A stretch of DNA of 32,217 nucleotides, taken from assembly GCA_026983675.1 (NCBI GenBank), contig JALSTP010000199.1, positions 1-32,217 on the forward strand, in the 5' to 3' direction. Source of the DNA: Sedimenticola sp. (GTDB taxonomy: Bacteria > Pseudomonadota > Gammaproteobacteria > Chromatiales > Chromatiaceae). The notes under the pieces are model-generated. The model worked only from the letters and a program-made list of their open reading frames with translations. It had not been told where the DNA came from and searched no databases. Of the stretch, positions 1 through 32,217 are shown in pieces. Positions within the stretch are counted from its first letter, which is position 1. The number at the start of each line of letters is the position of its first letter. The translations under genes were made by a program, and so were the position numbers.

Positions 1-3000
1 TCAAGAGCGATACGCCGACCCAGAACTACGGGAGCGACGGCAGCGTCAAGGTATTCAAAGGTTTTTCCTCGGAGCAGCGCGCGTTGTTCAAGTTCGATAT
101 TCAGAACAGCGGTATCCCGGCGGACGTCCAGATTATCTATGCGGCGGCAAAGATCTTCGTTCTGGACTCGAATGCGTCTACGGATGTGACGGTGCATCGC
201 GTCACCGCCGACTGGAGTGAATCGACGGTCGATTGGGACGCTGTCCAGGCGAGCCATGAGGGTTCGGCCATTGCCACCATTCCGCGAGGCACCCCCGCCG
301 GCCACTATGTGTCGCTCAATATCGCGCCCCTGGTGCAAGGCTGGCTGAACGGAAGCATCCCCAATCAAGGGATTATGCTCAAGAGCGGGTGGGGCCTGGA
401 TTCGAGCAAGTTCAGCAGCAAGGAGGACAGCGATCCGGCGCAGCACCCCTATCTCGAGGTCAAGGTGCTCGATGGGACGCTGTCGAACCGGGCAGACATC
501 CGTGTCACCGGCACGTTGGCCAACGGCATCAGCCGAAGCCGCGTTCGCCTGGGGGTTGCGTTGTACCAAACGCCCGCAAACGTCGTCAGCCAGCAGCCGG
601 GTGGCGCGGAGGGCCGGGACACCTTCATCCTAAGGAGCAAAACGGACCGGAACTATGGCGCGCACGGCGAACTGTGGGTGACGCGCTGGGGGGGGGATGA
701 GGGCCGGGCATTGCTCCGGTTCAGGACCGATTCGATCCCGCCCGGCGCGCACGTGGTCAACGCAAGGCTTCAACTCTATCAGGACACCCCCAGTTCGGAT
801 GGCGGACCCGTCAGTGTACACCGCGTCACGTCCGACTGGGCGGAGGGCGGCAAGACGGGGCAGACGGGACCGGGGGCGACCTGGAGCGCACGCGATACCG
901 GCGTCGACTGGCACACGCCCGGCGGTGATTTCGATCCCCAAGCCGTTGCGACGACGGACATCCCGATGGGGGTTAAAGGGTGGTTCGCCTGGGATGTCAC
1001 ATCGTTGGTCCAGGGATGGGTGGACGGCGCCTATGCCAATCAAGGCCTGATGTTGTTCCCGGAGACGGCCGCAACGGACGTCTATTTCAGCAGCAGCGAT
1101 GCCTCGGATGCCAGTCTGCATCCAAAGCTCACGATCGAGTATACCTGCGAATGCGGCGTCACCTGCCAGCCGCCCCAGGGTTCGGGGAACCTGCTCTTGG
1201 TGGTGGGCGATGCCGCTACTCCCGATCCGGCCGATGTGGAGAAGAAGGCGCTTTTCGAATCCTGGGGCTATGCGGTGACCTTCTTCGACGACGGCAATGA
1301 CCGGTCGGCCTTCGATACCGCACTGGCAAACAGCGATCTGGCCTACGTCTCGGAAACGGCAGTCAGTTGGACGCTGGGCAACAAGCTGACCTCGACCGAG
1401 AAAGGGGTGGTGAATGAAGAGGGCAGGGAGAACGCCAAGCTGGGGATCTCCAGCAGTCATGGCGCCACCGTCGGGAGGCAACTGGAGGTGACCGACAACA
1501 GTCACTACATTACCGCGCTCTTTCCCGTTGGCGTCATCCCCATATACACCGCCGATATGGAGGGTCTGCAGGCGGCAGGCACATTGGCGGCCGATCTGCA
1601 GACGCTGGGTGAGTTTGCAGGTTCTCCCGGGCTGGCGGTGATCGAGAAGGGGGGCGTCCTGGCCGATGGCTCCAGCGTCGCCGCCGGCCGGCGCGTGATG
1701 CTTCCCATCGGTCGCCACGGCAAGTTCAACTGGAAGTATCTCAACAACAATGGCTATCTAATAGTACAGCGGGCCATCGAGTGGGCGGCCACCGCGCCCG
1801 CCGCGCCACCGCCCCCCATGAGGGTCTACTGGACCGATGATCAGGCGGGCAAGATCCAGCGCGCCGATCCCGACGGCGGCAATCTGGAGGATGTCTTGAC
1901 AGGACTCGATGCCCCCACCGGACTGGCCATCGACACCGCCAACGGCAAGATCTACTGGGCGAATGGTCATTCGGAGATACGCCGCGCCAATCTCGACGGC
2001 GCCGGGGCCGAAACGGTGGTGACCGAGCCGGCGTCGAGCATTGTGTTCGATGTGAAGGTGGATACCGCCAACGGCAAGGTGTATTGGACCAACAACAGCA
2101 CGCGCAGCATCCGCCGCGCGAACCTGGACGGGAGCCTCGTGGAGACGGTCTATGCGGCGGCTTCAGGGCGGCCAGCCTACATCTCGCTCGATACCCGGGC
2201 GGGACAGGTCTACTACACCGATTTCGATGGGGGCACGGTGAGCCGCGTCAATATGGACGGCACGGGCCAGGTCGATTTGGTCACCGGCCTTGGCAATCCC
2301 GTGGGGAACGGACTGGATGTGACCCACGGCAAGATCTACTGGAGCGATGGCTCGGGTGGAGACAGTGTGCGGCGCGCCGGTCTGGATGGCAGCGGGGTCG
2401 AGGTAGTGGCCAGCGGGATCGGCGCGCCGCAGGACGTGGCGGTGGATCCCCAAAACGCCCGTTTCTATTGGGCCGGTGCCTGGGATCAGAATGTTCGTGG
2501 CGCCGATCTGGATGGCGCCAATGCCGCGGACGTGGCGGGCGGCCTGACCCGGCCGCGTGGCGTCGTGCTCGTGGAGGCGTCCCGCGTCCCGCCAACGGGC
2601 GGTGGGGGCGGCGGAGGCGGTGGCGGCAGCGGGGGCTGTAATGGAACCTTCCGCGACGAGTTTAATACCGTATCCTATTCCAACAATGATGGGACCCTCG
2701 TTTGGGCAGGGGACTGGAAGGAGATCAACGAGTCCGACGGCGCCGGGGCCGGCGATGAACGGGTGCGGAATGACAATGGTTCGTCCCGGTTGCGGGTGCA
2801 GGACAATGACGGCGGCGGCGAGGGCGTGGAACGGGAGGCAGATCTGTCCGGGGCGGCCGCCGCAACCCTGAGTTTTCGCTACCGGCGCTCCGGCCTGGAC
2901 AACGCGAATGACTATGTGAAGGTCGAGATATCCGCCAACGGCGCTGCCGGTCCGTGGACAGAGATCGCACGCTTTCAGGGGAAGGCCACGGATTACGCCT

Positions 3001-3134
3001 ACCGCGCCTTCAGTCAGGACATCAGCGGCTATATCTCGTCGAAGACCCGTATCCGTTTACTGACCTCGCCGAAGATGGGCGGCCGCGACGCGGTGATGTT
3101 CGATGATGTTCAGATCCAATGCAGTCCATATTAA
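1..3134 (+). CDS. Large mosaic secreted/surface protein, 5' truncated (DNRLRE, Rossmann-like, YWTD propeller)
   Basis: The frame is open from base 3, so the true start lies outside the window; the TTG at 84 is internal. Modules in order: DNRLRE-type jelly roll (about bases 3-470, with the NYGSDGSVKVF motif near its start); a second DNRLRE module (600-1150, NYGAHGELWV, VTSLVQGWVDG); a Rossmann/flavodoxin-like segment (1190-1800, LLLVVGDAATPD); six YWTD-type propeller repeats (1820-2570: VYWTDD, IYWANG, VYWTNN, VYYTDF, IYWSDG, FYWAGA); a poly-Gly linker (2595-2636); and a C-terminal beta-sandwich-like domain. Such modules are typical of extracellular carbohydrate- or protein-binding proteins. 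It may be a functional counterpart of the large MshQ protein of MSHA loci, inferred only from position next to msh genes. A run of nine G lies at 688-696. The TAA stop (3132-3134) is inside the terminal repeat of the adjacent MITE-like element. Confidence 0.8.
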   Translation, partial: KSDTPTQNYGSDGSVKVFKGFSSEQRALFKFDIQNSGIPADVQIIYAAAKIFVLDSNASTDVTVHRVTADWSESTVDWDAVQASHEGSAIATIPRGTPAGHYVSLNIAPLVQGWLNGSIPNQGIMLKSGWGLDSSKFSSKEDSDPAQHPYLEVKVLDGTLSNRADIRVTGTLANGISRSRVRLGVALYQTPANVVSQQPGGAEGRDTFILRSKTDRNYGAHGELWVTRWGGDEGRALLRFRTDSIPPGAHVVNARLQLYQDTPSSDGGPVSVHRVTSDWAEGGKTGQTGPGATWSARDTGVDWHTPGGDFDPQAVATTDIPMGVKGWFAWDVTSLVQGWVDGAYANQGLMLFPETAATDVYFSSSDASDASLHPKLTIEYTCECGVTCQPPQGSGNLLLVVGDAATPDPADVEKKALFESWGYAVTFFDDGNDRSAFDTALANSDLAYVSETAVSWTLGNKLTSTEKGVVNEEGRENAKLGISSSHGATVGRQLEVTDNSHYITALFPVGVIPIYTADMEGLQAAGTLAADLQTLGEFAGSPGLAVIEKGGVLADGSSVAAGRRVMLPIGRHGKFNWKYLNNNGYLIVQRAIEWAATAPAAPPPPMRVYWTDDQAGKIQRADPDGGNLEDVLTGLDAPTGLAIDTANGKIYWANGHSEIRRANLDGAGAETVVTEPASSIVFDVKVDTANGKVYWTNNSTRSIRRANLDGSLVETVYAAASGRPAYISLDTRAGQVYYTDFDGGTVSRVNMDGTGQVDLVTGLGNPVGNGLDVTHGKIYWSDGSGGDSVRRAGLDGSGVEVVASGIGAPQDVAVDPQNARFYWAGAWDQNVRGADLDGANAADVAGGLTRPRGVVLVEASRVPPTGGGGGGGGGGSGGCNGTFRDEFNTVSYSNNDGTLVWAGDWKEINESDGAGAGDERVRNDNGSSRLRVQDNDGGGEGVEREADLSGAAAATLSFRYRRSGLDNANDYVKVEISANGAAGPWTEIARFQGKATDYAYRAFSQDISGYISSKTRIRLLTSPKMGGRDAVMFDDVQIQCSPY

Positions 3135-3461
3135 CCCGGCAACAATATATATCGTATTCAGCCGTGGCGTGCCGGTTCGCAGCAAGGCGGCCCATCGCCG
3201 CTGTAGCCACCCTACAGCAAGATGGGGCAACGCAGTCTGCGGTCCGGCACGCCGCGGCCTGTCTTTGAATATCATAGGGTTAGGGGCTTCAGGCAGGCGC
3301 CGGACCTGCGTTCCAGTGCGCTGGACAGGATGTCCAAGTGTCGCGAGTGCATGGATGCACTGGAGCGACCTTGGCAAGGGAATGACCCTTGCCTGCGCAC
3401 TGGGCCTTGTTCCGGCGCCTGCCTGAAGCCCTGAATGCAATATATATTGTTGCCGGGTTAA
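3131..3461. mobile_element. MITE-like element, copy 1 (complete, modules A and B)
   Basis: Non-coding element of 331 bp with near-perfect terminal inverted repeats beginning TTAACCCGGCAACAATATAT; TA flanks both ends (3129-3130 and 3462-3463). It contains two nested fold-back modules. Module A has a 15-bp stem, 3161-3175 with 3244-3258 (one G-T), enclosing a small hairpin CTGTAG/CTACAG (3201-3217). Module B has a perfect 20-bp stem, 3284-3303 with 3412-3431, enclosing hairpins 3346-3361 and 3373-3393. Short reading frames across it are by-products of the repeats. Shortened relatives lie at 10011-10171 and 31854-32093. Confidence 0.85.
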
Positions 3462-3619
3462 TAGCATGTAGGCAACGTGTTGATCCGATGGATGAAGATA
3501 ACCGGGGCCGTTCCGGGCGCTTGCCGGACGCCACGCTAGCGGTTGCTGGAAGCCACTCCCTGTGAGTCCCCATCATGTCCTCTTCTCCCGCCGGGGTAAG
3601 GTATCTATGTGAAATTGGG

Positions 3620-3646
3620 TAAAGTCATTTAATTCCCTGCCGATAG
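3620..3646 (+). promoter_or_regulatory. Sigma-28 (FliA)-type promoter for the HDOD gene
   Basis: TAAAGTCA (3620-3627), an 11-base spacer, then GCCGATAG (3639-3646). The enterobacterial FliA consensus is TAAAGTTT-N11-GCCGATAA; this site matches 6/8 and 7/8 with exact spacing. Transcription would start near 3653, about 35 bases before the HDOD start codon. It implies co-regulation with late flagellar/chemotaxis genes. Confidence 0.7.
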
Positions 3647-3687
3647 ATGCAGTATCCGCAACAAAATCGTATCAGGGGGACGCGGCG

Positions 3688-4551
3688 ATGCCGATCTCAA
3701 TGGAGGAAATCAGCAGGAAGGCACGATTGATGTCGTTGCCGGATCTCTATGTCCGGCTGCGCACGATATTGAGCGACCCTGACTATTCGATGGTTCAGAT
3801 CGCTGAACTCATCGGGAACGATCCAGGGATGTCGGCGCGGATTTTGAAGATCGTCAACAGCGCCTTTTTCGGCTTTCCCGCGCGCATCGAAACCGTCTCC
3901 CGGGCGATCAACATGTTGGGCACGCAACAGATCCACGACCTTGTGCTGGCCACTTCCGTCACCAAGACCTTCGAGGGGATCTCGACGGAGGTCATGGATA
4001 TGCACACCTTCTGGTACAACAGTGTCTACTGCGCCGTCAGCGCGCGGCTGCTGGCCTCGGCGTGCAACGTGCTCGATTCCGAACGCCTGTTTGTCGCCGG
4101 GTTGCTGAGGGATATCGGTCACCTGCTGATGTACCAGCACGAGCCCGGACTGTCCGAACAGTGCATGCAGCTTGCCGAAGAGAGCGGACGGCCCCTGTTC
4201 AGGGTCGAACGCGAACTGTTTGGCTACGATTATGCCCAGGTGGGGGCGCACCTCATGCGGCAATGGCAGTTGCCACGCAGCCTCGTGGAGGCCACCGAGT
4301 TTCATGTGGAGCCAGACCGGGCGCAGGAGCACGGACTGGAGTGCGGCATCATCCATATTGCCTGCCAATTGACCCAGGCGATGACCAAGGTCGTCGATGT
4401 GGAACAGCAGGTATTGCATGCCGATCCCCTGAGCTGGTCGCTCACCGGCCTGTCACCCAATCAATGCCCCTCGATCCATCTGGATGCGGAAAGCCAGATG
4501 GGTGAGGTGATGGCGCTGATCTTCCCGCCCCAGCAACGCCGCTCCGCCTGA
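3688..4551 (+). CDS. HDOD domain signalling protein
   Basis: 287 residues, nearly all one HDOD domain. The N-terminal helices contain the typical NDPGMSARILKIVNSAFFG block (about residues 50-70), followed by VSRAINMLGTQQIHDLVLA. The HD-like position reads GLLRDIGHLLMY, so the His-Asp metal-binding pair of true HD hydrolases is not intact; this is usual for HDOD proteins, which are regarded as non-enzymatic signalling modules. No receiver, GGDEF or EAL domain is fused to it. The ATG is preceded by AGGGGGA (3674-3680). It has its own sigma-28-like promoter and is followed after 120 bp by a GGDEF gene with a second such promoter. A role in motility/attachment signalling is inferred from this context. 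Confidence 0.88.
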   Translation: MPISMEEISRKARLMSLPDLYVRLRTILSDPDYSMVQIAELIGNDPGMSARILKIVNSAFFGFPARIETVSRAINMLGTQQIHDLVLATSVTKTFEGISTEVMDMHTFWYNSVYCAVSARLLASACNVLDSERLFVAGLLRDIGHLLMYQHEPGLSEQCMQLAEESGRPLFRVERELFGYDYAQVGAHLMRQWQLPRSLVEATEFHVEPDRAQEHGLECGIIHIACQLTQAMTKVVDVEQQVLHADPLSWSLTGLSPNQCPSIHLDAESQMGEVMALIFPPQQRRSA

Positions 4552-4601
4552 GGGCGCAAGCCCCGCTGTCATTCGCCATGCCCGCAACGCGCGTCCGGGC
4601 G

Positions 4602-4628
4602 TCAAGAATTTAATTACCCGGCCGATAC
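4602..4628 (+). promoter_or_regulatory. Sigma-28 (FliA)-type promoter for the GGDEF-msh genes
   Basis: TCAAGAAT (4602-4609), 11-base spacer, GCCGATAC (4621-4628). The -10 matches the FliA consensus 7/8. The -35 matches 5/8, and its TCAAG core is common in FliA promoters of other bacteria. The T-rich spacer also resembles that of the site at 3620 (both contain TTTAATT). Expected start near 4635, about 37 bases before the ATG at 4672. Confidence 0.62.
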
Positions 4629-4671
4629 CCTGTGGGAATCAACTGCTTGAGAAAAAGGGATTGCCGAAACC

Positions 4672-5847
4672 ATGGCAAAACGCGTAAGAGAACTGAAGGA
4701 TCTGTGGTCGATGACCCGTTTCGACCGGCCAGAACTCTCCCGTTATGCGGAGGAACACGTGCTGGCGGACACCCGTACAGGCGTCACCACGCTGGGTATT
4801 GTCAGCATGGTGCTGCTCGCGGTCGGGGCATTGGCCTACAGCACGATCGGCTATGACGTCGCCTATGCCTATACCTGTGGGATATTGGCGTTCTTTTCGG
4901 GGTATATCGCGCTTTCCGCGCACATGGTGAAACAGACGAGGCTGCTATATCTGTTGGGGACGCTGTTGCTGGTCGTGGTCGCGACGGCGTTTGTGTTGCT
5001 GGCGCACCGGTTCGGGGCCTTCAATACGGGGCTTTATGTCAGTGTCGTATTGTTGTTCATGGTCATGCCCCTGGTGCCCTGGGGAGGAAAGGAGGCGTTG
5101 GTGACCATTTCCCTGGTCTACGGTCTCTTTACCGCGTCCACGCTCAGCGTCCATGGCCGGTTCGATGCGCGCACACTCTGGCTCCTCCAGTTCCTGATGG
5201 CGGCGGGTGCGCTGGTGACATTGACCGTGATCGCGCGGGCGGTGGATGTGAGAAAAAACGATATCCGGCTCCGCTTCGAACTGGAAAAGGCGCGCAAGGA
5301 GATGGAACTTCTCTCTAACAAGGATCCTCTTACTGGGACATGGAATCGCCGTTACCTCGACTCGCACAGCGAGGCGCTCATGGCGAAATTGAAGCAGGAG
5401 GGTGGACAGATGATCCACTTCGGTCTGCTGGACGTGGACAAGTTCAAGCAGATAAACGACAGCTACGGCCATGGTTTTGGGGATCTGGTATTGCGCAAGC
5501 TGGTGGATGCGATCAAGAACGCGATGGGTCGCAATGGCTATATCTTCCGTATAGGGGGCGACGAGTTTGCCTTACTGGTCCGGCACGACGATCCCGACCG
5601 GATGGTCGAAGAGGCCGTCGACAGGTTGAACGGGGATGCCGAGGTCCAGGCGCAGGGTCAGGGGCATGCCATCGATGTCAGTTGTGGATTTCTCCCATTG
5701 TCGAATTGCGACTGCAGTGCGTTGGAGGATGTCTACAGCGATGTGGACAAGCTCATGTATGAGAAGAAGTACAAAAAACGCGATGCGACATCTCCCGAGG
5801 CAGGGCCGGCTACCGTGGCAGGTGGTCGATGCCGAGCGGCGCGCTGA
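4672..5847 (+). CDS. Membrane-bound GGDEF diguanylate cyclase
   Basis: 391 residues. Residues about 40-195 hold roughly six hydrophobic segments forming an uncharacterised membrane sensor. A short helical linker (LRFELEKARKEMELL) leads into a GGDEF domain starting at NKDPLTGTWNRR. The active-site motif GGDEF is intact at 295-299, with LLDVDKFKQINDSYGHGFGD upstream, so c-di-GMP synthesis from two GTP is expected. The product-inhibition site (RxxD, five residues before GGDEF) reads GRNG, so allosteric I-site feedback is probably absent. The stop TGA overlaps the mshI start as ATGA (5845-5849), implying translational coupling with pilus genes; in Vibrio MSHA loci a GGDEF/EAL-type gene, mshH, also precedes mshI. 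A cytoplasmic-side enzyme producing c-di-GMP for MSHA pilus control is inferred. Confidence 0.92.
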   Translation: MAKRVRELKDLWSMTRFDRPELSRYAEEHVLADTRTGVTTLGIVSMVLLAVGALAYSTIGYDVAYAYTCGILAFFSGYIALSAHMVKQTRLLYLLGTLLLVVVATAFVLLAHRFGAFNTGLYVSVVLLFMVMPLVPWGGKEALVTISLVYGLFTASTLSVHGRFDARTLWLLQFLMAAGALVTLTVIARAVDVRKNDIRLRFELEKARKEMELLSNKDPLTGTWNRRYLDSHSEALMAKLKQEGGQMIHFGLLDVDKFKQINDSYGHGFGDLVLRKLVDAIKNAMGRNGYIFRIGGDEFALLVRHDDPDRMVEEAVDRLNGDAEVQAQGQGHAIDVSCGFLPLSNCDCSALEDVYSDVDKLMYEKKYKKRDATSPEAGPATVAGGRCRAAR

Positions 5848-6980
5848 TGACGTTGGTGCGCAGTCTCCTGTCGCTTTTCACCCGTGGCGGAGGGGTGGGC
5901 CCTGCTGCCGGCCGGGTCGCGCCCATTGGTCTGGATGTGGGACTGGAACAGCTCAACCTGGCGCAATGTGAAAGACGGCGTGACGGTGGCATCGCATTGA
6001 AGGCGAGCAGGGTCGTGCCCTTCAGCGGTTCCAGGGCCGAGTTGCTGGGGTCGCCCAATCGGTTGAAGCGGCTGATGGCGGAAGCGATGGAAGATGGCGG
6101 ATTCTCGGGGCGTCGGATCGTTGCCTCCCTTCCCCCCGCGGATGTGCGTATCTTCACCCTCTCGTACACCACGGGGGGTAAGAGCGACGCCGAGGCGATC
6201 CTCGGTCTGGTGGGCAACCGGGTGGAAGGGGCCTTGGCCGACTATGTGATCGACTATCTGCCGGTGCGCGCCAGCAAAGGCGACGAAGAGAGCCTGGCGG
6301 TGGTGGCGTTGGCGAAAAAGCGCCTGGTCGTGCGGTACCTGGATGCCATTGCCCACTCGGGCTTCGACGTGATCGCGCTCGAGGTGGGACCCTCGGCGAT
6401 CAAGCGTCTGGTCTCGATCATGGCCGACGATGGTGAATACCGGACCGTGCTCGTCATCAATTTTGGCAGGACCGAAAGTTATCTCACGATGGTATCGGGC
6501 CGGCGGCTGCTGTTCGATCAGGAAATCGATTTTGGTGAAGACATCCTGCTTCAGCGTGTTGCGGAATCGCTCAAACTGGATGTTGATATCGCCAGAAAGA
6601 TGGTGCTCAGGCACGGCGTGGCGAAAAGCGGGGCGGCCCATACGGAGAGCGACGAGGAACGCGAAATCGTGGAGACCCTGGCCCAGATCGTGAGACCGGA
6701 ATTCCAGCGGCTGGTGGACGAGGTCGGTCGTGTACTGGTCTATGCGGCGTCGGAGACCCGGGGGCAGTCGGTCAGTGACATCTTCGTGATGGGGAGCATC
6801 GCCCGCTGGCCCGGGGCAACGGCACTGCTGGGAAAGATGCTCAGTGTGCCTGTCGCGTCGATGCCGAGCCCTTTCGCCTCGGCCCGGTCCGATGCATCGG
6901 CCACCTCTGTCGCGGATGAAATTCCCGAATTGGCCGTCGCGATAGGTCTGTCCTTGCGGGAGATTGCCGACCATGCATGA
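5847..6980 (+). CDS. mshI: MSHA biogenesis protein MshI (PilM-like actin-fold protein)
   Basis: 377 residues from the ATG that overlaps the upstream stop, with GAGCGG about 7 bases before it; an in-frame ATG at 5829 would add six residues. The PilM/actin-like ATPase fold shows in IGLDVGLEQLNLAQ near the N-terminus, ASLPPADVRIFTL, and VLVINFGRTESYLTMVSG (second phosphate-binding loop). No transmembrane segment is apparent. PilM-type proteins form a cytoplasmic ring that binds the N-terminal tail of the PilN-type partner, which is the next gene (overlap of 8 bp). First gene of the tightly overlapping set mshI-pilN-like-mshJ-mshK-mshL. Confidence 0.85.
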   Translation: MTLVRSLLSLFTRGGGVGPAAGRVAPIGLDVGLEQLNLAQCERRRDGGIALKASRVVPFSGSRAELLGSPNRLKRLMAEAMEDGGFSGRRIVASLPPADVRIFTLSYTTGGKSDAEAILGLVGNRVEGALADYVIDYLPVRASKGDEESLAVVALAKKRLVVRYLDAIAHSGFDVIALEVGPSAIKRLVSIMADDGEYRTVLVINFGRTESYLTMVSGRRLLFDQEIDFGEDILLQRVAESLKLDVDIARKMVLRHGVAKSGAAHTESDEEREIVETLAQIVRPEFQRLVDEVGRVLVYAASETRGQSVSDIFVMGSIARWPGATALLGKMLSVPVASMPSPFASARSDASATSVADEIPELAVAIGLSLREIADHA

Positions 6981-7602
6981 GATCGACTTGATTCCATTGG
7001 ACTATCGGGAAAGCCGGCTCAAGAGGCGTTGGGTCCGCCGTTGGCTCGCCGCCGTGGCCTTTCTGGTGGCCGTTTCCGGGGTGGCGCACATGGGGCTTGA
7101 CCGCTGGCGGACAGCGGTAAAGGAAAATCTGGCCGGGGCGCGCCAGCAACATGCCGCCGTGTTGGCGCGAAGGCAACGTCTCGTGGTGCTCGGAAAGGAG
7201 ATGGCGCGGCTCCAGAAACAGGTGGCGGACTTGAAGGCGCTTCGCGCTGGAGTACCGGTCGTGGAACTGTTCGCCTCCATCGACAAGGCGATCGATGCCC
7301 ACAAGGTCTGGTTTACGCGTTGGCGCTACGAGGGGGATCTGAAACATTCAGGAAAGGGTACGGCGCGAACGGCCGCCTCCGCCCGTGTGGCAGCCGGAAC
7401 AGGGCCGGATGCCGGGGGCGCCAAGCGCGCCCGTTTGGATATAGCGGGCAAGGCGATAGATCATGAGGCATTGTCGGTCTTCGTGTCCAGGCTGGTGGCG
7501 CAGCCGGGCGTGGAGGATGCGCGGATTGTCGATGCCCGTCAGGTACGGGAAGCGGAAGGGGCGGTGGTGAGTTTCCGTCTGATGGTGAAGGTGCGTTCGT
7601 GA
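6973..7602 (+). CDS. PilN-like MSHA biogenesis protein (MshI2-type)
   Basis: 209 residues from ATG 6973; a TTG at 6964 would add three. The N-terminus MHEIDLIPLDYRE is the conserved PilN tail that docks on PilM-type proteins. One transmembrane helix follows (about residues 24-42), then a coiled-coil stretch (KENLAGARQQHAAVLARRQR... to about residue 95) and a C-terminal ferredoxin-like periplasmic domain interrupted by a low-complexity Ala/Gly/Arg loop (about residues 118-155). It bridges the cytoplasmic MshI ring to the periplasmic PilO-like partner. Genes on both sides overlap it by a few bases. Confidence 0.82.
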   Translation: MHEIDLIPLDYRESRLKRRWVRRWLAAVAFLVAVSGVAHMGLDRWRTAVKENLAGARQQHAAVLARRQRLVVLGKEMARLQKQVADLKALRAGVPVVELFASIDKAIDAHKVWFTRWRYEGDLKHSGKGTARTAASARVAAGTGPDAGGAKRARLDIAGKAIDHEALSVFVSRLVAQPGVEDARIVDARQVREAEGAVVSFRLMVKVRS

Positions 7603-8174
7603 CGGCGGGCAACGCAATGGCGGAACAATGGTTGCGGCGCGTCGAGGTGTCGACCTTGAGGACGCTGCTCCTCTCCACCCTCCTGTTGGTGGCGGTGGCG
7701 CTGTACAGTTGGCTGATAGGTCCGGAGGTGAAGGCGATACGGACGATGTACGGGATGCAGAAGCAGGTGTCCTCGGGGCCGACGGATGACGCCACGGCGG
7801 CCCGGATAGAGAAAAAAAAGGCGGAGCTTGCCGGCCTGCGGGCGGCCCTGGCGGGCATGTTGCACAATGCGCCCCCCCACGAACTGGAGTCGCGGGTGCT
7901 CGGAAAGTTGCAGCAACTGTCATGGGATACCGGAATGGAATTGATAAGCGTGGCGCCGGAGCAGACCCGCGAGGTGGCGGGTTTTGAGGAGAGGCGGTTT
8001 CGCATCAAGCTGAAGGGCAGCTATTTCCATCTGTACGAATGGCTGACCCGTATCTCGGACGATCCGCCGTTCCTCGTATTGCAGAAGTACGAACTTCGAA
8101 AGAAAACGAATCCGAAAGGGGATGCCTTGCTGGATGTGGACTTGATGGTCGCCAGTTACGGGATGGTGCAATGA
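7599..8174 (+). CDS. mshJ: MSHA biogenesis protein MshJ (PilO-like)
   Basis: 191 residues from a GTG overlapping the previous stop (GTGA); an ATG at 7617 is an alternative start. One transmembrane segment (LRTLLLSTLLLVAVALYSWL, about residues 20-40) is followed by a coiled coil (ARIEKKKAELAGLRAALAGM) and a compact C-terminal domain ending in YFHLYEWLTRISDDPPFL... This is the architecture of PilO/GspM-like inner-membrane alignment proteins. It pairs with the preceding PilN-like protein and probably contacts MshK. Confidence 0.82.
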   Translation: MTAGNAMAEQWLRRVEVSTLRTLLLSTLLLVAVALYSWLIGPEVKAIRTMYGMQKQVSSGPTDDATAARIEKKKAELAGLRAALAGMLHNAPPHELESRVLGKLQQLSWDTGMELISVAPEQTREVAGFEERRFRIKLKGSYFHLYEWLTRISDDPPFLVLQKYELRKKTNPKGDALLDVDLMVASYGMVQ

Positions 8175-8551
8175 AAATGCGTGTGCTCTTCTGTCTGGTG
8201 GAGTTGATGGCGGCTGGCGCCGTGCCTGGCGCATCGGCAGGGGAGAAGGCCGGGCAGGTAACGCCTGTTCAGGACCCGTTTCAGGGGCCGCTCCATCCGC
8301 TGGAGAGGGTGGAGGTGAAGCACGAGGCGGTAACGGCGGAGAACACAACCGAACCTCCTCCCTTCGTGCTGCGCGCCATCATGATATCGCGCGTTCCCCT
8401 GGCCGATATCGACGGCAGGATCCTGGGCGTGGGGGAAACGATTGGAGGTTACAAGGTGATCTCGATCCGCGAGGACGGGGTGGCGCTGAAAAAAGGGGGC
8501 CGGGTGATGACGTTGGAGCTTGCTGGCGGGGCGAGGGGCGAAGTGCAATGA
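8171..8551 (+). CDS. mshK: MSHA biogenesis protein MshK (PilP-like)
   Basis: 126 residues. The start ATG at 8171 overlaps the mshJ stop (ATGA), and the stop overlaps the mshL start in the same way. A signal peptide (MKMRVLFCLVELMAAGAVPGASA) precedes a Pro-rich linker and a small beta-rich domain (VLRAIMISRVPLADIDGRIL, VGETIGGYKVISIREDGVAL) typical of PilP/GspC-like proteins that link the inner-membrane platform to the secretin. Identification rests on this domain and on its position between mshJ and mshL. Confidence 0.8.
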   Translation: MKMRVLFCLVELMAAGAVPGASAGEKAGQVTPVQDPFQGPLHPLERVEVKHEAVTAENTTEPPPFVLRAIMISRVPLADIDGRILGVGETIGGYKVISIREDGVALKKGGRVMTLELAGGARGEVQ

Positions 8552-9999
8552 AGCGCGGATCATCCACTGTGTTGGCGGTCTTGCGCCATGCCATCATCGC
8601 CGCCTTGGTGGTGCTGGCCGCGACGGCGGACGCCGGGCAGCGCATCACCATGTCCTTTCAGGACATGCCCTTCAATGAAGTGATGGAAATGTTGTCCCGG
8701 CAGGAGCGGGTCAATATCCTCGTATCGGAGGGTCTCGATGCGAAGGTGTCGTTCAATCTCTACGACGTGGATCTGGACGAGGCGATCCATTCCATCGCCG
8801 AGGCCGCGGGATTCGCGGTGGAGAAAAGAAAAGGCAGCTACTACATCGTCGACAGGGATGAGGCGGGCAAATATGCAGTGGGTGACCTGACCCGGCTCAA
8901 GACATTCAAGGTGCAGTATACGGATCCGGTCCTGGTGGAGAAGATCCTGAAAAAGCACCTGTCCAAATATGGCAAGATCACCACACTGCCAAAACGCAAT
9001 ATTATCGCCGTCGAAGATACGCCGGAGTTTCTAAAACGCATCGGGACCTTGCTGAACGAGCTGGACCGCGAGCCGAAACAGATCCTGATCGAGGCCAAGA
9101 TACTGGAGATCACCCTCAACGACGCGGAGTCGTTCGGCATCGATTGGTCGAAGCTGTTCACGAGTGGACGCACGTCGGGGAGCGTCGGCATTCAGGGTTT
9201 GGCCAGTCCGAAGTCGCCGGGTTTGTTTTTCAAGTTGATGTCGCCCAGTGTCGAACTGGCCCTGGATGCCCTGAAGACGCGGGGGCGGCTGCGTACTCTG
9301 TCGACGCCCAAGCTTCTGGCGATGGAGAACGAGGAGGCCTCGACAGTGGTGGGCGACCGGATCGGATTCAAGGTCACGACCACTATCAACCAGGTCACTA
9401 CCGAGTCCATCAAGTTCCTGGAGTCAGGCGTCATTCTGCGGGTCACGCCGTCGGTGGACCGGCAGGGGCGCATCTTGCTGGATGTGCATCCGGAGGTCAG
9501 TACGGCATCGGTCTCGGATGACGGCATTCCCTCGAAACGGACCACCCAGGTCTCCACGATGATGCTGGTGCCCGACGGTCAGACGGTATTCATCGGTGGC
9601 CTCATCAAGCACATCGTCAACGAGAGCCGTGAGGGCGTGCCGGTCCTGGGCGATCTTCCAGGTGTGGGTCTGTTGTTCAGAAACAACTCGAAAAACGTGG
9701 TCAATACCGAAACCGTGGTCCTGATTACACCCAAGGTCATCAAACATCCCGAAAAGGCGATTGCGCTGGAAAGGAGAAGAAAATATACGCGCGTGGAGCA
9801 ACTGATGCGCGGCGATGCCGTGCGCGCCGGCCGAAAGATGGACGAGCTCATGGGGGAGGGGGGTGTGCCGACGGATGACCGAGACGGTTGGTTGAGTCTG
9901 GACGGGGGCAACGGCGGAACCCCACGTCCCGTGCCGGGACACCCAAAACACGATGGCCCGAAACAAAAGGATTTATCGATCCAGGACCTGGATCTGTAG
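8548..9999 (+). CDS. mshL: MSHA pilus secretin MshL
   Basis: 483 residues. A Sec signal peptide (residues 1-30) is followed by an STN/N0 domain (ITMSFQDMPFNEVMEMLSRQ), an N1-like domain, and the secretin core with the hallmark VPVLGDLPGVGLLFR near residue 370. A hydrophilic tail of about 80 residues follows the beta-barrel region. It forms the outer-membrane channel for the pilus. Last gene of the msh set here: the ATPases, platform protein and pilins expected elsewhere in an MSHA locus are not downstream. The terminal CTG TAG and the following bases repeat a 13-base stretch of module A of the MITE-like repeat, so the 3' end of the gene seems to have been reshaped by the repeat. Confidence 0.9.
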   Translation: MKRGSSTVLAVLRHAIIAALVVLAATADAGQRITMSFQDMPFNEVMEMLSRQERVNILVSEGLDAKVSFNLYDVDLDEAIHSIAEAAGFAVEKRKGSYYIVDRDEAGKYAVGDLTRLKTFKVQYTDPVLVEKILKKHLSKYGKITTLPKRNIIAVEDTPEFLKRIGTLLNELDREPKQILIEAKILEITLNDAESFGIDWSKLFTSGRTSGSVGIQGLASPKSPGLFFKLMSPSVELALDALKTRGRLRTLSTPKLLAMENEEASTVVGDRIGFKVTTTINQVTTESIKFLESGVILRVTPSVDRQGRILLDVHPEVSTASVSDDGIPSKRTTQVSTMMLVPDGQTVFIGGLIKHIVNESREGVPVLGDLPGVGLLFRNNSKNVVNTETVVLITPKVIKHPEKAIALERRRKYTRVEQLMRGDAVRAGRKMDELMGEGGVPTDDRDGWLSLDGGNGGTPRPVPGHPKHDGPKQKDLSIQDLDL

Positions 10000-10010
10000 C
10001 CACCCTGCAC

Positions 10011-10171
10011 CTGAAGCCCCTAACCCTATGATATTCAAAGACAGGCCGTGGCGTGCGGTCCGCAGACTGCGTTGCCCCATCTTGCTGTAGGGTGGCTACA
10101 GCGGCGATCGGCCGCCTTGCTGCGAACCGGCACGCCACGGCTGAATACGATGTATATTGTTGCCGGGTTAA
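10011..10171. mobile_element. MITE-like element, copy 2 (module A only, one terminus missing)
   Basis: About 160 bp matching the reverse complement of bases 3131-3291 of copy 1. It has the right terminal repeat (GTTGCCGGGTTAA) and the whole module A fold-back, with stem arms near 10048 and 10127 and the small hairpin CTGTAGGGTGGCTACAG inside. Module B and the other terminus are absent. The left junction carries an extra piece of the small hairpin (CTGTAGCCACCCT at 9994-10006). It lies between the convergent mshL and tRNA/rpoD transcripts, where its strong hairpin could stop transcription from either side. Confidence 0.8.
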
Positions 10172-10199
10172 TAATAACAATAGCCGGTGGGGCGTTCAT

Positions 10200-10276
<77 letters not shown>

Positions 10277-10287
10277 GGTGAACGGTA

Positions 10288-12105
<1,818 letters not shown>

Positions 12106-12150
12106 TTCCTACCTGACAGTTAGTGGCTTCAAGCGAACATGAAACGTACA

Positions 12151-12159
12151 ACTATAGCA
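12151..12159 (-). promoter_or_regulatory. rpoD: Extended -10 promoter for rpoD
   Basis: Read on the minus strand, TGC-TATAGT is an extended -10 element in the dnaG-rpoD gap, about 45 bases before the rpoD ATG. The -35 position is weak (TGGAAC, 17 bases upstream), as is common with an extended -10. It would allow rpoD expression independent of the rpsU promoter. Confidence 0.5.
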
Positions 12160-12229
12160 TAGCCGATAAGCGTGTTCCACTTGAGGCCCGGTGATTGGAT
12201 TCGTCAACCCGATGTGCGGAGTCGCAGGG

Positions 12230-13978
12230 TCAATCGGATTGAGACGGGTTTCTGGAGAGCAGATGCTTCAACCGGCGCTTCTCCTCCTCCGTTGCCGTAC
12301 CCTGTTCGATCCGTTGCAACAGGGTACGGGTTTCGTGTTCCCGCTGTTGTTGACCGAGGCGCATCAGTGCGCCGCGGAATTCGGGGGCTGCGCCCTCTTC
12401 GGGCACCGGCAGTTCCATGGCCAGCCCGCACAGTTTTTCCAGGTGGGGGAAGTATTCGGTTTCCCGCCAATGTTCAATAAGTTGCGCTGAATTAAGATTA
12501 GGATGCTTTTGCAGCAAATCAAGTAGATCGCTCAGAAGCGTGATGCCGGGGGCATCCAGTTGCCGCCAGTTTTGCGGCAGGTCGCTCAGGGTTGCCAGTC
12601 GAGGATCTCTGAGTAGCAGGACCACCGCGCGGCGCACGGGGGTCATACGCGGACTGCCGGAATGACGCCTGTGGCGCCGATGGCGAGCGTCACTGGATTT
12701 GACACTGGAAACAGGCAGTTGTTCCACTGATAATCCTATCAGTTCGGAGAGCTTTTTCCGCATCATTTCCCGGAACACGCCGCCAGGCAGGCGGTCCAGC
12801 AGAGGACGGGCCCGTTCCGCCAGTCGCGCCCGGCCGTCGAGGCTCTCCATATCAATCTCGGCGGCAAGATGGCCGAACAGATATTCGGACAGGGGCGTGG
12901 CGTGCGCCACCCGTTGCTCGAAGGCGGCGGCGCCTTCCTTGCGCACCAGGGTGTCGGGGTCCTCGCCTTCCGGAAGCAGCAGGAAACGGGCCTCGCGCCC
13001 GTCTCGCATGAGGGGGAGGGTGGTGTCGAGGGCCTTCCAGGCGGCCTCGCGGCCGGCGCGGTCGCCGTCGAAACAGAACACCACCTCCGGCGCGGTGCGG
13101 TAGAGGCGTTCCAGATGGTCCGGCGTGGTGGCGGTGCCCAGAGTGGCGACGGCGTAGCGGATGCCGAACTGGGCCAGTGCGATCACGTCCATGTAACCCT
13201 CCACCACGATCAGCCGCTGCAGTTGGCGCAGCGCCTTCTTCGCCTCGTAGAACCCGTACAGTTCCCGGCCTTTGTGAAAGACGGGGGTCTCGGGGGAGTT
13301 GAGATATTTCGGTTTGCTGTCGTCGAGCACCCGCCCGCCGAAACCGATCACGCGCCCCCGCCGGTCGCGAATGGGGAACATGATGCGGTTGCGAAAGCGA
13401 TCGTAGCGCTTGCCTTCCTGTTCGGTGATCAGGCCTGCGCTACGAAGCCGTCCCACTGCCGCTGTATCGTGGCCGAAGTGCTCCAGCACGGTATGCCAGC
13501 CCGGCGGTGCATAGCCGACGCCATAGTCGGCCGCGATCTCTCCGGAGAGGCCCCGTTGTTGCAGGTATTCGATGGCGTGGCCGGCCTCGGGATGTCGGCG
13601 AAGCTGCTGGCGGTAGAATCCCGCAGCCTGTTCGAGGAGTTCGTAGAGCGGGCGGTTGTCCGGTGCGGCGGGGGCGGCCTCGCGGGGAACCTCGACGCCC
13701 GCCTGAGTGGCAAGCTCCTCGATCGCCTCGACGAAGCTCATGTGGTCGTACTCCATGAGGAAGCCGATGGCGCTGCCGTGGGCGCCGCAGCCGAAACAAT
13801 GATAGAACTGCTTTTGCTGGCTGACCGTGAAGGAGGGGGTCTTCTCGTCGTGAAAGGGGCAGCGGGCCTGATAGTCCTTGCCGGCCTTCTTCAGGGGTAC
13901 GCGGGGGCTTATGACGTCGACGATGTCGATGCGATCGAGAAGGTCGTCGATAAACGACTGTGGGATCTTTCCGGCCAT
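12230..13978 (-). CDS. dnaG: DNA primase DnaG
   Basis: 582 residues, the usual size. The N-terminal CHC2 zinc-binding domain has C40, H43, C61 and C64 (ARCPFH and YHCFGCG). The RNA polymerase core contains the Toprim motifs IVVEGYMDVIAL and FCFDGDRAGREAA, which bind catalytic magnesium. The C-terminal part, about residues 440-582, corresponds to the DnaB-binding domain and is the least conserved. It synthesises RNA primers at the replication fork. Transcribed after yqeY and before rpoD in the conserved operon. Confidence 0.97.
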   Translation of the reverse strand: MAGKIPQSFIDDLLDRIDIVDVISPRVPLKKAGKDYQARCPFHDEKTPSFTVSQQKQFYHCFGCGAHGSAIGFLMEYDHMSFVEAIEELATQAGVEVPREAAPAAPDNRPLYELLEQAAGFYRQQLRRHPEAGHAIEYLQQRGLSGEIAADYGVGYAPPGWHTVLEHFGHDTAAVGRLRSAGLITEQEGKRYDRFRNRIMFPIRDRRGRVIGFGGRVLDDSKPKYLNSPETPVFHKGRELYGFYEAKKALRQLQRLIVVEGYMDVIALAQFGIRYAVATLGTATTPDHLERLYRTAPEVVFCFDGDRAGREAAWKALDTTLPLMRDGREARFLLLPEGEDPDTLVRKEGAAAFEQRVAHATPLSEYLFGHLAAEIDMESLDGRARLAERARPLLDRLPGGVFREMMRKKLSELIGLSVEQLPVSSVKSSDARHRRHRRHSGSPRMTPVRRAVVLLLRDPRLATLSDLPQNWRQLDAPGITLLSDLLDLLQKHPNLNSAQLIEHWRETEYFPHLEKLCGLAMELPVPEEGAAPEFRGALMRLGQQQREHETRTLLQRIEQGTATEEEKRRLKHLLSRNPSQSD

Positions 13979-14059
13979 GGAGCGGTGACCACGGTAGGGG
14001 GATGGGGGGATTGTAGCGGGAAACGGGGGCGGGATGCGCGCCCGCTTGTGGCAGGGGAG

Positions 14060-14503
14060 TCAGCCGGCGAGCTTCTGTTTGACCAGGCCGCTGACCACAC
14101 CCATGTCGGCGCGTCCCTGCATCTTGGGTTTGAGTTGCCCCATCACCTTGCCCATGTCACGGATGGAGGTGGCACCTGCCTGGGCGATGGCCTCGTCCAC
14201 CATGGCGGCAATCTCTTCTTCGCTCAATGCCTCGGGGAGGTATTCCTGCAGGACACTGATTTCATACCGTTCCTGTTCGGCCAGGTCGTCCCGTCCCGCT
14301 TTTTCGTATTGGGCCAGGGATTCGCGTCGTTGTTTAACCATCTTGTCCAGCACGGCGAGTACCTGCGCCTCGTCGAGTTCCACCCGGCTGTCCACTTCGC
14401 GCTGTTTGATGGCGGCCATCATCAGGCGGATCACGCCGCGCCGGCGCTTGTCGCCCTCGCGCATGGCGGTCTTTATGTCGTCCTGTATACGCTGCTTGAG
14501 CAT
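14060..14503 (-). CDS. yqeY: GatB/YqeY domain protein
   Basis: 147 residues, typical of stand-alone YqeY. It begins with MLKQRIQDDIKTAMREGDKRR and shows the family blocks VIRLMMAAIKQREVD, YEISVLQEYLPEALSEEEI and MGKVMGQLKPKMQGRADMG. The domain is related to the tail of GatB, the tRNA-dependent amidotransferase subunit, and may bind tRNA, but the role of the free form is not settled. It lies 17 bp after rpsU and 81 bp before dnaG, an arrangement common in gammaproteobacteria. Confidence 0.93.
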   Translation of the reverse strand: MLKQRIQDDIKTAMREGDKRRRGVIRLMMAAIKQREVDSRVELDEAQVLAVLDKMVKQRRESLAQYEKAGRDDLAEQERYEISVLQEYLPEALSEEEIAAMVDEAIAQAGATSIRDMGKVMGQLKPKMQGRADMGVVSGLVKQKLAG

Positions 14504-14520
14504 GGATCCGGTCAGGTCGG

Positions 14521-14736
14521 TCAGTACTGCCGTTCCCAGCGGCGGTTCTCACGAGAGAGTTTCTTGAGATGGCGCTTAACGGCCGCCGCTGCCTTGCGTT
14601 TGCGTTCTGCCGTGGGCTTTTCGTAGAACTCGCGGCGGCGCACCTCGGCCAGGATGCCGGCCTTTTCACAGGAGCGCTTGAAGCGCCGCATGGCGATCTC
14701 GAAGGGTTCATTCTCTCGTACACGTACGCTGGGCAT
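14521..14736 (-). CDS. rpsU: 30S ribosomal protein S21
   Basis: 71 residues, the full family length: [20 protein letters not shown] at the start and the basic tail [11 protein letters not shown]21 binds the 30S subunit near the anti-Shine-Dalgarno region and assists initiation. The start codon has a very strong ribosome-binding site (GGAGGT, minus strand, complement near 14747-14753). First gene of rpsU-yqeY-dnaG-rpoD. In-frame extensions upstream of 14736 are not part of the protein. Confidence 0.98.
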
Positions 14737-14776
14737 CTGCTTGACTACCTCCAAAGGGTTGAAACAGGTTAAGCTG

Positions 14777-14805
14777 TTGAAAAATTCAAAGGCGGAAATT
14801 CTACT
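14777..14805 (+). promoter_or_regulatory. tsaD: Candidate sigma-70 promoter for tsaD
   Basis: TTGAAA (14777-14782), 17-base spacer, TCTACT (14800-14805; 4/6). Its -10 overlaps the -10 of the divergent rpsU promoter. Confidence 0.4.
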
Positions 14806-14826
14806 CCGCCAGAGGGGCATTTGCAA
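14798..14826 (-). promoter_or_regulatory. rpsU: Sigma-70 promoter for rpsU-yqeY-dnaG-rpoD
   Basis: On the minus strand, TTGCAA (14826-14821), a 17-base spacer, then TAGAAT (14803-14798). Transcription would begin near 14791, leaving a leader of about 55 bases before rpsU. Its -35 box lies 4 bases before the tsaD ATG. Confidence 0.6.
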
Positions 14827-14829
14827 AAT

Positions 14830-15867
14830 ATGCGGGTACTGGGAATCGAGACCTCCTGTGACGAGACCGGGGTGGCCATCTTCGACAGCAGCGCGGGGTT
14901 GATGGCGCACGCCTTGCATAGTCAGGTCGATCTCCATGCGGCCTATGGTGGCGTGGTGCCGGAACTGGCCTCCCGCGACCACGTGCGCAAGGTTCTGCCT
15001 CTGGTCGACCGGGTGCTCGGGGAGGCGATGCTGGGGCGGCGGGAGATCGATGGCGTGGCCTATACCGCGGGGCCGGGGCTCATCGGCGCATTGCTGGTGG
15101 GGAGCGCCGTGGGGCGCGGCCTGGCCTGGGCATGGGGTGTGCCCGCCATTGGCGTGCATCACATGGAAGGGCATCTGCTGGCGCCGTTGCTGGAGCCGGA
15201 GGCGCCCGCGTTTCCCTTCGTTGCGTTACTGGCCTCCGGCGGTCACACCCAGTTGATTGAGGTGCAGGGCATCGGCCGCTATCGTCTCCTCGGCGATACC
15301 CTGGACGATGCCGCCGGCGAGGCCTTCGACAAGACTGCCAAGCTGCTGGGCCTGCCGTATCCCGGCGGGCCGGCGCTGGCGCGGCTGGCGGAAGGGGGCG
15401 ACCCGGACCGCTACCATTTCCCCCGGCCGATGGTGGACCGCCCGGGTCTCGATTTCAGCTTCAGCGGTCTGAAGACCTTTGCCCTCAATACCCTGCAACG
15501 CGAACTCCCTCCCGATGTGGCCGCCGGCCCCAAGGCCGCACAGATCCGTGCCGATATCGCCCGTGCCTTCGAGGACGCGGTGGTGGACACGCTGGTGATC
15601 AAGTGCCGCCGGGCAGTGCGGGCGTGTGGTGTGCAGCGGTTGGTGCTGGCGGGCGGCGTCAGTGCCAACCGGCGGTTGCGGCGGCGCATCGACCGGATGA
15701 TGGCGAAGGAGGGGGGAGAGGCCTACTATCCGCGGCCCGAATTCTGCACCGACAATGGCGCCATGATCGCCTTCGCCGGCTGGCAGCGGCTGCGCGCCGG
15801 GCAGATGGAGCCGCTGGCCTTTACCGCGCGGGCGCGCTGGCCGCTGGAGTCGCTGCCCCCGGTATGA
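14830..15867 (+). CDS. tsaD: tRNA N6-threonylcarbamoyladenosine synthase subunit TsaD
   Basis: 345 residues from ATG 14830 ([17 protein letters not shown]); a TTG at 14821 would add three. ASKHA-fold ATPase with metal-binding His pair in VHHMEGH (family HxxxH), the phosphate loops GIETSCDET and LASGGHTQL, and the [10 protein letters not shown] and [13 protein letters not shown] motifs. With TsaB and TsaE it transfers the threonylcarbamoyl group to A37 of ANN-decoding tRNAs, which includes the tRNA-Ile2 in this window. Divergent from rpsU, a widely conserved pairing in gammaproteobacteria. Confidence 0.97.
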
Positions 15868-15940
15868 GGTGTCCGGGTGTCTGCAGGTCGGGTGTTGGAT
15901 CGGCCCGCGTGCGACTCTGCGAGGGGAGCGATATGCGTGT

Positions 15941-16546
15941 TCAGTGGCGGGCGTCGTCGCTGATCCGGCCCTCGGCGCCCTGAAGCAGGTTGCGGATGTT
16001 GCTGCGGTGGCGCCAGAACAGGATCAGCGACATCACGGCCTGCATTCCGACCAGCACCGGTTCCGGCCAGAAGTACCAGACGACTAGCGGTGCCAGCGCC
16101 ATGGAGACCAGCGCCGAGAGGGAGGAGATGTTGGCCCATTTGGCCATCAGCAGCCATATCAGCGCCACCGTCAGGCCGATCTGCCAGGACAGTCCGAACT
16201 GGGTGCCGAGCGCGGTGGCCACCCCTTTACCGCCCCGGAAGCCGAAGAAGACCGGGTAGAGGTGGCCGAGGAAGGCGGCCATGGCGGTCAGCGCCAGGGT
16301 GGTGGGGGAGGCGTCCAGCAGGTGCCCCGCCATCAGCGGCAGCAGCCCCTTCAGGAGATCGCCGAGCAAGGTGATGGCGGCGGCCTTCTTGCCGCCCAGG
16401 CGCAATACATTGGTGGCGCCCGGATTGTGGGAACCCGCGCTGCGGGGATCGGGCAGCCCCATCATGCGGCACACGATGATGGCGCTGGAGACCGAGCCGA
16501 GCAGGTAGGCGCTGAGGACAAGGAGGGTTGCGATCATGGGAGCCAT
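15941..16546 (-). CDS. plsY: Glycerol-3-phosphate acyltransferase PlsY
   Basis: 201 residues with about five transmembrane helices. The three conserved PlsY loops are visible: SVSSAIIVCRMMGLPDPR with GSHNPGATNVLR, KGLLPLMAGHLL, and GHLYPVFFGFRGGKGVAT. The enzyme acylates glycerol-3-phosphate with acyl-phosphate in the inner membrane, the first step of phospholipid synthesis. The first ATG (16546) is used; an ATG three codons later is equally possible, and neither has a strong ribosome-binding site. Convergent with tsaD (73 bp gap) and divergent from folB, the same neighbourhood as in E. coli. Confidence 0.96.
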   Translation of the reverse strand: MAPMIATLLVLSAYLLGSVSSAIIVCRMMGLPDPRSAGSHNPGATNVLRLGGKKAAAITLLGDLLKGLLPLMAGHLLDASPTTLALTAMAAFLGHLYPVFFGFRGGKGVATALGTQFGLSWQIGLTVALIWLLMAKWANISSLSALVSMALAPLVVWYFWPEPVLVGMQAVMSLILFWRHRSNIRNLLQGAEGRISDDARH

Positions 16547-16663
16547 TGGAATCGTTCGGGGACATCAGGTCAAGCCCGGAAGCACCCAGTCCGGACAGGG
16601 TTGTAAATCCCATCTTGTCATTTACCATGGCAACCCTCAACCGCTGAACAGGATGCCCCTATC

Positions 16664-17020
16664 ATGGATATTGTCTTCATTCGCGACCTGCGCATCGAGG
16701 CCGTCATCGGGATCTACGACTGGGAGCGCGAGATCAAACAGACCCTGGTGCTGGATATCGAGATGGCGGCCGACATACGGCGGGCGGCGGCGACTGAGCG
16801 GATCGAGGATGCGCTCAACTACAAGGCGGTGGCGAAACGCATGATCCAGTTTGTGGGCGAGAGCCGGTTTCAGCTGGTGGAGACGCTGGCCGAGCGCTGC
16901 GCCGGGATTCTGTTGACCGAGTTCGACACCCCCTGGGTCCGGTTGTCGGTCAACAAGGAGGGGGCGGTGACTGGGGCGCGTGATGTGGGGGTGATCATCG
17001 AACGCGGGGAGCGGCCCTGA
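16664..17020 (+). CDS. folB: Dihydroneopterin aldolase FolB
   Basis: 118 residues, full length. The start MDIVFIRDLRIEAVIGIYDWERE has the family Glu in the substrate pocket; the NYKAVAKRM block and the C-terminal VRLSVNKEGAVTGARDVGV, with the catalytic-region Lys, follow. It cleaves dihydroneopterin to 6-hydroxymethyl-dihydropterin and glycolaldehyde in folate synthesis. The product is used by FolK, encoded 20 bp downstream. Confidence 0.95.
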   Translation: MDIVFIRDLRIEAVIGIYDWEREIKQTLVLDIEMAADIRRAAATERIEDALNYKAVAKRMIQFVGESRFQLVETLAERCAGILLTEFDTPWVRLSVNKEGAVTGARDVGVIIERGERP

Positions 17021-17040
17021 ACCCGCCGCGGTAGACGTCG

Positions 17041-17565
17041 ATGCCACGCGTCTGGGTCAGTATCGGCAGTAACGTGGAGCGCGAGCGCCATGTGCGGGCG
17101 GCGGTTGCGGAGCTTCGCGAGATGTTCGGTGCGTTGGCGGTCTCGCCGGTCTATGAAAGTCGTGCGGTGGGGGCGAAGGATGCCCCCCCTTTCTACAATC
17201 TGGTGGTGGGATTCGAGACCGATGAGTCCGCGGAACATCTGACCCGGCGCTTTCGCGCGATGGAACATGCCCACGGACGCCGGCGCAGCGGTGACAAGTT
17301 CGCGCCGCGGACGCTGGACGTGGATCTGCTCACCTACGGTGATCAGGTGTTGCGGTCGGACGGCTTGGAGATCCCGCGCGATGAGATTACCCGTTACGCC
17401 TTTGTTCTGCGCCCTCTGGCGGATCTTGCCGGTAACGAGCGTCATCCATTGACCGGGCGTACCTACCGGGAGCTGTGGGCCGACTTCGACGCCACCGGGC
17501 AGCCGCTCTGGCCGGTGGATCTGGATCTCAATGCTGGGTCGTCCGTCCCCCGTCCACGGCAATGA
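17041..17565 (+). CDS. folK: HPPK, 2-amino-4-hydroxy-6-hydroxymethyldihydropteridine pyrophosphokinase FolK
   Basis: 174 residues. It begins VWVSIGSNVERERHVRAAV, has the ATP/pterin-binding blocks VSPVYES, PFYNLVVGFET and the signature FAPRTLDVDLLTYGD, where the DxD pair binds magnesium, and ends with a family-typical RDEITRYAFVLRPLADLAG. It transfers pyrophosphate from ATP to the FolB product. The last 38 bases overlap the 3' end of the convergent FolM-like gene. Confidence 0.95.
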   Translation: MPRVWVSIGSNVERERHVRAAVAELREMFGALAVSPVYESRAVGAKDAPPFYNLVVGFETDESAEHLTRRFRAMEHAHGRRRSGDKFAPRTLDVDLLTYGDQVLRSDGLEIPRDEITRYAFVLRPLADLAGNERHPLTGRTYRELWADFDATGQPLWPVDLDLNAGSSVPRPRQ

Positions 17566-18283
17566 TCTGACCGGTGATGTAGTCGGCGTCACGGACCAGG
17601 AACAGGACGGTACGGGCGATGTCGACGGGGGTGCCGGCACGTTTCAGCGCCGTGCGTTCCAGGATGGTGTCTTTGTCCGCCTCGCTCAGCCCCTGTTCGG
17701 GCCACAGGATGGCCCCCGGCGCCACGCCGTTCACCCTGATCTCCGGCCCCAGTTCCCGGGCCAGCGCCTTCACCATCATGGCATTGCCCGCCTTGGCCAT
17801 GGAATAGAGGGGGTAGCCCTTGAGCGGGCGTTGCGCATGGATGTCCACCAGATTGACAATGGCGCCGCCGCTTTTCCGCAGCGAGGGTGCGGCGGCCTGG
17901 GAAAGGAAGAAAGGCGCCTTGAGGTTGGTGCCGATCAGGTCCTCCCATTGTGCTTCCGTCGCCTCGCCGACGGGGGTGGGGTAGAAGGTGGAGGCGTTGT
18001 TGACCAGCAGATCCAACCGGCCGCGAAAGCGGAGGGCCTCGTCGATGAAGGCGGGGAAGCGGGGGGTGTCGTGCAGATCCAGTTGCAGGAGCCCCACCGA
18101 GTCGGGGCGGTTGGCCTCCAGTTCCGCCTTGAGCGCCTCGGCGCCCTGGGCCGAACGGCGATAGTGGACGAGAACATCCATCCCCGCCTGGTGCAGGGTG
18201 CGCGCGATCTGTGCGCCGATGCGGTGGGCGCCGCCGGTGATGAGGGCGGTTCTGCCCTTGAGCGTGCGAGGGTTTTGCGTCAC
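17528..18283 (-). CDS. Pteridine reductase-like short-chain dehydrogenase (FolM type)
   Basis: 251 residues, classical SDR size. The NADPH motif is TGGAHRIG (residues about 17-24), the Arg-containing form typical of pteridine reductases. The NNAS motif and the active-site YSMAK (Y-x3-K) are intact, as is VNGVAPGAILWP. It probably reduces dihydrobiopterin/dihydromonapterin or dihydrofolate, consistent with its convergent position beside folB-folK. It could be another pterin-linked SDR; the exact substrate is not visible from sequence. Confidence 0.85.
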   Translation of the reverse strand: MTQNPRTLKGRTALITGGAHRIGAQIARTLHQAGMDVLVHYRRSAQGAEALKAELEANRPDSVGLLQLDLHDTPRFPAFIDEALRFRGRLDLLVNNASTFYPTPVGEATEAQWEDLIGTNLKAPFFLSQAAAPSLRKSGGAIVNLVDIHAQRPLKGYPLYSMAKAGNAMMVKALARELGPEIRVNGVAPGAILWPEQGLSEADKDTILERTALKRAGTPVDIARTVLFLVRDADYITGQIIAVDGGRTTQH

Positions 18284-18336
18284 TGTCGTGTTCCGTGTTT
18301 AATGGCCGGTCCGATGAACCTCGATCCTACCCGAAC

Positions 18337-19530
18337 ATGACCCCGACCACCACACCGCGACAGCCCGCTTTGCCGGAAGCGGCGCCGGAGGAGGCCGCCC
18401 GGAGCCGGCGCCTGGGGCGGATGATCCGCGACGAGATGGCCAGCCACGGGGGGCGCCTCCCTTTCGACCGTTACATGGAGCTGGCCCTCTATGCGCCGGG
18501 GCTGGGGTACTACACGGGCGGTAGCCGCAAGTTTGGCGAGGCGGGCGATTTCGTCACTGCGCCGGAACTGTCCCCCTTGTTCGGTCAGTGTCTGGCGCGC
18601 CAATGTGCGGAGGTGCTGGAGCGCCTGGGCGGGGGCGATGTGCTGGAGTTTGGCGCGGGCTCCGGGGCGTTGGTGGTGGACATGTTGCTGGAACTCGAAC
18701 GGCTCCGGCGCCTGCCCGGCCGGTATCTCATCCTGGAACTGAGCGCCGAACTTCAGCGGCGGCAGCGGCAGCGGCTTGCCGAACGGGCGCCGCAGATGCT
18801 GGAGCGGGTGGTGTGGCTCGAGGGCTTGCCCGAGGGATTCCGGGGCGTGGTGATCGGCAACGAGCTGCTGGATGCCATGCCGGTCCATCGCTTCCGAATC
18901 GATGGGGACGAGGTCTGCGAGGTCTTCGCCCGGCCGGACGGAGACCGTTTCGTTTTCGTGAGCGGCGAGGCGGTGTCGCCGGGCCTGGAAGCGGCGGTGA
19001 CGGGCCTGCGGGCGGAGGGCCATGCGGCTGCGGAGGGATACACGTCGGAGATCAACCTGCGCCTCACGCCCTGGTTCGAGGCGCTGGCGGCTGCATTGCA
19101 GGCAGGTGTCGTTCTGCTCATCGACTACGGCCATCCCCGCGCGGCCTATTATCACCCCGAGCGCGCCATGGGGACGCTCATGTGCCACTACCGGCACCGC
19201 GTGCACGCCGACCCGGGTATCCTGGTGGGATTGCAGGATATCACCGCGCATGTGGATTTCTCCGCCGTCGCGGCGGCGGGCGCCGTGGCGGGCTTCTCCC
19301 TGATGGGATACGCCCCCCAGGCCCATTTTCTACTGGCCAGCGGCCTGGATGAGGTGATGATGCGTTCCGATCCCGCCGATCCGGCGGCGCACCTGGCGGT
19401 GACCCAGGGGGTGAAGCGGCTCACCCTGCCTGCGGAAATGGGCGAACGGTTCAAGGTGATCGCATTGGGGAAGGGGGTCGAAGGGCCGCTCATGGGGTTT
19501 CGGCTGAGGGATCTGCGTGACCGCCTGTAG
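18337..19530 (+). CDS. SAM-dependent methyltransferase of the MidA/NDUFAF7 family
   Basis: 397 residues from ATG 18337; an in-frame start at 18295 would add 14 residues lying in the intergenic region. Family blocks: GRLPFDRYMELALYAPGLGY, GDFVTAPELSPLFGQ, the SAM-binding VLEFGAGSGALVVDML, GNELLDAMPVHRF and LLIDYGHPRAAYYHPER. Mitochondrial members methylate an Arg of the complex I subunit NDUFS2; the bacterial substrate is mostly unknown. Adjacent to a folate/pterin cluster but with no clear functional link. It overlaps the downstream lipoprotein gene by 14 bp. Confidence 0.92.
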   Translation: MTPTTTPRQPALPEAAPEEAARSRRLGRMIRDEMASHGGRLPFDRYMELALYAPGLGYYTGGSRKFGEAGDFVTAPELSPLFGQCLARQCAEVLERLGGGDVLEFGAGSGALVVDMLLELERLRRLPGRYLILELSAELQRRQRQRLAERAPQMLERVVWLEGLPEGFRGVVIGNELLDAMPVHRFRIDGDEVCEVFARPDGDRFVFVSGEAVSPGLEAAVTGLRAEGHAAAEGYTSEINLRLTPWFEALAAALQAGVVLLIDYGHPRAAYYHPERAMGTLMCHYRHRVHADPGILVGLQDITAHVDFSAVAAAGAVAGFSLMGYAPQAHFLLASGLDEVMMRSDPADPAAHLAVTQGVKRLTLPAEMGERFKVIALGKGVEGPLMGFRLRDLRDRL

Positions 19531-20233
19531 GCGCGGATGGGTGGTGCTGGCGTTGGCGGCGATGTTGGCCGCCTGTCAGAGTCCCATCCGTCATCGCGGC
19601 GACACGGTGCGGCAGCCGTCCTTCTCCTTGGCGCAACTGGCGAAAGGGGACGTGGACGTGGTGGCGGAGATCCATCTGCGGGACACCTTCAAGTATCTTC
19701 GAGCGCTCACTGAAAAGCTCTATCGCCGCAACCCACGGGAGTGGCGGAAAGGCGGCAACCGCTCCCTGGAGGGCGCCATGACGCGCTTGTTCGGGCAGTT
19801 CGGTGACAGTTGGGGGCCGGCGTTGAGTGGGCGTTCCGCCATCGACAGTATGCGGCGGGCCTTCGACCCCGCCTATCGGGGTGACCGGGTGTATGCATTC
19901 GTTGCCGGCATGGGGGGCATGATTCTGCAGTCCTACAACGGCAAGCGCCAGTTCTTCGTGCTCGATGAACTCAACCCCCAGAGCCTCTACAACGCGGCCC
20001 GCAATATGGAAGTGGCTGCCTGGCGGCTGGCCCATCGGCGTGATGCCCGGGGACGGCCGTTGTTGGTCAGCAATACGATGCAGGGGCCCGTCGCCAACCT
20101 CAGCTTCGAGCGGCTGTTTGGCAAGATGATCGCCCTTCAGGATAGCATGGCGGAGATCGTGGCGGACGCCACCAACCGCCGTATTCGCACCCTTATCTGG
20201 AATGTGGCGTCAATGGTGTTCCTGCCCATCTGA
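19517..20233 (+). CDS. Uncharacterised lipoprotein
   Basis: 238 residues from GTG 19517. The signal peptide ends in a lipobox AMLAAC-Q (Cys20), so it should be lipid-anchored. The mature part is largely helical, with LAKGDVDVVAEIHLRDTFKYLRALTEKLYRRNP, a Gly-rich hydrophobic stretch YAFVAGMGGMILQSYNGK and a hydrophobic C-terminus (TLIWNVASMVFLPI). I do not recognise the family. It overlaps the preceding methyltransferase, suggesting co-transcription, and its 3' end overlaps the convergent thioredoxin-like gene by 24 bp. Confidence 0.82.
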   Translation: MTACRRGWVVLALAAMLAACQSPIRHRGDTVRQPSFSLAQLAKGDVDVVAEIHLRDTFKYLRALTEKLYRRNPREWRKGGNRSLEGAMTRLFGQFGDSWGPALSGRSAIDSMRRAFDPAYRGDRVYAFVAGMGGMILQSYNGKRQFFVLDELNPQSLYNAARNMEVAAWRLAHRRDARGRPLLVSNTMQGPVANLSFERLFGKMIALQDSMAEIVADATNRRIRTLIWNVASMVFLPI

Positions 20234-20722
20234 TCCCGCGCGGGCGCGCAGCCGATCGAGGGCGTCCTCGATGGCCTCATCGAGGTAGACGCCGTACATA
20301 TCGAGGCTATTGACGCCCACGATGCGGCGGGTCAGTTCCCTGCCGTCCGCGTCGAGCAGAAGCAACGTCGGGGTGAGAAAGACCTTGTAGCGGTGGGCGA
20401 GGTCCTTCGCTTTCGTCTCTTTGCCGTCGAAATCCTTCACCCGCACGCCAGCGTCCATGAACATCTCGCGAATGACGACCTTGTTCACGTATTCGCCGCT
20501 GATGACCATGGGCCGGATGATCTCGCGTTTCAGCAGGACGCAATAGACGCAATCTTTTTGGGAGACCATGAGCAGCAGCGGAAGTCGTTTGGCGGCGGCG
20601 AGGCGGCTGTCGGCGCGCAGATCAGTGGTTGCCGTGACGCGGTCGCCGGTCTCGTTTCCCTGCGTCTGAAGAGGAATGAACAGGGTCCACCAAAAGTAGA
20701 GGAGCAACAAACGGAAGGTCAT
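20210..20722 (-). CDS. Exported thioredoxin-fold protein 1 (SoxW-like)
   Basis: 170 residues from the ATG at 20722; an upstream in-frame start at 20758 would place 12 polar residues before the signal peptide. A signal peptide (MTFRLLLLYFWWTLFIPLQ) precedes a thioredoxin fold with the redox motif C58-V-Y-C61 and the cis-Pro loop FLTPTLLLLDADGRE. The sequence resembles SoxW/periplasmic thioredoxins that keep partner cysteines reduced. It is clearly paralogous to the next gene on this strand (shared KDFDG, RYKVF/RYHVF, TPT and DADGRELT/DAQGRELT blocks). Substrate unknown. Confidence 0.83.
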   Translation of the reverse strand: MTFRLLLLYFWWTLFIPLQTQGNETGDRVTATTDLRADSRLAAAKRLPLLLMVSQKDCVYCVLLKREIIRPMVISGEYVNKVVIREMFMDAGVRVKDFDGKETKAKDLAHRYKVFLTPTLLLLDADGRELTRRIVGVNSLDMYGVYLDEAIEDALDRLRARAGSDGQEHH

Positions 20723-20794
20723 ACGCGGTTCCAGCAACGATAGGGGCCTGCCGGCCACCTCATAGACCCTTGGATCATAGCCGGTCGCGCACGG

Positions 20795-20823
20795 AAAGAC
20801 GAGGCGGGAAGTCCCCGCCCCGT
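20795..20823 (-). terminator. Candidate terminator between the two thioredoxin-like genes
   Basis: On the minus strand, ACGGGGCGGG-gactt-CCCGCCTCGT forms a strong GC hairpin followed by TCTTT. The T-run is short, so it may only attenuate read-through from the upstream paralogue. Confidence 0.4.
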
Positions 20824-20865
20824 GTTGGTGTTTTCCGCAGGCGCCCCGCGCGCGGGCGCGGTTGT

Positions 20866-21387
20866 TCAGTGGACGTGCGTCTTGGCGACGGCGCCAGGCT
20901 GGAGGCGGGGGCCCGCCAGCAGGGTGCGTGATGCGCGCAGCGCTGCTTCGAGATGGGTGCGATAATCGTCGGGGTCGTTGAAGCCCACGATGGGATCGGT
21001 CAACTCGCGCCCCTGGGCGTCCAGAATGACCACGGTGGGGGTGGCGAATACGTGATAACGGCTCACGAAACGGCGTGCGCGCACCTTCTCCCCGTCGAAG
21101 TCCTTGATCTTCCCTCCGGTGCCGATATTGAATTCACGCACCAGCGCACGCTTGCCGAGGTCACCGTGGTTGATCATCGGCGAGAGCACCGTCTGTTTCA
21201 GGCGCTCGCAAAAAGGGCAGTCGTCGGCACTGAAGACCAGAATGACCGGTAGATGGGACTTTTCGGCTTCGAGGGCGGTCTTGCTCCAGTCGGGTTTGGC
21301 GGGGTCACTTCCTTCAGAGGCCGCGAATGCGGTTCCGTTGAATATGACAAGGCCCAGAAACAGCATGTACAACAGGGTCTTCATCAT
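20866..21387 (-). CDS. Exported thioredoxin-fold protein 2 (SoxW-like)
   Basis: 173 residues; signal peptide MMKTLLYMLFLGLVIFNGTA-FAA. Thioredoxin fold with active site C57-P-F-C60 (SADDCPFCERLKQ), followed by KDFDGEKVRARRFVSRYHVF and the cis-Pro loop ATPTVVILDAQGRELT. The C-terminus is short and polar, ending KTHVH. It differs from its paralogue in the active-site dipeptide (PF versus VY), suggesting different redox potential or partners. It has a strong sigma-70 promoter just upstream and so is probably the lead gene of the pair. Confidence 0.86.
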   Translation of the reverse strand: MMKTLLYMLFLGLVIFNGTAFAASEGSDPAKPDWSKTALEAEKSHLPVILVFSADDCPFCERLKQTVLSPMINHGDLGKRALVREFNIGTGGKIKDFDGEKVRARRFVSRYHVFATPTVVILDAQGRELTDPIVGFNDPDDYRTHLEAALRASRTLLAGPRLQPGAVAKTHVH

Positions 21388-21419
21388 TACAGCTCACTTC
21401 AATGATTGTCGATGAGTAC

Positions 21420-21448
21420 AGTATATAAGCAAATTATAATATTTTCAA
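21420..21448 (-). promoter_or_regulatory. Strong sigma-70 promoter for the thioredoxin-like genes
   Basis: On the minus strand TTGAAA (21448-21443), 17-base AT-rich spacer, TATACT (21425-21420), both boxes 5/6. Expected start near 21413, about 26 bases before the ATG. It stands in a distinctly AT-rich pocket (21408-21450) within GC-rich surroundings. The remaining bases to 21647 hold no gene that I can support. Confidence 0.72.
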
Positions 21449-21647
21449 CGTCTGGATTTTCTGCCATATCACGCCGTTTACGGCATCGCGGACCGGAACT
21501 TTACTTTTCAGCCCGTAGGTCGGGGCGGGCCTGCCAACTCCACTGACCCCCGTATCGCCCCCGTGGGGCGGACGCCGTCTGCCTTGAGGATGTTGCATTC
21601 GGTGATGTGGGGCAGGGGGCCGGCGGGCAGCGCCCGCCTTGCCTGGT

Positions 21648-22832
21648 TCAGGACAGCCCGCGCGCAATGGCCCTTTGACGGGCGCGCGCCATCGCCGCTT
21701 TGATCTCCGCGCCGCCCTGGGGTTGGGGCGTGATGTCTGCGAGCGTCACCCGCCGGGCGGCCTCCCAGGCGTCCAGGATGCGATGGGCCTGGGGATAGGG
21801 AGTGTCATCGAGGCCGAGCCGGCCGCGCGCGTCGGCCTCGCATACCCACAGGAATTCATGCAGGCGGGAGGGGCGGCGAAACGCGTCCAGTTCCTCCAGC
21901 AGGGTAAGCAGGGTGCGCGGGCGCAGTTCCAGGGCGCGGTGGGCCTTGCCATGCAGGCGCACGCCAAGGTGCGCCAGCTCGCACCATGCCACCGGGGGAC
22001 GAAGCCGCTCGCAGAGCGTGGCCAGCCGTCTCGTGCCGCGCGCCTCGTGGCCGATGTGGCGCGGCCATGCCGCTGATGGCGTTACGCCTTTGCCCAGATC
22101 GTGCAGCAATGCGGCAAAACGCACCCGGGGTTCCGGAGAAAGCCGGCAGGCCTGCTCCAGCACCAGCAGGCTGTGCAGGCCGGTGTCGATCTCCGGGTGG
22201 TGGTGCGGTGGCTGGGGGACGCCAAAAAGGGCGTCCAGCTCCGGCGCCAGTGGGGCGAGGCAGTGCAGATCCCGCAGGGTGCGAACGAAGATCCAGGGAC
22301 GGGCTTCCGCCATCGCCTTGCGCCATTCGGCCCAGATGCGCTCCGCGGCGATGTCCGAGAGGGCGCCGCTCGCGGCGAGGCGGCGGGCAAGGGCCTTGGT
22401 GTCCTGGGCGATGCGAAAACCGAGCGGTGCGTAGCGGGCCTGAAATCGGGCCAGGCGCAGGAGGCGCAGCGGGTCCTCGGCGAAGGCCGGGGTATGGCGC
22501 AGCCAGCGCCTTTCCAGGTCCCTTTCCCCGCCCAAGGGATCGATCAGCCGGCCCTCCGGGGAACGCGCCAGGGCGTTGATGGTGAGGTCCCGCCGGCGCA
22601 GGTCATCGGCCACGATGGCGGCCTCGTCGGAGGATGTGGCGGCGCCACGGGGCAGCGCATATTCCTCATGGGTGTCGGGGTGGAGGAAGACCTGGAAATC
22701 CTTGCCCACGGGTTCGAATCCCTGGGCGGCAAGCGCCGCCGGGGTGGCCCCCGGGACCAGCCAATCGCGTTCCGAGACGGGCCGGCCGAGCAGCGTATCG
22801 CGTACCGCGCCGCCGACGAGATAGGCGCGCAT
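21648..22832 (-). CDS. cca: CCA-adding enzyme (multifunctional CCA protein)
   Basis: 394 residues from ATG 22832, which has AAGGAG six bases upstream. The frame stays open far beyond this, but the family start MRAYLVGGAVRDTLLG fixes the N-terminus. Nucleotidyltransferase head: GGAVRD, then ERDW where E. coli Cca has DRDW (so the first metal-binding Asp is Glu21, the second is Asp23); RRDLTINALA and EDPLRLLRLARFQARY follow. The C-terminal HD phosphohydrolase domain is intact (ALLHDLGKG), as in E. coli-type Cca. It adds or repairs the 3' CCA of tRNAs. About 18 residues shorter than the E. coli protein, mostly at the tail. Confidence 0.95.
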   Translation of the reverse strand: MRAYLVGGAVRDTLLGRPVSERDWLVPGATPAALAAQGFEPVGKDFQVFLHPDTHEEYALPRGAATSSDEAAIVADDLRRRDLTINALARSPEGRLIDPLGGERDLERRWLRHTPAFAEDPLRLLRLARFQARYAPLGFRIAQDTKALARRLAASGALSDIAAERIWAEWRKAMAEARPWIFVRTLRDLHCLAPLAPELDALFGVPQPPHHHPEIDTGLHSLLVLEQACRLSPEPRVRFAALLHDLGKGVTPSAAWPRHIGHEARGTRRLATLCERLRPPVAWCELAHLGVRLHGKAHRALELRPRTLLTLLEELDAFRRPSRLHEFLWVCEADARGRLGLDDTPYPQAHRILDAWEAARRVTLADITPQPQGGAEIKAAMARARQRAIARGLS

Positions 22833-22880
22833 GGGATCTCCTTTTGAGCAACCGGGGTGGGAAATGGTACCTTGTTTTGG

Positions 22881-23948
22881 ATGAAGGGTGTGTGGAATGG
22901 CGGTAGGGCGCTGGCAGCGGTGGTGTTGCTGTTGTGGGTGCTGTTCATGGAGGTGGGCTGCGGCACGCTGGGCTATTACAGCCAGTCGGTGCGGGGGCAA
23001 CTCGGTGTGCTCGCCCGGCGCGAGCCGATCACGAACCTGGTGGAGGACGGCGGTACCGATCCGGCATTGAAGGCGCGCCTGCGGGCGGTGCTTGAGATCC
23101 GCCGTTTCGCCAGCGAACGCCTGGGCCTGCCGGACAACGGCAGCTACCGCGTGTATGCAGACGTGGGCCACAGGGCGATGGTCTGGGCCGTGGTTGCCAC
23201 CCCCGAGTTCTCCGTGGAGCCGCGCCAATGGTGCTACCCGGTGGTGGGGTGCGCCGCCTACCGGGGGTATTTCGACCGGCGCGAGGCCCGCGACTATGCA
23301 CTGGCGCTCTCGGCAGAGGGGCTGGACGCCACCGTCAATCCGGTGCCGGCCTACTCCACGCTGGGGTGGTTCGACGATCCGGTGCCGAGTTCCATCATGC
23401 ATTGGCCCCTCTACCGCATCGCTGGGTTGATCTTCCATGAACTGGCCCATCAGCGGCTCTACGTGAAGGGTGACTCCGCCTTCAACGAGGCCTTCGCCAC
23501 GGCGGTGCAGCGACTCGGCGTGAAACGTTGGCTGGACGTCCGGGGGGATGCGGAGATGCTGGCGGCATGGCGGACCGCAGAGCGGCGCCACCGGGCCTTC
23601 GTGGATCTGTTGATGGACACGCGCAAACAGCTCGTGCGCCTCTATGCCTCCGGGGCGGCGCCGGAGGTGATGCGGGAGCGAAAACAGGCGGTGTTTGGAG
23701 GCATGCGGGTCCGTTATTCGGCGTTGCGCCGGGAATGGGGGGAATATGCGGGCTATGACGGCTGGTTCAGCCGACCCATGAACAACGCCCGTTTTGCCTC
23801 GGTGGCCACCTATGAGTCTTGGGTGCCGGCCTTCCTGGCCCTTGCCCGCTCCGTGGGCGGCGACATGGCCGCGTTCTACCGCCGCGCCGGGGAACTGGCG
23901 GCGCTGCCCGCATCGGCGCGGGCGGCCAGGCTGCGCAGTCTGCGGTAG
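22881..23948 (+). CDS. Predicted zinc aminopeptidase, lipoprotein (COG4324 type)
   Basis: 355 residues from ATG 22881; a GTG at 22857 would add eight. An N-terminal hydrophobic segment (ALAAVVLLLWVLFMEV) ends at a possible lipobox Cys (EVGC-G). The family is recognised by YYSQSVRGQLGVL near the N-terminus and by the zinc motif HELAH at residues 186-190 followed by YVKGDSAFNEAFATAV, in which the downstream Glu is the likely third ligand. Predicted membrane-anchored periplasmic metallopeptidase; substrate unknown. Divergent from cca (48 bp between start codons) and tail-overlapping the next, convergent gene by 73 bp. Confidence 0.87.
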   Translation: MKGVWNGGRALAAVVLLLWVLFMEVGCGTLGYYSQSVRGQLGVLARREPITNLVEDGGTDPALKARLRAVLEIRRFASERLGLPDNGSYRVYADVGHRAMVWAVVATPEFSVEPRQWCYPVVGCAAYRGYFDRREARDYALALSAEGLDATVNPVPAYSTLGWFDDPVPSSIMHWPLYRIAGLIFHELAHQRLYVKGDSAFNEAFATAVQRLGVKRWLDVRGDAEMLAAWRTAERRHRAFVDLLMDTRKQLVRLYASGAAPEVMRERKQAVFGGMRVRYSALRREWGEYAGYDGWFSRPMNNARFASVATYESWVPAFLALARSVGGDMAAFYRRAGELAALPASARAARLRSLR

Positions 23949-24877
23949 CGCCGCCGCTGGTCGCCTTCCGGCGAGAGATACAGGGGCACGATGCTCTCGA
24001 TGGGGGTGGGGGTGATCCCCAGCGCCTGGAGGCCGTTGGTGCGGCACAGACTGTCGGTCTGCATGGAGAGATAGTTGTCGTAGGTGAAGGGACGGCCGGG
24101 CAGGTGGCCGAGAATGCGCGCCTGGAGGCGCGAACTGCGGTCGCTGAGGCCGATGACGGTCTTGTCCATGCCAAGGGTCCGGGCCGTATAGACCACCAGC
24201 TCCCTCAAGGTATAGGCCTCTGGGCCACACAGGTCGTAACGCTGGCCGATCGTGGTGGGGTCTTCCAACCCCTTCTGGAAGGCCAGGGCCACGTCGCCGG
24301 CATAGATCGGGGCGAAGCGGGTCTCGGGGCAGGCAAGGGGAAAGGGGCCGGGGAGGCTGCGCAACAGGGTGGCGAAGCGGTTGAAGAAGCTGTCGCCGGG
24401 TCCGAAGATGACAGAGGGGCGGAAGCTGGTCGTCTGCACCGCCCCGCCGCCACGGTGGTGGGCGTGATCTTCGCCTTCCCCCTTGGTTCGCAGATATTCG
24501 CTGCTGCCCTTGTCGGCGTGGGCATTGACGGCGCTCATGTGCAGCAGGCGCGGCACACCGGTGTCACGCATGGCATCGACGATACTGTCCACCAGCGCCA
24601 CGTGCACGCGGCGGAAGCTCTGGGTCTCGCCGGCCTCGTTCAAAATCCCCACCAGGTTGACCACTGCGTCACAGTCCTCGATTTGCCGGCGCAGGGCCTG
24701 TGGGTTGAAGACATCCGCCTCGGTCAGTTCCACGCCCGGCAGGAGCTTCAGGTCACGGTGGCGATGGGGGTGGCGGCTGACGATCCGGCAGGCATAGCCC
24801 GCGCCGGATAACTGTCTGGCAAGGGCGTGGCCCACGAAACCGGTTCCGCCGATCATGCATACCCTGTTAATCTTCAT
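23876..24877 (-). CDS. NDUFA9-like NAD(P)-binding protein (extended SDR)
   Basis: 333 residues from ATG 24877; a start two codons upstream is also possible. Rossmann motif MIGGTGFVGHALARQL near the N-terminus, then ADVFNPQALRRQIEDCDAVVNLVGIL and FRPSVIFGPGDSFFNRF, the blocks of bacterial proteins related to the complex I accessory subunit NDUFA9 and to NAD(P)-binding quinone-oxidoreductase-like proteins. The usual YxxxK is represented by SSEYLRTKGEGE. It may bind NAD(P)H without dehydrogenase activity; a link to respiratory complexes is only family knowledge. The Arg/Ala/Ser-rich C-terminus overlaps the convergent peptidase gene by 73 bp. Confidence 0.85.
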   Translation of the reverse strand: MKINRVCMIGGTGFVGHALARQLSGAGYACRIVSRHPHRHRDLKLLPGVELTEADVFNPQALRRQIEDCDAVVNLVGILNEAGETQSFRRVHVALVDSIVDAMRDTGVPRLLHMSAVNAHADKGSSEYLRTKGEGEDHAHHRGGGAVQTTSFRPSVIFGPGDSFFNRFATLLRSLPGPFPLACPETRFAPIYAGDVALAFQKGLEDPTTIGQRYDLCGPEAYTLRELVVYTARTLGMDKTVIGLSDRSSRLQARILGHLPGRPFTYDNYLSMQTDSLCRTNGLQALGITPTPIESIVPLYLSPEGDQRRRYRRLRSLAARADAGSAASSPARR

Positions 24878-24955
24878 CGTCACGATCCTTTGCCATGTCC
24901 GAAATGCCGCAATATAGACCCTTTGCCAAGCGGGAACAATAACCCATTCATATCA

Positions 24956-25768
24956 ATGGATATTATCGGTGTCAATGATCTGATGATCTATCTGTCGGCC
25001 GGCGCGGTCGCGGGCATTCTGGCAGGGCTGCTGGGTATCGGTGGCGGGCTGGTGATCGTTCCGGTGTTGCTGTGGGTGTTCGGCTTGCAGAGGGTGCCGT
25101 CCGGTATTGCCCCCCATCTGGCGGTGGGGACCTCCCTCGCGACCATCGTGTTCACGTCGTTGTCTTCGATTCGCGCCCACCATCGCCATGGGGCGGTGCG
25201 CTGGGATGTGGCGCGATCGCTGATCCCGGGGATCGTTGCGGGTGCGCTCGCGGGCGCCCTCATTGCCGGATGGATGTCCGGACCCTGGTTGCAGCGGCTG
25301 TTCGCGCTCTTCGTCGTGACGGTGGGCGTGCGCATGTTGCGGGGCGCCGCCGGGGTGGTGGCGCGCACCGGTTTGCCGGGAGTGGGCGGGATGGCGGCGG
25401 CCGGGGGGGGCATCGGCGCCCTTTCCTCCATGGTGGGCATTGGGGGAGGCACCCTCACGGTGCCGTTCCTGGCCGCATCGGGGGTGGGGATGCGCGAGGC
25501 CGTGGCCACGGCCAGCGCCTGCGGCCTGCCCATTGCGTTGGCGGGGAGCATCGGTTTCGCCGTGGTGGGGTGGGGCCACCCTGGGCTGCCAGCCGGGGCG
25601 CTGGGTTTTATTCACCTTCCTGCGGCGCTGGCGGTGGTGGCGGCCAGTGTTCCCTGCGCCCGGACAGGGGCCCATCTGGCCCACCGATTGCCGCTGGTGG
25701 CGCTGCGCCGTCTGTTTGCGGTATTGCTGCTGGTGGTGGGGGCAAGGCTTCTCCTCGAAAGCGTCTGA
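24956..25768 (+). CDS. TSUP-family permease (TauE/SafE sulfite exporter-like)
   Basis: 270 residues from ATG 24956. About eight transmembrane helices in two repeated halves, each with the TSUP signature: AGILAGLLGIGGGLVIVPVL in the first, and IGALSSMVGIGGGTLTVPFL in the second. HLAVGTSLATIVFTS follows the first signature. Such permeases move sulfite, sulfoacetate or other small organic anions; the substrate here is not evident. The 3' end runs 161 bp past the stop of the convergent downstream gene. Confidence 0.93.
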   Translation: MDIIGVNDLMIYLSAGAVAGILAGLLGIGGGLVIVPVLLWVFGLQRVPSGIAPHLAVGTSLATIVFTSLSSIRAHHRHGAVRWDVARSLIPGIVAGALAGALIAGWMSGPWLQRLFALFVVTVGVRMLRGAAGVVARTGLPGVGGMAAAGGGIGALSSMVGIGGGTLTVPFLAASGVGMREAVATASACGLPIALAGSIGFAVVGWGHPGLPAGALGFIHLPAALAVVAASVPCARTGAHLAHRLPLVALRRLFAVLLLVVGARLLLESV

Positions 25769-26324
25769 AGGGGTTGGCAAAGGCCTCGCGGGAGAAGCGT
25801 TTGTAGAGCATCAGGTTGCCGTCGGCATCACGCAGCACCAGCCGGCCCTGCTGCATGGCGAACTCGTAGATGCGGCTGGTGTGGTTTTCCAGATTGGTCA
25901 TCGTCAGCAAGTTGCCGTCGATGCGGAAGATGCCTTCGGTGAAATGCGCTTCGTCCATGAAGATGCGGAAGCGCACGCCGTGGATGACCAGGATGTCGCC
26001 GGCGTTGCCCAACCAGGTGCCTTCCAGGATCGACACCGGCGGGCCTTCGTGGGCGGGTGGTGGGTAGGGCGGGAACGGAGGGCGCCCGGCGTCGTAGAAA
26101 TGTTCCCAGCCCGGCGGCGGCCAGGTGTAATCCGGCGGGAGGGCGCCGCCGCCTCGTTTGTTCGCCATCCGGGCCATGGTCTCCATCATCAGGGTCATGG
26201 CCCTGGCCATTGCATCGCTCAGAGCGGAGGTGTCGTAGTCGGCGGCAGTGACCGTGGCAACGGCCACGAGCAGGATCGTCCCGATGACCCCGCGGGCGAA
26301 GTTCAGCCTGAACGCCCGACCCAA
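25608..26324 (-). CDS. Proline-rich exported protein of unknown function
   Basis: 238 residues if the TTG at 26324 is the start; no ATG precedes the signal-peptide-like segment closely (RLNFARGVIGTILLVAVATVTAA), and the start is uncertain. Mature part: a helical Met-rich stretch (SDAMARAMTLMMETMARMANKR), a Pro-rich aromatic region (PDYTWPPPGWEHFYDAGRPP), then a compact beta-rich domain (LEGTWLGNAGDILVIHG to LVLRDADGNLMLYKRF). The last about 50 residues are antisense to the permease gene and very Pro-rich, so the functional protein may be essentially complete before them. Family not recognised. Confidence 0.7.
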   Translation of the reverse strand: MGRAFRLNFARGVIGTILLVAVATVTAADYDTSALSDAMARAMTLMMETMARMANKRGGGALPPDYTWPPPGWEHFYDAGRPPFPPYPPPAHEGPPVSILEGTWLGNAGDILVIHGVRFRIFMDEAHFTEGIFRIDGNLLTMTNLENHTSRIYEFAMQQGRLVLRDADGNLMLYKRFSREAFANPFRRFRGEALPPPPAAIPQTDGAAPPAAIGGPDGPLSGRREHWPPPPPAPQEGE

Positions 26325-26445
26325 CAGTGAGACCGCGAGGCGCGACTCATGGCCTTGCCGGTCGCAGCATCCGCGATTTCGGTTGTGTCTGGAACGAAGG
26401 TTGCTCAATCTGTTCGACCCGCGTTGAACAATGCTCGATTTTGGC

Positions 26446-26475
26446 GTGACCCACGGCCGCTTTACATGGGATAAT
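26446..26475 (+). promoter_or_regulatory. rsd: Candidate sigma-70 promoter for rsd
   Basis: GTGACC (26446-26451), 18-base spacer, GATAAT (26470-26475; 5/6). Start expected near 26483, 28 bases before the ATG. Confidence 0.4.
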
Positions 26476-26510
26476 GGCATGCAGTTCGATAACCCTGATG
26501 GATAGTTTAC

Positions 26511-26963
26511 ATGAGCACGAAGACAGAGGACCGGACGACAGACCGGCGCACCCGTACACGCGGAATGATCGATCAGTTGTTGCAGGAACGTCGGGAGATG
26601 CTGGCGTTGTTTTGCCGGGTGGCCGGGGTGGAGCCCTGCGCGAATGACAAGCCGACGGAAGATCTGTTGCAGGAGTTTTGCCGGGTGCTCATGGACTATA
26701 CGGCGTTTGGACACTTCGAGCTGTACCGCCGTATCGCCGACGGGTTCGAGCGGCGTGTCAAGGTCAAGGCGGCGGCGGTGGACACCTATCCCCGTATCGC
26801 CGAGACCACCGAGATGATCGTGGCATTCAATGATCGCTACGACCCCTCCACTCATGCCTTGAAACTGGATAATCTTCAGAAGGACCTCTCGGTACTCGGT
26901 GAAGAGCTTGCGGTGCGTGTGGAGCTGGAGGATCGAGTGGTCGCCGCCATGCTCGATCGCTGA
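26511..26963 (+). CDS. rsd: Anti-sigma-70 factor, Rsd/AlgQ family
   Basis: 150 residues, normal for Rsd/AlgQ. After a charged N-terminus, the helical bundle shows MIDQLLQERREMLALFCRVAG, LLQEFCRVLMDYTAFGHFELYRRI and a C-terminal LDNLQKDLSVLGEELAVRVELEDRV. Rsd binds region 4 of RpoD and favours use of alternative sigma factors; in pseudomonads AlgQ also influences alginate. The target RpoD is encoded 14 kb away in this window. Monocistronic by context. Confidence 0.9.
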   Translation: MSTKTEDRTTDRRTRTRGMIDQLLQERREMLALFCRVAGVEPCANDKPTEDLLQEFCRVLMDYTAFGHFELYRRIADGFERRVKVKAAAVDTYPRIAETTEMIVAFNDRYDPSTHALKLDNLQKDLSVLGEELAVRVELEDRVVAAMLDR

Positions 26964-27266
26964 TCGGCGCATTTCCCCTTCCGGCCCTTTCCACGGCATT
27001 TTCTGGTCGAACCCCGCCGCAAGGTGAACGGGTTCACATAACGTTTCGTTTGTCCCCCCGACTTCCCGTTTTTTCACTCAGTTTATCCCTCATCGGCCGC
27101 TGAACTCCTGCTGTTGTCCGGTAAAGGAATCCATGGCGGTGCCGACAACGGTGAGACAGGCCACCCTGCGCTTCCCGCTCGGGAACGGGATGGCTCATCC
27201 GTTTAATCGGGCAGGGCGGGCGGTCTAGCCGGGTGTCCCTGTCCTCCAGGAAGTTTGGTACGACGC
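26964..27266. other. Intergenic region rsd to cyclase-like gene
   Basis: 303 bp without a convincing gene. It contains the sigma-28-like promoter at 27122-27148 and a short inverted repeat TCCCG-CT-CGGGA (27174-27185) in the leader. A 31-codon frame (27133-27228) preceded by AAAGGA is possible, but it starts inside the promoter motif and its first bases would lie upstream of the expected transcription start. Confidence 0.5.
27122..27148 (+). promoter_or_regulatory. Sigma-28 (FliA)-type promoter for the cyclase-like gene
   Basis: TAAAGGAA (27122-27129), 11-base spacer, GCCGACAA (27141-27148). The spacing is exact; -35 matches 5/8 and -10 matches 7/8 of the FliA consensus. Start near 27155, giving a leader of about 110 bases before ATG 27267. 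Confidence 0.5.
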
Positions 27267-29627
27267 ATGATGCAGAGTGGTTTGAAGGCATGGCTCAACT
27301 GGCGCCCCGATCCGGAAGAGTTCCGGGCGCCGATGCGCTCTCCCGCGCCGTGGCGGGTCCGGCTGGAGAACGTGCGCCGGGGCATCGACAACACGCATAT
27401 CGATGTTGTTGTGAGCCCCAGATTCCGCGCCCGCGCGAGTCTGCTGATCCAGCGGTTGATCAACCAGGATATCAGCCTCAATTGCTGGCCGGACGCCGGC
27501 CCGGCGCCTGAACAGGACGATATGGAGGGATTTCGGGATGCCTGTCAGAATCTGATGGAGGCGGCGCTGGCGCGCGCATCGCGCAGCTCCGGTCCCCAGT
27601 ATATGCAGTTGTGGCACTTGTCCATCTACAAGACGCTGCTGCAGATGGTGAAGGATGAGTTTGAGCAGGTGCGTCGTCAGGTGCGCCAGCTGCGGGGCGT
27701 GGGTGGCACCCTTTCCACTGGCCGGGCAATGGAGATGCACGACCGCCTGGTGATCCTGACGCGTGAGGAAGCGGCCATCGTCTATCGCGTCACCCGACGG
27801 TTGTTCCGTTTTCTTCAGCGGCTGGAAGGGACGGTGTTTCGCAAGATCCGGAAGTCCGTCATCGGCGTCTCCTGGCCGGTGCCGAAAGAGGCGCTGTTCA
27901 ATCCGTTGTTGCAGTTCTCCTGTTTCAATGCCGCGGACGAGTTCATGCACCACTATCCGTTGTTGTTCAACGGTGAGAAAGGCATCGCGCATTTCGATAC
28001 GGTCAATCGCCTGTTCTGGGAGATTTTTCAGGAGTATCTCCCGGTATGGGTGGCCCCTCCGGCCCTCCGTCCGTTGGAGGCGGACGGGGCGGCTGGCGAC
28101 GGTTTGCGGGTGCTTGAACGCAAGGATCAGGGCACGCTGTTCGGTTTCGTCGAGGTGGAGCGGCGGTTGGCGCGCACCCTGAGCGAAGACGAGTATCTGC
28201 GACCCAATCTCTCCTGGATCGACGTGCCGGAGAACATCAACCTGCTCATCAATTCCGTGGCGCCCGGCGGCAGGGGCTCGGCGAAGGCCGCGCGCGCGGC
28301 GTTGCCGTGGCCGCAGAGGCAGTGGCCGGATTTCCAGCGCAAGCTGTTGCGTCGACTCTACCGGGGTTTGGAGAAAACGGGGTTGGAGCGCAGGATCATT
28401 GCGTCCTATCGCACCCGCAACCTCTACCGTGAACTGCGTGGCGGGATTGGCGTCGACGAGATCTACGCCTTCCTCTCGGGGCAGATCAACCGCCGTAAGC
28501 TGGTCCAGCGCCTCGAACACAATGCCCTGGGTCTGGTGGATCGGCTGGAGCAGGGGGCGCGGGAGATCGAGCAACTGCCGAGTGGCGAACGTCACGCCTA
28601 TCTGGCGCGATTCCTCTACGATTTTCTGGCCTACCGCCGCGATCTGAAGTTTGCCTTCAAGACCTATCAGGCAATGGACCAGATACGGTTCCTGGAAGAG
28701 GAACAGGACATCAATCTTTCGCGCACCAACGGGACATTGCAGGAATTTCACCTGGGTGGTGAGGTGAGGACCGATCAGCGCCGTATCCGGTCACACGTTA
28801 TTTTAAAGGCGGACGTGCGCGGCTCCACGGCGATTACGTCACGGCTTCGTGCGAGCCAGCTCAATCCGGCATCGCATTTCAGCCTCAACTTCTTTGGCCC
28901 GATCAACAAGCTGTTGGAGGAGTTCGGGGCCACCAAGGTATTCATCGAGGGTGATGCCGTAATCCTCACCTTTTTCGAGTATGAGGGTGATGATGTGCGC
29001 TGGCTGAGCGTGGCGAGGAGTTGCGGCCTGGCGGCGCGTATCCTGGCGGTGGTGAAGGCGCAGAATCTCAACAACCAAAGCCAGGGGCTGCCCGCCCTCG
29101 AACTGGGGATCGGCATCGCCTTCGACAAGGAGGCCCCCGCCTTTCTGTATGACAACGACCACAAGATCATGATTTCGCCCGCCATCAACCGGGCCGATCA
29201 GCTCTCCTCCTGTGCGCCGGAACTGAAGGGCTGCAAACAGTGCCGCCGGGACCCCTCGCGTCATGTGGAGGTGGCAGTGCGCGCCGACGCCTTGTCGGGG
29301 GCTCCCGAGTACCAAAACCGCTTGTTGCGGTTCAATGTGAACGGAGTGGAATTGGATGGGGTGGCCTTCCGCAAACTGCAATCCGAGATGGTTTTGCACA
29401 AGGTGGAGTTTCACACTGCCTCGGGTGAGGCGACGGAGCGCTTCCACGCCGGACGCTATCCCGACCCCCAGGGCATCATGCATTGGCTGGTGATCCGCGA
29501 GGCGGCGGTCAAGGTGTGGGATGGCGCCGATATCAGCGCCGTCGATCCCCGTGGGCGGCGTTTCTACGAAGTGGTGACCGACACCAACCTCGTCGAGCAG
29601 GTGAAGCGCCGCCTGCGTTCGGAGTGA
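27267..29627 (+). CDS. Large protein with C-terminal degenerate class III nucleotidyl cyclase-like domain
   Basis: 786 residues from ATG 27267 (AGGAAG 13 bases upstream). Residues 1 to about 505 form a helical region that I do not recognise, without membrane segments; it has many Arg-rich helices (TREEAAIVYRVTRRLFRFLQ, FQRKLLRRLYRGLEKTG). From about 510 a cyclase homology-like domain follows: LKADVRGSTAIT (Asp516), TKVFIEGDAVIL (Lys557, Asp563), LELGIGIAFDKE and SPAINRADQL (Asn641). Both metal-binding Asp and the purine-site Lys fit the class III pattern. The transition-state Arg position is Gln645, and the second purine-contact Asp is Ile, so catalysis is doubtful. C649, C656 and C659 form a Cys cluster inserted after the Asn helix. 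It is probably cytoplasmic and may be a nucleotide sensor rather than a cyclase. Confidence 0.85.
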   Translation: MMQSGLKAWLNWRPDPEEFRAPMRSPAPWRVRLENVRRGIDNTHIDVVVSPRFRARASLLIQRLINQDISLNCWPDAGPAPEQDDMEGFRDACQNLMEAALARASRSSGPQYMQLWHLSIYKTLLQMVKDEFEQVRRQVRQLRGVGGTLSTGRAMEMHDRLVILTREEAAIVYRVTRRLFRFLQRLEGTVFRKIRKSVIGVSWPVPKEALFNPLLQFSCFNAADEFMHHYPLLFNGEKGIAHFDTVNRLFWEIFQEYLPVWVAPPALRPLEADGAAGDGLRVLERKDQGTLFGFVEVERRLARTLSEDEYLRPNLSWIDVPENINLLINSVAPGGRGSAKAARAALPWPQRQWPDFQRKLLRRLYRGLEKTGLERRIIASYRTRNLYRELRGGIGVDEIYAFLSGQINRRKLVQRLEHNALGLVDRLEQGAREIEQLPSGERHAYLARFLYDFLAYRRDLKFAFKTYQAMDQIRFLEEEQDINLSRTNGTLQEFHLGGEVRTDQRRIRSHVILKADVRGSTAITSRLRASQLNPASHFSLNFFGPINKLLEEFGATKVFIEGDAVILTFFEYEGDDVRWLSVARSCGLAARILAVVKAQNLNNQSQGLPALELGIGIAFDKEAPAFLYDNDHKIMISPAINRADQLSSCAPELKGCKQCRRDPSRHVEVAVRADALSGAPEYQNRLLRFNVNGVELDGVAFRKLQSEMVLHKVEFHTASGEATERFHAGRYPDPQGIMHWLVIREAAVKVWDGADISAVDPRGRRFYEVVTDTNLVEQVKRRLRSE

Positions 29628-29698
29628 GTTTTCCCCGCCGGCCTTGCCGCGTCAGTTGCCGGATCCGCGTCCCGCTGCATTTCTGCCCACCGATGGCG

Positions 29699-31696
29699 TC
29701 AACCCTTGGCGCCGCGCGCCTTCGCACGCCGCTGAGACAGCAGTGAGGGGAGTCCCTGTGTGAAGGGGCGCATCCGCTTTTCCAGTGGGGTGATCGGTAT
29801 TCCCAGGCGGTCCTCATAGATCACGGTGTAGGTGAGAACACGCTGTACATAACGGCGTGTCTCGCGGTAGGGGATGGTCTCGATCCAGACATCCGGCGGT
29901 ATCGATGCCGATGGCAACCAGTGTTGCACCCGTCTGGGCCCCGCATTGTAGGAGGCGGTGGCCAGGATGGGGCTCTCTGCCATGCGTTGCAGTAGGGTGT
30001 TGAGATAGGCCGTGCCCAGCCGTATGTTGGTGGCGGGTTCGAACAACTGGTCATTGCGCCGCAAGCGGTGCTTCAATCGGCGGGCGACCGATCTTGCCGT
30101 GGATGGCATCAGCTGCATGAGCCCCATTGCGCCGGCTGCGGAGCGGGCATCGGACATGAAGGCGCTTTCCTGGCGCATCAGTGCGAATAGCCAGGCAGGG
30201 TCGAGGCGGTGCTGCCGGGCCTGTGCCTCGACACGGTCGCGGTGGGCAAGGGGGAAGCGGAGTTCAAGATCGTCCCACTCGCGTGCGCGCGCAAGGGTGG
30301 TGATCGCCTGATCGTGCCAATGCCATGCGTGCGCCAGGCGCGCCGCCGCGCGCAGCTTCGTTTGATCGAAACGGCGGATGGCCTGTTCCCACTCGCTGCG
30401 CGCCTCGCGCATCCGGTCGAGCAGAAACAGCTCATGGGCGCGTTGGATGGCGGGTCGCTTTTCGATTGCCTGCATGATTTCAGGCGCCACATGCACCGGC
30501 GAATTGCCGAGACGGTAGCGGCGGCCGATCCGGTCGGCGGCGAGAAAACCGTAGTAACTGCGTTCCCGTGCGATATCGGCATAGAGGGGCTTCGCTTCAT
30601 CCTTTCGGCCCCTGGCTTCCACTGCACGCGCCCGCCAATAGCGCCACTGGGACGTCGACCGGGTCTTTGCCGGCAGGGCGTCTATCCACGCCGCTACCCG
30701 TTTCCAATCCTGTCGCCGCAAGGCGGCGCGGATTCGCTGCTGGTGGAGCAGCAGGTCGTCCTGCGTCAGGGGCAGGGCGTCGAGCCGGTCGAGCGCATCC
30801 GGGGCGTCGCTGTAGGTGAGGGCAAAGGCAAGGCGGTGTTCGATCTCCCGTTTCTGCCGGGGCGAAAAAGGATAGCGGCCGGAGATCGCGCGCCACTGAC
30901 GCTGGGCCTCTTCCAGGTCGCGACCGGCGAGCCGCTTGATGCCATAGGCGAGGATCGTTTCGCGTGCCTGGTGGGCCTCGCGAAACAGCTTTGCATTGCC
31001 CACCAGGGTGGGGTTTTTGCGCACCTGTATCCAGGTGCTCAGCCAGGCGCGGTCTTTCTTTGGCAACAGCCGGCGAAGGTAGCGCACCAGTCCGACGCGC
31101 CCCTGCTTCATGGCCAGTCCGGCCCGCTTCCAGATCAGCGCGCGGGAGAGGTGACCGGCCTTGCGCCAGGCATCGAATACCGGATCGCAGGCGTCCGGCT
31201 GCGATCTGCCGGAGAGCCACAACGGTTCCACCTTGCGGAAGGCGGCCGATGCCTGACCGGTCTCGATCAGGGCATGGAGGTGGTTGCAGCGGCGCACGGT
31301 GTCGCGCGCGGGGGTGTAGAATGCGAGGTAGCCCTTCCAGTCCTTTTTCTCCGCCAGTTGCTTGAGCCAGGCGGCGCGTAAACGGCCCGCCAGCGGCGTA
31401 TCTGCATGGCGCTCTAGAAAACGCCTGACCCGGTGGGGGGAGGCCGTTGGCAGGTCGTGCCGCAGTGCCTCGTATTCCAGATAGGGCAGCAGGGGATAGT
31501 TTTTCAGCGACTGCTTCAGGCGGGAGAAACGCCGCCTGTCGCCCTGTTCCAGCGCCTGTTCGGCGGCCAGGAAGGCGCTCCGCTGTTCACTCCGCCGGTG
31601 CCCGTCCGGGGTATCCGAGGAGAGCGCCAGACTGATGAAGGCGCTCCATAGCCCGATTCCGAAGAGCAATGTGGCAGCCGAATTGCGACGTGTCAT
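29699..31696 (-). CDS. slt: Soluble lytic murein transglycosylase Slt
   Basis: 665 residues from ATG 31696; the frame extends 46 codons upstream, but the signal peptide (MTRRNSAATLLFGIGLWSAFISLALSS) defines this start. A long helical superhelix (about residues 35-440) typical of the Slt70 ring precedes the linker and the catalytic SLT domain: FALMRQESAF with catalytic Glu510, GAMGLMQLMPSTAR, NIRLGTAYLNTLL and ATASYNAGPRRVQHW. It cleaves the MurNAc-GlcNAc bond to yield 1,6-anhydro ends in the periplasm. Convergent with the cyclase-like gene; upstream lies repeat copy 3. Confidence 0.95.
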   Translation of the reverse strand: MTRRNSAATLLFGIGLWSAFISLALSSDTPDGHRRSEQRSAFLAAEQALEQGDRRRFSRLKQSLKNYPLLPYLEYEALRHDLPTASPHRVRRFLERHADTPLAGRLRAAWLKQLAEKKDWKGYLAFYTPARDTVRRCNHLHALIETGQASAAFRKVEPLWLSGRSQPDACDPVFDAWRKAGHLSRALIWKRAGLAMKQGRVGLVRYLRRLLPKKDRAWLSTWIQVRKNPTLVGNAKLFREAHQARETILAYGIKRLAGRDLEEAQRQWRAISGRYPFSPRQKREIEHRLAFALTYSDAPDALDRLDALPLTQDDLLLHQQRIRAALRRQDWKRVAAWIDALPAKTRSTSQWRYWRARAVEARGRKDEAKPLYADIARERSYYGFLAADRIGRRYRLGNSPVHVAPEIMQAIEKRPAIQRAHELFLLDRMREARSEWEQAIRRFDQTKLRAAARLAHAWHWHDQAITTLARAREWDDLELRFPLAHRDRVEAQARQHRLDPAWLFALMRQESAFMSDARSAAGAMGLMQLMPSTARSVARRLKHRLRRNDQLFEPATNIRLGTAYLNTLLQRMAESPILATASYNAGPRRVQHWLPSASIPPDVWIETIPYRETRRYVQRVLTYTVIYEDRLGIPITPLEKRMRPFTQGLPSLLSQRRAKARGAKG

Positions 31697-31853
31697 GAGT
31701 GTCCCGATGGTCGTTGTACAGAAAGGGTGATGTTGCCATTCCCGCGAAAGGATTCGAAAACAGCCTGTCACCTTCTGCAGGTGAGCGCAAATGCAGCACC
31801 CCGATAGCATAGGAAGACCGTTCCCAAACCGCAATACTGAGTGCCATATACTA

Positions 31854-32093
31854 TTAACCCGGCAACAATATATATCGCATTCAGGGCTTCAGGCAGGTGC
31901 CGGAACAAGGCGCAGTGCGCAGGCAAGGGTCATTCCCTTGCCAAGGTCGCTCCAGTGCATCCATGCACTCGCGGCACTTGAACATCCTGTCCAGCGCGCT
32001 GGAACGCAGGCCCGGCGCCTGCCTGAAGTCCCTAACCCTATGATATTCAAAGACAGGCCACGGCTGAATACGATATAGATTGTTGCCGGGTTA
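31854..32093. mobile_element. MITE-like element, copy 3 (module B only)
   Basis: 240 bp with both termini: left TTAACCCGGCAACAATATAT, right GTTGCCGGGTTA. Module B is complete (outer arms near 31884 and 32012, with inner hairpins matching copy 1). Module A is reduced to GGCCACGGC (about 32057-32065): the whole fold-back of copy 1 has been removed while its outer flanks are kept. The right TTAA is interrupted after TTA by the start of another element. Confidence 0.84.
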
Positions 32094-32115
32094 TTAACCC
32101 GGCAATAAAATATTG
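32094..32115. repeat. Terminal inverted repeat of the adjacent transposable element
   Basis: TTAACCCGGCAATAAAATAT begins immediately after the TTA that ends copy 3. The first 12 bases are identical to the MITE termini, and the next 8 are similar. It ends just before the stop codon of the partial reading frame at 32116, as expected of an insertion sequence end. Confidence 0.68.
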
Positions 32116-32217
32116 CTACGCTGCATAGCGAATCGGCTCATGCTCGAAGTAACTTTTCACCCTTGCCGGAGACTTCTGCAGTTTGCGCAGATGGCTCACC
32201 GCCGCTTTCTTCAAGGC
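32116..32217 (-). CDS. C-terminal fragment of a probable transposase (cut by the window edge)
   Basis: The last 33 codons plus a TAG stop of a minus-strand gene that continues beyond the window: ALKKAAVSHLRKLQ... ending FEHEPIRYAA. The fragment is too short to name a family. Transposase is inferred because the stop codon lies directly inside a terminal inverted repeat starting at 32094. TA or TTAA target duplication could fit IS630-like or IS1380-like elements, but this is not established. Confidence 0.55.
   Translation of the reverse strand, partial: ALKKAAVSHLRKLQKSPARVKSYFEHEPIRYAA

Follow-up and report, generated by a model that had tools for sequence, protein, structure and literature searches.

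Convergent copies of a structured motif inside probable IS630-type MITEs of Sedimenticola, and in other Gammaproteobacteria, with signs of selection as a single strand

Several hundred repeat ends in a draft genome of Sedimenticola sp. belong to small mobile elements whose interior holds two copies of one structured motif, facing each other between terminal inverted repeats (TIRs). We think it probable that these repeats are IS630-type MITEs in which the convergent motifs are under selection in single-stranded form and act in cis, as read-through RNA, for the spread of the element. The analysis started from three copies in the window, which is the whole 32,217-nt stretch of DNA under study, one of the 232 contigs of the 3.08 Mb draft.

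The original prediction had placed three copies here and had named the modules in each; all three were confirmed, copy 3 reaching to 32094. Copy 1 is bounded by TA target duplications that can be read from the sequence (3129-3130 on the left, 3462-3463 on the right). It runs from a left TIR (3131-3160, + strand) that begins TTAACCCGGCAACAATATATATCG, through module A (3161-3258, sense on the + strand; covariance model R1, 107.3 bits), with its P1 stem, CAAGGC internal loop, P2, P3 and AACGCAG, and a linker of 25-26 nt that homologues also have (3259-3283), to module B (3284-3431, sense on the - strand; model R2, 79.2 bits) and a right TIR (3432-3461, - strand). Both modules assigned to copy 1 are present, but a 51-bp insertion that splits module B (3319-3369, + strand) had been overlooked; it is missing from the 280-bp forms of the element in this and other genomes. 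The TTAA end of copy 1 provides, at 3132-3134, the TAA stop of a long upstream ORF (84-3134), and the ORF ends nearest other elements are likewise overlapped by about 4 bp.

Copy 2 (10011-10171, - strand) consists of one TIR, module A (10045-10141, sense on the - strand; R1, 96.8 bits) and the linker, and lacks module B and the other terminus. On its left flank, positions 9990-10011 read CTGTAGCCACCCTGCA, a piece of the apical hairpin of module A that holds the TAG stop of the upstream ORF; this suggests a second, rearranged element. Copy 3 (31854-32094, - strand) belongs to a 241-bp subfamily with both TIRs, the linker and module B (31884-32031, sense on the + strand; R2, 70.3 bits; 51-bp unit at about 31946-31996) and without module A, whose loss has left GGCCACGGC behind, as had been claimed. 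Adjoining copy 3 is the TTAACCCGGCAATAAAATATTGC end of another element, together with the final 33 codons of a transposase (32094-32217, - strand), which the contig end cuts and whose full-length homologues are IS630-type (DDE_3).

Across the genome, the terminal repeat TTAACCCGGCAACAATATA has 392 matches at up to 3 mismatches, compared with 0 for a reversed control pattern, and copy 1 is matched by 142 pieces at E<0.001. From the 392 ends we infer a family of about 200 copies, or one per 16 kb. Many contigs of the draft break off within an element. Ninety TIR-to-TIR elements, drawn from about half of the genome, were parsed, and 67 of them have TA at both flanks. Their lengths fall into classes of 331, 280, 241, 208, 190, 158 and 36 bp, among others. 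These classes confirm the module boundaries, so that the division into A and B holds consistently genome-wide.

Inside the 331-bp form are module A, the linker, and a module B that includes the 51-bp unit, and the 280-bp form differs from it in lacking this unit. Among 241-bp copies, which have no module A, one identical junction was found in 18 of 18 parsed, copy 3 included. At the base of the A hairpin, the two arms, GCCGTGGC and GCCGCGGC, double as near-direct repeats, and the junction falls between them. Its position fits slippage, as proposed earlier for copy 3, followed by spread of the subfamily. Because it is shared, however, it points to one deletion propagated by transposition (or a strongly recurrent one) and not to an event private to copy 3, which is a member of an established subfamily. 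The three copies had been described as deletion states of one element; the A-less form is real, but most of the forms are subfamilies that have propagated, and copy 2 is no more than a truncated element.

The 36-bp form consists of a back-to-back pair of TIRs. TA-flanked elements of this kind occur in several genomes (L077:2449-2484, L086:11402-11437, L208, L236 and L256) and may be either minimal transposons or products of precise interior loss. Derivatives without A or without B are likewise found at TA-flanked sites. Thus, mobility does not strictly depend on the motif, which would give an advantage at most. Other rearrangements were also seen. One 280-type element (L262:1019-1455) has a segment of about 157 bp added between its TIR and module A, and this segment holds a further hairpin repeat, GCGGATGCAGGAATCC...GGATTCCCGCC. 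Compared with other copies, the B core is flipped inside its P1 stem in L094:4285-4563, L209:1492-1685 and L309, and in L296 the A core is inverted in the same way besides the B core. Such inversions are the expected product of recombination between arms.

The 51-bp stretch of module B is probably a later insertion. Its hairpins, GGACAGGATGTCC and GTGCATGGATGCAC, have CsrA-like GGA loops on the + strand of copy 1 (units at 3319-3369 and 31946-31996 of the window), and csrA is present in the source genome. In other genomes (L167, L168, L171 and L173), strings related to the unit are also found away from the MITE. A TwoAYGGAY or CsrA-sponge role was rejected as the core function, since the conserved 280-bp form does not have the unit; GGA hairpins are also not enriched outside the MITE, an apparent excess having stemmed from the MITE itself.

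The link to IS630 comes from the ends. The end that copy 3 abuts reads TTAACCCGGCAATAA. Full-length relatives of the adjoining transposase are IS630-type with DDE_3 matches (E down to 9e-40) and have TA-TTAACCCGGC ends, and TA-TTAACCCGGC(A) ends stand beside DDE_3 transposases in the relatives L189, L191 and L198. Identity between MITE and IS630 ends is limited to about the first 10-13 bp. The elements themselves, at 36-331 bp, are below 600 bp and too short for a transposase gene. No intact DDE_3 gene or autonomous IS630 copy was found in this draft assembly, where only contig-end fragments are present, probably owing to collapsed repeats. The motif is absent from the relatives' transposon copies; the one match lies about 1 kb from the transposase match in L194. 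With a TA duplication, TIRs in common with an IS630 transposon and no transposase of their own, the repeats are, as far as such features can tell, non-autonomous IS630-type MITEs with a TA target, presumably mobilised in trans via their TTAACCCGGCAAC ends.

The conserved part of the elements is their interior. The motif has a predicted layout of ~97 nt, with a P1 stem of ~20 bp, an internal loop CAAGGC/AACGC, P2, a loop GC.../CAAG, and P3 closed by a 5-nt loop. Folding z-scores are -12.6 and -17.9 as RNA and -15.8 as DNA. When 15 divergent elements were aligned, 60 of 98 predicted pairs were found altered on both sides with pairing kept. By module, both-side changes affect 24 of the 34 pairs of each, a level reached in 0 of 500 shuffles, and slid registers fall far below the observed covariation in both. 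The stems therefore do not decay without compensation, and the compensatory changes among copies that had been proposed as a check are present. Unpaired positions vary less than stems (mean entropy 0.41 versus 0.75 in A, and 0.58 versus 0.68, a slight difference, in B). The motif thus combines covariation with conserved unpaired nucleotides, two marks of a structured RNA. Searches of Rfam at gathering and relaxed thresholds returned no credible match to the repeats. GCAAGGC resembles kink-turn and twister-sister sequences, a likeness to which Rfam gives no support. Integron attC sites were rejected on inspection, the relative positions of AAC and GTT being wrong.

The two modules had been described as independent fold-backs, and this did not hold up. 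Module A and the reverse complement of module B align without gaps across the first 75 positions, and of the 25 columns conserved in both, 16 agree in register, as against at most 6 at other shifts within 12. The models R1 (built on A) and R2 (built on B) each detect the other module, on its sense strand. A simple pairwise comparison of primary sequence, A against the reverse complement of B, was not significant, so the homology is visible at the level of profile and register only. Judged at that level, module B is an inverted copy of the ~97-nt motif of module A.

Mismatches in the stems carry information about the strand on which the motif is kept. A double-stranded function, or mere symmetry of the arms, predicts equal numbers of G·T and A·C mismatches. 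In 34 non-redundant elements, G·T and A·C numbered 56 and 9 in module A, 14 and 53 in module B, and 27 and 30 in the TIR stem; read on its own sense strand, module B has 53 G·T and 14 A·C. Counted as parsimony events on a tree, the corresponding numbers are 27 and 9 for A, 12 and 30 for B, and 16 and 22 for the TIR, with Fisher p = 9e-5 for A versus B and p = 0.42 for the TIR. The opposite wobble bias in A and B implies that each module is selected as a single strand, on opposite strands, and it disfavours a cruciform or other double-stranded DNA function. The suggestion that the element is folded as RNA or single-stranded DNA (ssDNA), beyond simply having transposase ends, gains support from this strand-specific constraint.

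A larger set of 51 motifs, mostly from other families, has 101 G·T and 9 A·C, but carries less independent weight than the 34-element test because the motifs were aligned to the structure model and the better-scoring strand was taken, which biases them toward standard pairs. AAC, together with the GG and C of CAAGGC, is kept in 50-51 of the 51. P3 retains an internal T·C mismatch in 33 of the 51 motifs, across many families, which suggests a recognised non-canonical feature.

Within the Sedimenticola genome the picture is different. Deviations of resident copies from the consensus pairs are unbiased, with G·T and A·C at 26 and 25 in module A, 31 and 37 in the P1 of module B, and 28 and 29 in the TIRs; thus, copies decay neutrally once inserted. 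From the two comparisons together we infer that selection acts on the propagation of spreading lineages, not on host use of single sites. Judged by these counts, the motif is kept in spreading lineages as a strand-specific single-stranded structure, whether RNA or ssDNA.

The motif is widely distributed. Model R1 (A) detects it in 72 of 210 genomes, and 28 of 61 genera, of the taxonomic family. Model R2 (B), at E at most 1e-5, detects it in 96 of 369 genomes of the class and in 76 of 272 sampled gammaproteobacterial genera, and in 62 of 398 genomes in a draw from the phylum with other classes included; the models were quickly calibrated and the E-values are rough, the best being 1e-14 to 1e-20. 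Elements of the 280-bp form are also present beyond this genome, both in further genera of its family and in MAGs named as Thiohalobacter, Sedimenticola, Chromatiales and Thiotrichales, and 37 of 46 elements of this class in other genomes have TA on the flanks. An exact 20-base TIR match was found in MAGs labelled Bacteroidales and Desulfobacteraceae (L230 and L233), reflecting either horizontal transfer or binning error.

Motif pairs in other lineages are convergent in 20 of 20 cases and lie between TIRs that differ by lineage. A spacer of 7-10 nt, often CCTTCGG or CCGAAGG, usually links the two motifs, and the enclosing inverted repeats are 31-34 bp long (for example, TAGTGCTCCTTCAAGG, TAGTGGGCCAAG, TAGTGTCCCTTAACAG and GAGCCTGTTGATGATC). 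One core between differing ends means that the ends have been exchanged or have diverged beyond recognition; by this comparison, the core is older than any single set of ends. Searches of plasmids and phages gave few matches. Unannotated, related two-arm elements with TAGGGYCTGTTGACGTTT ends are present on plasmids of Azotobacter chroococcum, Halomonas sp. PA16-9 and Pseudomonas aeruginosa PA83.

In the explanation that we favour, the ends would be recognised in trans by an IS630-type transposase and the element inserted at TA. With the arms inverted, any strand that is transcribed or single-stranded would bear exactly one sense motif, in the 5'-proximal arm. The active form is presumably RNA from read-through transcription, and its sense arm would most likely bind a putative, widely conserved host factor of the transcription, RNA-decay or translation machinery. 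Such binding may make an insertion tolerated or keep the source copy active, a benefit in cis to the spread of the element. A further proposal, which we hold only tentatively, is that the pair represents an ancient selfish RNA or ssDNA core, found in Gammaproteobacteria and beyond, that changes its transposon ends and spreads via its CAAGGC/AACGC loops.

The motif might instead work as folded ssDNA, arising in lagging-strand replication, conjugation or natural transformation and aiding excision, protection or integration; the convergent pair would then guarantee one functional hairpin on either strand. One sense motif per strand and strand-specific pairing would suit ssDNA equally, G·T is the mildest mismatch in DNA too, the DNA fold is strong (z -15.8), and selection is visible on spreading lineages only. 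However, IS630/Tc1-type transposases work on double-stranded ends, the TIR stem has no such bias, and the G·T excess (101 versus 9) is of a size that better suits RNA wobble, so that we consider ssDNA rather unlikely. RNA is moderately preferred in view of the size of this G·U-type excess and of how common read-through transcription is, a preference drawn from sequence comparison.

The two remaining explanations dispense with selection on a folded strand or place it with the host. If these were ordinary MITE hairpins, arm symmetry would result from hairpin-templated repair or gene conversion between arms. MITEs are indeed palindromic, the core flips within stems (L094, L296, L309) are arm recombination, and changes from one Watson-Crick pair to another are frequent in the TIR stem as well (76 events). 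Equal G·T and A·C would then be expected in the modules, as in the TIRs, and there would be no reason for loops (CAAGGC, AACGC, CAAG) to be conserved across families or for the P3 mismatch to persist, which makes this explanation very improbable. Even less credible is domestication, in which regulatory RNAs (terminators, mRNA stabilisers or protein-binding sites) are retained site by site for the host. It would accord with the known effects of ERIC, BOX and NEMIS elements on transcripts (PMC2229807, PMC3049150). Most elements adjoin or separate genes, and single-module elements in tandem gene gaps of the Sedimenticola genome have the motif in sense with transcription in 14 of 19 cases and not in 5, a weak, non-significant excess (p = 0.06). 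However, convergent, divergent and tandem gaps are used without preference, pairs in resident copies decay neutrally, and the hundreds of copies include many that are truncated or flipped.

MITEs are usually regarded as empty shells that need their ends alone. In motif-bearing elements, contrary to this view, it is the interior that is conserved and the ends that vary. The results point to a strand-specific single-stranded structure selected for spreading and not for host benefit, found across many environmental genera as well as some that are culturable, and suggest that 'empty' mobile elements carry an undescribed working part. A testable question follows: of what use is structured RNA or ssDNA to a transposon without genes?

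Several known repeats share some of these properties. RUP of Streptococcus pneumoniae is a high-copy MITE derived from IS630-Spn1 that has a TA target and is mobilised in trans (PMC2229807). It is alike in being IS630-linked, abundant and inserted at TA, but it is a simple palindrome of 107 bp with no convergent structured pair, in another phylum and of unrelated sequence. BOX is a modular, hairpin-rich, size-variable MITE-like repeat with a predicted RNA fold (PMC3049150); it consists of tandem boxB units between boxA and boxC, in streptococci, whereas the Sedimenticola family is an inverted pair of one motif, and the pairs, convergent in every case, do not follow the boxA-(boxB)n-boxC order. 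CIR (CerM-associated intergenic repeats) of Caulobacter are predicted RNAs with two arms and a linker (PMC2229807). They are defined by GANTC in the apical loop, which the conserved columns of our motif lack, and have neither a TIR pair nor CAAGGC/AACGC loops. ERIC, YPAL and Correia/NEMIS are short mobile palindromes that fold stably as RNA (PMC2229807), but differ in their single stem-loop architecture, sequences and hosts. MRSC-65-2, a covarying structured motif in dozens of copies per genome, is suspected to be selfish, with its RNA or DNA form left open (PMC11109978). By its description there, it consists of one long stem and bears a UYCCGG repeat; the consensus of our motif has no such invariant repeat, and the motif has two internal loops and occurs in convergent, TIR-bounded pairs. 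No description of the motif was found, by sequence or topic, in Rfam or the open-licence literature, 250 further candidates of PMC11109978 lying outside the comparison, and earlier discovery under another name is possible. MITEs, IS630-linked MITEs such as RUP, modular repeats such as BOX and structured mobile-repeat candidates such as MRSC-65-2 are already known, and there is a real chance that the core described here merits a class of its own.

Follow-up and report, generated by a model that had tools for sequence, protein, structure and literature searches.

The window (the whole 32,217-nucleotide stretch of Sedimenticola sp. DNA analysed here) carries a complete gene on the forward strand at 27267..29627, opening with an ATG at 27267 and closing with a stop codon at 29625-29627. 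Its single intact open frame of 786 codons encodes a protein of 786 amino acids, in which a helical N-terminal domain precedes a cyclase homology domain. That the gene is real is supported by the intact frame and by full-length homologues that exceed 100 by a wide margin. No membrane segment is evident, the highest 19-residue hydropathy mean being 1.32, below the level of a membrane span, and the sequence points to a soluble, cytosolic, two-domain protein. Upstream on the same strand lies rsd/algQ, encoding a sigma-70 regulator (26511..26963; PF04353, E 3.8e-37), and downstream on the reverse strand is slt, a convergent gene for a soluble lytic transglycosylase (29699..31834; PF01464, E 2.2e-29).

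Distribution and genomic setting of the family

The protein gave nothing significant against Pfam, NCBIfam, PDB sequences, PHROGs or PADLOC. When it and 25 relatives were compared with Pfam at E values up to 1, PF00211 was absent and no cyclase-related model appeared, and all 26 sequences fell below the curated cut-off of PF00211 Guanylate_cyc. A literature search found no description of the family. The genome itself holds a single copy of the gene, and besides it two ordinary PF00211 matches. A PF00211 protein of this genome reads T-A-L where A-D-I, with the first metal Asp, is expected, and may be a class III domain whose catalysis is altered.

Full-length homologues share 35-46% identity with the protein. 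Of 92 genomes searched, 30 contained the family gene, mostly at full length and with 36-47% identity; a 31st match was an ordinary cyclase and is excluded from this count. Scanning the contigs of named genomes with a single sequence as query returned zero relatives, and an alignment-based scan returned 406. The best 80 of these 406 come from Sedimenticola, Candidatus Thiodiazotropha, tubeworm and lucinid symbionts, Chromatiaceae, Achromatium and Nitrospirota. Strong matches occur in 8 of 398 genomes of the phylum, the source genome counted, and matches occur in 3 of 148 genomes from the phylum of a Nitrospira genome. The family has a patchy distribution in Gammaproteobacteria, where its carriers are mainly sulfur-oxidisers and symbionts of animals, and also occurs in Nitrospirota.

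In Gammaproteobacteria the gene usually lies between rsd and slt. The next gene upstream is rsd in at least 47 of 81 analysed genes and the next downstream is a convergent slt in at least 45 of 81, both lower bounds because the ORF caller was crude and missed rsd in the window itself. Presence of the gene follows that of rsd within its GTDB family: among 57 genomes, the two occur together in 23, the gene alone in five, rsd alone in five and neither in 24 (Fisher p 1e-6 for co-presence, uncorrected for phylogeny). Four rsd-positive genomes that lack the family gene have rsd adjoining a convergent slt with nothing recognisable of the gene between them, which looks like an empty site. In Nitrospirota the gene is usually preceded by mltG and followed by deoB, within a conserved recA-alaS-ruvX-mltG stretch, and in another Pseudomonadota family its neighbours vary. 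No partner gene conserved across phyla was found among Gammaproteobacteria, Nitrospirota and this other Pseudomonadota family, and these differing neighbourhoods therefore do not indicate a universal partner.

Several further features of the region may be recorded. The C-terminal part of the reverse-strand frame at 25608-27077 corresponds to a small, proline-rich protein of unknown function that may be secreted; in 53 of 81 neighbourhoods a relative of it is found upstream of rsd in divergent orientation. Two adjacent thioredoxin-like genes occupy 20210-20758 and 20866-21387 on the reverse strand, and such genes are also near the family in about 21 loci. The sigma-70 gene rpoD (10288-12105, reverse strand) is in the same window, about 15 kb from rsd.

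A cyclase homology domain behind a helical domain of no recognised fold

AlphaFold2 modelled the full protein confidently from 64 homologues (pLDDT 87.8, pTM 0.79), and a Foldseek search with the model returned class III cyclases as all of its top matches (CyaC 1wc4, E 1.4e-7). VIA-align superposed model residues 486-776 on CyaB (3r5g) with a Z score of 16.6, 183 residues being aligned at 3.4 A. Sequence profiles agree: hhalign was used, and it aligned the family profile with 23 PF00211 domains of related genomes at probabilities of 95-96%; the N-domain, the tail alone and a reversed profile, used as controls, each stayed below 1%. Model and profile together argue that residues about 486-776 form a class III cyclase homology domain, as the earlier note had suspected in describing a cyclase-like C-terminal domain, and its proposed comparison with class III cyclases recovers that fold. 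The domain as annotated here covers about residues 505-776 (28779..29594), with family-specific insertions after residue 650. Its core is the most tightly constrained region of the protein, with a mean column identity of 0.71 for residues 505-650 versus 0.44 for the N-domain. Since the structural and profile alignments carry the cyclase domain to about residue 776, the cysteine cluster that the earlier note placed directly after the domain instead falls inside it, in a variable loop at 649-661.

The N-terminal domain (residues 1-482; 27267..28712) is predicted to be all-helical and folds with high confidence when modelled alone (AlphaFold2 pLDDT 90.8, pTM 0.91). Polar residues D41, D46, E187, D319 and R457 are invariant or near-invariant within it. 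Comparison with solved structures gave no convincing match, the best Foldseek E value being 0.046 and the best VIA Z score 6.1. These values belong to designed repeat proteins (E 0.046) and cullin repeats (Z up to 6.1), weak helical resemblances that we do not take as homology. A confident fold with no recognised match agrees with the suggestion that this half of the protein is uncharacterised, a lack of structural match being no proof that the fold is new. Apart from two short marginal matches, the N-domain was not found in 398 genomes without the cyclase domain or joined to any other partner.

Metal site, base pocket and transition-state residues

Conservation was counted among 119 distinct homologues, which include Nitrospirota and a distant Pseudomonadota family as well as close relatives and so are not 119 independent samples. 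The first metal Asp lies in the motif K514-A-D516-V-R518 (28806..28820) and the second in K557-V-F559-I-E561-G-D563 (28935..28955). D516 and D563 align with the class III metal Asps and are present in 119/119, which upholds their assignment as metal ligands. K557, E561, H510, R518, N533, N690 and G693 are likewise invariant. K514 is kept in 118/119, and F559 is Phe in 114/119.

The residues around the metal site depart from those of known cyclases. We took as a comparison set 20 class III domains of related genomes with a readable motif. Two positions before the first metal Asp, where Phe is near-universal (19/20, the remaining domain having Met), the window protein has K514. Four positions before the second metal Asp, where 15/20 domains have Lys and 5/20 have Glu, Gln or Arg, it has F559. 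The purine Lys of adenylate cyclases is missing throughout the family, and neither the Lys nor the Glu that specifies the base in class III adenylate and guanylate cyclases is found at this position. K557, which had been assigned to the class III substrate-Lys position, does not occupy it; it lies two residues upstream of F559, on the same strand face and six before D563. The position of the second purine contact depends on how the alignment is drawn. I634, read earlier as an Ile replacing the Asp, is indeed present seven residues before N641 by ungapped counting, but the profile alignment reaches across a five-residue gap to D629 (29151..29153), an acid conserved in 118/119. As judged from alignment and not from a superposed dimer, H510, K514, K557 and E561 would stand at or beside the base-reading positions of known cyclases. 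In the pyrimidine cyclase EaPycC three residues recognise the base: F100, which stands two positions ahead of the first metal Asp, and R142 and Q144, which stand four and two positions ahead of the second (PMC11224242). These positions correspond to K514, F559 and E561 here, by counting along the aligned motifs and not by superposition. The strictly conserved pocket fits none of the base-reading codes compared here.

The transition-state residues lie on a helix that reads N641, R642, A, D, Q645 (29187..29201). The transition-state Asn is present in the window protein as N641, and Asn occupies this position in 91/119 homologues; its equivalent is absent from every one of the eight Nitrospirota sequences in the 64-row alignment, and from others. 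Established cyclases reportedly tolerate loss of this Asn (PMC4886424). Four residues on, at the canonical position of the transition-state Arg, the window protein has Q645, just as the earlier note had read it. Among the 119 homologues this position is Arg in 82 and Gln in 32, and the tree requires six or more changes there. Arg is found at 642 in 35/35 intact sequences that lack R645 versus 27/82 that have it (naive Fisher p 2.4e-7 for the association in the 64-row set). Two sequences with Arg at neither position come from one organism, Endoriftia, look frameshifted and were set aside. The Candidatus Endoriftia persephone homologue is out of register around residues 634-650, through either mutation or sequencing error. 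Only four supported independent pairs bear on the link between R642 and Q645, and a sign test on them is not significant (median p 0.5). With so few independent events, relocation of the Arg from 645 to 642 is a good hypothesis and not a result. No sequence in the 64-row alignment lacks both N641 and R645.

These patterns bear on whether the domain is degenerate, as had been proposed. The metal Asps and the residues surrounding them are invariant, and in intact sequences an Arg is found three residues earlier wherever Arg645 is absent. A pseudo-cyclase in decay would hardly keep its metal and pocket residues so strictly, and the other possibility raised at the outset, an enzyme with altered chemistry, is the favoured reading.

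Candidate functions and comparison with known systems

We give roughly even credence to the protein being a class III-like nucleotide cyclase that has diverged and changed its base specificity. Two copies of the protein would pair head-to-tail, with D516 and D563 holding two metal ions that bind the triphosphate. The base would be read by K514, K557 and E561, perhaps together with D629, where adenylate cyclases use a Lys-Asp/Thr pair and guanylate cyclases a Glu-Cys pair. The catalytic Arg may be supplied from the N641 helix at 642 instead of 645, and the reaction would yield a cyclic nucleotide of unpredictable base. Weighing against a cyclase are the missing purine Lys, the repeated changes at the transition-state Arg and the loss of the Asn in Nitrospirota and others. 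The helical N-domain would serve as a regulatory or partner-binding part, and in Gammaproteobacteria the sigma-70 regulator Rsd, whose gene lies alongside, may work together with the protein. The Rsd of E. coli is a SpoT-binding protein that promotes alarmone hydrolysis (PMC10704370), which makes a link to nucleotide signalling plausible.

The looseness of the transition-state residues keeps both an enzyme and a sensor as candidates. As a sensor, the protein would bind a metal-nucleotide complex and change its N-domain or a partner, possibly Rsd, with no cyclic product. We regard this as possible and less probable than a cyclase. Some members have lost the transition-state Arg and some the Asn, yet metal and pocket residues never vary, a pattern to be expected if selection acts on binding and not on turnover; the N-domain is large and conserved, and the gene is missing from about half of the genomes of its own GTDB family. 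However, no row of the 64-row alignment has lost Asn and Arg together, and every intact sequence keeps Arg at 642 or 645, which points to a retained catalytic or phosphate-binding role.

It is unlikely, though consistent with some of the sequence evidence, that the fold supports another metal-dependent nucleotide enzyme, such as a hydrolase, pyrophosphatase or transferase, perhaps with an alarmone as substrate. The charged residues K514, H510, K557 and E561, invariant or nearly so around the metal site, would suit a different chemistry, and the action of E. coli Rsd on SpoT gives some reason to think of alarmones where rsd is the usual neighbour, as in Gammaproteobacteria. Members outside Gammaproteobacteria, however, have other neighbours, either mltG and deoB or unrelated genes.

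That the cysteine cluster makes the protein a redox or metal sensor, as the earlier note proposed, is very improbable. C649-x6-C656-x2-C659 (29211..29243) is present in the window protein, and C649 (116/119) and C586 (114/119) are conserved, but C656 and C659 are not conserved among the 119 homologues and the family has no C-x6-C-x2-C motif. With two of its three cysteines peculiar to the window protein, the cluster does not support the idea.

Returning to the divergent cyclase, its most far-reaching form would be a new class of signalling-nucleotide enzyme, with an invariant Lys/Lys/Glu pocket, a product new to the fold, a new helical control domain and, in Gammaproteobacteria, wiring to sigma-70 through Rsd; we would be surprised if all of this held. 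Whatever its activity, the class III cyclase fold gains several hundred proteins that are nameless in the profile libraries searched here. If active, they would show how the fold can be adapted to a different base or reaction, and might lead to a second messenger of chemolithotrophs; if inactive, they would be nucleotide receptors, well conserved and built on a cyclase fold. The link with rsd raises the question of whether the protein feeds into sigma-70 or alarmone control.

Among characterised proteins, the closest structural relatives are CyaB of Pseudomonas aeruginosa (3r5g) and CyaC of Spirulina (1wc0-1wc6), which have a common fold with the window protein (Z 16, 3.2-3.4 A, about 180 residues aligned) and share with it both metal Asps and the transition-state Asn. 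Identity to them is only about 16-20%, and the window protein differs in having Phe at the substrate-Lys position, Gln at the transition-state Arg, insertions after residue 650 and a helical N-domain of no recognised fold. PycC of the Pycsar system (EaPycC, 8jsf) resembles it in its class III fold, both metal Asps and a base pocket that is not of the Lys/Asp type, but has other residues at the base positions and lacks the long N-domain. Membership of Pycsar was considered and rejected: the window protein did not match the PycC profile, which two relatives matched only at E 0.042 and 0.046, and no cyclic-nucleotide effector is adjacent, the neighbours being rsd, slt, mltG, deoB or other housekeeping genes. 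The DUF2652 proteins offer another likeness: they too are cytosolic proteins of bacteria that await characterisation, and they combine the class III metal Asps with changes at the substrate and transition-state positions; they are single-domain proteins of about 250 amino acids, and their mycobacterial set keeps a Lys-Glu pair with Arg (PMC4886424). The window protein, by contrast, matches no Pfam model, nor any cyclase-related one at E up to 1. The PF00211 class III domains of related genomes are homologous to it by profile alignment and, unlike it, score above the PF00211 cut-off. Since neither the base-specifying residue nor the canonical Arg is found, the window protein, although it shares the class III fold, is not to be classed with the adenylate or guanylate cyclases.
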